Shown here piece by piece: positions 1 to 64,000 of a stretch of 64,000 nucleotides of DNA; positions within the stretch are counted from its first letter, which is position 1; every line of letters starts with the position of its first letter. Position numbers and translations under genes: made by a program. Location: assembly GCF_900100045.1 (NCBI RefSeq), contig NZ_FNEA01000008.1:62001-126000 (forward strand), in the 5' to 3' direction. Below the pieces are notes generated by a model. The model was not told where the DNA came from, did not search any database, and saw nothing but the letters and a program-made list of their open reading frames with translations. Source of the DNA: Paracoccus denitrificans. GTDB taxonomy: Bacteria; Pseudomonadota; Alphaproteobacteria; Rhodobacterales; Rhodobacteraceae.

Positions 1-460
1 AGATCGCCAGATCCAGCGCCCGGCACTGGGCGATGAAGGCATCGGCCTCATCGGGCAGGATGCCGGCCTTTTGCGGCTCGGCGCCGGTGTTCACCTGCAC
101 GAAAAGCTGCGGGCAGGCCCCGCGCACCTGCACCTGCCGGGCCAGCTTCGTCGCCAGAGAGGGACGGTCGAGCGTATGGATGGCGTCGAAAAGCTCCAGC
201 GCCGGCTTCAGCTTGTTGGTCTGCAAGGGGCCGATCATGTGCAACTCGATGCCGGCGAAACGCTCGCGCCAGCCGGGCCATTTCCCCGCCGCCTCCTGCA
301 CGTAGTTTTCGCCGAATACGCGCTGGCCGGCGTCCAGCACCGCTTCGACCCGGTCGGGGGGTTGCACCTTGCTGACGGCGATCAGCGTGACCTCGCCCGC
401 CGCGCGCCCCGAAGCTGTCTCGGCCGCGCTGATGCGGCGCCTGATCTCATCCAGTCCCAT
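1..460 (-). CDS. YggS/PROSC family pyridoxal-phosphate homeostasis protein (3' end beyond window)
   Basis: The protein begins MGLDEIRRRI at 460 and runs off the left edge after about 153 residues, so the C-terminal third is missing. The visible part matches the PLP-binding barrel family: AVSKVQP carries the lysine that would hold PLP, FGENYVQE follows, then HMIGPLQTNK and VNTGAEPQK. Family members are non-catalytic cytosolic proteins that buffer pyridoxal phosphate; this role is inferred from the family. The gene lies downstream of the porin on the same strand, but a strong terminator separates them. Family assignment is secure; the symbol is withheld because the gene is partial. Confidence 0.9.
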   Translation of the reverse strand, partial: MGLDEIRRRISAAETASGRAAGEVTLIAVSKVQPPDRVEAVLDAGQRVFGENYVQEAAGKWPGWRERFAGIELHMIGPLQTNKLKPALELFDAIHTLDRPSLATKLARQVQVRGACPQLFVQVNTGAEPQKAGILPDEADAFIAQCRALDLAI

Positions 461-469
461 GACGGCATG

Positions 470-507
470 ATTTCCAAAAGAAAAGAGCGGGCGCAAGGCC
501 CGCTCTT
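470..507 (-). terminator. Rho-independent terminator of the porin gene
   Basis: A perfect 10-bp stem (AAGAGCGGGC, 483-492, with GCCCGCTCTT, 498-507) closes a 5-nt loop. Read on the minus strand it is followed by a T-rich run (about 470-482). It sits 23 nt past the porin stop and before the YggS-like start. Confidence 0.9.
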
Positions 508-529
508 CCTGTTTCCGTATCCCGAAGGA

Positions 530-1477
530 TCAGAACTCGAAGCGCACGCCGAAGTCGGCGGTCACGTTCTCGGCATAGTCGCGCTGCAGCGAAGCACCCA
601 GGCGGGCACCGCCCAGATCGTAGTTCACGCCGATACCGAACGCGTTGTCGGTTTCGTTGCTGTCACGATCGTTGTTGGCGATGTAGGCTTCCAGGTTGGT
701 GCGGCCATCAGCCAGGGTGTAGTCGCCGTAGAGGGCGATGGTCTTGCCGTCGTAGCCATCTTCTTCGTCGCCAGCGTCAACGAAGTTCAGACCGATGCGA
801 GCGTTGTCCATGACAGCGTAGCGGGCGCCGAGGAAGTAGATGTCGTTGCCGTCGATGCCGGCGCCGTTGAACGCGGCGGCAGCGGACAGTTCCAGACGCT
901 CGTTCCAAGTGTAGTCGACCGAGAAGCCGAACTCTTCTTCCACGCCGATAACCGTCCCGGACTGATCGGGATCGACATAGGAGGCTTGCAGGGTCAGGTC
1001 GCCCAGGGTGTAGAGCGCGCGGATGCCGACGCGATCCACTTCGTCAATGCCATAACCATTCGAGTCATAGGCGAAGAAGGCGCCGGTCACGGCGCTGAAG
1101 CCGACCGAACGGTCATAGGAGCCGAGTCCGGTTTCGTAGATCAGGCCGTTCGAGGCGAAGGCGGTGTCGACGTTACCGACTTCAACGGTGAAGCCTTGGG
1201 CGCTGACCCAGAGTTTGCCAGCGTTGGTCTGGGCTTCACCCTCTTCCCCTTGGTCCCACTGCAGACGGAAGCGAGCACCGAAGTCAACGCCCGAATCGGT
1301 CGAGGACGAGGCGTCGATGTTCATCCGCAGGCGGCTTTGAACCCGCGATTCATTCACGTCCGAGTCGTTTTCGTAATAGATCACACCGGTCCGGCCGTAG
1401 CCCGAGATCTTGACGTCGGCGGCAGCCACGCCCGCGGTCAGGAGCAGCGCGGTGGAGGCGATAAGAGCCTTTTTCAT
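530..1477 (-). CDS. Outer-membrane porin (Rhodobacter-type general porin)
   Basis: This is a 315-residue protein with a clear signal peptide (MKKALIASTALLLTAGVAAA, cleavage after residue 20). The mature part starts DVKISGYGRTG, typical of alphaproteobacterial porins. The body is acidic, rich in Gly and aromatic residues with alternating polarity, as in a 16-strand barrel, and it ends in Phe (FGVRFEF), the usual recognition signal for barrel assembly. It should form a trimeric outer-membrane channel for small solutes. The ATG at 1477 is chosen over upstream in-frame starts because the signal peptide begins there and AGAGGGAAAC precedes it. The substrate cannot be read from the sequence. Confidence 0.93.
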   Translation of the reverse strand: MKKALIASTALLLTAGVAAADVKISGYGRTGVIYYENDSDVNESRVQSRLRMNIDASSSTDSGVDFGARFRLQWDQGEEGEAQTNAGKLWVSAQGFTVEVGNVDTAFASNGLIYETGLGSYDRSVGFSAVTGAFFAYDSNGYGIDEVDRVGIRALYTLGDLTLQASYVDPDQSGTVIGVEEEFGFSVDYTWNERLELSAAAAFNGAGIDGNDIYFLGARYAVMDNARIGLNFVDAGDEEDGYDGKTIALYGDYTLADGRTNLEAYIANNDRDSNETDNAFGIGVNYDLGGARLGASLQRDYAENVTADFGVRFEF

Positions 1478-1791
1478 GATGTTTCCCTCTTGTCTCTCTC
1501 GTATGCCCCACCCGGCGGGCCGGTTTGGGGTATGCAAGTGGTGTCGCGCTTTCCCCCCCGCATTGCAACGGAATCGCATCGGCTTAGCCGGATTCCGAAA
1601 GCCTGTGATGCACATGGGCCACACCCCGTTGCAACAGCCCGCAACCGGCCGATCCCGTGCAAAAGGGGGCTTTACGCGCGCGAGCCATATCATCCCGACA
1701 GGCAAGGATCGCGCGGCGTGGCGCGGCCTCTCTTGTCGCAAGGGGCGGAATTGCGCTATGGCTCGCGCAAGGACGATCCGGGGGACACCAG
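1478..1791. promoter_or_regulatory. 314-nt divergent intergenic region between porin and DUF3576 lipoprotein
   Basis: This is the longest gene-free stretch in the window. It must hold the porin promoter (minus) and the lipoprotein/leuS-side promoter (plus). On the plus strand TTGTCG (1733-1738) and TATGGC (1757-1762), 18 nt apart, form a weak sigma-70-like candidate 30 nt before the lipoprotein start. Two copies of a GTTGCAA-containing segment (around 1563 and 1628) lie on the porin side. No RNA gene or open frame with a credible start is seen. Confidence 0.35.
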
Positions 1792-2301
1792 ATGACCAGA
1801 CGCGCCGCACGGCTGACCGCCGCCCTGCTGATCTCGGCCGGGCTTGCCGCCTGTTCGGGCGGTGGCTCGGGCATGGGCTCCATGGGTTCGGCCGGCTCGG
1901 CGACCTCGGCCCCGGGCGGGAATCGCCAGGCCCAGCCGCAAGTCGCCGAACGGCGCGAGACGATCTGGGACGTGTTCTCGGACCGCCGCAATCCCAACGA
2001 CACGGTGGCGGTGAACAAATACCTGTGGAACGCCAGCCTGGACGTGCTGAACTTCCTGCCGATCCAGTCGATCGACCCGTTCACCGGCGTCATCGTCACC
2101 GGCTATGGCACGCCTCCGGGCGGCGGGCGGTCCTATCGCGCCACGATCAAGGTCAGCGACCCGGCGCTGGATGCGCGTGCGCTCAAGGTTTCCTTGCAGG
2201 GTGCGGGCGGTGCGTCGGTGGCGCCCGACACCGTGCGCGCGGTCGAGGATGCGATCCTGACGCGCGCCCGGCAGCTGCGGGTCCAGGACCGCAACCTCTG
2301 A
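1792..2301 (+). CDS. DUF3576 domain-containing lipoprotein
   Basis: The protein has 169 residues. It starts MTRRAARLTAALLIS and carries a lipobox (GLAACS) with the acylated Cys near residue 22, followed by a flexible Gly/Ser/Met linker (GGGSGMGSMGS) to about residue 45. The remaining domain, with ETIWDVFSDR and VNKYLWNASLDVL, matches the uncharacterised alphaproteobacterial DUF3576 family. It is expected to be anchored in the cell envelope. GGGGGA lies 4-9 nt before the ATG. It precedes leuS by 75 nt on the same strand. No function is known for the family. Confidence 0.88.
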   Translation: MTRRAARLTAALLISAGLAACSGGGSGMGSMGSAGSATSAPGGNRQAQPQVAERRETIWDVFSDRRNPNDTVAVNKYLWNASLDVLNFLPIQSIDPFTGVIVTGYGTPPGGGRSYRATIKVSDPALDARALKVSLQGAGGASVAPDTVRAVEDAILTRARQLRVQDRNL

Positions 2302-2376
2302 TCCACCCGACCCCGCTGGACCTGCATCGGGCAAGCGGCTAATACCCTGCGGGCAATCTGTCGCCCGGAGGTTTCC

Positions 2377-4911
2377 ATGCCCTATGATCCCGCAATCAGC
2401 GAACCGCGCTGGCAAGAGGCGTGGGAGCAGGCCGATACGTTCCGCGCCGTGCGGGACGAGCGGCCCAAATATTACGTGCTGGAGATGTTCCCCTATCCCT
2501 CGGGGCGCATCCACATGGGCCATGTGCGCAACTACACGATGGGCGACGTGGTGGCGCGGTTCAAGCGCGCGCAGGGCTTTTCCGTGCTGCACCCGATGGG
2601 CTGGGACGCCTTCGGCATGCCGGCCGAGAACGCGGCGATGGAGCAGGGCGGCCATCCGCGCGACTGGACCTATGGCAATATCGCCACCATGCGCGGCCAG
2701 TTGAAGCCGCTGGGCCTGTCCATCGACTGGAGCCGCGAATTCGCCACCTGCGACGACGCCTATGTCGCCCAGCAGCAGGCGCTGTTCCTGGACATGCTGG
2801 AGGCCGGGCTCATCACCCGCAAGTCGGCGCAGGTGAACTGGGACCCCGTGGACATGACGGTTCTGGCCAACGAGCAGGTGATCGACGGCAAGGGCTGGCG
2901 CTCGGGCGCCACGGTCGAGCGCAAGGAACTGACGCAGTGGTTCTTCAAGATCTCGGACTACTCGGATGAGCTCTTGTCGGCGCTGGACGGGCTGGAGGGC
3001 TGGCCCGAGAAGGTGCGGCTGATGCAGGCGAACTGGATCGGCAAGTCGCGCGGGCTGCAATTCCGCTTCCACACCGTCGACCTGCCCGATTTCCCGACCA
3101 TCGAGGTCTACACGACCCGGCCCGACACGCTGATGGGCGCCAGTTTCGTGGCGCTGTCGCCGGATCATCCGCTGGTCAAGGCGCTGGCCGCCTCGGACCC
3201 CAAGGTCGCGGCTTTCGTCGAAGAGTGCCGCCGCATCGGCACCACCGAGGAAGCCATCGAGACCGCGCCCAAGATGGGCTTCGACACCGGCCTGACGGTG
3301 CGCCACCCGCTGGATGCCGATTGGCGACTGCCGATCTGGATCGCCAATTTCGTGCTGATGGATTACGGCACCGGCGCCATCTTCGGCTCGCCCGCGCATG
3401 ACGAGCGCGACCATGAGTTCGCCACGAAATACGGGCTGCCGATCCGCGCCACCTTCGGCGAGCGCGGCATGGACCTGGAACAGGCCGATGCGCTGGTCGC
3501 CAAGGCGCCTTTCGTGCCGCTGAAATCCGAGACCGTGACCTATGTGCGCGGCTTTGCCGGCGCAGCCGACCAGACCGGCGAGGCGGCGGTGGACGCCGCC
3601 ATCCGGCATGCCGAGGTCGCCGGCTACGGCGAGGGCGTGACCAAGTTCCGCCTGCGCGACTGGGGCATCTCGCGCCAGCGCTACTGGGGCTGCCCGATCC
3701 CGGTGGTGCATTGCGACGCCTGCGGCACCGTGCCCGAGGCCAAGGCGAACCTGCCGGTGCTGCTGCCGCAGGACGTCAGCTTCGAGGTGCCCGGCAACCC
3801 GCTGAACCGGCATCCGACCTGGGCCGCGACGACCTGCCCGAAATGCGGCGGCCCGGCCCGTCGCGAGACGGACACCATGGATACCTTCGTCGATTCGTCC
3901 TGGTATTACGCGCGCTTCACCTCGCCGCACGCAGCCACGCCGACCGACCGGCCCGAGACCGACTACTGGATGAACGTGGACCAGTATATCGGCGGCATCG
4001 AGCATGCGATCCTGCACCTGCTCTATTCGCGCTTCTTCGCCCGCGCCATGGTCAAGACCGGCCACCTGCCGGAAAGCGCCAAGGAGCCCTTCGACGCGCT
4101 GTTCACGCAGGGCATGGTCACGCATGAGATCTACATGACCCGCGACGAGCGCGGCCGCCCGGTCTATCACCTGCCCGAGGACGTGGTGGACGGCAAGCTG
4201 GCCGACGGCACGCCGGTCGAGGTGATTCCCTCGGCCAAGATGTCGAAGTCCAAGAAGAACGTCGTCGATCCGGTGAACATCGTCGAAGGCTTCGGCGCCG
4301 ATACCGCGCGCTGGTTCATGCTTTCGGACAGCCCGCCCGAGCGCGACGTGGAATGGACCGCCGCCGGGGCCGAGGCCGCGAACCGCTTCCTTGCCCGGGT
4401 CTGGCGGCTGGCCGACGAGATCCCCGAGGACGGGGCCGACCCCGACCTGACCCGCGCCGCGCATCGCGCCATCGACGAGGTGACGCGCGCCATCGAGGGC
4501 TTTGCCTTCAACAAGGCCGTGGCCAAGATCTATGAGCTGGCGAATGCCATCGCCAAGTCGGGCGCGGGCGGCGAAAGCCGGCGCGAGGCGCTGCGCATCA
4601 TGGCGCAACTGATGGCGCCCATGGTGCCGCACCTGGCCGAGGAGATCTGGATGAAGGCCGGCGGGCAGGGCATGGTGGTCGATGCCACCTGGCCCAAGGC
4701 CGATCCAGCGCTGCTGGTTTCCGACAGCGTGGTGCTGCCGATCCAGATCAACGGCAAGCGCCGGGCCGAGATCGAGGTGCCCAAGGACATGCCCAAGGAC
4801 CAGATCGAGGCCATCGTGCTGGCCGACGAAACCGTGCGGCGCTTCATGGAGGGGCAGGCGCCGAAGAAGCTGATCGTGGTGCCGGGGCGGATCGTCAATG
4901 TCGTGGTCTAG
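2377..4911 (+). CDS. leuS: Leucine--tRNA ligase
   Basis: The 844-residue class I synthetase charges tRNA-Leu in the cytosol. The HIGH signature is HMGH at residues 46-49 and KMSKS is intact at 621-625. In between lie the zinc-type module (CDACG, CPKCGG) and the CP1 editing domain, with [12 protein letters not shown] near residues 247-258. Length is close to the usual bacterial 860. CGGAGG precedes the ATG. It heads a tight chain with lptE, holA and a flavoprotein gene; the lptE start overlaps its end by 14 nt, suggesting translational coupling. Confidence 0.98.
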
Positions 4912-5383
4912 GCGGGCGGTCATCCTGGCCGCGCTGGCGCTGGCGGCTTGCGGCTTTTCCCCGGTCTACGGGCCGGGGGGCACGGGCGGCAAGCTGTTCG
5001 GCCAGGTCCGCACCGCCGATCCGCGCACGCCGGACGACTTTGCCTTTGCCGGCCGCATCGCCGAACGGCTGGGGCCCGAAGCGAATGCCCGCTTCCTGCT
5101 AGACTACAGGCTGCGCATCGCCGTGGTGCCGCAGGCGATCACCCCCGACGAGGTAACGACGCGCTATGCCCTGAACGGCAGCGCCGATTTTACCCTGACC
5201 GAAGCCGGAACCGGCCGCGAGGTGACGCACGGGCAGGTCAGCAGCTTTACCTCGTATTCCACGACCGGCACCACCATCGCGACCATGGCGGCCGAGCAGG
5301 ACGCGCATGAACGGCTGGCGCGGATGCTGGCCGACCAAGTGGTGACGCGGCTCCTGGCCGTCCAGCCCGACGCGGTGCCATGA
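4898..5383 (+). CDS. lptE: LPS-assembly lipoprotein LptE
   Basis: A 161-residue lipoprotein: [18 protein letters not shown] ends in the lipobox, so acylation is at Cys18, and the typical [10 protein letters not shown] motif follows. LptE plugs the LptD barrel in the outer membrane and helps insert lipopolysaccharide. The order leuS-lptE-holA is the standard proteobacterial arrangement and supports the call. It overlaps leuS by 14 nt and holA by 4 nt. Confidence 0.94.
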
Positions 5384-6408
5384 TCCTGAAGGGCGCCGAG
5401 ATCGGACGCTACCTGGCGCGGCCCGATCCGACGCGGCCGGCGCTGCTGCTCCATGGGCAGGACGCGATGCGCGTGGCGCTGAAGCGCGCCGAGGCGGTCA
5501 AGGCGCTGGTCGGGGAGGGCGCCGAGGAAGAGATGCGCCTGACCCGCATTCCCGGCGCCGATCTGCGCAAGGATCCGGCAGCGCTTCTGGATGCGGTCAA
5601 GGCGGTGGGCTTCTTTCCCGGCCAGCGCGTGGTGCTGGTCGATGACGCGCCGGACGCCGCCGCGCCCGCCGTCGCCTCGGCAATCGCGGAATGGAAGCCG
5701 GGCGATGCGGTGATCGTGGTCGCAGGCGGTGCCTTGGGCAAGTCCTCGGCGCTGCGCAAGCTGTTCGAGCCGCATCCCGCCGCCGTCACGGCGCCGATCT
5801 ACGACGACCCGCCCGGCGAGGAGGAGATCGGGCGCTGGCTGAAGGATGCCGGCCTGCGCGAGGTGCCGCGCGACGCCATGCGCGACCTGATGGCGCTGTC
5901 CCGCGCACTGGATCCGGGGGATTTCCGGCAGACGGTGGAAAAGATCGGGCTTTACAAGCATGGCGACCCCGAGCCGCTGACCCCCGCCGAGATCGCCGCC
6001 CTGGCGCCCGCCACCATCGAGGCCGAGGTGGACGAGTTGATCGATTGCGTGGCCGAGGGCCGCGCGCGAGAGTTCGGCACGCTGATGCGGCGGATCGAGG
6101 GGCAGGGCACGGTGCCGGTGACGCTGTGCATCGCGGCGCTGCGGCATTTCCGGGCGCTGCATGCCGGGGCCTCGGACCCGGGCGGGCCGGGAGCGGGGCT
6201 TTCGCGGCTGCGGCCGCCGGTTTTTGGTCCGCGCCGCGACAGGATGATTCGCCAGGCGCAGGATTGGGGGATGCGGGCGCTGGAGGATGCGATCCACCAG
6301 TTGATCGAGACCGACCTTGTGCTGCGATCCTCGTCCCGGGCGCCGGCCATGGCGCTGATGGAGCGGATGCTGTTGCGGCTGTGCATGATGCCGCGGGGCG
6401 GGCGGTGA
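5380..6408 (+). CDS. holA: DNA polymerase III subunit delta
   Basis: The 342-residue protein is the clamp-loader delta subunit, which opens the sliding clamp. The N-terminal AAA+-like fold lacks a functional Walker A, as expected, and shows LLLHGQDAMRV and FFPGQRVVLVDD. The C-terminal half carries VDELIDCVAEGRA and PVTLCIAALRHFR, typical of HolA. The start overlaps the lptE stop by ATGA and its stop overlaps the next gene's GTG start by 4 nt, so four genes in a row are translationally linked. Confidence 0.93.
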   Translation: MILKGAEIGRYLARPDPTRPALLLHGQDAMRVALKRAEAVKALVGEGAEEEMRLTRIPGADLRKDPAALLDAVKAVGFFPGQRVVLVDDAPDAAAPAVASAIAEWKPGDAVIVVAGGALGKSSALRKLFEPHPAAVTAPIYDDPPGEEEIGRWLKDAGLREVPRDAMRDLMALSRALDPGDFRQTVEKIGLYKHGDPEPLTPAEIAALAPATIEAEVDELIDCVAEGRAREFGTLMRRIEGQGTVPVTLCIAALRHFRALHAGASDPGGPGAGLSRLRPPVFGPRRDRMIRQAQDWGMRALEDAIHQLIETDLVLRSSSRAPAMALMERMLLRLCMMPRGGR

Positions 6409-7610
6409 CCGAGATCGAGGCCCTGGTGATCGGTGCGGGGCCAGCCGGGCTGATGGCGGCCGAGGTGCTGGCCGGGCAGGGCGCCCGGGTGGTGGTGGCC
6501 GAGGCCATGCCGACCCCGGCGCGCAAGTTCCTGATGGCGGGGAAATCCGGGCTGAACCTGACGCGGGATGAAGCCTGGGAACTGTTCGTGACGCGATATG
6601 GGGGCGCTGCCCCCGGCCTTCGGCCTCCCCCGGAGTATTTGGAGAACGGAGAAATCGGGCCGCAGGAGGTCATGGCCTGGGCGCGTGGGCTGGGAGTGGA
6701 GTTGTTCACCGGCTCGACCGGGCGGGTGTTTCCGGTCGGCATGAAGGCGTCGCCGCTGTTGCGGGCCTGGCTGGCACGGCTTGCGACGATGGGGGTCGAG
6801 TTGCGGACGCGCTGGCGCTGGACGGGTTTTCTGGGCGAAGGCTGGCGCTTCGAGGTGCCGGACGGGATCGAAGTGCTGGCGCCCCGCACCGTGGTGCTGG
6901 CGCTGGGCGGGGCGAGTTGGCCGCGGCTGGGCTCGGATGCGGCCTGGGTGCCCTGGCTGGTTGGGCGGGGCGTGGCGGTGGCGCCGTTCCGGCCGGCGAA
7001 CATGGGGTTCCGCGTCACATGGTCGGCGCAGATGGCGCGGCATTTCGGCCAGGCGGTCAAGGGCGTGGCCCTGCATGTCGCCGGCCGGGTCGGACGCGGC
7101 GAATGGGTCGTCACCGCCAGAGGAATCGAGGGCGGCGGGATCTATGAGGTCTCGGCCGCGATGCGCGACGGGGCCGAGGCTTTCGTCGATCTGGCGCCGG
7201 ACCTGGATGCCGGGGAACTGGCGCGGCGCCTTGCGCGCGCGCCCTCGAAGCTGTCGGTCGGCAACCGGCTGCGGCGGGTTCTGGGCGATCCGGTCCGCGC
7301 GGCGCTGCTGATGGAGTGGGGCCAACCGCTGCCTGCCGAGCCCGAGCGGCTGGCCATGCGCGCCAAGGCGCTGCGGTTGCGGCACGACGGGCCGATGGGC
7401 ATCGAGCGGGCGATTTCCTCGGCCGGGGGGATCGCCGCCGAAAGCCTGACCGATGCGCTGGAGCTGAAAGCGCTGCCCGGCGTCTTTGCCGCCGGCGAGA
7501 TGCTGGACTGGGAGGCGCCGACCGGCGGCTATCTGCTGACCGGCTGCCTTGCCACCGGGCGGCTGGCCGGGCAGGGCGCCGCCGCCTATCTGGCCGTCGC
7601 GCGCAGATAG
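6405..7610 (+). CDS. HI0933-like NAD(P)/FAD-dependent flavoprotein (TIGR03862-type)
   Basis: This 401-residue protein starts at a GTG overlapping the holA stop. It has an N-terminal dinucleotide fold (VIGAGPAGLMAAE, residues 8-20), the family motif KFLMAGKSGLNLT (about 43-55), GSTGRVFPVGMKAS, and a C-terminal FAD-contact segment with GVFAAGEMLDWEAPTGGYLL. Members are putative oxidoreductases of unknown substrate. Bases 6600-6653 inside the gene match a dispersed non-coding repeat and are read in frame as GGAAPGLRPPPEYLENGE (see repeat entry). The 3' end overlaps the convergent GST gene by 25 nt. Confidence 0.9.
   Translation: MTEIEALVIGAGPAGLMAAEVLAGQGARVVVAEAMPTPARKFLMAGKSGLNLTRDEAWELFVTRYGGAAPGLRPPPEYLENGEIGPQEVMAWARGLGVELFTGSTGRVFPVGMKASPLLRAWLARLATMGVELRTRWRWTGFLGEGWRFEVPDGIEVLAPRTVVLALGGASWPRLGSDAAWVPWLVGRGVAVAPFRPANMGFRVTWSAQMARHFGQAVKGVALHVAGRVGRGEWVVTARGIEGGGIYEVSAAMRDGAEAFVDLAPDLDAGELARRLARAPSKLSVGNRLRRVLGDPVRAALLMEWGQPLPAEPERLAMRAKALRLRHDGPMGIERAISSAGGIAAESLTDALELKALPGVFAAGEMLDWEAPTGGYLLTGCLATGRLAGQGAAAYLAVARR
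6600..6653 (+). repeat. Dispersed double-hairpin repeat with GTATTTGG tail, copy A (intragenic)
   Basis: Two adjacent small hairpins, GGGGGC-GCT-GCCCCC (6600-6614) and GGCC-TTC-GGCC (6615-6625), are followed by a tail (6628-6653) containing GGAGTATTTGGAGAACGG. The same architecture occurs at 28077-28135 and, degraded, at 57477-57540. This copy lies inside a flavoprotein gene and keeps its frame. Confidence 0.7.
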
Positions 7611-8173
7611 GCCGGGCGGGCGCGCATCATCTGGAGATAATCCGTCAGCCGGTGCTCGGTGATCGGAAAGCGTGCCGTCAGCGCCCAGGTCAGGCAATGC
7701 GCCAGGATGATGTCGGGCACGGTCATGCGATCGCCCATCAGGAAGCCCCCCTCGGCGATACGATGCACCAGGGTGCGCTGGCTGCGCTCGAATTCCCAGC
7801 GCAGCGTGTTCTTGATCGCCGCCAGCCGCATTTCCTCGGGCAGCACGAAGCTGTGCCGCGCCGCCAGCCACAGCGCCGCGTCGAATTCGTCCAGCACGAA
7901 TTGCGTCAGGCTGTCCTGCCGTGCCCGGTCGAGGCTGCCGGCCGGATGGGTCAGCGCGCCATGCTTGTCGGCCAGATAGGTCAGGATAGCGGTCGAATCG
8001 GTGATGGGCGTGCCGTCCACCACCAGCACCGGCACCTTGCCGGCGGGGTTGAAGGGCCGGACGCCTTCGGAATGCGGATTGACGGCGACATGTTCATAGG
8101 GCTGGCCCAATTCCTCGAGCATCCAGAGCACGCGCATGGCGCGGCTCTTGCCGGTTCCGATCACCTGATACAT
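7586..8173 (-). CDS. Glutathione S-transferase family protein
   Basis: The 195-residue protein has the thioredoxin-like GST N-domain: MYQVIGTGKSRAMRVLWMLE at residues 1-20, then GKVPVLVVDG with the cis-Pro and DSTAILTYLA, which binds the glutathione gamma-glutamyl group. The C-terminal half is all-helical (PDIILAHCLTWA). Substrate is unknown. The ATG at 8173 has GGGGAA upstream; the longer upstream extension lacks family similarity. It is convergent with, and overlaps by 25 nt, the flavoprotein gene. Confidence 0.9.
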   Translation of the reverse strand: MYQVIGTGKSRAMRVLWMLEELGQPYEHVAVNPHSEGVRPFNPAGKVPVLVVDGTPITDSTAILTYLADKHGALTHPAGSLDRARQDSLTQFVLDEFDAALWLAARHSFVLPEEMRLAAIKNTLRWEFERSQRTLVHRIAEGGFLMGDRMTVPDIILAHCLTWALTARFPITEHRLTDYLQMMRARPAYLRATAR

Positions 8174-8294
8174 CCAGTTCCCCGCATCGCCTTGAACCCC
8201 AAGGCTAGCGCCGCCGCCCGATTCAGGCAATCAGCGCCATTGACGCGACCGCCGGCCGGGCGCAGGAATTGCAGGCTGCGAAAGGGAGAGGTTC

Positions 8295-9539
8295 ATGACC
8301 AAGGCAATGCGCGCGCCGCTGTTCACGCCGGTGCTGATCGGCGGTTCGATCATCCTGCTGATCAACTTTGCCCTGCGGGCCAGCTTCGGCGTCTTCCAGA
8401 TCCCGATCGCACAGGAATTCGACTGGCCGCGGGCCGAGTTCAGCATGGCCATCGCCATCCAGAACCTGGCCTGGGGCATCGGCCAGCCGATCTTCGGCGC
8501 GTTGGCCGAACGCTGGGGCGACCGCTGGTCGGTCATCATCGGCGCCTTTCTCTATTCCGCCGGGCTGATCCTGACCGCCTATGCCACCGACCCGCTGGCC
8601 ATGCAGCTCCTGGAGGTCATGGTCGGCTTCGGCATCGCCGGCACCGGCTTCGGCGTCATCCTGGCGGTGATCGGCCGCGCCGCCAGCGACGAGAACCGCA
8701 GCCTGGCGCTGGGGATCGGCACCGCCGCCGGCTCGGCCGGACAGGTCTTCGGCGCGCCGCTGGCCGAGGTGCTCCTGGTCCATTACCCGTGGCAGACGGT
8801 GTTCGTCATCTTCGGCGTGATCGTGCTGGCCTGCCTGTTCTTCCTGCCGCTGCTGGGCGGCGGCAAGCCCGCCAGCCGCAGCGAGCTGGAGGAAAGCATG
8901 GGCTCGGTGCTGAAGCGCGCCTTTACCGACCCGTCCTACCTGATGATCTTTGCCGGCTTCTTTTCCTGCGGCTACCAGTTGGCCTTCATCACCGCGCATT
9001 TCCCCGCCATGGTGACCGAGATGTGCGGGCCGATCAGTCCGATGGGCACGCTGGCCAGCATCGGCATCACCACCACCTCGGCATTGGGGGCGGCGGCGAT
9101 CTCGCTGATCGGGCTGGCCAATATCGCCGGGGCGATCTTTGCCGGCTGGCTGGGCAAGCGCTATACCAAGAAATACCTGCTGGCCGGGATCTATACCCTG
9201 CGCACCATCGCCGCCGCCGCGTTCATCCTGATGCCGATCACGCCCACCAGCGTCATTGTCTTTTCTCTGGTGATGGGCGGGCTGTGGCTGGCCACGGTGC
9301 CGCTGACCTCCGGCCTCGTCGCCTATATCTACGGGCTGCGCTACATGGGCACGCTTTACGGCTTCGTGTTCCTGAGCCACCAGATCGGCTCGTTCCTGGG
9401 CGTCTGGCTGGGCGGCAAGATGTATGACATCTACGGCGACTACACGCTGGTCTGGTGGGTCGGCGTGGGCGTCGGCGCCTTCAGCGCGCTGATCCACCTG
9501 CCGGTGCGCGAGGCGCCGGCGCGGCTGGCTTCGGCCTGA
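8295..9539 (+). CDS. MFS transporter (12 TM, oxalate/formate antiporter-like subgroup)
   Basis: A 414-residue membrane protein with about 12 hydrophobic segments. The loop 2-3 signature FGALAERWGDRWS, the central cytoplasmic loop (SRSELEESMGSVLKRAF, about residue 195) and GWLGKRYTKK in the second half are typical of the Major Facilitator Superfamily. The sequence style resembles the OFA-type monocarboxylate subgroup, but the substrate cannot be deduced. GGGAGAGG precedes the ATG. A perfect TTGACTGGTCAA palindrome lies just past its stop (9554-9565). Confidence 0.9.
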   Translation: MTKAMRAPLFTPVLIGGSIILLINFALRASFGVFQIPIAQEFDWPRAEFSMAIAIQNLAWGIGQPIFGALAERWGDRWSVIIGAFLYSAGLILTAYATDPLAMQLLEVMVGFGIAGTGFGVILAVIGRAASDENRSLALGIGTAAGSAGQVFGAPLAEVLLVHYPWQTVFVIFGVIVLACLFFLPLLGGGKPASRSELEESMGSVLKRAFTDPSYLMIFAGFFSCGYQLAFITAHFPAMVTEMCGPISPMGTLASIGITTTSALGAAAISLIGLANIAGAIFAGWLGKRYTKKYLLAGIYTLRTIAAAAFILMPITPTSVIVFSLVMGGLWLATVPLTSGLVAYIYGLRYMGTLYGFVFLSHQIGSFLGVWLGGKMYDIYGDYTLVWWVGVGVGAFSALIHLPVREAPARLASA

Positions 9540-9553
9540 CGACAGGTTTTTGC

Positions 9554-9565
9554 TTGACTGGTCAA
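9554..9565. promoter_or_regulatory. Perfect 12-bp palindrome TTGACTGGTCAA upstream of phosphatase gene
   Basis: The arms TTGAC and GTCAA flank TG. The site is 64 nt before the phosphatase start, in an otherwise A/T-enriched 89-nt gap. It could be an operator for a dimeric regulator or overlap a -35 element. No regulator gene is adjacent, so this is only a candidate. Confidence 0.35.
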
Positions 9566-9628
9566 TCAACAATCCCGACGCTTCCGCCGGGGCGCCCAAA
9601 ACGCCCGCCAGAAAACAGGGAGAGTTCC

Positions 9629-10405
9629 ATGACCCACGACCACATCGCCCGCCGCCTGCTGCTGGGCCTGATCGCATCCGCCCTGATCGCGCCTGCCGCC
9701 GTGGCGCAGGACGCGGCGCAGATGCCGCAATGCCAGGTCGGCGAATTCGCCATGGGCCTGCGCTATCAGCAGCAATCGGCCGAGGTCCGGGCGCTGCAAT
9801 TGCAGGCCTTTGCGCTGGCGACCGAGCGGCTGGACGCCGCCGTCGCCAAGGCCGAGGATCCGGCCAGGCTGGCCGTCGTTACCGACCTGGACGAGACGGT
9901 GATCGACAACACTCCGCTTCTGGTGCGCGACATGCAGGCGTGCCACCAATATGACACCTGGGACACCTGGGGCTTCTGGGAGCGGGACGGCAAGCCCACG
10001 CTCATCCCCGGCGCCGGGGAGTTCCTGGACCATGCCGACAAGGCCGGGGTGGCGATCTATTACATCTCGGACCGTTTCGGCGAGAACAAGCCCTCGACCA
10101 TCGCCACGCTGAACGAACTGGGCCTGCCGCAGGTTTCCGAGGATCATGTGCTGCTTTACGGCACCACCAAGGTCGAGCGGCGCGGCGTGGTGTCCGAGGA
10201 CCACGAGATCGTCCTGCTGCTGGGCGACACGCTGCACGATTTCGACGGCGTGTTCCACAAGGCCGATACCGCGACCAAGCGCGAAAAGGTGGACGAGAAC
10301 CGGGCGCATTTCGGCGTGGACTGGATCGTGCTGCCCAACGCGACCTATGGCGAATGGAGCGAGGCGCCCCTGACCGCCTGGGACGCCGAGCTGAAGACCG
10401 AATAG
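9629..10405 (+). CDS. 5'-nucleotidase, lipoprotein e(P4)-like class C acid phosphatase
   Basis: This 258-residue secreted HAD phosphatase has a signal peptide (to about residue 27, AAVAQD). The nucleophile motif is DLDETVIDN (Asp86 and Asp88), YYISDR is the second HAD motif and LLLGDTLHDF supplies the acidic metal-binding pair, so all four catalytic Asp positions appear present. Members hydrolyse nucleoside monophosphates in the periplasm. The lipoprotein Cys typical of Haemophilus e(P4) is not evident, so it is probably soluble. CAGGGAGAG precedes the ATG. Confidence 0.9.
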   Translation: MTHDHIARRLLLGLIASALIAPAAVAQDAAQMPQCQVGEFAMGLRYQQQSAEVRALQLQAFALATERLDAAVAKAEDPARLAVVTDLDETVIDNTPLLVRDMQACHQYDTWDTWGFWERDGKPTLIPGAGEFLDHADKAGVAIYYISDRFGENKPSTIATLNELGLPQVSEDHVLLYGTTKVERRGVVSEDHEIVLLLGDTLHDFDGVFHKADTATKREKVDENRAHFGVDWIVLPNATYGEWSEAPLTAWDAELKTE

Positions 10406-10471
10406 CCGCATCCGCCCAGTTCAGCCCGATCCGGCTTGGGTAGGCGGGCGGGTCGTGAAGCGTTCGGGCAA

Positions 10472-10495
10472 CCCCGCGGCAAATCCGCCGCGGGG
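10472..10495 (+). terminator. Hairpin after phosphatase gene, possible terminator
   Basis: A perfect 9-bp stem CCCCGCGGC (10472-10480) / GCCGCGGGG (10487-10495) closes a 6-nt loop. Only a short T pair follows, so it may be a weak or Rho-assisted terminator between the phosphatase and the next MFS gene. Confidence 0.5.
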
Positions 10496-10556
10496 CCATT
10501 GCGTCCCGCCCGGCAATCGACAAGTCTCGGCCCGTCGGATCGGAGGGGGGCGCTTC

Positions 10557-11750
10557 ATGCGCGCATTGCTGTCGGGGGGGATCATCAGCCTGATCCTGGC
10601 CTATACGCTCAGTCAGTTCTATCGCGCCTTCCTGGCCGTGCTGTCGCCGGTCCTGCAGGCTGAACTGGGCGCGGGGCCCGAGGATCTGGCGATTTCCTCG
10701 GGCATGTGGTTCCTGACCTTCGCGCTGATGCAGATCCCCATCGGCGGGGCGTTGGACCGCATCGGCCCGCGCCGCACGGTGGCCGTGCTGCTGGCCCTGG
10801 GCGGCGCGGGCGGGGCGGCGGTCTTTGCGCTGGCGCAGGCGCCGTGGCATCTGCATGTCGCGCTGGCGCTGATGGGGATCGGCTGCGCGCCGGCGCTGAT
10901 GGGCAGCTATTACATCTTTGCCCGCAACTATCCTACGGCGCTGTTCGGGACATTGGCCGGGGCGGCGGTGGGCTTCGGCTCGCTGGGCAATATCCTGGGC
11001 GCCGCGCCGCTGGTCTGGGCGACCGAGGCCTTCGGCTGGCGCGAGACGCTATGGGCGCTGGCCGCGGTCACGCTGGCGGTGGCGCTGGCGATCCTGGCCT
11101 TTACCCGCGACCCCGAGCGGCTGGCCGCCACCGCGCCGCGCGGATCGCTGGCCGAGATCCTGCGGCTGCGGCCGCTATGGTTCATCCTGCCGCTGTTTTC
11201 GGTGAACTATGCCGCCTCGGCCGCGATCCGCGGCCTTTGGGCCGGCCCCTACATGGCCGAGGTGCATGGCGCCTCGGACCAGTTGATCGGCTGGGCGACG
11301 CTGGCGATGGGCGTCGCCATGGTGGTCGGCAATTTCCTGGTCGGGCCGGCGACGCGGCTGGTGGGCTCGATCCGCAGGCTGGCGCTGATCGCCAACGGCG
11401 CCGGCGTGGCGGTGATGGCCGGGCTGTGGCTGTTTCCCGCCGAGGGCGTCGCGCTGTCGGTGGCATTCCTGGCTCTGGTCGGGCTGTCGGGTGCGACCTA
11501 TACCGTGCTGATGGCGCATGGCCGCGCCTTTCTGCCCCCGCATCTGGTGGGGCGGGGCGTGACCTTCCTCAACATGTTCTCGATCGGCGGGGCAGGGGTG
11601 CTGCAATTCACCTCGCGCCCGGTCTATCGCTGGGCCAGCGCGCAAGGCAGCGCGGCCGAGGCATACTCGACCCTGTTCCTGTTCTTCCTGATTCCGCTTA
11701 CGGTGGGGTTCCTGCTGTATTTCCTGACGCCCGAGACGCCCGATGCCTGA
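10557..11750 (+). CDS. MFS transporter
   Basis: The 397-residue membrane protein has about 12 TM segments, starting MRALLSGGIISLILAYTLSQ. GGALDRIGPRRTVAV is the canonical MFS loop 2-3 motif. It is preceded by CGGAGGGGGG. The upstream in-frame ATG at 10455 would add 34 non-hydrophobic residues across a hairpin and is unlikely. The substrate is unknown. The LPS glycosyltransferase gene starts 8 nt before its stop, so it may be co-transcribed with the LPS genes. Confidence 0.88.
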   Translation: MRALLSGGIISLILAYTLSQFYRAFLAVLSPVLQAELGAGPEDLAISSGMWFLTFALMQIPIGGALDRIGPRRTVAVLLALGGAGGAAVFALAQAPWHLHVALALMGIGCAPALMGSYYIFARNYPTALFGTLAGAAVGFGSLGNILGAAPLVWATEAFGWRETLWALAAVTLAVALAILAFTRDPERLAATAPRGSLAEILRLRPLWFILPLFSVNYAASAAIRGLWAGPYMAEVHGASDQLIGWATLAMGVAMVVGNFLVGPATRLVGSIRRLALIANGAGVAVMAGLWLFPAEGVALSVAFLALVGLSGATYTVLMAHGRAFLPPHLVGRGVTFLNMFSIGGAGVLQFTSRPVYRWASAQGSAAEAYSTLFLFFLIPLTVGFLLYFLTPETPDA

Positions 11751-12789
11751 AATGCCCGCCGACCGGATCGACGTGGTCGCCCCTAACCTGAAGCGCCGCC
11801 TGTCGGGCGTCACGGCGACCGTGGTGCGGCTGATCCCGGTGCAGGCAGGGATGATCGGCATCGCCACCACCGGCCCCGGCCTGCCGTCCGGCCTGCCGCA
11901 TATCCCGCTGGCCCGCGCCGCGCTGTTGCCGCGCGACCGCTGGCGGGTCTGGCACGCGCGCCGCAATACCGAGATGGCGCTGGGGCTGATCCTGCGGCAT
12001 GTGCTGCGGCGGCGCTATCGGCTGCTCTTCACCTCGGCCTCGCAGCGCCGGCACAGCCGCTATACGAAATGGCTGATCTCGCAGATGGACGCGCTGGTCG
12101 CGACCTCGGCCAGGGGCGCGGCCTATCTGGAGCGCCCCGCCCGCGTCATCCACCACGGCATCGACATCGACGGCTTTGCCCCCCCGGCCGACCGGACCGC
12201 GCTGCGCTCAAGCCTGGGCCTGCCGCCGGATCAGGTGCTGGTCGGCTGCTACGGCCGCATCCGCGCACAAAAGGGCACCGGCGATTTCGTGCAGGCGATG
12301 CTGGCGCTGCTGCCTTCGCGCCCCGGCGTGACCGCGCTGGTCATGGGCCGGGCGACGGAAAAGCACCGCACCTATCTGGCCGCGCTCAAGGCGCAGGTGG
12401 CCGAGGCGGGCCTGTCCCAGCGCATCCTGTTTCCGCCCGAGGTGCCGGTGGACCGGATGGCGGCGTGGTATGGCGCGCTGGACCTCTATGTCGCGCCTCA
12501 GCGATGGGAGGGCTTCGGCCTGACCCCGCTGGAGGCCATGTCCTGCGGCGTGCCGGTCGTGGCGACGCGCGTCGGCGCCTTCGAGGAACTGGTCGCGGAC
12601 GGCGTGACCGGCAGCCTGATCCCGCCCGAGGACCAGCCCGCCATGCAGGCGGCCATCGCGCGCTGGCTGGACGATCCCTCCGCCCGCCATGCCGCGGGAC
12701 AGGCGGCACGCGCCCATGTCGAGGCGAATCACGCCATCGAAACCGAGGCCCGCGCCCTGGTCGAAGTCTATCGCGGACTGCTTTCGTGA
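11743..12789 (+). CDS. lpcC: LPS core glycosyltransferase, LpcC/LpsB-type mannosyltransferase
   Basis: A 348-residue GT-B enzyme. The N-terminus (VVAPNLKRRLSGVTATVVRL, then QAGMIGIATTGPGLP) and VWHARRNTEM closely resemble the Rhizobium LpcC core mannosyltransferase as I recall it. The C-terminal half has FGLTPLEAMSCGVPVV, with the E-x7-E nucleotide-sugar motif. It likely adds mannose to Kdo of the LPS inner core at the cytosolic membrane face. The start overlaps the MFS stop by 8 nt; the stop overlaps the GTG of the next gene. The symbol rests on similarity, so substrate specificity is moderately sure. Confidence 0.82.
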   Translation: MPEMPADRIDVVAPNLKRRLSGVTATVVRLIPVQAGMIGIATTGPGLPSGLPHIPLARAALLPRDRWRVWHARRNTEMALGLILRHVLRRRYRLLFTSASQRRHSRYTKWLISQMDALVATSARGAAYLERPARVIHHGIDIDGFAPPADRTALRSSLGLPPDQVLVGCYGRIRAQKGTGDFVQAMLALLPSRPGVTALVMGRATEKHRTYLAALKAQVAEAGLSQRILFPPEVPVDRMAAWYGALDLYVAPQRWEGFGLTPLEAMSCGVPVVATRVGAFEELVADGVTGSLIPPEDQPAMQAAIARWLDDPSARHAAGQAARAHVEANHAIETEARALVEVYRGLLS

Positions 12790-13400
12790 ACCGCCTCGGC
12801 TTCCTGATTGCCCGCACCCTGCGGGACGAGGGCGCGCTGCAACGCCTCTCGGCGCCGCAATCCGCAGTGCTGGGCGATCTGGCGGGCAAGCGCATCGCGC
12901 TGGTCGGCAATGCCCGCGCGCTGGCCGATACCCGGCACGGCGCACAGATCGACGCCGCCGATCTGGTGATCCGCATCAACCGCGCGCCGATACCCTCGGC
13001 CGAAAGCCATGGCAGCCGCACGGACTGGCTGGCGCTGGCCGTGCGGCTTTCCGAAGCCGACCGCACCCGCCTGGCACCCACCCGCGTCCTGTGGATGTCG
13101 CCCAAGCGCAAGCGGCTGGACTGGCGGACGGCGACCAGCCCCGGCTTCTACCTGCATCCGCTTGCGGATTATCAGGCACTCAAGGCCCGGCTGGGCGCCC
13201 CGCCCACCACCGGCGCCATGATGATCGACCTGATCGCGCGCTCGGACATGGCACGGCTGGAGCTTTACGGCTTCGATTTCTTCGCTTCGCTCTCGCTGTC
13301 GGGCCGGCGAACCGCCGACCAGGTTCCCCATGATTTCAAAGGGGAATCCGAATGGGTGCATAAGTTGATGCTGGCAGATCGCCGAATTGCTCGGCATTAA
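12786..13400 (+). CDS. Glycosyltransferase family 29 (sialyltransferase-like) protein
   Basis: The 204-residue protein starts at a GTG overlapping the upstream stop (GTGA). IALVGNARAL (residues 37-46) resembles the L-sialylmotif, and DAADLVIRINRAP and PTTGAMMIDLIA resemble the small motifs of GT29-like bacterial proteins. It is shorter than eukaryotic sialyltransferases but typical for the bacterial group. Coupling to the LpcC-type gene suggests a role in decorating LPS. Donor sugar and activity are unknown; sialic acid transfer is not established for this group. Confidence 0.7.
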   Translation: MNRLGFLIARTLRDEGALQRLSAPQSAVLGDLAGKRIALVGNARALADTRHGAQIDAADLVIRINRAPIPSAESHGSRTDWLALAVRLSEADRTRLAPTRVLWMSPKRKRLDWRTATSPGFYLHPLADYQALKARLGAPPTTGAMMIDLIARSDMARLELYGFDFFASLSLSGRRTADQVPHDFKGESEWVHKLMLADRRIARH

Positions 13401-13501
13401 GCCGAAATCCTGCCAGATCAGCGGGCGTTTTGACGAAATCTCGCTTTCCCTTTTCCGCAATACCCCCTATATCGCGGCGTCCTTTGTTGAAGGAGACCCC
13501 A

Positions 13502-14524
13502 ATGGGCTACAAGGTCGTTGTCGCCGGCGCCACGGGGAACGTGGGCCGTGAAATGCTGAACATCCTGGCCGAGCGCCAGTTTCCTGCTGATGAGGTTGTC
13601 GCTCTGGCTTCGCGCCGGAGCCTTGGCACTGAGGTCAGCTATGGCGACAAGACCTTGAAATGCAAGGATATCGAGGGGTTCGACTTTACCGGCTACGACA
13701 TCGCGCTGTTTGCCATCGGCTCGGACGCGACCAAGACCTATGCGCCCATCGCCGCATCGCAGGGCTGCGTGGTGATCGACAACTCGTCGCTTTACCGCTA
13801 CGACCCCGAGATCCCGCTGGTCGTGCCCGAGGTGAACCCGGATGCGGTCGAGGATTACCGCAACAAGATGATCATCGCGAACCCCAACTGCTCGACCGCG
13901 CAGATGGTGGTGGCGCTGAAGCCGCTGCATGATCGCGCCCGCATCAAGCGCGTCGTCGTCTCGACCTACCAGTCGGTCTCGGGTGCCGGCAAGGAGGGCA
14001 TGGACGAGCTGTGGAACCAGACCAAGGGCGTCTATGTCCCGGGTCAGGAAGTCGAGCCGAAGAAGTTCCAGAAGCAGATCGCCTTCAACGTGATCCCGCA
14101 GATCGACGTGTTCATGGACAGCGGCGACACCAAGGAAGAATGGAAGATGGTGGCCGAGACCAAGAAGATCGTCGATCCGGCGATCAAGGTCACGGCGACC
14201 TGCGTGCGCGTGCCGGTCTTCGTCGGCCATTCGGAATCGGTGAACATCGAGTTCGAGGACTTCCTGGACGAGGACGAGGCCCGCGACATCCTGCGCGAGG
14301 CGCCGGGCATCCTGGTCATCGACAAGCGCGAGCCGGGCGGCTACTCGACCCCGGTGGAATGCGTGGGCGATTTCGCCACCTTCGTCAGCCGCATCCGCCA
14401 GGACGTGACGGTGGAAAACGGCCTGAACATGTGGATCGTCAGCGACAACCTGCGCAAGGGCGCGGCGCTGAACGCGGTGCAGATCGCCGAGCTTCTGGGC
14501 AATCGCTGCCTCAAGAAGGGCTGA
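13502..14524 (+). CDS. asd: Aspartate-semialdehyde dehydrogenase
   Basis: The 340-residue enzyme reduces aspartyl phosphate to the semialdehyde in the lysine/threonine/methionine/DAP pathway. Visible are the NADP-binding GATGNVG (9-15), the catalytic Cys130 in NPNCSTAQM, and the acid-base His in VPVFVGHSES. AAGGAGACCCCA precedes the ATG at 13502. It is monocistronic, with a clear terminator 17 nt after the stop. Together with dapB (38.5 kb) it represents DAP synthesis in this window. Confidence 0.97.
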   Translation: MGYKVVVAGATGNVGREMLNILAERQFPADEVVALASRRSLGTEVSYGDKTLKCKDIEGFDFTGYDIALFAIGSDATKTYAPIAASQGCVVIDNSSLYRYDPEIPLVVPEVNPDAVEDYRNKMIIANPNCSTAQMVVALKPLHDRARIKRVVVSTYQSVSGAGKEGMDELWNQTKGVYVPGQEVEPKKFQKQIAFNVIPQIDVFMDSGDTKEEWKMVAETKKIVDPAIKVTATCVRVPVFVGHSESVNIEFEDFLDEDEARDILREAPGILVIDKREPGGYSTPVECVGDFATFVSRIRQDVTVENGLNMWIVSDNLRKGAALNAVQIAELLGNRCLKKG

Positions 14525-14540
14525 TCCCAAACGGATATGT

Positions 14541-14572
14541 GAGGGCGTCCCCCGGGGCGCCCTCTTGCATTT
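14541..14572 (+). terminator. Rho-independent terminator of asd
   Basis: A 10-bp stem with one G-T pair (14541-14550 with 14555-14564) closes a 4-nt loop and is followed by TTGCATTT. Confidence 0.85.
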
Positions 14573-14618
14573 CCGGCGCCCCTCGCTGACCTTGGCCCGG
14601 TCATGACAAGGGGGTCCG

Positions 14619-16256
14619 ATGCGCCATCTTCTGATATCCACCGCCATCCTGCTGGCCAGTCCCGCGCTGGCCGACCGGATCGAGACGACCGCCCGCGTCA
14701 CCGATGTCACCGTCTATCCCTGGGGTGCCGGCGTCACGCGCGAGGCCAGCCTGGACCTGCCCGCCGGCGCGCATGAGCTGGTGATCCCCGGCATCCCGGA
14801 AGGCATCGACGCGTCAAGCCTGCGCATTTCGGCCGAGGGTGCGGTGATCGGCGCGACCGGCTTCCAGCAGGAACGCGCCCTGCCCGAAACCCCGGCGAAA
14901 TCCCCCGAATTGCGCACCGCCGAGGAAGAGGTCCGCCGCCTGAAAGCCGCGCTGGCCGAACGCGATGCCGGCGTGGCCGAGATCAAGGCCCGGGCCGAGG
15001 CGGCCGAGGACACCATCGCATTCCTGATGAAACTGGCCGAATCCGACGCCGCCGGCACCGGCGACATCGCGGCGCTGACCCGCTCGGTGGGCGAGCAGTT
15101 GCTGCAAGCGCGCCAGACCGCGATCCGCGCCGAACTCGAGGCCGAGGCCGCCGATGCGGGGCGCGAGGAACTGGCCGAGGAACTCGCCCGCGCCGAAGCC
15201 CGGCTCGAGGCCCTGCGCGGCCCGGATTCCGAACGCGGCGCGCTGGTGATCGCGGTGCAGGGGCAGGGCCAGCCTGCGCGCATCCGCATCACCAGCCTGA
15301 CCGGCCAGGCAAGCTGGGAGCCGGTCTATGACCTGTCCTTGCAGCGCAAGGAAGGCAAGCTGCGGCTGGATCGCGAATTGCTGGTGCGGCAGAATACCGG
15401 CGAGGACTGGCGCGGCGTGCATCTGGTGCTGTCCACTGCGCGACCGATGGACCAGTCGGCGCCCAGCGAATTGCAGCCCGATTTCCCGCGCATCGGCGAT
15501 CCCGAGGCCAAGCTTTACAGCCGCTCGGCCGCGCCCATGGCCGAACAGGCCGTCATGGATTCGATGGAGCGCGCCTATCCCGCATCGGCACCCGAGCCCG
15601 GGATCACCGGCTCGGCCCTGGCCGGCATGGTGGGCGAGACCGTGGTCTATGACTATCCGACGCCGGTGGACATGCGCGACGGCGCCGATGCGCTGCGCCT
15701 GCCGCTGGATTCGCACGAACTGGCGCCCGAGATCGTCGCCGAGGCGGTGCCGCGCCGCGACGACAGCGCCTATCTGGTTGCCGATACGGTGAATTCGACC
15801 GGGGCGGTGATCCTGCCGGGCGACGCAACCTTCTATGCCGATGGCGCCATGGTCGGACGCGGCGCGCTGGAGCTGACCGCCGCCGGCGACGACATGAAGC
15901 TGGGCTTCGGGCCGCTGACCGGCATCAAGCTGGAGCGTCGCATTCCCGATGAGATCGAGGGCAATCGCGGGCTGATCTCGAAATCCTCGGAGCGCCGGGA
16001 AACCGCGATCCTGCGCCTGCGCAACCTGACGGGCGAGGAATGGCCGCTGCGGGTGATCGACCGCGTGCCGGTCTCGACCCAGGAAAACCTGCGCATCGAC
16101 TGGTCCTCCGATCCCAGCCCCGACGAGACCGATCCCGACGGCAAGCGCGGGCTGCTGGTCTGGAACGGCAAGATCGCCGCGGGCGAGGAACGCGTCATCA
16201 CCCTGACCACCTCGCTGCGCTGGCCCGAGGGGCAGACGCTGATCGCCGGCGACTGA
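14619..16256 (+). CDS. MuiA-family protein (DUF4140/DUF4139), secreted
   Basis: The 545-residue protein has a signal peptide (MRHLLISTAILLASPALA, cleavage about residue 18). The N-terminal DUF4140-like domain (VTDVTVYPWGAGVTREA) is followed by a long charged helix at roughly residues 95-200, rich in Ala/Glu and likely coiled coil, and then a beta-rich DUF4139 domain (ASWEPVYDLSL, ENLRIDWSSDP). This matches the mucoidy-inhibitor MuiA family. It is probably periplasmic. No biochemical activity is known. It is flanked by the asd terminator and a 187-nt gap. Confidence 0.85.
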   Translation: MRHLLISTAILLASPALADRIETTARVTDVTVYPWGAGVTREASLDLPAGAHELVIPGIPEGIDASSLRISAEGAVIGATGFQQERALPETPAKSPELRTAEEEVRRLKAALAERDAGVAEIKARAEAAEDTIAFLMKLAESDAAGTGDIAALTRSVGEQLLQARQTAIRAELEAEAADAGREELAEELARAEARLEALRGPDSERGALVIAVQGQGQPARIRITSLTGQASWEPVYDLSLQRKEGKLRLDRELLVRQNTGEDWRGVHLVLSTARPMDQSAPSELQPDFPRIGDPEAKLYSRSAAPMAEQAVMDSMERAYPASAPEPGITGSALAGMVGETVVYDYPTPVDMRDGADALRLPLDSHELAPEIVAEAVPRRDDSAYLVADTVNSTGAVILPGDATFYADGAMVGRGALELTAAGDDMKLGFGPLTGIKLERRIPDEIEGNRGLISKSSERRETAILRLRNLTGEEWPLRVIDRVPVSTQENLRIDWSSDPSPDETDPDGKRGLLVWNGKIAAGEERVITLTTSLRWPEGQTLIAGD

Positions 16257-16387
16257 CGGCACTTCGCCTGCCGCCGGCAAGGGATTGCAAGGCCCACCCC
16301 GCAGGGCGGCGGCCAGCGCATGCCACGAGCCGCGCCTTGCCCCCGATGTCGCCGGCACCCGCCGCGAATGCCCCCTGCGACATCTGG

Positions 16388-16403
16388 CGTGGGCTGGCCC
16401 ACG
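16388..16403. terminator. Hairpin in 187-nt gap between convergent genes
   Basis: The perfect palindrome CGTGGGC-TG-GCCCACG lies between the MuiA-like stop (16256) and the nucleosidase stop (16444). It may serve both convergent genes but lacks T-runs. The rest of the gap shows no open frame or RNA I can support. Confidence 0.35.
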
Positions 16404-16443
16404 TCGCGCCGGCGAAAAGCCGCGAAGGGCAGCCCTGGCACGC

Positions 16444-17088
16444 CTAAAGCGCCAGTTCGCCGCGCTCCAGCGCCTCGGCCAGCCGGTCCACGGCCTCGGC
16501 CAGGCGCTCATCGACCAGATGCAGATATTGCGTCCAGTCCGAGAGCTGCGCCAGTTCCTCGGCCCCGTCAGAAATGCCGCGCAGCCCGATCAGCGGTAGG
16601 CCGAAGCGCTGGCAGGCGCGCAGCACCGCAAAGCTTTCCATATCGACCATCTCGGCGGCGATCGCGTTATAGCCGGCACCGCTGACGATACTGGCCCCGG
16701 TTGCCAGGCTGGCCGAGGCGATGCCCGGAATTTGCAAGGGCAGGTCGACGCGCACGGGCAGGCCCAGCAGCGGCGTCTCGCCCCGGGCGAAACCCAGGGC
16801 CGAGGCGTCCATGTCGCGATATTCCAGCGAAGCGACCTGATAGACGCCCAATTGCTGCAACCGGCGGGAGCCGGCCGAACCCAGCGAGACCACCAGTTCG
16901 GGCAACTCATCCCGCGCGGCCAGCCGCGACAGCGCCGCGGTCAGTTCGACCGCCGCCTCGACCGGCCCGACGCCGGTCATCAGCGGCGAGATCCGCGCGC
17001 GCAGCTGCGGCCCATATTCCGCATCCAGCGCCATGACGAACAGCACCCGCCGCCCGGCCAGAAGATCGGGGTCCACCGTCATGACCAT
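16444..17088 (-). CDS. 5'-methylthioadenosine/S-adenosylhomocysteine nucleosidase-like phosphorylase
   Basis: The 214-residue protein has the purine-nucleoside phosphorylase/nucleosidase fold: VLFVMALDAEYGPQL with the catalytic Glu position, LMTGVGPVEAA, VVSLGSAGS for the ribose/water pocket, and EMVDMESFAVLRAC containing the ribose-binding Met-Glu pair. GLPLIGLRGISDGA near the C-terminus contains the catalytic Asp. It likely cleaves MTA/SAH in the methyl cycle. The ATG at 17088 is preferred to an upstream TTG at 17148. It is downstream of the PAS gene in the same direction (about 100 nt). Confidence 0.8.
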   Translation of the reverse strand: MVMTVDPDLLAGRRVLFVMALDAEYGPQLRARISPLMTGVGPVEAAVELTAALSRLAARDELPELVVSLGSAGSRRLQQLGVYQVASLEYRDMDASALGFARGETPLLGLPVRVDLPLQIPGIASASLATGASIVSGAGYNAIAAEMVDMESFAVLRACQRFGLPLIGLRGISDGAEELAQLSDWTQYLHLVDERLAEAVDRLAEALERGELAL

Positions 17089-17187
17089 AGTCCCGTGCCC
17101 GCCATTCGTCCGATTGCCACCATGATCCCCTCCGACAGGTTTTGCCAAGGGAAGCGCAGCCGGGCGGGCAGGGCAAGAGCGGCGCGA

Positions 17188-18783
17188 TCATCCGGTCAGG
17201 GCGCGTGACATCGCGGCACGTTCGGCCGGCTCGGGATCATGTGCGGCGCGGGGCGCATCGCGCCCGACCGGCAGGCTCGGCACCGGGGCGGCAAAGCTCA
17301 GCAGCAGGCGGGCACCGGACAGCCCGCGCAGTCCCCAGGACAACAGCCCACCCGCCGGCCCGGCCATGGCACCGCGCAAAGGCTCGTCCGGCAGGGCAGC
17401 ATTCAGCGCCTCGCGCAGGGCGGCAAGGCCGGGGCTTGCACCGCAGGCATCGGTCCAGACCTGGACATGTCCCTCCAGCGTGCCGGGTGCCGCCGCGTCC
17501 CACAGATCGGCATAGCGGCGGTTCGAGATCAGCAGATCGCCATTGGCGCCAAAGACCGCCACCGCATCCTCCAGCGCATCCAGCACCTCGGCACCCAGTG
17601 ACAGGTCGGCGCGGAACTTGCGGGTCAGCGAGATTTCCGAGGTGATGTCCTCGAACAGAAAGGCCACCGCGCCGTCGGGATGGGGCCGTCCGGTCACGCG
17701 ATAGGTCTGCCCGCCGGGCAGCGACCACATCTCGACGTGATGCCCCGAGGACGCCGCGGCCTCCAGCGTGTTCATCTGGTTGCGCCAACTGCGATAATCC
17801 TTGGGCTCGGGCACCATCCGCGCCTCGCGCAGCCGGTCCAGAAAGGCGTAAAGCGTCGGCCGCGCGGTCAGGAACCCGGTCGCAAGCCCCGTCAGGTCGA
17901 TCAGTGCCGGATTGAACAGTTGCAGGTTGCGATCGCGGTCAAAGATCGCCAACCCGATGGGCAGGTCGGCAAAGGTCTTGGTCAGGGTCTGGACGAATTC
18001 GCGCAGCGAGCGTTCCGCCCGGACCGCCGCATCGGCGGGCAGGGCGATGGCAACGGTCTGCCCGCCGATTTCGTGCAGGTGGCAATCATACCAGCGGCTT
18101 TGCCCGTCATGGTCGACCTGCATCCGCCGCGCCCCGCCCGAGGTGGCGGGCTGGACCGGCCGCGCCGACAGGTCGATGATCCGGGGCAGGGGCCAGACCG
18201 TCTGTCCCCGCGCCTTGACCTCGGCCAGGTTCAGATAGGCCGAATTGGCCCAGGTGACCTGACCTTGCGGATCCTGCCGCCAGGCCAGCATCGGCGAGTG
18301 GTCCATGGCGCTGCGCAGGATTTCCAGCTCTTGCTCCATGGCGCGCAGGGACAGGGAATCGACCAGGATACCGGCATCCTCGGCCGCCGGGTCGGCCAGT
18401 GTCAGGCGCAGCAGGCCATCGCCCAGATCATCGGCCAAGAGCCGCAACGGGCTGTCGCCGGCGCGCTCCTTCAGCTCGATCCGCGCGGCGTCGCCCAGAT
18501 CGGGCAGCAGCGCGCCGAATTCCGGCAGGCGCATGCACAGCCATGAACTCAGCCGCTGCCAGTCCCCCTCGCCCGGCAAGCTGGCCAACAGGGCGCGGGC
18601 CGGCGAGGTCGCATCGACCAGCACCCCGTCGCGAAACAGGAAGACGGTCGGCTCAAGCCCGCGTTCCAGCCCGCGCGCCGTGCCTGCCCCGGCAAGGCGC
18701 CGATCCATAAGCCGGGTCAAGGCCAAGGCCGGCAAGACCGCCAGCACCGCCGCCGCAAAGGCGATAAGGAAATGCGCAACCAT
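17188..18783 (-). CDS. PAS-domain protein with N-terminal membrane anchor and no kinase domain
   Basis: The 531-residue protein has one N-terminal TM helix (AHFLIAFAAAVLAVLPALAL, about 3-22). The remainder holds at least three PAS-like units: about residues 130-240 (DHSPMLAWRQDPQG, VTWANSAYLNL), 260-375 (DLPIGLAIFDRDRNLQLFNP) and 395-470 (LDALEDAVAVFGANGDLLIS). The segment after the second unit resembles the connector before a HisKA domain, but no H-box, N-box or G-box follows. It lies 76 nt downstream of regB in the same direction. AGGGATG precedes the ATG, and a TATAGT -10-like box (18816-18821, minus) may give it its own promoter. Function is unknown. Confidence 0.75.
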   Translation of the reverse strand: MVAHFLIAFAAAVLAVLPALALTRLMDRRLAGAGTARGLERGLEPTVFLFRDGVLVDATSPARALLASLPGEGDWQRLSSWLCMRLPEFGALLPDLGDAARIELKERAGDSPLRLLADDLGDGLLRLTLADPAAEDAGILVDSLSLRAMEQELEILRSAMDHSPMLAWRQDPQGQVTWANSAYLNLAEVKARGQTVWPLPRIIDLSARPVQPATSGGARRMQVDHDGQSRWYDCHLHEIGGQTVAIALPADAAVRAERSLREFVQTLTKTFADLPIGLAIFDRDRNLQLFNPALIDLTGLATGFLTARPTLYAFLDRLREARMVPEPKDYRSWRNQMNTLEAAASSGHHVEMWSLPGGQTYRVTGRPHPDGAVAFLFEDITSEISLTRKFRADLSLGAEVLDALEDAVAVFGANGDLLISNRRYADLWDAAAPGTLEGHVQVWTDACGASPGLAALREALNAALPDEPLRGAMAGPAGGLLSWGLRGLSGARLLLSFAAPVPSLPVGRDAPRAAHDPEPAERAAMSRALTG

Positions 18784-18858
18784 CGGAACATCCCTGAACG
18801 ATACAGTCGGATACAACTATAGCGGGATGTTTTAAGAAGTGGTTAACGCGACCGGAGA

Positions 18859-20247
18859 TCAGGCCAGTATCTCGGGGTTCGGCCCAAGCGGCGCGCGATT
18901 CCCGGTCTCGATCACCTCGCGCGGCCAGGTGACGACGACCTCGGCACCGCCCTCTGCCCTATTGGCAAAGCGCAGCCGCGCGCCCGAGCGCTCCAGCAGC
19001 GCCTTGGCGATGAACAGGCCCAGGCCCATGCCTTCATAGCTGCGCCCGTCCTCGGCCCGGGGGCGGGTGGTCAGGAAGGGGCTGCCGATGCGCGGCAACA
19101 GCGCGGGCGGAAAGCCCGGCCCGTCATCGGCGACCCGCACCCAAAGATCGCGGCGGTCGGCGCCGGTCTCGACGGTCACGCTGCGGGCGGCGAAATCGAC
19201 GGCGTTCTGGATCAGGTTGCGCAGCCCGTGGATCACGGCGGCATCGCGCTGGACGATCAGCGGCTCGGAGGCGGGCAGCACCACGATCTCGGCGCCGCGT
19301 CCGTGATGGGGCGCAGCGGCCTCGGCCAGCACCTCGATCAGCGGAGCCGAGCGGATCAGCAGGTCGTCGCGCCCGGCGCTGCCCATGGATTTCAGGATGT
19401 CGCGGCAACGGTCCGCCGACTGGCGCAGCAAGGTGACATCCTCGGCCAGATCCTCGCGCTCGGGCAGGGCCTCGGCCAGTTCGTCGGCCAGTTCGGCGCC
19501 GACCAGCTTGATCGTGGCCAGCGGCGTGCCCAGTTCATGCGCCGCGGCGGCGACCACGCCGCCCAGATGTTGCAGCCTCTGTTCCCGCTCCAGTGCCAGG
19601 CGGGCGGCGAACAGCGCATCCGAGGTGGCGCTGACCTCGGCGGCGACCAGCCGGGCATAGCCGGAAAAGAACACCGCGCCGATCACGATGGCGAACCAGT
19701 GCCCGACCAGCAGCGGCTCGCGCAGCGTGACCAGCCCGCCCGACCCGAAGGTCAGCGGCTGGGCACAGACCGCCGCCAGCGTCACCATCAGGAAGGTGGC
19801 GGCGCCCAGCGCCAGCAAATGCCGGGGCGGCAGGGCGGTCGCCGCGACCGTCACCGGCACCAGCAAAAGCAACGCGAAGGGATTGGCAAGCCCGCCGGTC
19901 AGCGCCAGCAAGGCCGCCACCTGCCCCAGGTCGAAACCCAGCTGCCAGGCCGCCTCGCGTGCCGAGATGCGCCGGTCCGGCCGCGCCGTCAGCGCCAGGT
20001 TCAGCGCCACCGCCAGCCCGATCACCGCCAGCACCGCCGCCAGCGGGAAGCCGGCTCCGATCAGCAGCGCGACGCCCACGGCCGCCAACTGGCCCGCGAT
20101 CGCCACCCAGCGCAACAGGATCAGGGTGCGCAGGCGGATCGGCTCGGGGGCCGGCTGGCCGGGAAAAAGGTCGATGCGGTGGGAAACAAGGCCGAATGGC
20201 ACGCTGGGTCTTTCTGTTGGGGGACGGGCTTTTGCATTGATACCCAT
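18859..20247 (-). CDS. regB: Redox-sensing histidine kinase RegB/PrrB
   Basis: The 462-residue membrane kinase has six TM segments (about 40-200). The quinone-site motif GGLANPF (118-124) matches GGxxNPF. The H-box has His237 in AAAAHELGTPL. The redox-active Cys281 in ADRCRDILKSMG is conserved, as are the N-box (GLRNLIQNAV) and ATP motifs DDGPGF (374-379) and GMGLGLF (406-412). RegB autophosphorylates under reducing, oxygen-poor conditions and passes phosphate to RegA, controlling respiration and carbon/nitrogen fixation genes. It is divergent from senC-regA-hvrA, as in Rhodobacter. An internal GTG at 20202 is an alternative start that would widen the 36-nt divergent gap. Confidence 0.95.
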   Translation of the reverse strand: MGINAKARPPTERPSVPFGLVSHRIDLFPGQPAPEPIRLRTLILLRWVAIAGQLAAVGVALLIGAGFPLAAVLAVIGLAVALNLALTARPDRRISAREAAWQLGFDLGQVAALLALTGGLANPFALLLLVPVTVAATALPPRHLLALGAATFLMVTLAAVCAQPLTFGSGGLVTLREPLLVGHWFAIVIGAVFFSGYARLVAAEVSATSDALFAARLALEREQRLQHLGGVVAAAAHELGTPLATIKLVGAELADELAEALPEREDLAEDVTLLRQSADRCRDILKSMGSAGRDDLLIRSAPLIEVLAEAAAPHHGRGAEIVVLPASEPLIVQRDAAVIHGLRNLIQNAVDFAARSVTVETGADRRDLWVRVADDGPGFPPALLPRIGSPFLTTRPRAEDGRSYEGMGLGLFIAKALLERSGARLRFANRAEGGAEVVVTWPREVIETGNRAPLGPNPEILA

Positions 20248-20283
20248 GGCCGGATGCGCGATCAATGCGCCCACGGACTGGAG

Positions 20284-20934
20284 ATGCGCCGGATGGGCAA
20301 AGACAGAACGATCCTGATCCTCGGCAGCCTCGCTGCGGTGACGGTGCTGGTGACGGGCTGGCTGTGGCTGTCGCGCGGCGAGGCCGATCCCTTCGCCCCC
20401 TGCCGCAAGGACGTGACGCAGGGCGGGCTGGACGGTCTGGGCGCACCCTTTGAGTTGACGGACCAGAACGGCCGTCGGGTCAGCGACCGGCAAGTGCTGG
20501 CAAAACCGGCGCTGCTGTATTTCGGATATACCTATTGCCCGGATGTCTGCCCGCTGGACAGCGCCCGCAATGCCGAGGCGGTGGCGATGCTGGAAGAACA
20601 GGGAATGCAGGTCACGCCGGTCTTCATTTCCGTCGATCCGAAACGCGACACCCCCGAGGTGCTGCGCGATTTTGCCGGGGCCATGCATGAGCGAATGATC
20701 GGATTGACCGGAACCGCAGCGGAAATCGATGCCGTATCGAAAGCCTGGCGGAACTATTACAAGCTGAATGATCAGGAGGACCCCGAGAACTATCTGGTCG
20801 ATCACATGACCAATACCTATCTTGTGATTCCCGGCTCCGGGACCGTCGAACTCTTCGGCCGTGAGCTTTCCGCCCAGGATCTGGCGGAACGCGCCGCCTG
20901 TTTCATTGACGCTGCGTCAAGCACCGGGGTTTGA
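20284..20934 (+). CDS. senC: SCO1/SenC family copper chaperone
   Basis: The protein is 216 residues from ATG 20284, or 213 from ATG 20293, which has the better spaced GGAG. One N-terminal TM anchor is followed by a thioredoxin-like periplasmic domain. Copper ligands are all present: the CxxxC in YCPDVCP (Cys82 and Cys86 counted from 20293) and His171 in VDHMTNTY. SenC/PrrC helps assemble the CuA/CuB centres of cytochrome oxidase and influences RegB signalling. It is the first gene of senC-regA-hvrA. A perfect 15-nt palindrome is embedded in its last codons. Confidence 0.95.
   Translation: MRRMGKDRTILILGSLAAVTVLVTGWLWLSRGEADPFAPCRKDVTQGGLDGLGAPFELTDQNGRRVSDRQVLAKPALLYFGYTYCPDVCPLDSARNAEAVAMLEEQGMQVTPVFISVDPKRDTPEVLRDFAGAMHERMIGLTGTAAEIDAVSKAWRNYYKLNDQEDPENYLVDHMTNTYLVIPGSGTVELFGRELSAQDLAERAACFIDAASSTGV
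20906..20920. promoter_or_regulatory. Perfect palindrome TTGACGC-T-GCGTCAA in the 3' end of senC
   Basis: Seven-base arms flank a single centre base. The site is 67 nt before the regA ATG and about 11 nt before the TTGACC of a candidate regA promoter, a position suited to an activator or autoregulator. It is read as part of senC (FIDAASS). The binding factor is unknown. Confidence 0.45.
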
Positions 20935-20957
20935 CCGAATGGGCAAAACACTCTAAT
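20931..20957 (+). promoter_or_regulatory. Candidate regA promoter in the senC-regA gap
   Basis: TTGACC (20931-20936) is a strong -35 match and TCTAAT (20952-20957) matches the -10 consensus in 5 of 6 positions. The 15-nt spacing is shorter than optimal, which could imply activator dependence. The start would give a leader of about 20 nt to the regA ATG at 20987. Confidence 0.4.
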
Positions 20958-20986
20958 CAACAGTGAACTTTCAAGGGCAAGTGAAT

Positions 20987-21535
20987 ATGGCAGAGGATTA
21001 CCAAATCGGCCCCGACCCCAGCCTTCTGCTGGTCGATGACGACGAGATCTTTCTGAACCGTCTGGCCCGTGCGATGGAAAAACGCGGCTTCGCCGTCACC
21101 CGCGCCGCCTCGGTCGCCGAGGCCCGCGCCGCGGTGGCCGAGCACGCGCCCGCCCATGCGGTCGTCGACCTGCGGCTTGAGGATGGCAATGGGCTTGATG
21201 TGGTCGATGCCCTGCGCGAGGCGCGCGAGGATACCCGGATCGTCGTCCTGACCGGCTATGGCGCCATCGCGACGGCGGTGGCCGCGGTCAAGATGGGTGC
21301 GACGGATTATCTGTCAAAGCCGGCGGATGCCGATGACGTGACCCGCGCGCTTCTGGCGCGGGGCGACACATTGCCGCCCCCGCCGGAAACGCCGATGTCG
21401 GCCGACCGCGTGCGTTGGGAGCATATCCAGCGCGTCTATGAGCAATGCGACCGCAATGTCAGCGAAACGGCGCGGCGCCTGCATATGCACCGACGGACCT
21501 TGCAGCGGATTTTGGCCAAACGCAGCCCGCGTTAA
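20987..21535 (+). CDS. regA: Response regulator RegA/PrrA
   Basis: The 182-residue two-domain regulator has a receiver domain with LLLVDDDE acidic pocket (14-20), phospho-acceptor Asp61 in VVDLRLEDG, Thr89 in VLTGYGAI and Lys111 in YLSKPAD. A Pro-rich linker (PPPPETP) leads to a FIS-type helix-turn-helix (about 155-176: NVSETARRLHMHRRTLQRI), which is almost invariant in RegA orthologs. It is phosphorylated by RegB and regulates oxidases, denitrification, nitrogen and carbon fixation genes. ATG 20987 is preferred over the in-frame GTG at 20963 because MAED matches the family start. Confidence 0.97.
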   Translation: MAEDYQIGPDPSLLLVDDDEIFLNRLARAMEKRGFAVTRAASVAEARAAVAEHAPAHAVVDLRLEDGNGLDVVDALREAREDTRIVVLTGYGAIATAVAAVKMGATDYLSKPADADDVTRALLARGDTLPPPPETPMSADRVRWEHIQRVYEQCDRNVSETARRLHMHRRTLQRILAKRSPR

Positions 21536-21556
21536 TAATCTGGTTCTCAAAAAAGA

Positions 21557-21579
21557 TTGCAATTCATATTGGAATGCAA
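21557..21579. promoter_or_regulatory. Imperfect inverted repeat in regA-hvrA spacer
   Basis: TTGCAATTC (21557-21565) faces GAATGCAA (21572-21579) across ATATTG, with one unpaired base. The 83-nt regA-hvrA spacer is clearly A/T-rich compared with its surroundings, so it may hold an hvrA promoter or a binding site. No good sigma-70 pair is seen. Confidence 0.35.
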
Positions 21580-21618
21580 ATATTGGGGACACAGACTGCC
21601 AAAACCAAGGATAACGAT

Positions 21619-21927
21619 ATGAGCATCGAACTGGACGCCATGTCCTTGCGCGAACTCCGGGATCTGCGCAACAAGCTCGACCGCGCCATTTCCACCTTCG
21701 AGGATCGTCGCAAGCGCGAGGCGCTGGCGGCGGCCGAAAGTGCCGCGCGCGAATACGGCTTCAACCTGGCCGAGCTGACGATCGCCAAGCAAGCACGCAG
21801 CAAGGTTGCGCCCAAATACGCAAATCCCGCCGATCCGTCACAAACCTGGACCGGGCGTGGCCGCAAACCGCGCTGGGTGCAGGAGGCGCTGGATACCGGC
21901 AAAAAACTGGAAGAGATGGAAATCTGA
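21619..21927 (+). CDS. hvrA: H-NS family nucleoid regulator HvrA
   Basis: The 102-residue protein has a charged helical N-terminus for oligomerisation (ELRDLRNKLDRAISTFEDRR, about 11-30) and the C-terminal H-NS DNA-binding loop TWTGRGRKPRW (76-86), which contacts the minor groove of A/T-rich DNA. In Rhodobacter capsulatus HvrA is a trans-acting regulator of photosynthesis and nitrogen fixation genes and follows regA, as here. CAAGG lies before the ATG at 21619. It ends the senC-regA-hvrA run at a strong terminator. Confidence 0.94.
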   Translation: MSIELDAMSLRELRDLRNKLDRAISTFEDRRKREALAAAESAAREYGFNLAELTIAKQARSKVAPKYANPADPSQTWTGRGRKPRWVQEALDTGKKLEEMEI

Positions 21928-21936
21928 GCCCGTTTC

Positions 21937-21967
21937 CCCCGCATCCCTGATGCGGGGTTTTTCTTTC
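21937..21967 (+). terminator. Rho-independent terminator of senC-regA-hvrA
   Basis: A perfect 9-bp stem CCCCGCATC / GATGCGGGG with a 3-nt loop is followed by TTTTTTCTTT. It ends 5 nt before the stop of the convergent HD-domain gene. Confidence 0.95.
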
Positions 21968-21972
21968 CGGGA

Positions 21973-22581
21973 TCACGATTTCCGGTCCATTTCCGCAATA
22001 AGCTGGGAAAAGCGCGACAAATAGGCGTTGCGGGTTTCCAGTGGCGGGCGCAGCCGTATTTCCAACCCCTGCAACAATTCGGGGCGGGGCATGGGGAACA
22101 GGCGATCCGCCTCGGCCCTGGAGAACCCGGCGATCTGCACGGCCTCCAGCCAGGCCGAGATCCGGTCGGCGCGCTTGATCGCGCGCTTCACCGTCGCGGG
22201 CAATTGCGCCGGCAGGCCGAAACGGCGGTGGATCGCCGCCGCCAGCCGCGCGTCCATTTCGCCGTATTCCCGGCCAAGCGCCGCCTTGACCGGAGAGATC
22301 ATGTCGCCGATCACATATTCGGGCGCGTCATGCAGCAACGCCGCCAGCCGCCAGCGCGGCTCGCAATCGGGATTGGCACGGGTGTGGATCTCTTCGACCA
22401 GCAGCGAATGCTCGGCCACGGTATAGGCCCAGTCGCCATGGGTCTGGCCGTTCCAGCGCGCGACGAAGGCCAGGCCATGGGCGATGTCGCCGATCTCGAT
22501 ATCCACCGGCGTCGGGTCCAGAAGGTCCAGCCTGCGCCCCGACAGCATCCTTTGCCAGGCCCGTTTCGCGCCTTTCGCCAT
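21973..22581 (-). CDS. HD-domain phosphohydrolase (YfbR-like)
   Basis: The 202-residue protein carries the HD metal site: VAEHSLLVEE for the first His, AALLHDAPEYVIGDM for the HD pair, and a distal Asp in KRADRISAWLEA. This pattern matches YfbR-like 5'-deoxynucleotidases and related HD hydrolases. The substrate is not certain. GGAG six bases before ATG 22581 supports this start over ATG 22596. It is convergent with hvrA. Confidence 0.85.
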   Translation of the reverse strand: MAKGAKRAWQRMLSGRRLDLLDPTPVDIEIGDIAHGLAFVARWNGQTHGDWAYTVAEHSLLVEEIHTRANPDCEPRWRLAALLHDAPEYVIGDMISPVKAALGREYGEMDARLAAAIHRRFGLPAQLPATVKRAIKRADRISAWLEAVQIAGFSRAEADRLFPMPRPELLQGLEIRLRPPLETRNAYLSRFSQLIAEMDRKS

Positions 22582-22659
22582 GCCGTTCTCCGTCATTTTC
22601 CCCGCGAAGCTAGCCCCTTCGCGCAGCCCGCGCCAGCACCGCATCGGCAGCGGCGCCGG

Positions 22660-22694
22660 ACAGCGAAAAGCCCGCGGCCTTGGGGACCGCGGGC
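22660..22694 (-). terminator. Terminator of secB
   Basis: An 8-bp stem GCCCGCGG (22670-22677) / CCGCGGGC (22687-22694) is followed, on the minus strand, by CTTTTCGC. It lies 35 nt past the secB stop. Confidence 0.75.
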
Positions 22695-22728
22695 CGAAAC
22701 GGGTCGATCTCACGCAGAAGTGATCGTC

Positions 22729-23262
22729 TCAGGACAGTGGCTGGTCGGCGGGCCGCTGGGCCTGCGTCCGGCGCGCGATCTCTTGCCGGTAAAGCGCCAC
22801 GAAATCCACCGGGTCCATGTTGAAGGGCGGGAAGCCGCCGTCGCGGGTCATGTCCGAGACGATGCGCCGCACGAACGGGAACATCATGCGCGGGCATTCG
22901 ATCATCAGGAAGGGGTGCAACTGGTCTTCGGGCACGCCCTCGACATGGAAGATGCCGCCGTAATCCAGCTCGCACAGGAACAAGGGCGATTTGTCCGTGG
23001 CGTTCGAGGACTGCACGCGGAACTTGCTGATCACCTCATACTGGTGCTCGGCCGGGCGCTTGCGGGCATCCAGGCTGACCTGCACGCTGATTTCCGGCTG
23101 CACCTCGCCCGAGGGCAGGCCCTTCTGCGCCACCGCGTTCTCAAAGGACAGGTCGCGGATATACTGCGTCAGGATCTGCAACCGCACGGCCGGCTGGGCG
23201 GCATTCTGCCCGGGATTCTGGGCCTCGGGCGCGGCGGCGCCGCTGTTGTTCTCGTCGCTCAT
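22729..23262 (-). CDS. secB: Protein-export chaperone SecB
   Basis: The 177-residue homotetrameric chaperone keeps preproteins unfolded and hands them to SecA. Family landmarks are QYIRDLSFENA (33-43), VQVSLDARKR, CELDYGGIFHV and the LIECPRMMFPFVRRIVSDM stretch that precedes the helical C-terminus. The N-terminal 25 residues are Ala/Asn/Pro-rich and presumably disordered. Length is typical of alphaproteobacteria. fxsA lies upstream in the same direction. Confidence 0.97.
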   Translation of the reverse strand: MSDENNSGAAAPEAQNPGQNAAQPAVRLQILTQYIRDLSFENAVAQKGLPSGEVQPEISVQVSLDARKRPAEHQYEVISKFRVQSSNATDKSPLFLCELDYGGIFHVEGVPEDQLHPFLMIECPRMMFPFVRRIVSDMTRDGGFPPFNMDPVDFVALYRQEIARRTQAQRPADQPLS

Positions 23263-23311
23263 GGAATTCTCCTCGGATCTGACGGGGTTCTAGCACCCCG
23301 CCGCCCGGCGC

Positions 23312-23890
23312 TCAATGCCGGGTCCAGCCCGAATTGCCGCGCCGCGGAGACTGCTCGCCCGTGCCGTCGCCCTGGTCGGTCAGCCCTTCGCGCACCGGGC
23401 CGGGCGGGTCGTCCTGCACCGAGTATTCGCCGTCGATCACCCCTTCGTCGCGCCAGCCGGGACCGCGGCGAAAGCCCGCTGGATCGGCACCGAAATCGCC
23501 TTCGGCACCATAGCCCTGCCGATAGCTGAAGCCGCTGCCCGAAACCTGCACCCGCGACGCCATCTGCCGCAGGATCAGGCTGCGCACTGCCGGAATCAGC
23601 AGCAAAAGCCCCAATGCGCTGGTGAACAGCCCCGGCACCACCATCAGCAGCCCTGCGATCATGACCAGCGCGCCATGCGCCATCGGCCGGCCCGGATCGC
23701 GGAATTCCTGCATGGCGCGCTGCACGTCCAGCGCCGCGCGCGCACCCTGATGCCGCATCACCGCCGCACCGGCCACGGCCGAGGCCAGGACCAGCGCAAT
23801 CGTGGGCAGGACGCCGATCACGCCCCCCACCTGGATGAACAGCGCGATCTCGACGATCGGCAGGATCACGAAAGGCAACAGCAGCCACAT
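23312..23890 (-). CDS. FxsA family membrane protein
   Basis: The 192-residue protein has four hydrophobic segments within the first 115 residues (WLLLPFVILPIVEIALFIQV, VLPTIALVLASAVAGAAVM, ALVMIAGLLMVVPGLFTSAL, LLLLIPAVRSL), the FxsA pattern. The C-terminal 75 residues are Gly-, Arg- and acid-rich and probably disordered. E. coli FxsA affects phage T7 exclusion by the F plasmid; the native role is unclear. GAGGAAAAAGG precedes ATG 23890. It is divergent from the Tim44-like gene. Confidence 0.88.
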   Translation of the reverse strand: MWLLLPFVILPIVEIALFIQVGGVIGVLPTIALVLASAVAGAAVMRHQGARAALDVQRAMQEFRDPGRPMAHGALVMIAGLLMVVPGLFTSALGLLLLIPAVRSLILRQMASRVQVSGSGFSYRQGYGAEGDFGADPAGFRRGPGWRDEGVIDGEYSVQDDPPGPVREGLTDQGDGTGEQSPRRGNSGWTRH

Positions 23891-24001
23891 AACGCCTTTT
23901 TCCTCCGGCACTTCTATTTCCGGCACAAAACTGGACTTGGGCCGGTCTCCACCCTACATAAGCATGCGAAAGCGCCGATACAAAGCTCGTTAGGTCCGTT
24001 G

Positions 24002-24658
24002 ATGTCGAACCCCCTGCTGCAACTGCTCGTCCTCGCGGCGATTGCCGTATTCCTGATCCTGCGCCTGCGCGGGGTTCTTGGCACGCGTGACGGGTTCGAA
24101 TCGCCGCGCATACCCGAGGAGCCGGTGCAGCGCCGCCGCTTCGACGTGATCGACGGGACCGCCGAGGCGGGCGACAGCGACATCACCGACCATGCCGAAC
24201 CCGGCAGCCCCGCAGCCAAGGCCCTGGCCGAGATGAAGCGGATCGAGCCCGATTTCGCCGTGGGTCCGTTCCTGTCGGGCGCGAAATCCGCCTATGAGAT
24301 GATCCTGATGGCTTTCGAGCGCGGCGATCTGTCCGAGGTGCGCGGCTTTCTGGCGCCGCCGGTGGCCGAGGCTTTCGAGTCGGTGATCGAGGATCGCAAG
24401 GCCCGCAACCTGACCACCGAGGCGCAGTTCCTGGGCACCCGCGAAACCGCGCTGGCCGGGGCCGAGTTCACCCCCGCCACCGGCATGGCCGAGCTTTCGG
24501 TGCGCTTCGTCGGCGAGATGATCGTCGCCACCCGCGACGCCGACGGCAATGTGATCGAGGGCGATCCCAAGGCCGCCCGCAAGCAGCGCGACACCTGGAC
24601 CTTTGCCCGCCGCATGGGTCAGGACGACCCGAACTGGCAACTGGTCGCCACGGCCTGA
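24002..24658 (+). CDS. Tim44/TimA-like domain protein, membrane anchored
   Basis: The 218-residue protein begins with a TM anchor (LLQLLVLAAIAVFLILRLRG, about 5-24) and a short linker. The Tim44-like domain (about 75-218) shows FLSGAKSAYEMILMAFERGD and DTWTFARRMGQDDPNWQLVAT. Bacterial homologs are inner-membrane proteins of uncertain function, related to the mitochondrial import motor subunit. It is divergent from fxsA and 3 nt upstream of the Smr gene. In many relatives a lytic transglycosylase gene mltA sits between these two; it is absent here. Confidence 0.87.
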   Translation: MSNPLLQLLVLAAIAVFLILRLRGVLGTRDGFESPRIPEEPVQRRRFDVIDGTAEAGDSDITDHAEPGSPAAKALAEMKRIEPDFAVGPFLSGAKSAYEMILMAFERGDLSEVRGFLAPPVAEAFESVIEDRKARNLTTEAQFLGTRETALAGAEFTPATGMAELSVRFVGEMIVATRDADGNVIEGDPKAARKQRDTWTFARRMGQDDPNWQLVATA

Positions 24659-24661
24659 TCC

Positions 24662-25270
24662 ATGGCACGCCGGCGAGGACTCTCGGCCGAGGACAAGGCC
24701 CTGTGGTCCCGCGTCGCCGCAACGGCCGTGCCGCTGCACCCGGCACGCAAGCAGGCCGAACCTGCGCCCGAGCCCAGACCGCTGAAAAAGCCGCCCGCCA
24801 TGCCGCCCGCCATGCCGCAAGTCGCACCCCTGCCGCTGGCCGGGCTGCGGATCGGCGGCAAGCCCGGCGCCGGCACGACCCGTCTCGACCTGTCGCCGGC
24901 CCCGCGCGAGGCGCTGCACGCCCAGCCCTTGCGCATGGATCACAAGACCCATCGCCAGATGAGCCGCGGCAAGCTCGCGCCCGAGGCTCGGATCGACCTG
25001 CACGGCATGACGCTGGCCGTTGCCCAGCCGGTGCTGACCCGCTTCATCCTGCAGGCCCGGGCCGAGGGACGGAGGCTGGTCCTGGTCATCACCGGCAAGG
25101 GGCGCGAGGGCGGGCCGGACGCGCCGCTGCCGGTCAGGCCCGGCGCGCTGCGCCACAACGTGCCGCATTGGCTGCACATGCCGCCACTGAATGCCATGGT
25201 GCTGCAAGTCCGCCCCGCGCATCGCCGCCATGGCGGCGAGGGCGCATATTACGTCTATCTGCGGCGCTAG
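24662..25270 (+). CDS. Smr/MutS2 C-terminal domain protein
   Basis: The 202-residue protein has an N-terminal basic, Pro/Ala-rich region (to about residue 105) and a C-terminal Smr domain beginning ARIDLHGMTLAVAQPVL, with the DLHG motif and the glycine motif VITGKGREGG. Smr domains are nicking or RNA-processing endonucleases; the substrate is not known. The stop shares the palindrome CTAG with the stop of the convergent lipoprotein hydrolase. Confidence 0.88.
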   Translation: MARRRGLSAEDKALWSRVAATAVPLHPARKQAEPAPEPRPLKKPPAMPPAMPQVAPLPLAGLRIGGKPGAGTTRLDLSPAPREALHAQPLRMDHKTHRQMSRGKLAPEARIDLHGMTLAVAQPVLTRFILQARAEGRRLVLVITGKGREGGPDAPLPVRPGALRHNVPHWLHMPPLNAMVLQVRPAHRRHGGEGAYYVYLRR

Positions 25271-26340
25271 AAGGCCGGCGAGATCACGATCTGCGCCGCC
25301 CGCTCGGCATGCAGCGCCGCACGGGTCAGCGGCCCGACTCCACCGCCCACGTCCGAGGAAAACACGCTGTTCAGTTCCTGCGCCTGCGACAGGATGCGCA
25401 GCAGCGCCGGCGAGGTCGCGACATTGAAATGCCCGTCCCCGGTCGAAAAGGCGCCGACATCGACCAGCATCACCGGCAGGTCCGCCACCGGCCCGGCATC
25501 GGTCAGGCTGCCCAGCCGCACCGGCTCGGCCGAGATCAGCGCCGAAAGGTTCAGCGCCCGATCCCGCCCCGAAGTGAAGATGACGAAGGGCTGCGGCAGC
25601 CTGCCGATGGCCCGCACCTGTGTGCGAAAGACCCCGACATCGATATCGGGCGACAACAGCACCACCGCGCCGATCCGGTCCAGGGTGCGGCGCTCGCCCG
25701 CGATGGCCATCTGGCGCAGGCTCTCCATCAGCAGCAGGGCGCCCATGGAATGCCCGACCAGGATCGCCTTGCCGCCGCCGGCTTCGGCAGCGATGCCGAT
25801 GCTGCGTGCAAGTCCGTCGCGCGAATAAAGCACGCTGTCGCGATCCGCCGCATAGGCCAGCGGCTGCCCGCGCGATGGCCATGAGAAATGCAGCGGCACG
25901 CCGGGCAGGCTCAGGTCGCGCTCGATCTGGGCAAAGCGATACAGCCCCTCGGCAAAGGTGTTGTTGTAGCCATGCACGAACAGCACCACATCGCGGTCGC
26001 CCGCAGGGCGCGCGGCAATGGCGCGGCGCAGATCGGCCTGGAAATCCGCGGGCCGGGCAAAGCGGGCATATTCCGCGACCAGGAAATCCCGCTGCGGATC
26101 GGGTTTCGCGCCTTGGCGGGGATAGGTAATCGAGCCGGGCCGGCGCTCGGGCGGGACCGAGACATCGACCCGGCCGAAGCTGACCCCCTCTTGCCGGCTG
26201 CCGTCGGGGGTGCGGTTGGTGGCGACATAGATGCGCTCGACATGGCCCACCCGCGCCGCCTCCGGTGCGACGGTGATCTCGCCCCGCGGCGCGCAGGCCG
26301 GCAGCAACAACAGCAACGCAACAAGAATCCGCCCCGGCAT
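25267..26340 (-). CDS. Alpha/beta-hydrolase lipoprotein (DUF900)
   Basis: The 357-residue protein has a lipobox (MPGRILVALLLLLPAC, Cys16). The hydrolase domain starts with IYVATNRTPDGS and VLFVHGYNNTFAEGLYRFAQ, which holds the oxyanion region. The nucleophile elbow is ILVGHSMGALLL, and an acid/His pair is suggested by DVGAFSTGDGHFN. It matches the DUF900 esterase-like family. It is probably anchored in the envelope. GGGGG lies before the ATG. Substrate unknown. Confidence 0.87.
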   Translation of the reverse strand: MPGRILVALLLLLPACAPRGEITVAPEAARVGHVERIYVATNRTPDGSRQEGVSFGRVDVSVPPERRPGSITYPRQGAKPDPQRDFLVAEYARFARPADFQADLRRAIAARPAGDRDVVLFVHGYNNTFAEGLYRFAQIERDLSLPGVPLHFSWPSRGQPLAYAADRDSVLYSRDGLARSIGIAAEAGGGKAILVGHSMGALLLMESLRQMAIAGERRTLDRIGAVVLLSPDIDVGVFRTQVRAIGRLPQPFVIFTSGRDRALNLSALISAEPVRLGSLTDAGPVADLPVMLVDVGAFSTGDGHFNVATSPALLRILSQAQELNSVFSSDVGGGVGPLTRAALHAERAAQIVISPAF

Positions 26341-26402
26341 GTCCCCCGCCCTTTGGTGGTATGCGGGCGACAATGCCACCGCCGCGCACGGCGGAAAAGC
26401 CC

Positions 26403-26579
26403 TCAGCCGTAATTCGCCTTGGGCCCTGCGAACCACCAGATGATGAAGCCCAGAACCGGCAGGATCGCCACCAGCGCGATCCAGACCAGCTTGGTGGTCA
26501 TGGTCTCGTTCGTGTTGATGATCGAGGCGATGGCCCAGACATCCAGCACGAAGATGATGATTCCAAATATATAACTCAT
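26403..26579 (-). CDS. Small two-helix membrane protein, PLDc_N (cardiolipin synthase N-terminal-like) family
   Basis: The 58-residue protein has two TM helices (MSYIFGIIIFVLDVWAIASI and LVWIALVAILPVLGFIIWWF) with a short polar loop (NTNETMTTK), then GPKANYG. This matches the stand-alone PLDc_N family, whose role is unknown. A 12-bp perfect hairpin (26586-26620) lies immediately upstream and covers its likely ribosome-binding site. It follows hslU on the same strand by 57 nt. Confidence 0.82.
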   Translation of the reverse strand: MSYIFGIIIFVLDVWAIASIINTNETMTTKLVWIALVAILPVLGFIIWWFAGPKANYG

Positions 26580-26585
26580 GGGCGT

Positions 26586-26620
26586 TCCCGTCCGTTGACC
26601 TGCCGGCACAACGGACGGGA
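26586..26620 (-). promoter_or_regulatory. 12-bp perfect hairpin between hslU and the PLDc_N gene
   Basis: TCCCGTCCGTTG (26586-26597) pairs perfectly with CAACGGACGGGA (26609-26620) around an 11-nt loop that itself contains TGCCGGCA. On the transcript the 3' arm holds CGGGAAC, the only SD-like bases before the ATG at 26579. It could attenuate hslU read-through or mask translation of the small gene. No T-run follows. Confidence 0.55.
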
Positions 26621-26636
26621 CCACGCCGCGGTTCCC

Positions 26637-27944
26637 TCAGAGCACATAGCGCGAAAGATCGGTCGAGCGCGAAAGATCGCCCAGATGCTTCTCGACGAAG
26701 GCCGCGTCCACCACCACCGTCTCGCCCGAACGGTCCGGCGCGCTGAAGGAAAGCTCCTCGAACACCCGTTCGATGACGGTATAAAGCCGCCGCGCACCGA
26801 TATTCTCGACCGAGCCGTTCACCTCGGCCGCGATGCGCGCCAGCGCCCGGATGCCGTCCTGGATGAACTGGACCGTCACGCCCTCGGTGGCCATCAGCGC
26901 GGTATATTGCCGGGTCAGGGCGTTGTCGGTCTCGGTCAGGATGCGGATGAAATCCTCTTCGGTCAGCGCCCGCAGCTCGACCCGGATCGGCAGCCGGCCC
27001 TGAAGCTCGGGCAACAGGTCCGAGGGCTTGGCGATATGGAAGGCGCCGCTGGCGATGAACAGGATATGGTCGGTCCTGACCGGCCCGTATTTCGTGGAAA
27101 CCGTGGTGCCCTCGATCAGCGGCAACAGGTCGCGCTGCACGCCCTCGCGGCTGACATCGCCGCCGCGGGCATCGGTGCGGGCAGCGACCTTGTCGATCTC
27201 GTCGATGAAGACGATGCCGTTCTCCTGCACCGCCTCCAGCGCCGCGGCCTTGACGGCCTCGTCGTCCAGAAGCTTGTCGGCCTCTTCCGCGATCAGCAGG
27301 TCATAGCTTTCCGCGACGCTCAGCTTGCGACGGACCCGCCGCCCGCCGAAAGCCTTCATCAGCCCCGACAGGTCCATCATGCCGCCCATGGGCTGCCCCG
27401 GCTGGCCGGGAATCTCCATCATGCCGAAGGGGCTGGAATTGTCCTGCAATTCCAGTTCGATCACCTTGTCGTCAAGTTCGCCGCGCTTCAGCTTGTCGCG
27501 GAACATCTCGCGGGTCTGCTCGCGCGCACCCTCGCCGGCCAAGGCGGCGACGACCCGGTCCTCGGCCGATTTGTGGGCACGCGCCTTGACCTCGTCGCGC
27601 ATGCGCTCGCGGGTCTCGATGACGGCGGCATCGGCCAGGTCGCGGATGATCTGCTCGACATCGCGGCCGACATAGCCGACCTCGGTGAACTTGGTCGCCT
27701 CGACCTTCAGGAAGGGCGCACGCGCCAGCCTGGCCAGGCGGCGGCTGATCTCGGTCTTGCCGACGCCGGTCGGGCCGATCATCAGGATGTTCTTGGGATA
27801 GACCTCGTCGCGCAAGTCGTCGCCCAGCTGCCGCCGGCGCCAGCGATTGCGCAACGCCACGGCCACGGCGCGCTTGGCATCCCTTTGCCCGATGATGAAG
27901 CGATCCAGTTCGGACACGATTTCGCGCGGGGTCAGGTCGGACAT
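26637..27944 (-). CDS. hslU: ATP-dependent protease ATPase subunit HslU
   Basis: The 435-residue AAA+ unfoldase works with HslV. Walker A is [10 protein letters not shown] (about 58-67) and Walker B is IVFIDEIDK. The GYVGRDVE pore loop is present, the I-domain spans roughly 110-240, and the C-terminus ends DLSRYVL, which inserts into HslV. An HD-like sensor region ([20 protein letters not shown]) is intact. ATG 27944 matches the family start ([10 protein letters not shown]). It is downstream of hslV, separated by 194 nt containing a repeat. Confidence 0.97.
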
Positions 27945-28076
27945 TCGGGGCTCCTGTCTCATTCCGGCATCACTTAGAGCCGCCCCGCCGCCGTTTCAAC
28001 CAAGCCGCCGGCAAGGACCGCAAACCGCAACGGACCCGACGCCGTCTTCCGGCACCGAAAAGCGCCCCATCCCGGC

Positions 28077-28135
28077 TCTTTCCGTTTTCCAAATACCCCA
28101 GGGGACGCCCTGCAAGGGCGGGGGGCGGAGCCCCC
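28077..28135 (-). repeat. Dispersed double-hairpin repeat with GTATTTGG tail, copy B (hslV-hslU spacer)
   Basis: On the minus strand, GGGGGC-TCC-GCCCCC (28121-28135) and CGCCCT-TGC-AGGGCG (28106-28120) are followed by a tail with GGGGTATTTGGAAAACGG (about 28079-28104). It starts 3 nt after the hslV stop. Structure and order are the same as copy A. It may act as an mRNA stabiliser or partial terminator between hslV and hslU. Confidence 0.75.
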
Positions 28136-28138
28136 TGA

Positions 28139-28693
28139 CTACCCCAGAACCTCGACGGTCAGGTTCCCGTTGGTATAGACGCAGATATCCGCCGCGATCG
28201 CCATGGCCTTGCGCGCCACGGCCTCGGCATCCAGGTCGCTCTCCATCAGCCCGCGCGCCGCGGCCAGCGCGAAATTCCCGCCCGAGCCGATGGCGGCCAC
28301 GTCATGCTCGGGCTCCAGCACGTCGCCGGCCCCCGTCACCACGAAGATGTCGCGCCCGTCGGTGACGATCAGCATGGCCTCCAGGTTGCGCAGATACTTG
28401 TCCATGCGCCAGTCCTTGGCCAGGTCGACACAGGCCCGCGCCAGCTGGCCGGGCGCCGCCTCCAGCTTCTTCTCCAGCCGCTCCAGCAGGGTGAAGGCAT
28501 CGGCGGTCGAGCCGGCAAAGCCCACCACCACCTCATGTCCGCCGGGGTTCAGCCGGCGCACCTTGCGCGCCGTGCCCTTCATCACCGTCTGGCCGACGCT
28601 GACCTGGCCGTCCCCGGCGACGACCACGCGGCCGGCCCGCCGAACGGCCAGGATGGTGGTGCCGTGCCAGCCGGGAAATTTGTCTTCGGACAT
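28139..28693 (-). CDS. hslV: ATP-dependent protease subunit HslV
   Basis: The 184-residue proteasome-like peptidase has the catalytic Thr exposed after processing in [11 protein letters not shown] (Thr12). [20 protein letters not shown] and [16 protein letters not shown] are family signatures. It assembles as a double hexamer capped by HslU and degrades misfolded and regulatory proteins after heat shock. ATG 28693 is used; the preceding extension lacks family similarity. It is divergent from the capsule-like gene. Confidence 0.97.
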
Positions 28694-28796
28694 GCTTCTC
28701 TCCGATCTCAGCCCTGCCGCGTCAGATATGGGCCGGGCCACGCTTTCGCAACCCGCCCCCTTCCGCCACGCCGCGCCACCCGCTAGCTTGCCGGCC

Positions 28797-29717
28797 ATGA
28801 CCCATGCCCCCGTCCTGCGCGTCTATCTGGAAGGCTCGATGCTGGAAACCGCGCGCGCCGGCAGCTTCAACTTCATGAACGTGCTGCGCCAGGCGGTGGA
28901 GGGCGCGGGCTGGCGCATCGAATGGCACCAGACCGGCGCCATGGCCCGCATGGCCGCGCCCTTGCGGGACGGATATGCGCTGTTTCACATGGAGGCGCCG
29001 ACGCATGACCGCGCGCTGACCTTTCGCCGCGCCTATCACTATCCGTTCTGGCAGATCGAGCCGGTGCAGCAACGCTGGCGCTTTGCCGTGGCGCAAAGCC
29101 GCTACGATCCCGGCACGGTCGACTCGCAGGCCGCCCACACCTTTACCCAGCGGCTGCGCGACCGCGTGCTGCCCGGCCCGCCGCCCCGGCGCGGCGATAC
29201 GGTCCTAGTGCCGCTGCAAGGCCATATCCGCCGCTGCCGCTCGTTCCAGACCATGAGCCCGATCGAAATGCTGGAAGCGGTCGCCGCCACCGGCAGGCCC
29301 ACCATCGCCACGCTGCACCCAAGGGAAAGCTACGACGATGCCGACCATGCCGCGCTGGCCCGGCTGGCGACCCTTTACCCTAACCTGCGGATCGGCGGCG
29401 ACACCGCGCGGCTGATCCGCGACTGCGCCTTTGTCGCGACGCAAAACAGCGCGGTGGCCTTCGACGGCTACCTGCTGGGCAAGCCCGTGGTGCTGTTCGG
29501 GCAGATCGACTTTCACCACATCGGCCTGAACGTCGCCGATCTGGGCGCACGGGAAGCGCTGGCGCAGGCGGAAAGCCATGCGCCGGATTTCGACCGCTAC
29601 CTGTTCTGGTTTCTTCAGCAGAACGCCATCAACGCCACGCGGCCCGATGCGGGGGCGCGGATCCTGGCGGCGATGCGCCGGGGCGGCTGGCCGATCGGCA
29701 CCGCCCCCGGCACCTAG
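28797..29717 (+). CDS. Capsule polysaccharide biosynthesis/export-like protein (KpsC/KpsS-type motif)
   Basis: The 306-residue protein shows the nucleotide-sugar-like tail of capsule synthesis proteins: [20 protein letters not shown], then [19 protein letters not shown] (about 235-260), and [13 protein letters not shown]. No signal peptide or TM segment is seen. It stands alone between hslV and trxA, with no capsule transport genes nearby, so a capsule role is only suggested by the motif. Its 3' end is 3 nt from the convergent trxA stop. Confidence 0.65.
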
Positions 29718-29720
29718 GGA

Positions 29721-30044
29721 TCAGATGGATTCGTCGATCCAGGCCTTCAGCGCGGCCTTGGGGGCGGCGCCGATCTTGTTCGACACGACCTGGCCGTCCT
29801 TGAACAGGAACAGCGCCGGAATGCCACGCACGCCAAGCGCGGCGGGGCTTTCGGGGTTCTCGTCCACATTGACCTTCACGATCTTGACGCGGCCCTCGTA
29901 TTCGGCAGCCAGTTCTTCCAGCGAGGGACCGATCTGGCGGCAGGGCCCGCACCATTCGGCCCAGAAATCGACCACGACCGGGGTCGGGGACTGACGGACT
30001 TCGCTGTCGAATTCGGCGTCTGATACGGCTTGGGTGTTGGCCAT
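29721..30044 (-). CDS. trxA: Thioredoxin
   Basis: The 107-residue protein has the classical fold and redox site WCGPC (31-35), preceded by VVVDFWAE, with the cis-Pro in [11 protein letters not shown]. It reduces cytosolic disulfides and supplies ribonucleotide reductase. It follows addA on the same strand by 54 nt, a common Rhodobacteraceae arrangement. CAGGAGAG precedes the ATG. Confidence 0.97.
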
Positions 30045-30097
30045 GGGGCTCTCCTGCGATGTGCCGGCTGGCACCGGCGGGGCATATGCGTCAACAG

Positions 30098-33000
30098 CTA
30101 GGCACCGGGGCGGTTGGGGTCAAGGCCCGCCATCACCCGATCCAGCAGGTCGTCGGGCAGCGCCATCAGGCTGCGCGAGGCCGTCCACAGCACCGCGACC
30201 TCGACCCGGATGGCCGGCCAGATCAGCCGCAGCGCCGCGCGATAGGCCGCCATCTGCCGCAGGATGCCCAGCGGCACCGCGTCGGGTGTATCCGGCACCT
30301 CGCGGTTCGACTTGTAGTCCACCGCCAGGATCCGCCCCGGTTCCACCACCAGCCGGTCCACCGCCCCCGTCATGGTGCCGATGCCCGGAACGGGCGCAGC
30401 CAGCGCCACCTCGGCCAGCACCTCGGCCGTGTCGGAGAGCGCAAAGACCTGTGCCAGATCCGGCGCCTCGATCACCGCGCGGGCCTCGGTCAGCAGCGCG
30501 GCCAGTTCGTTGGGGCCGGGCAAGCCGCCCTCGGCATCGGCCAGCACGTCGCGGGCCAGTTCGGGCCAATCCGCAGGGTCGCGGCCCGGCAGATGCTCCA
30601 GCAGCAGATGCAGCCTGGTGCCGAACAGCATCGCCGCCTCGGCATCGCCCTCGCCCGCCGCACCGATCACCTTGGCACCGCCCAAGGCCGTCGCAGCGAC
30701 GGGTCGGACCTTCCCGGGCGCGGGCGGCGGCGGGGCGCGCAGCCAGTCCGGCTCGGCCGGCAGGGGTCTTTCCGCCAGCACCGCATCCGGCGCGGTTTCA
30801 GGCCAGTCGCCAAAGGACAGCCGTCGGATCTCGCCACCCCATGGGGCGGGCAGGCGCGTCTCGGTCAAATCGGCGCGGCCCATGCCGGCCTCGACCATGG
30901 CGTGCCAGCTGTCCTCGCCCGCGCCGGTCTCGCCCGCCGCCGCGACGATCAGCCAGCTTTCGGCACGGGTCAGGCCGACATAGAGCAGCCGCTTGCGTTC
31001 CTGCAACTGCCGCTCGGTCTGCATCGCCGCCAGTTCCTCGACCGGATCGGGCCGTTCGCCCTTCCTGCCGCGCCACAGGGACAGCCCGTCCGGGCCGGGC
31101 AGCACCGGCGCCTCGCGCGGGGGTTTGCGCTTGGCCGCGTCGGGCATGATGACGATGGGGCTTTCCAGGCCCTTCGAGCCATGCACGGTCATCACCCGGA
31201 TCAGCCCCTCGCCATCCCCGGCCGAGCCCGGCTGGCGGCGCACCTCGACATCGTCGCCGGTCAGCCAGACCAGGAAGCCGGTCAGCGAGGGCGTTTCCGA
31301 GCTTTCATAGCTCAGCGCCTGCGACAGCAGTTCGTCGATGCCGTCCTGCGCCTCGGGGCCAAGCCGGGCGACCAGACGCTCGCGCCCGCCATGCCGGATC
31401 AGCAGGCGCTGGATCAGGTCATAAGGGCGCATGAAGCCGGTCTGGCCCATCAGGTCGGCCAGCACCTCGACCGCATGGCGATGATGCGACTCGCGCAGAC
31501 GCCGCCACAGGTATTGGCCGCGCTTGCGCCCGGCAGCAAGGCGGTAAAGCTCCTCCTCGGACAGGTCGAACAGCGGCGAGCGCAGGCAAGCGGCCAGCGA
31601 CAGGTCGTCCTCGGGCGTGGCCAGCACCGACAGCAGGGCGCGGATGTCCTGCACCGCCATCTCTCCGGCCAACTTCAGCCGGTCGGCGCCGGCGACGGGC
31701 AGGTTCGCGGCTTTCAGCGCGGCGATGATCTCGGCGAACAGTTCCGAGCGGCGCTGGACCAGGATCAGCACGTCGCCGGCGCGGATGCGGCGTAGCCTGC
31801 CGGTCTTGGCGTCGAAGATCGGCTGGCCCAGCATCTCGCCGACGGCGCGGGCGACGGCGCGGGCCAGTTGCACCGTCTCGGAGTTCTCGGCCGGCAGGTC
31901 CACCGGGTCGGTCCAATCGCCCGGCTCGGGCTTTTCGGGCTTGGGGATCGCCGGCCACAGGTCCACGCGCCCCGGCATGTCGGTGCGAAAGGCGCGATGC
32001 TGCGGCGGATCGCCCAGGCCGCGCGCCGCATCGCCGGCAAAGACCTGATCGACCAGCGCAAGGATCGCGGTCGAGCTGCGGAAGGAATGCCGCAGCTCCA
32101 GCACCTGCATCGGCTCTTGCACAGCGTCGAAGGCTTGCGCAAAGCCGGTCCGGCGAGCCTCGAAAACCGCGATGTCGGCGCCCTGGAAGCTGTAGATCGA
32201 CTGTTTCGGGTCGCCCACCACGAACAGGCTGCGGGTCTGGTCGCGCGCGCCCTGGCCCGAGGTGAACTCGTCGGTCAACCGCTCGATCACCTGCCATTGC
32301 GCGGGGCTGGTGTCCTGCGCCTCGTCGACCAGGATATGGTCGATGCCGCCGTCCAGGCGGAACAGCACCCATTGCGCCATGCTGTTTTCCGACAGAAGCC
32401 GCGCGGTGCGGTCGATCAGGTCGTCGAAATCCAGCCGGCCATGCGCCGCCTTCTGCGCGCGATAGCGGTTCAGGAAGGCATGGCCGAAGCGATTCAGCGC
32501 CAGCGTCCGTTCGGCATGGGCCAGTGCGATGCGACGCGGGCGGGCGGCCTCGACCCGCTCCATCAGGATGGCGAGGTCGTCCAGCAGTTCCGCGCAAGGA
32601 CCGTTGCGCAGCGCCTTGGTGGGGAAGCTGTCGTATTTCGCGGTAAAGGGTTCCTTGGCGCTTGCCCCGGTCAGCAGCACGGATTCCAGGATCGCCAGTT
32701 CCGCCGGCCCAGGCTGCACCCAATTGCCGGGCGCAAGCTTCGCCGCCGCCTTCTGGTCGTTCGCGCCGCTTTTCAGCAGATGCGGGACCAGCGCGGCGAT
32801 CACCGTAGCGCCAGCGGCAAAGCATTCCGCCAAGAGCGACTGCATATCCTCGCCCGGCGCCAGCCCGCAGGCCGCCCAAAGCGCGTCCCGGTCCGCAGGG
32901 GCCTCGAACCCGCGCAGACCGGCGAGGAAGGCGTCGAGCCTCTCGCCCGAATGCAGCGCCAGCAGGTCCTGCAACTCGGGCGCATGGTCGCGGGCCATTT

Positions 33001-33472
33001 CCTCGATGATCTCGGCGCGGATCAGGGCGGCGCTGCGGTCGTCAAGCTCGGTAAAGCCATGCGGCACGCCGGCCTCGATCGGAAAGCGGCGCAAGACCCC
33101 GGCACAGAAGCTGTGGATGGTCTGGACCTTCAGCCCGCCCGGCGTCTCGATGGCGCGGGCGAAAAGCCGGCGCGCGGCGGGCAGGTCGGGGGCGCCCGCC
33201 TCGCCCAGCCGCGCCAGTTCGGCGCGCAGTTCCGCCTCGGGCAGCATGGCCCATCGGCCCAGCCGCGCCAGCAGGCGGTTCTGCATCTCGCTCGCCGCCG
33301 CCTTGGTATAGGTCAGGCACAGGATGCGCTCGGGCGCCGTCCCGGCCAGAAGCAGCCGCGCCACCCGGTCGGTCAGCACTCGCGTCTTGCCCGAGCCGGC
33401 ATTGGCCGTCAGCCAGGTCGAGCGATGCGGGTCAGCCGCCCGCACCTGCGCAAGGGTGGCCTCATCCATCAT
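30098..33472 (-). CDS. addA: Double-strand break repair helicase-nuclease AddA
   Basis: The 1124-residue UvrD-type protein has Walker A in [12 protein letters not shown] (about 22-33), [14 protein letters not shown] (motif Ia), [12 protein letters not shown] (motif II), [14 protein letters not shown] (motif III), [14 protein letters not shown] (motif V) and [10 protein letters not shown] (motif VI). The C-terminal RecB-type nuclease shows [10 protein letters not shown]. With AddB it resects double-strand ends for RecA loading. The start ATG-ATG (33472/33469) lies inside the end of addB (11-nt overlap). Confidence 0.97.
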
Positions 33473-36404
33473 CGCCGAACCTTTGCGGTTGCGGGGTTTC
33501 GGTCGTGTCCCATTCGCCATGCCGCGACAGGTGGTCGTAATCGCTGGCGTGATCGCTGCGCTCCATGGCCAGCCGCGCGGTAAAGCCGCGCTCGCCGCCC
33601 AGATAGCGGCGAATCAGGGTGACGAAGCCGGCCCAGGTCTCCTCGGCGAAGCCGGCGGAGAATTCGCGGGGTTCGGTCCTGCCCTCACCCCCAAGCTGGA
33701 TATAGCTGATGCCCTCGACCTCGGCCGGTCCCAGCGTCCTGAAGGCACCGTGCCGGACCATGGCGGCCTCCAGCGGCAACTGCTTGTCGAAATGCGCGAT
33801 CTGCTTGTCGGTCGGCGGCTTGCCGGACTTGTAGTCATAGACATGCACCTGGCCGTCATGCAGCCGGTCCAGCCGGTCGGGCCGGGCGATCAGCCGGAAA
33901 TCCAGGCCGGGAATGCCCTGCTCGCCATATTCCTCGACCACGGTGGGCGTGCCGCGGGCCAGCCTTTCGGCCTCGTCCGCCATCAGCCGGTCGGCGATGC
34001 CGGCGATGCGCGCCCGCCAGAACAGCCGCGCCGAGGGCCAGGGCACCTCGGCCTCCAGCACCTCGTCGGTAATGGCAAGCAGCCGCGCCTTCATCGCCTG
34101 CGGCGTCTCGGGCAGGTCGGGAAGCCCCCGCAAGAAACGGTCCATGATGTGGTGCAGCATGTTGCCGCGTTCGGCCGCATCCGGCTCGGGGCGCAGCGGG
34201 TCCAGCGCGCGCAGGCCCAGCACCCGGCGGGCATAGACGGCATAGGGGTCGCGGATCAGCGTCCTGACCTCGGTCACCGACAGCTCGCGCAGGGCGGGCG
34301 GCGGCGGGATGGGCGAGGGGCGCGGCGCCGGCGCCAGGCGTATCCGCGGCCGGGCCTGCAATTCAGCCAGGTCCAGCCAGTATCGGCCGCGCCGGCGCAT
34401 CTCGGCCAGCGCCTGCGGCCCCTGCTGGTCCGGCAACCCGCCCAGCAGGTTCACCAGCCGGTTCAGCCAGCGCGAGGGGATGGTCTCGGCCTCGGCATCG
34501 CGACGGGCGCGGGTCAGCACCACCGCGCCTGCGCCGACGGCCTGCTGGAAGTCATGCGCGGCAAGGCCCACCCGGCGCTCGGGCAGGGTCAGCCCGGCAG
34601 CCAGCCGCATCGGGCGCGACAGCCACGGATCGGGCGGCAGCGCCTGCGGCCAGCCGCCCTCGTTCAACCCCGACAGGATCACCAGCCCGGCGGCCTTACC
34701 CACGGCTTCGGTGCGCGCCTCGCGCGGGCCGCGAAACCGCACCAGCGGATGCGCGGCCACGTCCTGCCGCACCGCCTGGCCCTGCAATTCGTCGTAAAGC
34801 AGGTCGCAGAACTCGCCCGGCCGCAGGTCGTGGCCCAGATGCGCATGGGCGGCAAGATGGTCCAGCACCGAACGCGCCAGGCCGCCCGAGGCCTTGGCCC
34901 ACAGTTCGGACGCACCGGCATCGCCGCCCGGGCCGGCTGCCAGATCCTCGGCCAAGGCCCGCAGATCGCGCAACCGATCAGCCAGCGGGCGCGGGGCACG
35001 GTCCTGGGCCAGTGGCACGATGCGGTCCAGAAGCCCGGCCAGCCACAGCGCCCAGGGCTTGCTGGAGGCGTCGCCCCGGTCCGCCCATTCCCGCAAGGCC
35101 GCGCCGTCGGGAAAAGCCGGGCCATTGCGGCGCAGATGCAGCTCCAGATCGCGGGTATGGCGGTTATGCTCGCGCCGGTAATCGGAGCCAAGGCCGGTGG
35201 CGGTGACCGGATGCTTGAGCAGCACCAAGAGCGCGTCCAGCATCATCTCGGCGCCGAAAAGGTCGGCGACATGGCGCAGGAACAGGCCGGGCGCGGTCAG
35301 CGGCAAGGGCTGGCCGGCGGAATCGTCGGGAATGATGCCCCAGCGATCCAGCGCCGATTGCACGCGGCGGGTCAGCATGCGGTCGGCGGCGATCAGCGTC
35401 ACCGGCTGGCCGCGCTCGACCGCCTCGCGGATGATCAGCGCGACGGCCTCGGCCTCTTCGCCGGGCTGTTCGGCCTCGATCAGGGTCAGGCGTTCGGTCG
35501 CGGGGGCCAGCGGACCAAGGCGCGGGCCTTCCTCGATCCACTGGTCGGTGACCGGGGCCGGTCGCAGCGCCAGCGAAATCAGCCGGTTGCGCGCCGGGTC
35601 GGGGGCGGTGTCCGCCAGCCATTCCGCCGGTGCGCCGAACTCGGCCACCAACGGCGCATAGCGCGCCTGCGGGTGATCCTCGGAGCGTTGGTCGAGCCCG
35701 TCCCAGACCCCCTGCGGCAGGTCCGCATCGAAACCCGGCAGCACCACCGCGCCCATCGGCAGCCGGGCGACGGCGCGCATGAAGTCCCGCGTCGCGCCAT
35801 GCGAGCCGGTCGAGCCGGCAACGACCACCGGGCCCTGCGGCAGCATCTCGCCCCGCGCCCAGGCTGCGGCCAGCGCCTCGGCCGCGGCGCGCTGCCGGGC
35901 CTCGCGATCCTGGGGCGGGTCGGACAGGTAATAGCCGGCGGCGATCTTGAGGAACGCCAGCGCCCGTCCCCAATGCTGGGCGTGTTCGCTGGCGTCGATG
36001 CGGTCCAGCGCCTGCGCGTCCAGCCCCTCCAGCTGCATCTCGGCCATCAGCCCAGCCAGCGAGGCAGCCAGTTCCGGCACCGATTGCCCCTGAGCCAGAT
36101 CCGGCTGGGCGCGTAGCGCTGCGTCGATCAGCCGGCCCAGTTCCAGTCGGCGCGCCAGGGGCGTGGTGGCCGCACCGCCGCCCAGATCGGCAATCAACCG
36201 CAGCCGGGGCAAAAGCAGCGGCCCGCGCTGGATCAGCGCCTGGCGCAGCGCCATCAGCGACTGGCCGGAATTGGCATAGACCGTGACCCGCGCCATCTCT
36301 TGCGGCGGGTGGTGACGCATGCGCCGGATCAGTCCTTCGGCAAAGGCACCAGGGAAATCGGCGCCGCAAGGCAGGGCAAAGACGCCGTTCTGCCAGTCAG
36401 GCAT
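33462..36404 (-). CDS. addB: Double-strand break repair protein AddB
   Basis: This 980-residue partner of AddA is of the alphaproteobacterial type. The start MPDWQNGVFALPCGADF replaces the usual N-terminal Walker motif. VVVAGSTGSHGATRDFMRAV, VILSGLNEGGWPQALPPDPW and a C-terminal RecB-like nuclease (HVYDYKSGKPPTDKQ) identify it. The complex processes DNA breaks. Its ATG overlaps the murU-like gene's end by 8 nt, and addA starts within its last codons, so the four-gene run tsaE/amgK-murU-addB-addA is likely one operon. Confidence 0.95.
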   Translation of the reverse strand: MPDWQNGVFALPCGADFPGAFAEGLIRRMRHHPPQEMARVTVYANSGQSLMALRQALIQRGPLLLPRLRLIADLGGGAATTPLARRLELGRLIDAALRAQPDLAQGQSVPELAASLAGLMAEMQLEGLDAQALDRIDASEHAQHWGRALAFLKIAAGYYLSDPPQDREARQRAAAEALAAAWARGEMLPQGPVVVAGSTGSHGATRDFMRAVARLPMGAVVLPGFDADLPQGVWDGLDQRSEDHPQARYAPLVAEFGAPAEWLADTAPDPARNRLISLALRPAPVTDQWIEEGPRLGPLAPATERLTLIEAEQPGEEAEAVALIIREAVERGQPVTLIAADRMLTRRVQSALDRWGIIPDDSAGQPLPLTAPGLFLRHVADLFGAEMMLDALLVLLKHPVTATGLGSDYRREHNRHTRDLELHLRRNGPAFPDGAALREWADRGDASSKPWALWLAGLLDRIVPLAQDRAPRPLADRLRDLRALAEDLAAGPGGDAGASELWAKASGGLARSVLDHLAAHAHLGHDLRPGEFCDLLYDELQGQAVRQDVAAHPLVRFRGPREARTEAVGKAAGLVILSGLNEGGWPQALPPDPWLSRPMRLAAGLTLPERRVGLAAHDFQQAVGAGAVVLTRARRDAEAETIPSRWLNRLVNLLGGLPDQQGPQALAEMRRRGRYWLDLAELQARPRIRLAPAPRPSPIPPPPALRELSVTEVRTLIRDPYAVYARRVLGLRALDPLRPEPDAAERGNMLHHIMDRFLRGLPDLPETPQAMKARLLAITDEVLEAEVPWPSARLFWRARIAGIADRLMADEAERLARGTPTVVEEYGEQGIPGLDFRLIARPDRLDRLHDGQVHVYDYKSGKPPTDKQIAHFDKQLPLEAAMVRHGAFRTLGPAEVEGISYIQLGGEGRTEPREFSAGFAEETWAGFVTLIRRYLGGERGFTARLAMERSDHASDYDHLSRHGEWDTTETPQPQRFGDDG

Positions 36405-37068
36405 CGAGCAGCGCCTCGGCCAGCGGGATGCAGTCGGGGCGACCAACATCGCACCATGCGCCGGGGTGGATCAGGCCGCAAGCCCGGCCCTCGGCGATCA
36501 TCAGATCCCAGAGGCGGTTGAGCGAAAACGCCGGTTCGGGGATCTCGGCCAGCCGGTCGGGCCGGATGATCTGCGCCCCGCCATAGACCAGATCGCCCTT
36601 GCGGATCAGCCGGCCTGTGGAACCAAGGCTGAAATCGCCGCCGCCCTGCCGGCCATGCGTCCGGTCCAGCGGCACCAGCATCAAGAGCGCGTCCATGTCC
36701 TCGCGCCAGCCGTCCAGCAGCGCGCGGATCGGGTTCGGCCCGGTCCAGATCACATCCGGGTTCATCGTGACCACAGGGCCGGGGCCAAGCAGCGGCAGCG
36801 CCTTGCGCAAGCCGCCCCCCGTCTCCAGCAGCAGGTCGGATTCGTCGGAAACGGCAATGTCCCGACCTGCGACGTGATCGCGGATCTGGTGTCCCAGATG
36901 ATGGATGTTCAGCGCCACCCGACCGACGCCCGCCTGCCGCCCCAGCGCCAGCGCGCGGTCCAGAAGCGTCTGGCCGCCGACCGGAATCAACGGTTTCGGC
37001 ACCGCATCGGTCAGCGGCGCCATGCGGGTGCCCTTGCCCGCGGCAAAGATCATCATCGGCAGGCTCAT
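36397..37068 (-). CDS. murU: Nucleotidyltransferase, MurNAc-1-phosphate uridylyltransferase-like (MurU)
   Basis: The 223-residue sugar-nucleotidyltransferase has the signature FAAGKGTRMAPLTDAVPKPL (8-27), DESDLLLETGGGL and the metal-binding MNPDVIW. Following an AmgK-type sugar kinase domain, it fits the anomeric peptidoglycan recycling route (MurNAc to MurNAc-1-P to UDP-MurNAc) known from Pseudomonas. Its ATG overlaps the kinase stop as ATGA. The general family is certain; the MurU role relies on context. Confidence 0.88.
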   Translation of the reverse strand: MSLPMMIFAAGKGTRMAPLTDAVPKPLIPVGGQTLLDRALALGRQAGVGRVALNIHHLGHQIRDHVAGRDIAVSDESDLLLETGGGLRKALPLLGPGPVVTMNPDVIWTGPNPIRALLDGWREDMDALLMLVPLDRTHGRQGGGDFSLGSTGRLIRKGDLVYGGAQIIRPDRLAEIPEPAFSLNRLWDLMIAEGRACGLIHPGAWCDVGRPDCIPLAEALLDA

Positions 37069-38483
37069 CCGGCGATGCCCTCGATCGCCTCGGGCGTGGG
37101 GGCGGGGATGCCTTCGAGCGCGGCGGCCAGCGGGGCCAGCGCCGGATGGGCCAGGTCGCGCCGGATCGCCGCCCAGACACGCGGCATCATCGCCAGATAG
37201 CGCCGCTTGCCTTCGCGCTGCGCCAGCCGGGTAAAGATGCCCATGATGCGCAGGTTGCGCTGCGCCCCCAGCAGCGCATAGGCGGCGCGAAAACGCGCCT
37301 CGTCCACCCCGGTCGCGGCGATATAGCGGGCGACCTGCGCCGCCTCGATCTCGGGGGCGACGTCGCGGCGCGCATCTTGCAGCGCCGAGACCAGGTCATA
37401 GGCCGGATGCACCGCCACCGCGTCCTGAAAGTCCAGAAGGCCCAGCGGCGCCTCGTCCCGCCAGACGACATTCTCGGCATGGAAATCGCGCAGGCCCAGC
37501 ACCGGGGGCAGGTCGGCGGCCAGTTCCGCATGCAGCCGCTCGATCACCGCGGCGACCTCGGCCCCCTTGCCGGGCGCACCGACGGCAGGGGGGTAGTATT
37601 CGGCGAAAAGCCCGACCTGATGCGCGAGTTCCGGCCCATCGAGGCGCGGCACGAAATCCGGCGACTCGCGGCCGTGCAACTGCACCAGCAGGTCGGTCAT
37701 GCGGTCATAGATGCGCAGCGCAAGCTCGGGCCGCGATTCCAGCACGCGGGCCACCAGATCGTCGCCCAGATCCTCGATCAGCAGCAGCCCCTGCGCCTGG
37801 TCGGTGGCCAGGATCTCGGGCGCATGCAGGTCCAGCGCCCTCAGCCATTGCGTCATGGCGACATAGGGCGCGGTCACGCCGGGCGAGGCATCCATCAGGA
37901 CGGCGCTGCGCCCGTCATCCTCGACCAGCCGGAAATAGCGCCGCGACGAGGCATCGCCCGCCAGCGGCCTTAGCCGCGCCCCAGACCACCCGGCGCGATG
38001 GATCAGCTTGGCGATGGCGGGCAGGCGGGTCATCAGGCCCCAATGCGGCTCGGAGCCCGCCAGCGTGATGCGGCGCAGGTCGGGCGCATCCGCCATCGGC
38101 TCCAGCCCGATGGTCAGCGCGCCCTCCAGCGGGCTGCCATGCTCGGGCCATTCGACCAGCACGACGGCTTCGCGCATGGCCTCGTCAAGGCCCAGTTCGG
38201 CCAGTTCCTCGGGATGGGTCAGGCGGTAAAGGTCGGCGTGCCAGATCTCGGTCCCCAGCGGGTCGGCATAGGTCTGGACCAGGGTAAAGGTGGGGCTGGG
38301 CACCTCTTCGGCCGCCTCGCCCTGCCGGGCTCGGATGAAGGCGCGGGCGAAATGGGTCTTGCCCGCACCGACCGGCCCCTGCAACGCCACCACGTCGCCG
38401 GGCTTCAGGACAGCCGCCATCACCCGCGCCAGGCAGGCGGTCAGGTCGGCATCGGCATCGTCAAGCGTCGCAAGCAGGGTCAT
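37065..38483 (-). CDS. Bifunctional TsaE (t6A synthesis ATPase) / AmgK-like sugar phosphotransferase fusion
   Basis: One 472-residue frame joins two normally separate proteins. Residues 1-148 are TsaE: Walker A GPVGAGKT (36-43), SPTFTLV (63-69), WHADLYRL (81-88), EWPEHG. Residues from about 150 are a phosphotransferase: [12 protein letters not shown] (174-185), [13 protein letters not shown] with the catalytic Asp, and LLDFQDAV. TsaE supports tRNA t6A37 modification; AmgK phosphorylates MurNAc/GlcNAc at C1. The fusion is not a sequencing artefact by appearance, since both halves are full length. ATG 38483 is chosen over the adjacent GTG. Confidence 0.92.
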
Positions 38484-38528
38484 CACGGAAAACCTAATGC
38501 GGGAAGCCTAATGCGAGATGCGGGTCTG

Positions 38529-39335
38529 TCAAAGCCCCAGAACATCCGCCATGTCGTATTCGCCCGGCCCCTTGTCCTGCCCCCAAAGCGCCGCCCGCAG
38601 CGCACCGCGGGCAAAGATGGCGCGATCTGTGGCGACATGGCGCAGGATCACACGCTCGCCCGCCGTGGCGAAGATCACGTCATGCTCGCCCACGATGTCG
38701 CCGCCGCGGATGGCGGAAAAGCCGATGCTGCCGGGCGCGCGGGCGCCGGTGATGCCCTCGCGCGCCGGGGTGCGCAGATCGTCCAGGCCGTGGCCCCGCC
38801 CCTCGGCGGCGGCCTCGCCCAGCATCAGCGCGGTGCCCGAGGGCGCATCGACCTTGCGGCTGTGATGCGCCTCGACCACCTCGATGTCCCAGTCCTCGCC
38901 GAGCGCGGCGGCGACCTTGCGGGTCAGCCCGACCAGCAGATTGACGCCCAGGCTCATGTTGCCGGCGCGGATGATCGGGGCGTGGCGGGCGGCGGCCTTC
39001 AGCTTGTCCAGGTCGGCCGGCTCGAACCCCGTGGTGCCGATCACATGCACGGCGCGGGCCTGCGCGGTCAGTTCCGCGAAGGCCACCGTCGCCGCCGGGG
39101 CGGTGAAGTCGATCACCGCCTGCGCCTTGGCGATCGCCTCGACCGGATCGTCGGTGACCGTGATTCCCAGCACCGGTCCCCCCATCGCCTCGCCCAGGTC
39201 GCGGCCGACCCAGGGGTTGCCCTCGCGCTCGATTGCACCGACGAGACGGGCCTGATCCGACCCCAGAACGGTGCGCGCCAGCATCTGCCCCATGCGGCCC
39301 GACGCACCCGTAATGACGATTCCCGGTTTTTCCAT
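38529..39335 (-). CDS. dapB: 4-hydroxy-tetrahydrodipicolinate reductase
   Basis: The 268-residue enzyme makes tetrahydrodipicolinate in the DAP/lysine pathway. It has the NAD(P) motif GASGRMGQM (10-18), the substrate-binding and catalytic segment [15 protein letters not shown] and [10 protein letters not shown]. The start is the ATG at 39335; longer upstream frames run through the divergent rbfA promoter region. It is divergent from rbfA, 69 nt apart. Confidence 0.97.
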
Positions 39336-39404
39336 GCTCGATCCCCCGTTTCCGGCATGTCTATCCCGTTGCGGCGCGGGCCGCGACCCCCTACATCTGC
39401 GCGC

Positions 39405-39821
39405 ATGGCACAGAACCGCTTTCATTCCGGCACCGGCCCCTCGCAGCGTCAGCTTCGCGTGGGCGAGCTGATCCGCCGCACGCTTTCCGACGTCCTCCTG
39501 CGGGGGGATGTCCACGACCCCGAGCTGAACCGGCATTCGATCACGGTCGGAGAGGTGCGGACCTCGCCCGACCTCAAGGTCGCGACGGCCTATGTGCTGC
39601 CCCTGGGCGGGCATGATGCCGAAGAGGCGCTGGCCGCCTTGCGCCGCAACGCGGGCGAGCTGCGCCATCTGGTCGCCAAGGCGATGACGCTGAAATACGC
39701 GCCGCAGCTGCGATTCGTGCTGGACGAGACCTTCGACCGCATGGACGACACCCGCCGCCTCTTGTCCGAGGACCGGGTGCGGCGCGACGTCGAATCGCAC
39801 CCGGAAGACGATGAAGATTGA
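39405..39821 (+). CDS. rbfA: Ribosome-binding factor A
   Basis: The 138-residue KH-fold protein matures 16S rRNA in the 30S subunit. The pattern [58 protein letters not shown] and [14 protein letters not shown] is diagnostic. The acidic C-terminus (ESHPEDDED) is usual in the alphaproteobacterial form. It overlaps the next gene by 11 nt and precedes truB, the usual pairing. Confidence 0.96.
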
Positions 39822-40566
39822 TCTCAAGCGCCGGCTGGGCCTGGCCTTTGGCGCGCTGATCGCCATGACCCTGCCCGCCCTGGCCGGGATCTGCGAAAAG
39901 CGCGACTTCGACGGGCAGGGCTATGTGATCTGCACGCTGACGGCGGGGCAGGAGCCGGGCCTGCGGCTGTGGCTGAACGGCCCGGATGGCCGGACGCTCG
40001 GCGATTTCACCGCCGTCCGCCGCACCCTGGCCCAAGGCGAAAGCCTGGGTTTCGCCATGAATGCCGGCATGTATCACCCGGATTTCACCCCGGTCGGGCT
40101 TTACGTCAGCGACGGCGTCAGCCAGCACGACCTGGTCACTGCCGGCGGCGGCGGCAATTTCGGCATGTTGCCGAACGGCGTCTTTTGCGCCGGCGGCGCG
40201 CGGCCCTATCAGGTGATCGAAAGCCGCGCCTTTGCCAAGGCCGCCCCGGATTGCCGCCTCGCCACGCAATCGGGGCCGATGCTGGTCATCGACGGCGCGC
40301 TGCACCCGCGTTTCCTGGTGGACAGCGACAGCCGCTATATCAGGAACGGCGTCGGCGTCTCGCCCGACGGACAGACGGCATGGTTCGCCATCTCGGACCG
40401 GGCGGTGACCTTTCACCAGTTCGGCCGGCTGTTCCGCGACGGGCTGGGGGCGCGGGATGCGCTGTATTTCGACGGCTCGATTTCGCGGCTATACGCCCCG
40501 GGCCTGGGCCGCGCCGATTTCGGGCGGCGGCTGGGGCCGATCATCGGATATGTAGGACAGAACTAG
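39811..40566 (+). CDS. Secreted phosphodiester glycosidase family protein (DUF2233)
   Basis: The 251-residue protein has a signal peptide ([19 protein letters not shown], cleavage about residue 25). Family motifs are [60 protein letters not shown] and the C-terminal [13 protein letters not shown]. This is the NAGPA-like phosphodiester glycosidase fold. The substrate in bacteria is unresolved. Its insertion between rbfA and truB, overlapping rbfA by 11 nt, suggests co-transcription. Confidence 0.88.
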
Positions 40567-40567
40567 A

Positions 40568-41464
40568 ATGGCGCGAAAAAAGGGACGCGAGATCCACGGT
40601 TGGCTGATCGTGGACAAGCCGGCCGGTATCGGCTCGACCGACGTGGTCGGCAAGGTCCGCTGGGCACTGGACGCGAAGAAGGCCGGGCATGCCGGGACGC
40701 TGGACCCGGATGCGACCGGCGTGCTGGCCGTGGCGCTGGGAGAGGCGACCAAGACCGTGCCGATCCTGACCGACGCGCTGAAAGCCTATGACTTCACGGT
40801 AAGCTGGGGCGCCGAGACCTCGACCGACGATGCCTCGGGCGGGGTGGTGAAAACCAGCGACGCGCGCCCGGACGAGGCGGCGATCCGCGCCGCCCTGCCG
40901 GAATTCACCGGCGAGATCATGCAGGTTCCCCCCGCCGTCTCGGCCGTGCGCGTCGATGGCGCGCGGGCCTATGACCTCGCGCGAGAGGGCGAGGTGGTCG
41001 AGCTTGCCGCCCGTCCGCTTTGGGTGGAATCGCTGGAGCTGCTGGGCGCGGCCCGCGACAGCGCCGAGCTGCGCATGGTCTGCGGCAAGGGCGGCTATGT
41101 GCGCAGCATTGCCCGCGACCTTGGCCGCAAGCTGGGCTGCCTTGGCCATGTCGCGCAACTGCGCCGCATCTGGTCGGGGCCCTTCGAGGCCGGGGACGGC
41201 TTTGCCTTCGACCGCATCGACCGTGCCAACCAGGCCGAGATCGAGGCGGCGCTGCTGCCCCTGCAAGCCGCGCTGGCCGACCTGCCCGAGATGCAGGCGA
41301 CCGAGATCGGCGCCACCCGCATCCTGAACGGCAATCCCGGCCAGGTGCTGGGCCATGCCGAATTCGGCGAGGAAGTCTGGGTCAGCCGCAACGGCCGCGC
41401 ACTGTGCATCGGTCGCTACATGGGCGGCGAGGTGCAGCCCTCGCGCGTGTTCAACCTGGGCTAG
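40568..41464 (+). CDS. truB: tRNA pseudouridine(55) synthase
   Basis: The 298-residue enzyme makes pseudouridine 55 in the T-loop of tRNAs. [18 protein letters not shown] (KP motif), [14 protein letters not shown] with the catalytic Asp, and [17 protein letters not shown] match TruB. It starts 1 nt after the DUF2233 stop. Its stop overlaps that of the convergent PEP mutase-like gene in a shared CTAG. Confidence 0.97.
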
Positions 41465-42297
41465 ACCCCCTCGCCGCCGGGCGCCATGATCCGGGCGACC
41501 GTGGCACCGGGCAGCGCCTGGGCGGCATAGGTGAAGGTGCCGGCCGTTTTCACCTCTTCGGCGGCGCGCATCAGCGCGCCGAGCGCCGCCCGCGCGAAAG
41601 AACCGCCGACGCTGATCCGCCGCACCCCGGCCTGCGCCAGTTCGGCAACCGACCAGGTCGGACCCGCCAGTCCCATGACCACGTTGACGGGCTTGTCCAC
41701 CGCGGCGCAGACGGTGCGGATCGCCTGGAGATCCGGCAGTCCCGGCGCATAGAGCACATCCGCCCCGGCGGCGGAAAAGGCTTGCAGCCGCCTGATCGTG
41801 TCATCCAGATCGGGCCGGTCCCAAAGAAAGTTCTCGGCCCGTGCGGTCAGCAGGAAAGGGAGGCCCCGCGCCGCCTCTGCCGCCGCCTGGACGCGCTCGA
41901 CCGCAAGGGACAGGTCGTGGATCGGATCGCCGGCGTCCCCCGTCGCATCCTCGATCGAGCCGCCGACCAACCCCACCCAGCAGGCCAGCCGGATGGTTTC
42001 GGCGCAGATTTCCGGCGCGGCGCCAAAGCCGTCCTGAAGATCGGCCGAGACCGGCAGGTCGGTCGCGCCGACGATCTCGGCTGCGTTGTCCAGGATCTCG
42101 TCGCGCTGAAGGTCGGCGATGGAATCCAGCTTGCCCTTGGAAAAGGCATAGCCGGCGCTGGTGGTTGCCAGCGCCTGAAACCCCAGGCTGGCCAGCAGCC
42201 GGGCCGAACCCGCATCCCAGGGATTGGGCATGACAAAGGCGCTCTCCGTCTGGTGCAACGCCTTCAGCTTCTCGAACTTGGCCTGTTGATCCGGCAT
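41461..42297 (-). CDS. Isocitrate lyase/PEP mutase superfamily protein
   Basis: The 278-residue TIM-barrel protein has [44 protein letters not shown] (metal-binding acidic stretch) and GSIEDATG. The lyase KKCGH motif of true isocitrate lyase is absent, so it is in the broad oxaloacetate/2-methylisocitrate-like branch. The reaction is unknown. It is the only gene in its direction here besides the MBL gene and shares its stop region with truB. Confidence 0.85.
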
Positions 42298-42405
42298 CGC
42301 GCCTCTCCTGCAAGGACTCTTGATGCCACCCTAGCAGGCCGGAACAAATTATGAACGATTTTCTCGACCCTGTCGCGCCACGGGCCTGCCGTGGCGCGAA
42401 GGCCG

Positions 42406-43344
42406 TCAGCCGGCGAACTGATAGGTCGCGGGCACGAAGCGCCAGGAACCCTCGCCGTTCGGGGCGATGAAGCCCAAGCCCGGGAAGGGCATGTGATAGC
42501 CGATGAAGGGGATCTTTTCCTCGGCCAGCCGGGCCAGAACCGCCTGGCGCGTGGCCGCGCCCTGTTCCTTGTCCACGTCGAAGCGCACATGCCAGGCCGG
42601 GCGCTGCACCGAATAGACATAGTGGTTGAAGCTGTCGCCGGTGATCAGCAGCCGCTGCCCGTCGCTTTCCAGCAGATAGGTGGTGTGGCCGGGCGTGTGG
42701 CCGTGGGCCTGCTCGGCCTTGATGCCGGGCAGGATTTCCTCGGTCCCCTCGATCTGCCGCGCCTTGTCCAGCAGCGGTACCACCTTGGCGGTATAGGCCT
42801 CGCTGGGATTGGCCGCCCAATAGTCGTTCTCGGGGCGGGGCAGGATCAGCTCGGCATTGGGAAAGGCCGGAGCCTCGCCATCCATCAGCCCGCCGATATG
42901 GTCGCCGTGCATATGGGTCAGCACGACATGGGTCACGTCCTCGGGCTTGACCCCGGCCTGCGCCATCGAGGCGGCGTTGTTGGCCGGGACCATGCCGGTG
43001 TCGAACAGCACCAGCGCATCGGGCGTGCGCACCAGCGTCATCGTATAGGAGCCGCCGCTGCGGTCGGCGGGGATGAAATTCTCGGCGCTGAGGCTTTCGA
43101 ACTCGGCCGGATCGGCATTGAGGCCGAAGGTCTCGATCGGATTGTCGCTCATGCTCCCGCCACCGAACAACGTCGTCACCTCGAAGCCGCCCAGCTGGAT
43201 CGTGTTGGCGCGGCCGAGAAAGGCGGGCGCCTCGCCCGCCGGCTGGGCGGGGGCGGTCTGGGCATGCGCGGGCAGCACCAGAGCCATGGGCAGCGCGCCG
43301 CCGATGAGCATGGCTTGGCGGCGGCTGATATCGGTCCTGAACAT
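42406..43344 (-). CDS. Exported MBL-fold metallo-hydrolase with Tat signal
   Basis: The 312-residue protein begins with a twin-arginine signal (SRRQAMLIGGALPMALVLPA, cleavage after AHA about residue 28). The metal motif is THMHGDHIGG, with further ligands in AHGHTPGHT and ITGDSFNH. It resembles the quorum-quenching/glyoxalase-like MBL branch. It would fold in the cytosol and act in the periplasm. The substrate is unknown. CAGGAGGGAGAG precedes the ATG. Confidence 0.88.
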   Translation of the reverse strand: MFRTDISRRQAMLIGGALPMALVLPAHAQTAPAQPAGEAPAFLGRANTIQLGGFEVTTLFGGGSMSDNPIETFGLNADPAEFESLSAENFIPADRSGGSYTMTLVRTPDALVLFDTGMVPANNAASMAQAGVKPEDVTHVVLTHMHGDHIGGLMDGEAPAFPNAELILPRPENDYWAANPSEAYTAKVVPLLDKARQIEGTEEILPGIKAEQAHGHTPGHTTYLLESDGQRLLITGDSFNHYVYSVQRPAWHVRFDVDKEQGAATRQAVLARLAEEKIPFIGYHMPFPGLGFIAPNGEGSWRFVPATYQFAG

Positions 43345-43418
43345 CTCTCCCTCCTGCTTGGTTCTTCTGCAACCTTACGCGAGGGCGGCGGGTTCCGGCA
43401 TGAAACCTGCGTGACCGG

Positions 43419-44066
43419 CTAGAAGGGCGCGGGCGCGGTAAAGCTTTGCATCACCCCGGTTTCGGGATGCTTGAAGCGCAGGCTTTCGGCATGCAGCATC
43501 AGCCGCGGGAAATCCGCCGCCGCACCGGCCGCATAAAGCGGATCGCCCAGGATCGGATGGCCAAGCTGGGCCATATGCACGCGCAACTGATGGCTGCGGC
43601 CGGTGATCGGCATCAGCCGCACCCGCGTCTCGGCATCCGTCGCCTTGACCACCCGCCATTCCGTCTGCGCCGGCCGGCCCTCGGCATGATCGACCTTTTG
43701 TCGCGGACGGTTCGGCCAGTCCACGATCAGCGGCAGGTCCACCATGCCTGTTTTCGGCTCCAGCCGGCCCCAGAGCCGCGCGACATAGGTCTTTTTCGTC
43801 CGCCGGTCCTCGAATTGCCTGGACAGGTGGCGCTGCGCATGCGGGGTCAGGCCAAAGACCATCACGCCCGATGTGTCCATGTCCAGCCGATGCACCAGCA
43901 GCACGGTCGGAAAGGCGCCGCGCAGCCGCTCGATCAGGCAATCGGCGCGATCCTCGCCCCGGCCGGGAACGGAAAGCAGCCCAGCCGGCTTTTCGACCAC
44001 CAGGATCTCGTGATCGGCATGGATCACGCGCGGCTGTTCGGCCGTCGGCTGGTAGAGAAAGCTCAT
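43419..44066 (-). CDS. RluA family pseudouridine synthase
   Basis: The 215-residue protein shows LVVEKPAGLLSVPGRG, the catalytic motif HRLDMDTSGVMVF with Asp, and GRSHQLRVHMAQLGHPILGD. There is no S4 domain, so it resembles RluA (23S U746 / tRNA U32) more than RluC/RluD. The target is inferred only from length. Its ATG overlaps the lysE-family stop by 4 nt. Confidence 0.9.
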   Translation of the reverse strand: MSFLYQPTAEQPRVIHADHEILVVEKPAGLLSVPGRGEDRADCLIERLRGAFPTVLLVHRLDMDTSGVMVFGLTPHAQRHLSRQFEDRRTKKTYVARLWGRLEPKTGMVDLPLIVDWPNRPRQKVDHAEGRPAQTEWRVVKATDAETRVRLMPITGRSHQLRVHMAQLGHPILGDPLYAAGAAADFPRLMLHAESLRFKHPETGVMQSFTAPAPF

Positions 44067-44689
44067 TTCCAGACCAGCCGCAGGGCAAGGCCCGCGAACA
44101 TCACCGCCGCAATGCGGTTCACGATGCCCAGCCGCTTGCCGATCACCTGGCCGGCCAACCCGCCGACCACCCCGTAACCCATGGTGACCAGCGTGCCGGA
44201 CAGGGTGAACATCAGCCCCAGCCCCAGGATCTGCTGCCAGATCGGGCCATATTCCGGCTTGGTGAATTGCGGCAGGAAAGCCAGCAGGAACAGCACCGGC
44301 TTGGGGTTCAGCAGGTTCGACAGCGCCCCGCGCCGGATGATGTTCCAGGGCCGGCTGGCGGCGCGGGCGCGGGGATCGACCTCGCCCGCGTTCCAGCTTT
44401 TCCAGGCCAGGAACAGCAGATAGGCCGCGCCGGCATATTTGATCGCAACCAGCGCGCCGGGATGGGCGGCCACCAGCGCACCAAGGCCCACGGTCGCCAT
44501 CGCCACATGGCAGATCACGCCCAGCCCGACGCCGAAGCCGGCCAAAGCCCCGGCGCGCGGGCCGTTCTGGATGCCGCAGGCGCTGGCGAAGAACACGTCC
44601 TGCCCCGGCGCCAGGTTCAGCACCAATGCCCCGGCCATGAAGGCCAGCAACTGCTGCAGCGGAAAATTCGCCAAGGTGTCCCAGATCAT
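44063..44689 (-). CDS. LysE family translocator
   Basis: The 208-residue exporter has about six TM helices. LVLNLAPGQDVFFASACGIQNG is the family's N-terminal signature, followed by GAAYLLFLAWKSW and NLLNPKPVLFLLAFLPQF. It probably exports an amino acid such as Lys, Thr or homoserine lactone; the substrate is unknown. It forms a divergent paralog pair with the gene at 53272-53904, and both sit beside a GFA gene. Confidence 0.9.
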   Translation of the reverse strand: MIWDTLANFPLQQLLAFMAGALVLNLAPGQDVFFASACGIQNGPRAGALAGFGVGLGVICHVAMATVGLGALVAAHPGALVAIKYAGAAYLLFLAWKSWNAGEVDPRARAASRPWNIIRRGALSNLLNPKPVLFLLAFLPQFTKPEYGPIWQQILGLGLMFTLSGTLVTMGYGVVGGLAGQVIGKRLGIVNRIAAVMFAGLALRLVWK

Positions 44690-44738
44690 CGCGCGCCCCC
44701 TTTTCCTGCCGCCTAGGACGGGCGGCGCACGGCGTCAA

Positions 44739-45134
44739 CTATTCGCGCGGATCTTGCGGCAACCCGTCGGCGATCTCGTAATAGTCGCCCTTGTCGGCGA
44801 CGAAGATATGGCCCAGCAGGCGCAGCCCCGTCGGGCTGTCGATGGCGCCCGCCGCCACGTCGATGATGTCCGAGCCGTCGCGCTGCCAGAACAGCGAGCT
44901 GCCGCATTCCGGGCAAAAGCCGCGCCGGGCGATGTCCGAGGCGCGATACCATTTCGGCTGCCCCTGGATCTCCAGCGATTTCGGCAGGATGGCGGCCCAG
45001 TAATGCCCCGACCAGCGCCGGCACTGGCCGCAATGGCAGGCCTTGAGGTCGTTGGTCGCGTCATAGGTGCCGCGAAACCGGATGGCGCCGCAAAGGCAAT
45101 GGCCGGTGAATTCAGTCGCGTCCGAATGTGGCAT
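44739..45134 (-). CDS. GFA family (glutathione-dependent formaldehyde-activating-like) protein
   Basis: The 131-residue Zn protein has CLCGAIRF, CHCGQCRRWSG and FCPECGSSLFW, the Cys clusters of the GFA fold. Name notwithstanding, most members have no shown formaldehyde activity. The start ATG 45134 lies in the end of the msrC-like gene (23-nt overlap), which suggests coupling. Confidence 0.88.
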   Translation of the reverse strand: MPHSDATEFTGHCLCGAIRFRGTYDATNDLKACHCGQCRRWSGHYWAAILPKSLEIQGQPKWYRASDIARRGFCPECGSSLFWQRDGSDIIDVAAGAIDSPTGLRLLGHIFVADKGDYYEIADGLPQDPRE

Positions 45135-45564
45135 CCAGGATCTCCTGCAGGCGGTCGGCATCGTCCCGCGTGAAAGCGTCGGGTTGATCGCTGTCGATAT
45201 CCAGCACGCCGATCAGCCGCTCGCCTCCGCCGATCACCGGGATCACCAGTTCCGAGCGGGTCGAGCTGGCGCAGGCGATATGGCCGGGAAAGGCGTCGAC
45301 ATCCGGCACCAGCTGGACCTGCCGCGTCCGCGCCGCCGCGCCGCAGACCCCGCGCGAAAACGGGATCACCAGGCAGCCATGGCCGCCCTGATAGGGACCG
45401 ATCTTCAGCAGCTCGGGCGCGGTGACGCGATAGAATCCGGTCCAGTCGAATCGCTCGTCCGAGTGGTGGATCTCGCAGGCGAGCGTCGCCATCAGCGCGA
45501 CCTCGTCGGTCTCGTCATGGGTCAGGGCCTGGATGCGGGCGGCAAGATCGTCGTAATCGGGCAT
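45112..45564 (-). CDS. msrC: Free methionine-(R)-sulfoxide reductase (GAF-domain MsrC type)
   Basis: The 150-residue GAF protein carries Cys64, Cys74 and Cys98 (in HGCLV, GVCGAA and HIACAS), spaced 10 and 24 residues, the same as Cys84/94/118 of E. coli fRMsr. RTRQVQLVPDVDAFPGHIAC and RSELVIPV complete the signature. It reduces free methionine-R-sulfoxide and recycles through thioredoxin (trxA is at 29.7 kb). The assignment rests on the exact cysteine spacing. Confidence 0.9.
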   Translation of the reverse strand: MPDYDDLAARIQALTHDETDEVALMATLACEIHHSDERFDWTGFYRVTAPELLKIGPYQGGHGCLVIPFSRGVCGAAARTRQVQLVPDVDAFPGHIACASSTRSELVIPVIGGGERLIGVLDIDSDQPDAFTRDDADRLQEILDATFGRD

Positions 45565-45611
45565 GGCGCCAGATTAGCGGCGGCTTGCCGGCCTGTCACC
45601 CCGCGCCGTCT

Positions 45612-45989
45612 TCAGCCCGCGACGCGCCAATAGCTGCTTGGCGTATGCACCAGCGGCACCAGTGCAAAGCCCGCAGCGATCAGGCACAACAGCGCCGGCA
45701 CCCCGGTCCCGCCCAGCCCGGCCAGCATGGCCAGATGGCAGAGCACGAAGATGCCGCAGCCGATGGCCAGCGCCGCCCAGCCCTCGCAGCGCGAAAGGCA
45801 GGCGAGCCCGCCGCTCAGCAGTGCCAGCCCCAGCGCCACCCAGCATATTGGTCCGAAGGAACGGTCCAACGGCAGGGAATCGGTTGCCGGCATGGGTGCA
45901 GTGGCGAGCATGGATAGGGTCGCGAAGGCCAGAAAATAGCCTGCCATCACCGCAAAGGACAAACCGCAAAAAATCGAAAGGATACGCAT
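45612..45989 (-). CDS. Hypothetical four-helix membrane protein
   Basis: I do not recognise this 125-residue protein. It has four hydrophobic segments (about 1-30, 48-62, 70-88, 95-112) and short Cys-containing loops (CLSRCEG). The sequence has ordinary codon usage, and an ATG preceded by a GAGCCTCCC-complement region, so translation is plausible. It lies between msrC and sqdC, all on the minus strand. Confidence 0.6.
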   Translation of the reverse strand: MRILSIFCGLSFAVMAGYFLAFATLSMLATAPMPATDSLPLDRSFGPICWVALGLALLSGGLACLSRCEGWAALAIGCGIFVLCHLAMLAGLGGTGVPALLCLIAAGFALVPLVHTPSSYWRVAG

Positions 45990-46091
45990 CAGGGAGGCTC
46001 GTCATAAAAGGACAAAACGAACAAATACCTGAACGATTGCGCAAAGGAAGATCTCCACACCGCGAGCGGGTCCGGGTCGGCGTATCTCTGC

Positions 46092-46913
46092 CTATGGTTG
46101 CAGATCACCCAGTATCTCCGGCAGATCCCGGCGCAGCCGCGCCATGCCGCCGGGTCGCCAGCCCAGCGCCTGCAACCTGGCGCAGAGGGGGCGGCGCAGC
46201 GCCCCGGCATCGGCAGGCGCGGGCAGGGGCGTCGCGCAGTCGGTCAGGCGGGCGACCTCGGCCAGCAGGTCGCTGCGGTCCAGCACCAGATCGCTGGCGT
46301 TGTAGCTGCCCGCCATGGCCGGATCGGCCAGCACCAGCAGCACGGCCTGGGCCAGGTCGGCGCCATGCAGCTCGGTCGCGACGCGGGGGGCGGGGGTGAT
46401 GCCGTGCAGGAAATCGCCGATCAGCCCGGCCCATTTCTGCGGCAGGCCCGGGCCATAGACGCCGGTCGGGCGCAGGCTGGCGGTCAGGAAGCCGGGTCCC
46501 GACATGGCAGCCAGCGCCGCCTCGGCATCGGCCTTGACCCGGCCGTAAAGGCTTGTCGGCAGGGGCGAAAGCTCGTCCGGCAGTGCCATGCCCTCGGGGT
46601 GGCCGTCATGCACGGCGCGCGAGGACAGAAAGATCACCCGCCCGACGCCCTGGTCCCGCGCCGCCCGGAACAGCATGAGCGAGCCGTCGAGATTGGCGCG
46701 GATGAAGCCCTCGGGGTCCGCACCCTCGCCGCCGCGATAGCGGCCGGGGGCGTGCTGGAAGGCGGCATGGATCAAGGCGTCGCATCCGGTCAGGCCGGGC
46801 ACGCCGCCCAGGCGCCAACCGGGCAGGGTCGTGACCTGATGGCCCGTCTGCACCGCGGCGCGGTGGATCCAGCGCCCGACGAGGCCCGAGGCGCCGGTCA
46901 GCGCGATCCTCAT
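46092..46913 (-). CDS. sqdC: Sulfolipid biosynthesis protein SqdC-like (NAD-dependent epimerase/reductase fold)
   Basis: The 273-residue SDR protein has the Rossmann motif GASGLVGRW (8-16), VIFLSSRAVHDG and SLYGRVKADAEAALA (YxxxK). It overlaps the upstream glycosyltransferase by ATGA and is the third gene after sqdB, the same order as sqdB-sqdD-sqdC in Rhodobacter sphaeroides. There sqdC mutants are reported to accumulate sulfoquinovosyl-dihydroxyacetone, pointing to a role in a late step. The symbol rests mainly on position. Confidence 0.75.
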   Translation of the reverse strand: MRIALTGASGLVGRWIHRAAVQTGHQVTTLPGWRLGGVPGLTGCDALIHAAFQHAPGRYRGGEGADPEGFIRANLDGSLMLFRAARDQGVGRVIFLSSRAVHDGHPEGMALPDELSPLPTSLYGRVKADAEAALAAMSGPGFLTASLRPTGVYGPGLPQKWAGLIGDFLHGITPAPRVATELHGADLAQAVLLVLADPAMAGSYNASDLVLDRSDLLAEVARLTDCATPLPAPADAGALRRPLCARLQALGWRPGGMARLRRDLPEILGDLQP

Positions 46914-47764
46914 GCCGCACCGGATACGCTGCCGGGCGGGGGCGGCAGGTCGCGCGGATCGGGCACCGGCCCATCGCCGGCATGGGCCAGCCACAGCTCG
47001 ATCAGCGGGCGCAGCTGCTCGACCTTGGCATGATCCCGCCAGGGCTTTTCATACTGGTAATGCAGCACGCGGATATCCTGCCAGCGCCATAGCTGCGGCA
47101 GGTTCAGCCAGACATATTGCAGCATGTTGTCAAAGACCGGCAGCCCGTGCCAATTCGGGAAATGGCTTTCCAGAAAGGTCTGGTCGGTGCGGCGCCAGAA
47201 CTGGCCAGGCTGGTCCAGACGGGCCAGCATCGCCCGATACGTCGCCTGCGAGGGGCGCGCGGTAAAGACGCCCGAGTTCAGGCGGTGGAAATCCGCCAGA
47301 CTTTCATAGACGTTCGGCGCGGCGGAAAACTCGGGATAGTCGAACAGCCGGTCGATGTTCTGCAAGACCAGCGCATCGGCGTCGATGAACACCACCCGGT
47401 CATAGTCCAGCTGCCACAGCCGCAGCTTGGCGAAATTGTCCAGCGGCGTGTGGAAGGGCGGCTTTTCGCCCTTGGTAAAGGGCGCGGCGCCGTGCAGCCG
47501 GTCGCGGGCATGCAAGGCGTTGAAGCCGTCCGATGTCGGCAGCAGGTCCACCCGCACCGCGCGCACGTCCAGCATGCGCAGCCCGTCCACCGTCGCCTGG
47601 GGCAGGTCGGTATAAAGCAGGACCAGATCGGCCGTCGTCCCGGTGCGGCGCAGCGAGCGGAACAGCGCCGCCGCCCCGGTCGCATAGTCGGGATTGGTCG
47701 CCAGGGTGACAAAGGCGCGGTCGGACCGCGCCTTGCCTGCCGGGTGAATGCCTTCGGGGGTCAC
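46910..47764 (-). CDS. sqdD: Glycogenin-like glycosyltransferase (SqdD-like)
   Basis: The 284-residue GT8 protein has AFVTLATNPDYATGAAALF at its N-terminus, the metal site VVFIDADALVLQNIDRLF (about 128-145) and LNSGVFTARPSQ. In Rhodobacter SqdD is the glycogenin-like enzyme thought to use UDP-sulfoquinovose. It overlaps sqdB by 4 nt and sqdC by 4 nt. The soluble fold suggests cytosolic or peripheral membrane action. Symbol by family and gene order. Confidence 0.8.
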   Translation of the reverse strand: MTPEGIHPAGKARSDRAFVTLATNPDYATGAAALFRSLRRTGTTADLVLLYTDLPQATVDGLRMLDVRAVRVDLLPTSDGFNALHARDRLHGAAPFTKGEKPPFHTPLDNFAKLRLWQLDYDRVVFIDADALVLQNIDRLFDYPEFSAAPNVYESLADFHRLNSGVFTARPSQATYRAMLARLDQPGQFWRRTDQTFLESHFPNWHGLPVFDNMLQYVWLNLPQLWRWQDIRVLHYQYEKPWRDHAKVEQLRPLIELWLAHAGDGPVPDPRDLPPPPGSVSGAA

Positions 47765-48978
47765 GATACCGAACGCAGCCTCTTGCCCTCGGGGTCGTGC
47801 TCGACGCGCCGGGCGATGTCCTTGGTCCAGGCCGAGACGGCCGGCACGCGCGAGCGATCGATGCGATGGGCATATTTCCTGGCCACCTCGACCACCTCGG
47901 ACAGCAATCCTTCGGCCAGGGTGATCGGCTTGAGGCCCAGCGCAAGGAACTGGTCGTTCTTGACCACCAGCTCGTTCTCGTCGGCCTCCTTGCGCGGGTT
48001 CGGCAGATAGGCGACCTCGGCCCCGGTCATGCGGGCGACCAGATCGGCAAGGTCGCGGACGCGATGCGTCTCGGTCATCTGGTTGAAGATGCGCACCGGC
48101 TCGCCCGCCTGCGGCGCATCCTTCAGCGCCAGCTCGATGCAGCGCACCGAATCCTGGAGGTGGATGAAGGCGCGGGTCTGGCCGCCGGTGCCGTGCACGG
48201 TCAGCGGATAGCCGATGGCGGCCTGGATCAGGAAACGGTTCAGCACCGTGCCATAGTCGCCGTCATAGTCGAAGCGGTTGATCAACTGCTCGTGGCGGCG
48301 GGTCTGGTCGGTATGGGTGCCCCAGACGATGCCCTGATGCAGGTCGGTGATGCGCAGCCCGTCGTTCTGGGCATAGAACTGGAACAGGATCTGATCGAGG
48401 CTCTTGGTCATGTGATAGACCGAGCCGGGCCGGGTCGGATACAGGATCTGCTGCGCGCGCGGGCCGGCAGGCGTGTCGATCGACACGTCCAGATAGCCCT
48501 CGGGGATCGGCGCGCCGACGGTGGAATAGCCATAGACCCCCATGGTGCCCAGATGCACCAGATGCGCGTCGATGCCGGTTTCGACCAGCGCCGCCAGCAG
48601 GTTATGCGTCGCATTGATGTTGTTGCCCACGGTATAGACCTTGTGGCGGTCGGTCTTCATCGAATAGGGCGCGGCGCGCTGCTCGGCGAAATGGATCACC
48701 GCATCGGGGCGATGCTCGGCCAGCCAGGATTTCAGCCGCTCGTATTCCGTGGCCAGGTTCAGCAGGTGGAAATGGATCCTGCGCCCCGTCTGCTGATGCC
48801 AGATCCGGCAACGCTCCTGAATGGAATCCATCGGCGTCAGCGATTGCACGCCCAGTTCGGTATCGATCCAGCGCCGCGACAGATTGTCCACGATATGGAC
48901 CTCATGGCCCAGATCGGAGAGGTGCAGGGCGGTCGGCCAGCCGACAAATCCGTCGCCCCCGAGGACTGCGATGCGCAT
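47761..48978 (-). CDS. sqdB: UDP-sulfoquinovose synthase
   Basis: The 405-residue SDR enzyme makes UDP-sulfoquinovose from UDP-glucose and sulfite for sulfolipid (SQDG). It has GGDGFVGWPTALHLSDLGH (8-26), HFAEQRAAPYSM, NNINATHNLL, KLGTMG-like HLGTMGVYG, YHMTKSLDQ (YxxxK) and LHQGIVWG, closely following known SqdB proteins. AAGGAG is 7 nt before ATG 48978; ATG 48981 is adjacent. First gene of sqdB-sqdD-sqdC, divergent from an Rrf2 regulator. Confidence 0.94.
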   Translation of the reverse strand: MRIAVLGGDGFVGWPTALHLSDLGHEVHIVDNLSRRWIDTELGVQSLTPMDSIQERCRIWHQQTGRRIHFHLLNLATEYERLKSWLAEHRPDAVIHFAEQRAAPYSMKTDRHKVYTVGNNINATHNLLAALVETGIDAHLVHLGTMGVYGYSTVGAPIPEGYLDVSIDTPAGPRAQQILYPTRPGSVYHMTKSLDQILFQFYAQNDGLRITDLHQGIVWGTHTDQTRRHEQLINRFDYDGDYGTVLNRFLIQAAIGYPLTVHGTGGQTRAFIHLQDSVRCIELALKDAPQAGEPVRIFNQMTETHRVRDLADLVARMTGAEVAYLPNPRKEADENELVVKNDQFLALGLKPITLAEGLLSEVVEVARKYAHRIDRSRVPAVSAWTKDIARRVEHDPEGKRLRSVS

Positions 48979-49027
48979 CATCTGACTCCTTGCTATTGCC
49001 CGGCAGGGATGCGCGGACAATGTGCCA

Positions 49028-49041
49028 GAACGATGACGTTC
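49028..49041. promoter_or_regulatory. Inverted repeat GAACG-ATGA-CGTTC in sqdB/rrf2 divergent region
   Basis: Perfect 5-bp arms flank 4 nt in the 153-nt divergent region. It lies 47 nt before the sqdB ATG (minus) and about 90 nt before the rrf2 ATG. It could be an operator for the adjacent Rrf2 protein or another regulator. A second smaller repeat, GGAA-N5-TTCC, follows at 49042-49054. Confidence 0.35.
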
Positions 49042-49131
49042 GGAAGAAGGTTCCTTGTCAGCCCCGCGCCACTTGCAAATTCTTGCCGAAAACATTGCAT
49101 GATGGGCCGGCGAACACTAAGGATTCCCTTT

Positions 49132-49578
49132 ATGATCTCGCAGAAGACGAAATATGCCATCAAGGCACTGATGGCCCTGGCAGACGAGGTCGCCGCCGGC
49201 GGCAATGCCCTGACGATCGAGGAGATCGCGCAGCGATCCGGTGCGCCCAAGCGTTTTCTGGAACATATCATGCTGGAGCTGCGCAATGCCGGCTATGTCG
49301 GCTCGCGCCGGGGCCGGGCGGGCGGCTATGTGCTGATCAAGCGGCCGAAGGAGATTTCCATCGGCGAGCTTCTGCGCCAGGTCGACGGGCCGATTGCGCC
49401 GCTGCCCTGCCTGTCGCGCCGGTCCTATCAACGCTGCGAGGATTGCACCGACGAGGCCACCTGCCGGCTGCGCCGCATGTTCGGCCAGGTGTTCTGGTCC
49501 TATCTGCTGCTGATCGAATCCCTGACGCTGGAGGATCTGGTGGCCGAGGGTGGCCTGCCCGAGATGAGCGCGGTCTGA
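49132..49578 (+). CDS. Rrf2 family transcriptional regulator
   Basis: The 148-residue protein has the winged HTH (MISQKTKYAIKALMALA, IEEIAQRSGAPKRFLEHIML, SRRGRAGGYVL). Its C-terminal half carries four Cys, at 93, 102, 105 and 111, arranged for a possible Fe-S or sulfur-sensing site, close to the IscR pattern. It is divergent from sqdB, so it may regulate the sulfolipid operon or itself; this is inference. AAGGA precedes the ATG. Confidence 0.87.
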   Translation: MISQKTKYAIKALMALADEVAAGGNALTIEEIAQRSGAPKRFLEHIMLELRNAGYVGSRRGRAGGYVLIKRPKEISIGELLRQVDGPIAPLPCLSRRSYQRCEDCTDEATCRLRRMFGQVFWSYLLLIESLTLEDLVAEGGLPEMSAV

Positions 49579-49731
49579 GCTTGCATCCCCAGGGTTGCAT
49601 TCCTGCCATGGCGCCGCCCGTGACAGGCGATGCGGCTTGACCCCGGGGCGGCCGGGTTGCAGTTGTGACGCGACGTTCGATCCATCCCGATACCGGGGCT
49701 CCGCCCCTTCGGAAAGCACTGCAGGTCTGCC

Positions 49732-50580
49732 ATGGTTGACACTCTGCCCACCCCGAAACACGCCCCCCTTGCCGGGGTCATCGGCTGGCCCGTCGCGCAT
49801 TCCCGCTCGCCCCGGCTGCATGGCCACTGGCTGGAACGCTATGGCATCGCCGGGCATTACGTGTCGCTGCCGGTGATGCCCGAGCATCTGGCCGAGGTGC
49901 TGCGCGCCATGCCGCATATGGGCTTCGTCGGCGCCAACGTCACCATCCCGCACAAGGAAAGCGTCCTGGCGCTGGCCGACGTGGTCACCGACCGCGCCGC
50001 GCTGATCGGGGCGGCGAACACGCTGATCTTTCGCGCCGACGGCAAGATCCATGCCGACAATACCGACGGCTACGGCTTCATCGCCAATATCCGCCAGCAT
50101 GCGCCGGACTGGATCCCCGACCTGGGGCCGGCGGCGGTGATCGGGGCGGGGGGCGCGGCGCGGGCCGTGGTCGCCTCGCTTCTGGAAAGCGGGGTGCCCG
50201 AGTTGCGCATCGCCAACCGCACCCGCATCCGGGCCGAACAGATCCGGGCCGAGTTCGGCGCCAAGGTCGTGGTCTATGACTGGGCGCAGGCCGGCAACAT
50301 GCTGGAAGGCGCGATGACCGTGGTCAACGCCACCTCGATGGGCATGGAGGGCAAGCCGCCGCTGCGCGTGCCCCTGGAGGCGCTGGCGCCGAGCACGCTG
50401 GTCACCGATCTGGTCTATACGCCGCTGATGACGCCCTTCCTGGCCGAGGCGCAGGCGCGCGGCTGCGAGGTCGTAGACGGGCTGGGGATGCTGCTGCACC
50501 AGGCCGCGCCGGGGTTCGAGCGCTGGTTCGGCCAGCGCCCCGAGGTCGATGACGACTTGCGCCGGGCCGTGCTGGCATGA
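49732..50580 (+). CDS. aroE: Shikimate dehydrogenase
   Basis: The 282-residue enzyme reduces 3-dehydroshikimate with NADPH. It has GVIGWPVAHSRSPRLHG (shikimate site), NVTIPHKESV with the catalytic Lys, ANTLIFRADG, DNTDGYGF, VIGAGGAARAVV (nucleotide fold) and a C-terminal helix. The order aroE-coaE-dnaQ is common in Rhodobacteraceae and here overlaps by 4 and 8 nt. The 153 nt before it hold no clear feature. Confidence 0.96.
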   Translation: MVDTLPTPKHAPLAGVIGWPVAHSRSPRLHGHWLERYGIAGHYVSLPVMPEHLAEVLRAMPHMGFVGANVTIPHKESVLALADVVTDRAALIGAANTLIFRADGKIHADNTDGYGFIANIRQHAPDWIPDLGPAAVIGAGGAARAVVASLLESGVPELRIANRTRIRAEQIRAEFGAKVVVYDWAQAGNMLEGAMTVVNATSMGMEGKPPLRVPLEALAPSTLVTDLVYTPLMTPFLAEAQARGCEVVDGLGMLLHQAAPGFERWFGQRPEVDDDLRRAVLA

Positions 50581-51173
50581 GCTACCTTCTGGGCCTGACC
50601 GGCGGCATCGGCATGGGCAAGTCCACCGCCGCGCAGATGTTCAGCGACCTTGGCCATCCGGTCTGGGACGCGGATGCGGCGGTGCATCGGCTTTATGCAC
50701 CGGGCGGCGCGGCGGTCGCGCCGGTGGCCGCGGCCTTTCCCGGCGTGCTGAAGGACGGCGGCATCGACCGCGCCGCGCTGCGCGAGGCGCTTGCCGCCGA
50801 TCCCACGGGCTTTGCAAGGCTTGAGGCCATCGTGCATCCGCTGGTGGCCGAGGATCGCACCGCCTTCATCGCCGCGCACGAGGCGGCGCCCATCGTGGTG
50901 CTGGACATCCCCCTGCTTTTCGAGAGCGGATCGGAGCGCCAGATGGACGGGGTCGCCGTGGTTTCTGCCCCGCCCGAGGTGCAGCGCGCACGGGTGCTGG
51001 CCCGCCCCGGCATGACCGAAGAGAATTTCCGCATGATCCTGTCGCGACAGATGCCGGATGCCGAAAAGCGCAAGCGAGCGGACTGGGTGATCCCATCGGA
51101 TACGCTCACGGGCGCGCGGGCGGCGATCATGGACATCTGTGCCCGGATCATGGCAAAACGCCCCCATGCGTGA
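50577..51173 (+). CDS. coaE: Dephospho-CoA kinase
   Basis: The 198-residue P-loop kinase has [16 protein letters not shown] (7-22), [10 protein letters not shown] (DxD-type) and the adenine-binding region [19 protein letters not shown]. It catalyses the last step of CoA synthesis. The ATG overlaps the aroE stop as ATGA, and its stop overlaps the dnaQ start by 8 nt. Confidence 0.95.
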
Positions 51174-51885
51174 GATCGTCCTCGACACCGAGACCACCGG
51201 CTTCGACCCCGACACCGGCGACCGCATCGTCGAAATCGGCGCGGTCGAACTAATGAACCATCTGCCCACCGGGCGCACCTTCCACGTCTACATCAACCCC
51301 GAGCGCCCGATGCCGCAGGAGGCTTTCGAGGTGCACGGGCTTGGCGACGACTTCCTGCGCGACAAGCCCAAATTCGCCGAGATCGCGGCGGATTTCGTCG
51401 CCTTTATCGGCGATGATGCAAAGCTGGTGATCCACAATGCCAGCTTCGACATGAAGTTCCTGAACGCCGAGCTGCGCATGGTCGGGCATGCGACGATGCC
51501 CTATTCCCGCGCGGTCGATACGCTGGAAATCGCCCGCAGCATGTTCCCCGGCGCGCAGAACTCGCTGGACGCGCTGTGCCGGCGCTTCCGCATCGACAAC
51601 TCGAACCGCACACTGCACGGCGCGCTTCTGGACAGCGAATTGCTGGCCGAGGTCTATCTGGCGCTGCGGGGCGGACGCCAGCCGGGGCTGGTGCTGGAAA
51701 GCGGCCCGATGCATGGCGGCACCGGCACGGGAGCGCAGGCCGAGGGCGGGACGCCGCGTGGTCAAAGGCCGCGTCCGCTTGCACCCCGCATCACCGAGGC
51801 CGAGGCCGAGGCCCATGCCGCCTTCGTCGCGAAAATGGGCGAAAAGGCGGTCTGGCTGCGCTATGGGGACGCGAACCACGAATAG
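51166..51885 (+). CDS. dnaQ: DNA polymerase III subunit epsilon
   Basis: The 239-residue proofreading exonuclease has motif [10 protein letters not shown] (5-13), motif [13 protein letters not shown] and motif [17 protein letters not shown] of the DEDDh class. The C-terminal tail after about residue 180 is Gly/Pro-rich and ends [19 protein letters not shown], consistent with polymerase binding. In many relatives secB is close to dnaQ; here secB is 28 kb away. Confidence 0.94.
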
Positions 51886-51957
51886 GGCCGGAACCCTTGC
51901 GACGGGGAAGCGGGTTTCCCCTGCAGGACCGGCAGGCAAAGCAAAGAGGACGGGATC

Positions 51958-52839
51958 TTGATCAGGGATTGGTGGCAGTTCGTCCTGGCGATCTTTGAAC
52001 GGATGGACAAGATCCACATGAGCCTGATCGCCGCCGGGGTGGCATTCTATGCCATGTTCGCGGTGTTTCCCGGGCTTGCCGCGCTGTTCGCGCTGTGGGG
52101 GTTGTGGAACGACCCGCAGGTGATCGAGCAATACGTCCATGCCACGGACGGCTTCATCCCGCAAAGCGCTGCCGACATCATCTATGGCCAGATCAGCGCC
52201 CTGGTGGCGGCCGGACGCACGCAACTGGGCTGGACCACGGCGATTTCCTTCCTTATCGCCACCGTCTCGGCCCGTGCCGGGGTGGACGGGCTGATCCGGG
52301 GGTTGAACGCGGCCTATGGCGTGCGCTCGCATTCCACGGTCATGGGATTCCTGCTGGCCTATGTGCTGACGCTGGTCATCGTGCTGGTGATCGCGCTGGG
52401 GCTGGTCACCATCGTCGTGGTGCCCATCGCCTTCAACTTCCTGCCCGACGTGCCCTTGCGCAACTGGCTGATCGGCGCCCTGCCGTGGATGGCGATCTTT
52501 TTCATCGTGCTGGTGGTGATCGGCATCCTCTACCGCTATGGCCCCAACGTGAAGACGCCGCGCACCGCGATCTTCACCTGGGGCTCGGTCTTCGCGGCGC
52601 TGGCCTGGGCGGCGGCGTCCTATGGCTTCTCGGCCTATCTGGCCAGCTTCAACAGCTACAACCGCATCTATGGCTCGATCGGCGCGGTGATCGCGCTCTT
52701 GATGTGGTTCTATCTGGGCGGCTTCACGGTCATGCTGGGGGCGCTGATCAACGTGGAACTGTCCCGCCGCCGCCGCTTCATCGCCGCAAAGAAGATGCGG
52801 CAGGCAGCGCGAAAGCAGGACGCGGGCAAGGCATCGTGA
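51958..52839 (+). CDS. YihY/virulence factor BrkB family membrane protein
   Basis: The 293-residue protein has six TM helices (for example AGVAFYAMFAVFPGLAALFA and FLLAYVLTLVIVLVIALG). TAISFLIATVSARAGVDGLIRGLNAAYGV and RYGPNVKTPRTAIFTWGSVF are family signatures. The TTG at 51958 is used as start because AGAGGA lies 7 nt before it; the first ATG with similarity is inside the helical N-terminus at about residue 16. A basic C-terminal tail is cytosolic. Function is unknown; RNase BN assignment for this family is obsolete. Confidence 0.88.
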   Translation: MIRDWWQFVLAIFERMDKIHMSLIAAGVAFYAMFAVFPGLAALFALWGLWNDPQVIEQYVHATDGFIPQSAADIIYGQISALVAAGRTQLGWTTAISFLIATVSARAGVDGLIRGLNAAYGVRSHSTVMGFLLAYVLTLVIVLVIALGLVTIVVVPIAFNFLPDVPLRNWLIGALPWMAIFFIVLVVIGILYRYGPNVKTPRTAIFTWGSVFAALAWAAASYGFSAYLASFNSYNRIYGSIGAVIALLMWFYLGGFTVMLGALINVELSRRRRFIAAKKMRQAARKQDAGKAS

Positions 52840-52874
52840 TCGGCCTGCCAGCCCGATCTTGAAGGAGGCGCGGC

Positions 52875-53267
52875 ATGGACCGTTTCACCGGCGGCTGCCT
52901 GTGCGGCAAGGTTCGAATCGTTGCATCCGGGCACCCCTGGCGGGTCGGCCTGTGCCATTGTCTCGACTGCCGCAAGCATCACGGGGCGCTTTTTCACGCC
53001 TCGGCGGTGTTTCCACAGGACGCGGTGACGATCCAGGGCGAAACCCGCGATTATGCCGGGCGGTTCTTCTGTCCCCGCTGCGGATCGTCCGTCTTTGCGC
53101 GCAGCGGGGACGAGATCGAGGTGAACCTGGGCTCGCTGGATGCCCCGGATCGGTTGGTGCCGACCTATGAGCTATGGACCATCCGTCGCGAATCCTGGCT
53201 GCCGCCGTTTCCGCTCGCCAGACGATACGAACGGGATCGGGCCGCCGTGGGCCGCTTCGAGGAATAA
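52875..53267 (+). CDS. GFA family protein
   Basis: The 130-residue GFA-fold protein has CLCGKVRI, CHCLDCRKHHG and FCPRCGSSVFA. It is a divergent paralog of the GFA gene at 44.7-45.1 kb. GAAGGAGGCGCGGC precedes the ATG. It sits 4 nt from the end of the convergent lysE-family gene, so both loci combine a GFA gene and a LysE gene. Confidence 0.87.
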   Translation: MDRFTGGCLCGKVRIVASGHPWRVGLCHCLDCRKHHGALFHASAVFPQDAVTIQGETRDYAGRFFCPRCGSSVFARSGDEIEVNLGSLDAPDRLVPTYELWTIRRESWLPPFPLARRYERDRAAVGRFEE

Positions 53268-53271
53268 GGGG

Positions 53272-53904
53272 TCAGCGGCGGGTCTCGGCCATCATCCGCA
53301 GGGCAAGCCCCGCCAGAACCGTTCCCATCAGCCAGCGCTGGACGACCATCCAAAGCGGGCGCCCGGTGAGGAAGGCCGCGATGCTGCCCGCCGCAAGGGC
53401 GATGATCGCGTTCACGGTGACGCTGACGGCGATCTGGGTCGCCCCCAGCGCCAGCGATTGCGCCAGAATGCTGCCCTGGCCAAGCGTCACGAATTGCGGC
53501 AGCAAGGACAGATACATGACCGCGATCTTGGGGTTCAGCAGATTGGTCACGAAACCCATGGCGAAAAGCCTGCGCGCGCTGTCCCTGGGCAGGTCGCGGA
53601 CCTGAAAGGCCGAGCGTCCGCCCGGCCTGACGGCCTGCCAGGCCAGGTAAAGCAGATAGGCGGCCCCCGCGAGCCGCAAGGCGTCATAGGCATAAGGCAC
53701 AGCCATGACGAAGGCCGTGATGCCGAACGCCGCGCAGAGCATGTAGAACACGAACCCCAGCGCGACCCCGCCCAGAGAGATCAGCCCGGCCAGGGGGCCT
53801 TGGCAAATGGATCGCGAGATCAGGTAGATCATGTTGGGACCGGGAGTCAGCACCATCCCCAGCGAGATGGCGGCAAAGGCCAGCAGGTTCACAGGATCGG
53901 GCAT
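53272..53904 (-). CDS. LysE family translocator
   Basis: The 210-residue protein has about six TM helices with the signature LGMVLTPGPNMIYLISRSI, GAAYLLYLAWQAV and NLLNPKIAVMYLSLLPQF. It is a distant paralog of the gene at 44063-44689. It probably exports an amino acid or related small molecule; the substrate is unknown. It is convergent with a GFA gene. Confidence 0.9.
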   Translation of the reverse strand: MPDPVNLLAFAAISLGMVLTPGPNMIYLISRSICQGPLAGLISLGGVALGFVFYMLCAAFGITAFVMAVPYAYDALRLAGAAYLLYLAWQAVRPGGRSAFQVRDLPRDSARRLFAMGFVTNLLNPKIAVMYLSLLPQFVTLGQGSILAQSLALGATQIAVSVTVNAIIALAAGSIAAFLTGRPLWMVVQRWLMGTVLAGLALRMMAETRR

Positions 53905-54007
53905 CGCGGTTTCCTTGCCGAAGGGCGGGCACCGCCGCCGCCGCGACGGTAGCAGGCGGCAGCACGGGCAGCAATGGCCGGGCGCGGATCGCCGCGAGGC
54001 CCCGTCC

Positions 54008-55801
54008 CTAGTGCCGCGATCCCGGCCGCGCGGCCGAGGTCAGCACCACCTGCGGCATCTCGGCCCCGTCGCGCTTGGGCAGATGCTCGACCCGGAACCG
54101 CAGCCGCAAAAGGAAACGACCGTCGCCCATCTCCTGCTCGGCCTCGCCCTCCAACTGGGTGGCGAAAGCCTCGATCAACTGGCTGCCCAGGCCGGTGCCT
54201 TCGGCCAGGCTGCTGGCGCCGATCGAGTTCTCGACCTCCAGCACGGCATGGCCCGGCCCGTCCGCGCGCAGCGAAACCCGCACCCAGGGCTCGGCCTCGG
54301 GGTCCGAGACGCCGGAGTATTTCAGCGCATTGGTGAAGGCCTCGGTCGCCAGCAGGCTCAGCGGCACCGCCTGGTCCGGCATCAGCACCTGCGGCTCCAA
54401 CCGGGTGTCGATGCGCAGCCCGGCGCCGGGGCCGACTGAGGCGTTGGTCATCTGGTTGATGATGTCGCGGATCAGCCGGTCGGCCTCGACCGAATCCAGA
54501 TGCTCGGCCTGATAGAGGTTGCGATAGATCGTCGCCAGCGACGCCACCCGATCCTGCACCGAGCGCAGAACGCGCCGGGCATCGTCGTGGTCGATCACCC
54601 GGATCTGCATGTTGATGATCGAGGCGATCAATTGCAGGTTGTTCTTGACCCGGTGATGCACCTCTTTCAGCAGCACGGTCTTTTCGTTGACGGCGGCCTC
54701 CATCGCCTCTTCGTCGCGGATCAGGATGCGGGCCATGTTGTGGAAGGTCTGGCTCATGTCCTCGATCTCGGCGGGCGCGTCGGCCAGCACCGGCGGCGGG
54801 GCCGGCGGCGGGGCCGAGCGGTCGCCGATGGCAAAGCGGCGCATCTGGCTGCGCAACTCGCGGATATGGCGCAGCACCAGGCGATAGACCGCGAAATAGG
54901 CCACGGCCAGCGAAGCGGCCCACAGGATCAGCGGCAGGATCAGCGCCGTGCGCCGGGTGATGTCGATGCCGGTGATGCCCGATTCGGCCCGGTTCCACGA
55001 CCCCAGCGCATAGACGAGGCCCGGCACCACCGGCACGACGCTGAACACCCGCCGCTCGCCCGAGTTCGAGATGTCGCGAAAGGTCGTCTCGCTGCGCGAC
55101 AGCAGCGAGGGCAGGGATTTGCCGCGCGGCAGCACTTCGGCGATGTCGCCCTCGCCCTCGCGGTCCGAAGAGATGACCTCGCCCTGGTTGTTGAAGGTCA
55201 GGATGCGCGCGCCATCGGTCCCCAGCCCCGAGACATGGGTCGAGCGCAGCAGGTCGTGCGACATCGAGACGGCGATGAAGCCCAGAAGCTCGACCCCGCG
55301 ATAAAGCGGCTGGATCACCACCACCACCGACTTGCCGGTGACCGGCCCGTCGGTGCTGGTGGTGACCAGCGTGCCGGGACTGTCGATGAATTGCTGAAAG
55401 GCGGATTCGCCGGTCAGGTCATGCACCCCGCGCACCGAGGAACATTCCGTCACCCCGTCCAGCCGGGTGAACCCGGCATAGACGAAGTTTACCGTGCGCT
55501 GGACAAGGCCGCGCATGATGTCGGAACAGGCTTGCGGCCGGTCCATCGTCTCCAGCACCGCCGGACCCAGCGCATCGGCGGTGCCGAGCGCGCTTTGCAA
55601 CAGCGCGCGCTCTCCCGCGGCGGCGGTGGCGGTGCGGCCCAGCAGCGCGATTTCCGAGGATCGCTGGTATTCGCGCGACAGGTGCAGCGTCTGGATGACC
55701 GAGATCAGCCCGATGGGCAGGATCGCCACCGACAACAGGCCGCCCAGCCGGAAGCCGAGCCCCTTGGTGAATTCCAGCTTGTCCAGCAGCCGCCGCAGCA
55801 C
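54008..55801 (-). CDS. Membrane sensor histidine kinase of the HisKA_2/HWE group (general stress response locus)
   Basis: The 597-residue protein starts at GTG 55801. TM1 is about 22-42, a periplasmic sensor region spans 45-285 and TM2 is 288-308; a HAMP-like linker with Pro-rich PPPAPPP precedes the kinase. The H-box is EVHHRVKNNLQLIASIINMQ (380-399), typical of HisKA_2/HWE kinases that phosphorylate PhyR, and the ATPase segment has TEAFTNALKYSG and GTGLGSQLIEAFATQL. It is 9 nt downstream of ecfG and is probably the partner kinase of PhyR. The signal is unknown. Confidence 0.86.
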   Translation of the reverse strand: MLRRLLDKLEFTKGLGFRLGGLLSVAILPIGLISVIQTLHLSREYQRSSEIALLGRTATAAAGERALLQSALGTADALGPAVLETMDRPQACSDIMRGLVQRTVNFVYAGFTRLDGVTECSSVRGVHDLTGESAFQQFIDSPGTLVTTSTDGPVTGKSVVVVIQPLYRGVELLGFIAVSMSHDLLRSTHVSGLGTDGARILTFNNQGEVISSDREGEGDIAEVLPRGKSLPSLLSRSETTFRDISNSGERRVFSVVPVVPGLVYALGSWNRAESGITGIDITRRTALILPLILWAASLAVAYFAVYRLVLRHIRELRSQMRRFAIGDRSAPPPAPPPVLADAPAEIEDMSQTFHNMARILIRDEEAMEAAVNEKTVLLKEVHHRVKNNLQLIASIINMQIRVIDHDDARRVLRSVQDRVASLATIYRNLYQAEHLDSVEADRLIRDIINQMTNASVGPGAGLRIDTRLEPQVLMPDQAVPLSLLATEAFTNALKYSGVSDPEAEPWVRVSLRADGPGHAVLEVENSIGASSLAEGTGLGSQLIEAFATQLEGEAEQEMGDGRFLLRLRFRVEHLPKRDGAEMPQVVLTSAARPGSRH

Positions 55802-55810
55802 GACGGTATC

Positions 55811-56404
55811 TCAGCGCAGGATCGGGGTGTTCTGCGCCATCACCGCCAGCGTGGCGCGGTCGGTCATCTCCAGCTCCTCGCCCTCCTCCAGTTGCAGAAG
55901 CTCGGCCAGCCGGCGGCGGCCGCGATTGGCGCGCGACTTGACGGTGCCCACGGCGACCCCGGTCATCGCCGCCGCTTCCTCATAGGAAAAGCCCGAGGCG
56001 CCCACCAGGATCAGCGCCTCGCGCTGCTCGTCGGGCAATTGCTCGAAGGCGGCGCGGAAATCGTTCAGCGCCAGGCGGCCGTCATGTTCGGGCCGGGTGG
56101 CCTGACGGGCGGCATGGACCCCGTCGGTATCGCTGACCTCGCGCTTGGTCTTGCGGCGGGCGGAATAGAAGGTGTTGCGCAGGATGGTGAACAACCAGGC
56201 CCGCAGGTTGGTGCCGGGCTGGAACTTGTCGATATGGGTCCAGGCCTTGACGATGGTGTCCTGCACCAGGTCGTCGGCCGAGGCCCCCTCGCGCGTCAGC
56301 GACAGCGCGAATGCGCGCAACGCCGGCAGATGATCGACCAGCTCGTCCCGAGGATCGCCATGGGCGCCGGAACGGGCGGTTCGCGCCGATTTTCGATCGG
56401 TCAT
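55811..56404 (-). CDS. ecfG: ECF sigma factor EcfG (general stress response)
   Basis: The 197-residue ECF15-type sigma factor has region 2 with DDLVQDTIVKAWTHIDKFQP and NLRAWLFTILRNTFYSARRK, and region 4 with LPDEQREALILVGASGFSYE, EEAAAMTGVAVGTVKSR and RGRRRLAELL. It drives general stress genes when NepR is titrated by phosphorylated PhyR. The start ATG 56404 has CAGGAGTGA upstream, inside the nepR 3' end, so nepR and ecfG are coupled. ECF15 has its own promoter signature, seen upstream of nepR. Confidence 0.95.
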   Translation of the reverse strand: MTDRKSARTARSGAHGDPRDELVDHLPALRAFALSLTREGASADDLVQDTIVKAWTHIDKFQPGTNLRAWLFTILRNTFYSARRKTKREVSDTDGVHAARQATRPEHDGRLALNDFRAAFEQLPDEQREALILVGASGFSYEEAAAMTGVAVGTVKSRANRGRRRLAELLQLEEGEELEMTDRATLAVMAQNTPILR

Positions 56405-56409
56405 GCAGT

Positions 56410-56556
56410 TCACTCCTGCTCGCGCAATTTGTCGAGCAATTGCAGGAACCTGTCGGGAATCTGCTGGGTCGTGTCCTGCTCGTAGACTCGGCGCAGATTC
56501 TCGTCGATCTGCTTTTCTATGGCTGCTCGCCTGCGTTCCTCACGCCTGGTATTCAT
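56410..56556 (-). CDS. nepR: Anti-sigma factor NepR
   Basis: A 48-residue protein, MNTRREERRRAA... to ...LREQE, too short for ordinary gene calling. It has the NepR core: IEKQIDENLRRVYEQ (helix 1) and QQIPDRFLQLLDKLRE (helix 2), with charged, Arg-rich ends. It binds EcfG in unstressed cells and PhyR~P under stress. It stops 5 nt before the ecfG ATG, and the order nepR-ecfG divergent from phyR is the classical layout. Confidence 0.9.
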   Translation of the reverse strand: MNTRREERRRAAIEKQIDENLRRVYEQDTTQQIPDRFLQLLDKLREQE

Positions 56557-56595
56557 TTTTTAGTTATTCCCGGTAATCTTGTGCGCACCTTGCCT

Positions 56596-56621
56596 AACCG
56601 TTACCTATCCGATCAGGTTCC
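56596..56621 (-). promoter_or_regulatory. Candidate EcfG-dependent promoter of nepR-ecfG
   Basis: On the minus strand GGAAC (56617-56621) is followed after 16 nt by CGGTT (56596-56600), matching the alphaproteobacterial EcfG consensus GGAAC-N16/17-CGTT with one mismatch. It is 40 nt before the nepR ATG. EcfG-controlled autoregulation would be expected. Confidence 0.7.
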
Positions 56622-56649
56622 GACACACGACGCTTTTTTCGAGGTAGCC

Positions 56650-57453
56650 ATGACCGCAGCGGATCTCGCCCAGTCCATCAGCCGGGAACTGCCCTATCTG
56701 CGGCGCTACGCGCGTGCGCTGACGGGCAGCCAGACCGCCGGCGACAATTACGCCGCCGCCACGCTGGAGGCGATCCTGACCGATCGCAGCCTGATGGATG
56801 GCGAGGACACCCGCATCGGGCTGTTCCGCACCTTCCATGCCATCTGGCAAAGCTCGGGCCAGCCGGTCGAGCTGGAGGCGCAGTCCCCGCGCGAGGCCAG
56901 CGCCCAGGCGCATCTGCGCGGCCTGACCCCGAATTCCCGCGAGGCGCTGCTTTTGCGCACCATCGAGGAACTGCGCTACGACCAGATCGCCGCAGTCATG
57001 CAATGCCCGCAGGCCGAGGCCGAGGAACTGGTGCAGATCGCCCTGAACGAGATGAGCCAGGCGCTGACCGGCAAGGTCATGGTGATCGAGGACGAGACCA
57101 TCATCGCCATGGACCTGAAGGGCATCGTGCAGGCCATGGGCCACGATGTCACCGGCATCGCCCGCACCCATGCCGCCGCGATCGACCTGGCGCATCAAAG
57201 CCGCCCGGACCTGATCCTGGCCGATATCCAGCTGGCCGACGGCTCGTCCGGCATCGAGGCGGTGAACGAGCTTCTGTCCAGCATGGGCGATATTCCGGTG
57301 ATCTTCATCACCGCCTTCCCCGAGCGGCTGTTGACCGGGGACCGGCCGGAACCGGCCTTCCTGATCTCGAAGCCCTATTCCGAGGAACAGGTGCGCTCGG
57401 CGGTAAGCCAGGCGATGTTCTTTGCCTCGACCGAGGGGCTGAGCGTCGCCTGA
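56650..57453 (+). CDS. phyR: General stress response regulator PhyR
   Basis: The 267-residue protein joins an N-terminal sigma-like domain (1-135; SRELPYLRRYARALTGSQTA, LTPNSREALLLRTIEELRYD) with a receiver domain: VIEDE (145-149), phospho-acceptor Asp192 in LILADIQLADG, and Lys241. The FAT-GUY-type region is FITAFPERLLTGDRPEPAFL. Once phosphorylated, its sigma-like domain sequesters NepR and frees EcfG. GAGGTAG precedes the ATG. It is divergent from nepR-ecfG-kinase. Confidence 0.95.
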   Translation: MTAADLAQSISRELPYLRRYARALTGSQTAGDNYAAATLEAILTDRSLMDGEDTRIGLFRTFHAIWQSSGQPVELEAQSPREASAQAHLRGLTPNSREALLLRTIEELRYDQIAAVMQCPQAEAEELVQIALNEMSQALTGKVMVIEDETIIAMDLKGIVQAMGHDVTGIARTHAAAIDLAHQSRPDLILADIQLADGSSGIEAVNELLSSMGDIPVIFITAFPERLLTGDRPEPAFLISKPYSEEQVRSAVSQAMFFASTEGLSVA

Positions 57454-57476
57454 CGCGGTTCCTTGCGAGCTTTTTT

Positions 57477-57540
57477 GGTTCCACGACGGAACCGATCGGC
57501 CCGCTGGCACGGCCGCATGAGTATTTGAAGAACGAAGAAG
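57477..57540 (+). repeat. Dispersed repeat with GTATTTGG-type tail, degraded copy C
   Basis: GGTTCC-ACGAC-GGAACC (57477-57493) and a GC-rich stretch precede a tail GAGTATTTGAAGAACGAAGAAG-like segment at 57519-57540, which resembles the tails of copies A and B with one base lost (TTTGAAG instead of TTTGGAG). The first hairpin differs from those copies, so this is less certain than they are. It lies after phyR. Confidence 0.5.
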
Positions 57541-57541
57541 C

Positions 57542-57570
57542 GGCGGGCAGGAGGCAACCTGCCTGCCTTT
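57542..57570. terminator. Bidirectional terminator between phyR and the nitronate monooxygenase-like gene
   Basis: A 10-bp stem with one G-T pair (57542-57551 with 57558-57567) closes a 6-nt loop and is followed by TTT on the plus strand. It stands between the two convergent genes, next to repeat copy C. Confidence 0.7.
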
Positions 57571-57575
57571 CGTCA

Positions 57576-58541
57576 TCAGGCGCAGATTGCCGCCCGCGCC
57601 TCGGCATATTCCCGCGCCAGCCGGTCGACCAGCGCCCCCGCCGGCACCACCTCGCGCACCGCGCCGATGCCCTGGCCCGAACCCCAGATCTGGCTCCACG
57701 CCTTGGGCCGCGACGAGGCATCGGCGAAATTCATGTCCGAGACGTCGCCGCGCTCCAGGCTGGCCGGGTCGAGGCCGGCCGCGCGGATCGAAGGCGCAAG
57801 GTAATTGCCCGAAACCCCAGTGAACAGCGACGAGGTGACCACGTCCTCGGCCCCGGAATCGACGATCATGCGCTTGTATTCGGGCTGGGCGTTGGCCTCA
57901 TCGGTGGCGATGAAGGGGCTGCCGACATAGGCAAGATCCGCGCCCATCGCCTGCGCCGCCAGAACCGCGCGGCCGGTGGCGATCGCGCCCGACAGCAGCA
58001 ACGGGCCGTCGAACCATTCGCGGATTTCCTGCACCAGCGCAAAGGGCGATTGCGGCCCGGCATGGCCGCCGGCGCCGGCCGCCACCGCGATCAGCCCGTC
58101 GGCGCCCTTCTCGACGGCCTTCCTGGCGAAGCTGTTGTTGATGATGTCGTGCAGCGCGATGCCGCCGCAATCATGCGCCGCCGCGTTCACCTCGGGGCGG
58201 GCGCCGAGGCTGGTGATCCAGATCGGCACGCGATGCTTGTGGCAGATCTCGATGTCGCGCTGGAGACGTGCATTCGAACGATGCACGATCTGGTTCACCG
58301 CGAAGGGCGCGGCGGGATTGTCGGGATTGGCCTGGTTGTGGCGGTCCAGCTCGTCCTGGATCCGGGTCAGCCAGGCGTCGAGCAGCGGCGGCTCGCCGTC
58401 CTTTTCGCGGGCGTTGAGCGCAGGGAAGCTGCCGACGATGCCGGCCTTGCATTGCGCGATCACCAGTTCGGGGCCCGATACGATGAACATGGGCGAGGCG
58501 ACGACGGGGATGCGCAGATGCGACAGGATCGGGGGCAGCAT
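57576..58541 (-). CDS. Nitronate monooxygenase-like FMN-dependent oxidoreductase
   Basis: The 321-residue protein is of the 2-nitropropane dioxygenase/NMO class II type: IPVVASPMFIVSGPELVIAQCKAG, GFP-like VGSFPALNARE, FAVNQIVHRSN, ITSLGARPEVNAAAH and VAAGAGGHAGP. FMN-binding and Ser-rich GAIATGRAVLAAQAMGADL follow. It may oxidise nitronates or act as an enoyl reductase-like flavoprotein; the substrate is unknown. A frameshifted AKR gene lies upstream. Confidence 0.85.
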   Translation of the reverse strand: MLPPILSHLRIPVVASPMFIVSGPELVIAQCKAGIVGSFPALNAREKDGEPPLLDAWLTRIQDELDRHNQANPDNPAAPFAVNQIVHRSNARLQRDIEICHKHRVPIWITSLGARPEVNAAAHDCGGIALHDIINNSFARKAVEKGADGLIAVAAGAGGHAGPQSPFALVQEIREWFDGPLLLSGAIATGRAVLAAQAMGADLAYVGSPFIATDEANAQPEYKRMIVDSGAEDVVTSSLFTGVSGNYLAPSIRAAGLDPASLERGDVSDMNFADASSRPKAWSQIWGSGQGIGAVREVVPAGALVDRLAREYAEARAAICA

Positions 58542-58634
58542 GAAATCCTCATGGGCAGGTGACCTGGGCAGATTGCCCGCGCCCTGCCACGCTGCCAACC
58601 CTGCCGTGGCGTCGCAAGCGCCCGGGCCTGCGGT

Positions 58635-59689
58635 TCAGTAGGGCAGCGGGTGGCTGCGATGCAGCCTGTCGATACGCTTGAGCGCCTCGTCGGACAGCCG
58701 CAGATCCAGCCCGGCCAGCAGATGGTCGAGCTGTGCCGTATCGGTGGCGCCGATGATCGGGATCGCATGGAAGGGCCGCTGCCGGGTGAAGGCGAGGCCA
58801 TGTGGATCGGATCCAGCCCCAGTTCGGCCGCCAGCCCGTGCCAGGCGGCGACGGCGGCATCGGCGCGCGGGGTGCGTCGTCCGCCCAGATCGCCCGGCCC
58901 GCCGGTGGCGCGGTCGGCGGCGACGCGGCTGGCCGCCGGCTCGGCCCCGTCCAGGTATTTCCCGGTCAGAAGCCCCGCCGCCAGCGGCGAATAGGCCAGA
59001 AGCGTCACGCCCTCGTTCACCGCCAGTTCCGCCAGATCGGTGTCGAAGGCGCGGTAGAGCATCGAATATTCGTTCTGGATGCTCGCCACGCGCGGCGCGC
59101 CGATGCGCTCGGCGGTGTCGATCCAGCGCGCCGTGCCCCAGGCGGATTCGTTCGACAGGCCGAAGGCGCCGATCTTGCCGGCGCGCACGGCCTCGTCCAG
59201 CGCCGCCAGAACGTCCTCCATATGCGCAAGCGTCGCAGCCCGATCCTGTTTCGAGGGATCGTAGCGCCAGTTCTGGCGAAAGGCATAGCTGCCGCGCACC
59301 GGCCAGTGCAGTTGGTAGAGGTCGATATGGTCGGTATTCAGCCGCCTGAGCGAGGCATCGATGATCCGGCGCAGGATGGCACCGTCGAAGCCCGCGGCCC
59401 GCACCTTGTCGCCGGGGCCCGTCGCCTTGGTGGCGATCTGCACCCGGTCGCGGGTGCCGCGGGCGGAAAGCCAGGCGCCGACGATCTCTTCGGTCAGGCC
59501 CACGGTTTCGCGCCGCACCGGGTTCACCGGATAAAGCTCGGCCGTGTCGAAAAAGGTGATGCCGGCGGCCAGCGCGCGATCCATCTGCGCATGCGCCTCG
59601 GCCTCTGCCGTCTGGTTCCCGAAGGTCATCGTGCCCAGGCAAACCCCGCTGACGCGAAGATCGCTGGTGCCGAGCGTGGTGCTGTCCAT
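58635..59689 (-). pseudogene. Aldo/keto reductase (Tas-like) with a single-base frameshift
   Basis: The reading frame from ATG 59689 gives a normal Tas-like AKR: MTFGNQT, DTAELYP (catalytic Asp-Tyr), KATGPGDKV (Lys), LYQLHWPVRG (His). After DPIHMA near 58800 it leaves the frame, and the expected C-terminus (LAFTRQRPFHAIPIIGATDT through HRSHPLPY) is found in the next frame, ending at 58635. One extra base in the GAGGCC run at about 58796 would restore a protein of about 351 residues. It is either a recent mutation, a homopolymer error or programmed shift; the rest of the gene looks functional. Confidence 0.85.
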
Positions 59690-59709
59690 TGCCGTCCTTT
59701 CGTCGCATC

Positions 59710-59805
59710 TGGCGGAAGAGAGTGGGAGTCGAACCCACCCGGGACAGGCTCACTGCCCCAACCGGATTTGAAGTCCGGCCGCCCCACCGGGGACGCTTCT
59801 CTTCC
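59710..59805 (-). tRNA. selC: tRNA-Sec (selC, anticodon UCA)
   Basis: The 96-nt gene includes the encoded CCA. The 5' GGAAGAGA pairs with 3' TCTCTTCC in an unusual 8-bp acceptor stem. The anticodon loop is ACTTCAAAT with TCA, flanked by CCGG/CCGG arms, and a long variable arm (GGGGCAGTGAGCCTGTCCC region) is typical of tRNA-Sec. Its 5' end touches the selB stop codon with no spacer. It decodes UGA as selenocysteine together with SelB. Confidence 0.95.
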
Positions 59806-61737
59806 CTATCCCCGACCGTCCGGCCCGTCCGGGGTGAACAGGTCGATCCGGTGAGGGTTGATGCGACGAAGATCGCCCCGACGCAAGGTCAGACCGAGCC
59901 GGTCGAAGAAGTCAAGGATCTGGATCGCCACCTTGCGCCCGTTCCGCACCCGGTCGCGAAAATCCGGGGCGGTGAACCAGCCCTCCGGCGCCTGGGCCGC
60001 GATGTCGCGGATGATGCCGACCATCTCGACCGTGGTGGCGCGGGCGAAGAAATGGTCATGGGCGATCTGGTCGATGCGGCCCTGGCGCGCAGCCATGCGC
60101 AGGATGCGGCGGACCTCGGGCTCGTCGGCGCCGAATTCCTGGGCAAAGTCGCGCACGCGCGGCGGGCGAAAGCGTTCCTCGCCAACAAGGCGCGGCAAGA
60201 TGCGCTCCAGCAGAGCCTCGTCCTCGGGCGAGAGGCGGGGCAGGTGGCCGGGCAGGCGGATGAAGGCACCGTCCAGCGCGATGCGCCCCGCCGCCGCCTC
60301 GGCCCGCAGGAAGGCGGCGAAATCGGGCTTGGGCAGGCGCGGGTCCAGCGAGAGCCGCAGCTTTTCCCGGCCCAGCCCCTGAAGATCGGCGTTCTCGGCG
60401 TGAAAGGCGGCCAGTTCCGCTTGCATCCGTTCGCGCAGCGCACCCAGCCGGGCGGGGCTTAGCGCCTGCCGCGTTCCCGGAACGATGGCGATGCCCGAGG
60501 AGGCAATGGCCCGGTCAAGCTCGGCCGGCGACAAGGCGCGGTCGCGGGCGAAGGCGTCGAGGTCGACCAGCGCCAGCCCGGCCATGGCAGCCAGCGCCTT
60601 GTCAGGATCGGGCAGGGCCATGGCGCGCAGGACGGCCAGACGCTCGGGTCGGGTGCGGTGGCGGGCGGGCGCGCGCAGGTCGACCAGCCGCCCGCCGCCG
60701 ATTGTGCGCCGGGCCGAAACGTCGCGCAGGATGAAGCGTTCGCCCACGGTCGCGGCCAAGGGACGGTCCAGGACAAGCTGCACCAACCCCTCCTCGCCCG
60801 GCGCCAGCGGCCCCTCCAGCGGCACGATGCGGGCGCCGGTTTCGGCAGCACCCAGATGCAGGCGGGCGGGGAACCAGGTGGCCAGCGGCTTGGGCTCGCC
60901 CTCCAGAGCGCGCAGGATCACGTCGATGCGCTGGGTCGGCGCGTGCAGCACGGGGTCCAGCGCCACGTCTCCGCGGTGGATCGCATCGCGCGTCACCCCC
61001 TCGCCGGCAAGGTTCAGGGCGCAGCGCTGGCCGGCAAGCCCGGCTTCGGCCTTGCGGCTCTGGGCGTGGATGCCGCGCACCCGGGCCGGCAGGCCCAAGG
61101 GGCTGATGGCGATCTGGTCGCCCAGGGCGACCCGGCCCGACAGCACCGTGCCGGTAACGACGGTGCCCGTCCCGGCCAGGGTGAAGCTGCGGTCGATGGT
61201 AAGGCGAAAGCACGCCTCGGCAGCGCGGGCGCCGGTTTCGGCCTCGGCCTGCACCAGCGCGGCGCGCAAGGCGTCGATGCCCGCGCCGGTCAGCGACGAA
61301 ACCGGAAAGACCGGCGCACCGGCAAGGCCGGTGGGGGCCAGCAATTCGGCGATCCCGGCGGAAAGCCGGGCGATGCGTTCGGGCGGCGCCAGGTCGGATT
61401 TGGTCAGCGCGACCATGCCGCGGGTGATGCCCAGAAGGTCCAGGATGGCCAGATGCTCGCGCGTCTGCGGCATGATGCCGTCATCGGCGGCGACGACCAG
61501 CAGGGCAAGGTCGATGCCGCCGGCGCCGGCCAGCATGGTATGGACGAATTTCTCATGCCCCGGCACGTCGACGAAGCCCGTCACGCCGCCGCCGCCCAGA
61601 TCGGCATAGGCAAAGCCCAGCTCGATGGTGATGCCGCGGGCCTTTTCCTCGGCCAGCCGGTCGGTCTCGACCCCGGTCAGCGCCCGGACCAGCGCCGTCT
61701 TGCCATGGTCGATGTGACCTGCCGTGCCGACGATCAT
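59806..61737 (-). CDS. selB: Selenocysteine-specific translation elongation factor SelB
   Basis: The 643-residue GTPase has G1 [11 protein letters not shown] (8-18), the [14 protein letters not shown] switch, [13 protein letters not shown] (G3) and TKSD (G4). The N-terminal EF-Tu-like domains are followed by winged-helix domains after about residue 380, which bind the SECIS hairpin. It delivers Sec-tRNA-Sec to UGA codons. It abuts selC, and fdhE and formate dehydrogenase genes precede it in the same direction. Confidence 0.96.
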
Positions 61738-61756
61738 GAGCCGCGCCGCACCACCG

Positions 61757-62665
61757 TCAATAGCCGGTCAGGAAGGGGTTGAAGCCGCCCCGCTTCCATT
61801 CGGTGTCCCGCATCATCAGGTCGAGGCCCAGGCTCGCCACATCGTCGGCGACGGGTTCCAGCGAGGGATTGCGGTTCTGATACAGGACCTTGACCCAGCG
61901 ATCGCATTCGCGGCAGACCTCGGCCTTGACCGTGGCCTCGCCGGTCTCGACCGAGCGATAGCTGATGCCCTTGGTCGAGCCGCAGCAGAGGCATTTCACC
62001 CGCACCTCGTTCCACAGCACCTGGCAGGTGGCGCAGGAACAATAGCGCGCCCCTTCGGCGCCGATGCTTTCGGTCACCAGGCTGGCGACCGGCCGGCCGC
62101 CGCAGGCCGGGCAGGTGCCGGTGCGGATCGGCACCAGTTGCGCGGCATCCAGCATCGCCGCCTGCATCGCGGCATGGACCTGCAAGGCGGCGGCGGCGAA
62201 AAGATGCGGGGCCACGCTGTCCTCGGGGATGGTGTCGGCCAGCACATTGCCCATCACCCAGCCCAGATCCAAGGGCTCGGCCGCCTGCAATGCCACCAGC
62301 GCCAGCCGGGCGGGTTCGGGCATCTCAAGGGACGCGAGCCGCTCCAGCAGCAGGGGCAGCGCCTGTGCCAGCCCCTCGCGCATGGCATTGCGGTCGAGCG
62401 GCGGCATGCGGCTGGCGCGGGCGAGTTCGATCCGCTCGGGCGGCAACGGTTCGGGCTGGGGCAATTCGCGGGCCAGATCGGCCTGCGCCCGGCAGATGCC
62501 GGCCAGAAAGCGCAGATAGGGCGCAAGGTTCGGGCTGTGCCCGGCCAGGAAATCGAACCGCTCGGCGCGGGTCGAGAACAGCGCCACGGGCTGGGGCAGG
62601 CGCGCCAGCGGAACCTTGGCGACGCCGCCGATCATCGAGGGATCGGGTTTCAGGGCAGTGGACAT
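61757..62665 (-). CDS. fdhE: Formate dehydrogenase accessory protein FdhE
   Basis: The 302-residue protein has the rubredoxin-like FdhE C-terminus with CxxC clusters CPACGG, YCSCATC, CLCCGS and CREC, and DRWVKVLYQN near the end. The N-terminal half is helical (GLAQALPLLLERLASLEMP). It is needed for formate dehydrogenase maturation, probably handling its redox state in the cytosol. It follows fdoI by 24 nt and precedes selB by 19 nt. Confidence 0.94.
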   Translation of the reverse strand: MSTALKPDPSMIGGVAKVPLARLPQPVALFSTRAERFDFLAGHSPNLAPYLRFLAGICRAQADLARELPQPEPLPPERIELARASRMPPLDRNAMREGLAQALPLLLERLASLEMPEPARLALVALQAAEPLDLGWVMGNVLADTIPEDSVAPHLFAAAALQVHAAMQAAMLDAAQLVPIRTGTCPACGGRPVASLVTESIGAEGARYCSCATCQVLWNEVRVKCLCCGSTKGISYRSVETGEATVKAEVCRECDRWVKVLYQNRNPSLEPVADDVASLGLDLMMRDTEWKRGGFNPFLTGY

Positions 62666-62689
62666 GGCTTCCTTTCGGATCGCTTTGCT

Positions 62690-63376
62690 CTACTCTGCCG
62701 GGCCGCCTCCCTCGCGTCCAGCCAGTTCGCGCAGCCATTTGCGATGGTGCCGCCAGGCCCAGCCGCCGGTCACCGTGCCGCGCGTCATGGCGCGGATGGT
62801 GCCCCGCGTCCAGATCGCCGCATAGACGTGCAGGATGAAGGTCAGAATGATCGCCACCGCCGCCAGCGCATGGATCAGCACCGCCCAGCGCCGCACCGGG
62901 ATCGAGACCAGGTCGGGGAAATATTGCTGCCAGATCATCACGCCCGACACGATCAGCACCGCGATCAGCACCGACATGGCCCAGAAGACGAATTTCTGCC
63001 CGGCATTGTATTTGCCAAGCTCGGGCAGTTTCTCCTCTTCGCCGCGGACGACCTCGCCGATATGGCTGACCCAGGTGCGATCCTCGGGGCGGGGCAGGTT
63101 CAGCCGCCACATCTGCAAGAACAGCAACAGGAAGCTGAAGAACAGCAGCACGCCGACAAAGGGATGCAGCCAGCGCGTCGTCTGCCCGCCGCCGAACAGC
63201 CCGGTCAGGAAGTAGAGCGAGGGGTGGAACAGCGCCAGCCCCGAAAGCAGCAGCACGATCAGGCTGGCCGCCGTCACCCAGTGGTTCAGCCGGGTGATGC
63301 CGCGATAGCGGCTGACCGTGACCGGATGCCGGCTTTCGATATGGTCGCCCGGTTGCGAGAACATGCGTTTCGGCAT
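62690..63376 (-). CDS. fdoI: Formate dehydrogenase cytochrome b subunit (gamma)
   Basis: The 228-residue protein has four TM helices and the cytochrome b556-type heme ligands suggested by RLNHWVTAASLIVLLLSGLA and LHPFVGVLLFFSFLLL, WAVLIHALAAVAIILTFILH. It takes electrons from the Fe-S beta subunit to quinone at the membrane. The stop of fdoH overlaps its ATG by 1 nt. An adjacent GTG is not needed. Confidence 0.92.
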   Translation of the reverse strand: MPKRMFSQPGDHIESRHPVTVSRYRGITRLNHWVTAASLIVLLLSGLALFHPSLYFLTGLFGGGQTTRWLHPFVGVLLFFSFLLLFLQMWRLNLPRPEDRTWVSHIGEVVRGEEEKLPELGKYNAGQKFVFWAMSVLIAVLIVSGVMIWQQYFPDLVSIPVRRWAVLIHALAAVAIILTFILHVYAAIWTRGTIRAMTRGTVTGGWAWRHHRKWLRELAGREGGGPAE

Positions 63377-64000
63377 CACAGCACCTCCCTTCCCGGCGGG
63401 ACCGGGGGTTCGCGCGCCTCGACCAGTTCCTCGGCATGGGTTTCATCCTCGGCCGAGACCTTGTTGGCGCGTGTCATCAGCCCGTGCAGGACCGAGCCGA
63501 TGGCCGCCGCACCGATGGCGGCCAGGCCCAGCGTCTTGGTCACGCCCTTCCAGCCCTCGACCACCGGCGAGATGCGCGGCTCCTCGGGCAGGTTGGAGTA
63601 AAGCGAGGGCTGGTCCGCATGATGCAGCACATAGAAGACATGCGTGCCGCCCACCCCCTGCGGATCATAGATGCCGGCATTGTCGTAGCCGCGCGACTTC
63701 AGGTCCTCGACCCGCGCTTCGGCATGGGCCAGCATGTCCTCCTTGGTGCCGAAGACGATGGCCTGGGTAGGGCAGGCCTTGGCGCAGGCCGGACCCTGGC
63801 CTACCGCCACCCGGTCCGAACACAGCGTGCATTTGTAGCTGACATGGGTTTTCTGGCTGATGCGCGGGATGTTGAACGGACAGCCCGTCACGCAATAGCC
63901 GCAGCCGATGCAGTTCTCGTGGATGAAATCCACGATGCCGTTCGAATATTGCACGATGGCGCCGGGGGCCGGGCAAGCCTTGAGACAGCCCGGATCGGCG
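63376..64000 (-). CDS. fdoH: Formate dehydrogenase iron-sulfur subunit (beta), 5' end beyond window
   Basis: At least 207 residues are visible; the frame stays open to the right edge, and a GTG at 63954 is internal rather than a start, since ADPGCLKACPAPGA precedes it in frame. Ferredoxin-type motifs are CLKAC, CIGCGYCVTGCPFN and CTLCSDR, and ACAKACPTQAI, as in E. coli FdoH, with a C-terminal TM anchor (TLGLAAIGAAAIGSVLHGL). The catalytic alpha subunit would lie just upstream, off the window. Confidence 0.94.
   Translation of the reverse strand, partial: ADPGCLKACPAPGAIVQYSNGIVDFIHENCIGCGYCVTGCPFNIPRISQKTHVSYKCTLCSDRVAVGQGPACAKACPTQAIVFGTKEDMLAHAEARVEDLKSRGYDNAGIYDPQGVGGTHVFYVLHHADQPSLYSNLPEEPRISPVVEGWKGVTKTLGLAAIGAAAIGSVLHGLMTRANKVSAEDETHAEELVEAREPPVPPGREVL

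Follow-up and report, generated by a model that had tools for sequence, protein, structure and literature searches.

The window analysed here, a stretch of 64,000 nucleotides, forms part of one contig (C58) of a 5.19 Mb Paracoccus genome (G000, the source genome below). Positions 6405..7610 of the plus strand encode a HI0933-like flavoprotein of the TIGR03862 family, assigned by a match of 438 bits to NCBIfam TIGR03862 (curated cutoff 243) and one of 190 bits to PF03486. Its relatives in the PDB are 2i0z, 4cnj, 3v76 and 2gqf, which are also the first four entries returned by Foldseek, and the closest named matches in a contig search come from P. lutimaris (83%) and Paracoccus sp. DMF-8 (68%). 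The gene overlaps an upstream open reading frame (5380-6408) that has no Pfam match and is itself preceded by an LptE gene. Genes were called with our own codon-usage caller, whose starts may be off (6381 versus 6405 for the flavoprotein gene); because the start was taken as 6405, positions 6600-6653 are codons 66-83.

These codons are a full copy of a dispersed repeat, two hairpins and a 21-nt tail, carried in frame within the coding sequence and read as GGAAPGLRPPPEYLENGE (6600..6653, plus strand), as the first-pass annotation of this DNA had described. Hairpin 1 (GGGGGCGCTGCCCCC, 6600..6614) pairs GGGGGC with GCCCCC, according to the fold and to pair counts, and hairpin 2 (GGCCTTCGGCC, 6615..6625) pairs GGCC with GGCC here and GTCC with GGAC in sister species, according to the fold and the species comparison. 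A CCCCC run (6627-6631) leads to the conserved tail GAGTATTTGGAGAACGGAGAA (6633..6653), which is translated EYLENGE and was recognized by weight matrix, reversed control and pattern search. In an AlphaFold2 model built from 31 sequences (pLDDT 87, pTM 0.86), the insert sits in a low-confidence loop, residues 70-82 having pLDDT values below 50 between helices at 58-66 and 86-95; residues 45-47 likewise fall below 50. This loop would lie on the protein surface.

The 16-nt tail pattern recurs within the window at 6635, 28081 (minus strand) and 57521 (two mismatches), in agreement with the earlier reading, and three or more matches arose in only one of 100 shuffles of the window. The second site belongs to a full intergenic copy with two hairpins and tail (28078..28135, minus strand), which starts 3 nt past the TAG stop of a minus-strand gene. 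The third is an intergenic tail copy (57519..57539, plus strand); a plus-strand gene ends about 65 nt ahead of it, and a convergent gene follows. It had been called a degraded copy, at 57477; the tail there is in fact clear, whereas the sequence preceding it belongs to a different hairpin subtype. An Rfam scan of the window returned no family for the repeat, the only match being a selenocysteine tRNA at 59714-59805 (minus strand; RF01852, 80.6 bits).

Across the whole source genome, the 16-nt pattern at up to two mismatches gives 127 matches as compared to 4 for the reversed pattern, and the search for further copies envisaged in the first-pass annotation finds the 21-nt tail pattern 169 times when up to three mismatches are allowed. 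A 71-nt query (6590-6660) finds 18 further matches at E<=0.001. The best of them (C63:33673, E 8e-12) is 86% identical over query bases 11-65 and includes the hairpins; more than the tail is therefore repeat-like, contrary to the earlier suggestion that only the tail may be repeat-derived. A weight-matrix search found 88 tails in 1,173,763 bp on six contigs, while the reversed sequence gave none above 12 bits and a single site above 8 to 11 bits. The six contigs, which make up 22.6% of the genome, were chosen as rich in matches and contain 84 of the 169 hits to the tail pattern; on this basis the genome is estimated to have approximately 180 copies rather than the 390 of a plain extrapolation. 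The consensus of the conserved repeat end is (C)ATGRGTATTTGGRRAACGRAGAA. GC hairpins precede it in several subtypes distinguished by eye, namely a single G-run/C-run, the same with a second hairpin, and a smaller form ending CATGRG. The repeat unit is about 50-75 bp; hairpins are visible in many of the copies printed, an impression rather than a count per copy.

The dispersed family has the general characters of REP elements, being short, palindromic, high-copy, mostly extragenic and located between codirectional or convergent genes. Although gene calls cover 91% of the sample, 84 of the 88 tails lie outside called genes, and 56 of these 84 come after a same-strand gene. Copies per kb of intergenic sequence amount to 1.95 between convergent genes (29 copies), 0.94 between codirectional genes (53) and 0.06 between divergent genes (2). 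Judged by this positioning, the dispersed family may have a 3'-end or RNA role. In nineteen cases, neighbouring copies are no more than 200 bp apart; 15 of these pairs are on opposite strands, and 13 of the 15 are tail to tail. The tail-to-tail pairs, 38-185 nt apart (C57:13701/13753, C55:64669-64794, C70:142075/142131 and others), could in principle pair into one long hairpin. With regard to coding potential, stop codons are unusually rare in the tail: 53 of the 84 dispersed copies of it have no stop in any of the six frames, as compared to 3.8% of shuffles. The 53-nt element as a whole is not exceptional in this respect, being free of stops in all six frames in 22.6% of cases, as compared to 21% of other intergenic 53-mers.

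All four in-gene copies among the 88 sampled tails keep the reading frame. Besides the flavoprotein gene, a MOSC/YiiM-like protein gene (C70:87086-87838; PF03473, 129 bits) has an insert of about 25 codons containing PGVSHPRTPVEYLENRE, the hairpin of which recurs in the dispersed copy at C63:16654. This insert occurs in 6 of the 30 loci examined (47 genomes matched) and is absent from the other 24; the six may represent a paralogous lineage, because both G000 and G059 hold a second, insert-free gene of the MOSC family. In the MOSC locus of G048 (L304), the in-gene hairpin is duplicated in tandem with the frame kept. A CobG-like protein gene (C57:77752-78870; TIGR02435 at 208 bits, under the cutoff of 235) carries an antisense copy read as FPFSKYPCDGA, found in 5 of 30 loci examined (62 genomes matched). 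Finally, in IleS (C63:37604-40534; TIGR00392 at 766 bits, cutoff 621) the tail lacks the G-run hairpin and is read in a different frame as GIWETEK; it occurs at 8 of the 30 loci examined (61 genomes matched), with variants that differ between species. The same place in IleS holds other extra residues in L372, L373, L378, L380, L381, L382 and L387, indicating frequent length change.

The flavoprotein insert was followed through 63 orthologs within the genus and 47 outside it, of which 40 belong to the rest of the family (taken from 136 other-genus genomes with any match) and 7 to other families. The genus set derives from 73 genomes including the source genome, of which four had no whole flavoprotein match (G014, G017, G029, G031) and six had orthologs that were left out (G010, G016, G036, G055, G067, G071). 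Hairpin and tail are both present in 42 of the 63 genus orthologs, the tail only in 6 and neither in 15, so the repeat copy is present in 48. Distant orthologs sharing the same DNA or protein segment would have spoken against a repeat origin; neither tail nor segment occurs in any of the 47 orthologs from other genera and families, and the insert is absent from all 18 outgroup rows of the tree. The genus forms one clade (SH-aLRT 100) with copies in each of its main branches. The insertion is old and common to the genus, and not private to the source genome.

Presence on the tree requires 13 changes, which makes loss, or renewed insertion at this site, a common event. The tree is a quick one that leaves 35 of 78 inner branches open. 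Its coding includes a tail set present by hand (L034), a doubtful case counted as tail only (L063), two orthologs scored as lacking the element (L069 and L212, which have TTATTT and are otherwise unlike it) and one scored as tail only despite long inverted repeats (L201). One ancestral in-frame insertion followed by later losses is the probable history, and repeated insertion at one place a possible one. The flavoprotein elements of L201 and L015 have much longer inverted repeats (in L015 a 12-bp perfect stem), and the frame is kept in both.

These comparisons bear on two other accounts of the similarity. In the first, the protein needs the peptide PPEYLENGE and the DNA merely looks repeat-like, and some other genera indeed read YGGAAPxLRP at the place of the insert, recalling the YGxAAPxLRP-like family segment that the first-pass annotation had pointed to. 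That resemblance is itself probably due to chance, because FLTHY-HPDWIRP-IVAEFGP or FLAAY-GCDWLAP-IVASFGP stands at this site in the genera nearest in the tree and because the hairpin part matches dispersed copies. Given the agreement with a dispersed copy over 55 query bases, the restriction of the segment to the genus and the presence of the repeat in three more sampled genes in other frames or orientation, chance similarity between the in-gene copy and the repeat is rejected, and a protein-driven origin appears extremely improbable. In the second account, the coding copy is the ancestral one, from which the dispersed copies descend. The age of the insert within the genus would agree with this; however, the repeat extends beyond the genus, its tail being found at up to three mismatches in 120 of 149 family genomes and in 83 of 101 genus genomes (many of the low per-genome counts being no higher than in the reversed control), while none of the 40 orthologs from other genera was found to carry the insert. 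A coding origin is, in our view, scarcely credible.

Within the gene, the two arms of the hairpins change together, stem pairs and hairpin 2 varying on both sides. Among the 42 hairpin copies, with stem pairs lined up from the loop so that G4 and G5 cores shift register, the fifth pair is GC in 33, CG in 8 and TA in one; this variation is partly a register shift, because a G4 core goes with CG or TA and a G5 core with GC. The seventh pair, aligned in the same way, is GC in 8, CG in 8 and unpaired in 20. A single paired difference, CG to TA, separates L017 from L018. Hairpin 2 is, depending on species, GGCC/GGCC, GTCC/GGAC, GCGTCCC/GGGACGC, GCGTCCG/CGGACGC, GCGCCCG/CGGGCGC or a 12-bp stem, and the change between the first two forms reads GLRP versus VLRT in the protein.

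The codon-position pattern of the insert can be set beside that of its surroundings. Across six closely related species, the 19 codons of the insert vary at 4, 4 and 5 sites in the first, second and third codon positions, as compared to 7, 8 and 24 and 6, 4 and 17 in the flanks (42 codons each). Among 18 sister pairs chosen by eye, the element is less alike than the flanks by at least 0.05 in 6, the reverse holds in 3 (L010/L013, L066/L206, L067/L205) and neither in 9. Most clearly, L012 and L014 have flanks that are 96% identical and a tail that matches at 14 of 21 positions (Fisher p 7e-5, for a pair picked afterwards and a flank count taken from rounded identity). Similarly, L036 and L199 have flanks 92% identical, an element 75% identical with 9 additional gap positions, and different hairpin types.

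The tail, in turn, differs between genomes. Judging by the matches listed, many copies within a genome have the middle and end of the tail in common, as a characteristic variant or 'dialect', for example ...GGGAACAGAAGAA in G261, ...GGGAACAATGAA in G253 and ...GGGCAAGATGAA in G160. Such variants are not always unique, ...GGACAACGAAGAA being present in G130, a member of another genus, and also in G003, G022 and G053, and the latter three are not independent because they share it. In-gene flavoprotein tails tend to resemble the dispersed tails of their own genome: in seven genomes, 4 of 5040 permutations (the true one included) were as good or better, whether similarity was scored on the nearest fifth of tails or on the mean. 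The dispersed tails in this comparison are those among the matches listed, obtained with differing patterns and with other coding copies kept (the G056 set includes its MOSC copy). The in-gene tail is nearest to its own genome in six of seven cases by the nearest fifth (ties allowed; G003 is the exception), and in only three of seven when all dispersed tails are averaged (the mean measure). The in-gene tail of G048 occurs 7 times among the 40 typed dispersed tails of that genome and nowhere in the sets of the other six genomes, that of G056 once among its own 40 typed tails and twice in the G048 set, and that of G064 resembles its clade and not the dispersed copies printed for it. When four genes were compared across four genomes, the own genome came closest for 7 of 8 in-gene tails, two of them by ties, the exception being the MOSC tail of the source genome; the MOSC tail of G048 is unlike the dispersed tails printed for G048.

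An in-gene element acting as an RNA signal (an attenuator, pause or processing site) could account for several of these features, since parallel change would then reflect co-evolution with one binding factor and not conversion. The arms change together even at an amino-acid cost (GLRP to VLRT), the dispersed copies lie behind genes and tail variants are common to the copies within a genome, all of which suits a signal read from RNA. Yet 15 of the 63 genus orthologs do without the element, and the CobG-like copy is antisense. In addition, neither of the two copies scanned (6550-6700 and 28040-28180) contains a terminator-like site or the GC hairpin with a U-tract at once after it that defines an intrinsic terminator, and the in-gene copy folds no better than shuffles (z -0.44, in a comparison where the L012 stretch was missing the start of its first hairpin). 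On balance, an RNA signal seems rather unlikely.

The first-pass annotation further proposed that, provided the match was real, a mobile intergenic repeat had supplied protein sequence, an interpretation that the results support. The lineage-restricted presence of the insert and the existence of insert-free sites are what lead us to infer mobility, whereas no transposition was seen and no mobiliser was found. A REP-associated transposase was sought in the source genome without success: its sole Y1_Tnp protein belongs to IS200 and scores 33 bits against REP_Tyr_transpos, under the cutoff of 80, and no repeat tail lies within 1.5 kb of its gene. No target-site duplication was established.

The account that best covers the observations as a whole is that of a REP-like repeat with a tolerated in-frame copy that continues to change in parallel with its relatives, and we consider it probable with some confidence. 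A palindromic repeat belonging to this bacterial family, made up of GC hairpins and then a tail such as GRGTATTTGGRRAACGRAGAA, normally sits behind genes, and one copy, presumably inserted as a unit, would have ended up within the flavoprotein gene of a Paracoccus ancestor without disturbing its frame. It may have been tolerated there because the tail is nearly stop-free, the insert is a multiple of three and the site lies between two helices. The coding copy would still be exchanged with the dispersed copies, possibly by gene conversion, or be selected in parallel with them, and as a consequence the loop would drift with the repeat variant of the genome and not with the protein. A single recogniser acting on all copies, also a possibility, would yield the same tail pattern. 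A bolder proposal is that loops of several Paracoccus proteins, IleS included, have been repeatedly rewritten by the repeat variant of their genome, through conversion or a common trans-acting recogniser whenever the dispersed repeats change their tail, such that the peptide would report the state of a non-coding repeat instead of selection acting on the protein; we offer it tentatively, as having somewhat less than an even chance. Our confidence in both the general account and this proposal is lowered slightly by the mean measure, which favours the own genome in only three of seven cases. The value of the system is that one site can be followed through 63 Paracoccus species against 47 insert-free orthologs, with three more genes in other frames or orientation, which allows one to ask whether selfish or regulatory DNA keeps shaping protein sequence after insertion and also raises the question of what makes a repeat variant change genome-wide.

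No published description of the Paracoccus repeat appeared among the listed titles and abstracts of literature searches that covered few subscription journals. Among known systems, REPINs are inverted pairs of REPs that are moved by RAYTs. The 13 tail-to-tail pairs, 38-185 nt apart, among the 88 Paracoccus copies resemble them, whereas no REP-associated transposase was found in the source genome. GTAG/CGTC REPs are described, in the parts of the report available, as high-copy palindromes that mostly follow genes, in places where the neighbours are codirectional or convergent, and are often oppositely paired; they also occur inside open reading frames of several species, tRNA synthetase genes included, and different REPs lie at about the same recB site in two Xanthomonas (PMC3733652). 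As far as that account extends, the Paracoccus repeat is likewise high-copy, located behind genes, oppositely paired and sometimes within open reading frames including IleS, but it differs in having a conserved 21-nt tail beyond the palindrome and in the lack of a detectable RAYT in the source genome. Its conserved end, the one profiled, has neither GTAG nor CGTC. Neither Paracoccus nor Rhodobacter is mentioned in the main texts of two reports (PMC3733652; PMC12306157).

The Rickettsia palindromic elements (RPEs) offer a further comparison, again within the portions of the literature available. Many Rickettsia genes contain an RPE in frame (PMC10969869). These elements are reported to be about 150 bp long, with nearly half of them in open reading frames, and in R. 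conorii to end in CGTC (PMC10969869; PMC3733652). The two systems are alike in that dispersed palindromic DNA is also found in frame in unrelated protein genes, four in the present case. They differ in size and distribution, the Paracoccus repeat being about 50-75 bp with 84 of 88 copies intergenic, and in the CGTC end, which has no counterpart at the conserved end here; the distinction is drawn from published descriptions. To the extent that these sources cover the subject, in-frame palindromic inserts are already known from Rickettsia and from some REP families, and the Paracoccus flavoprotein insert stands beside them.
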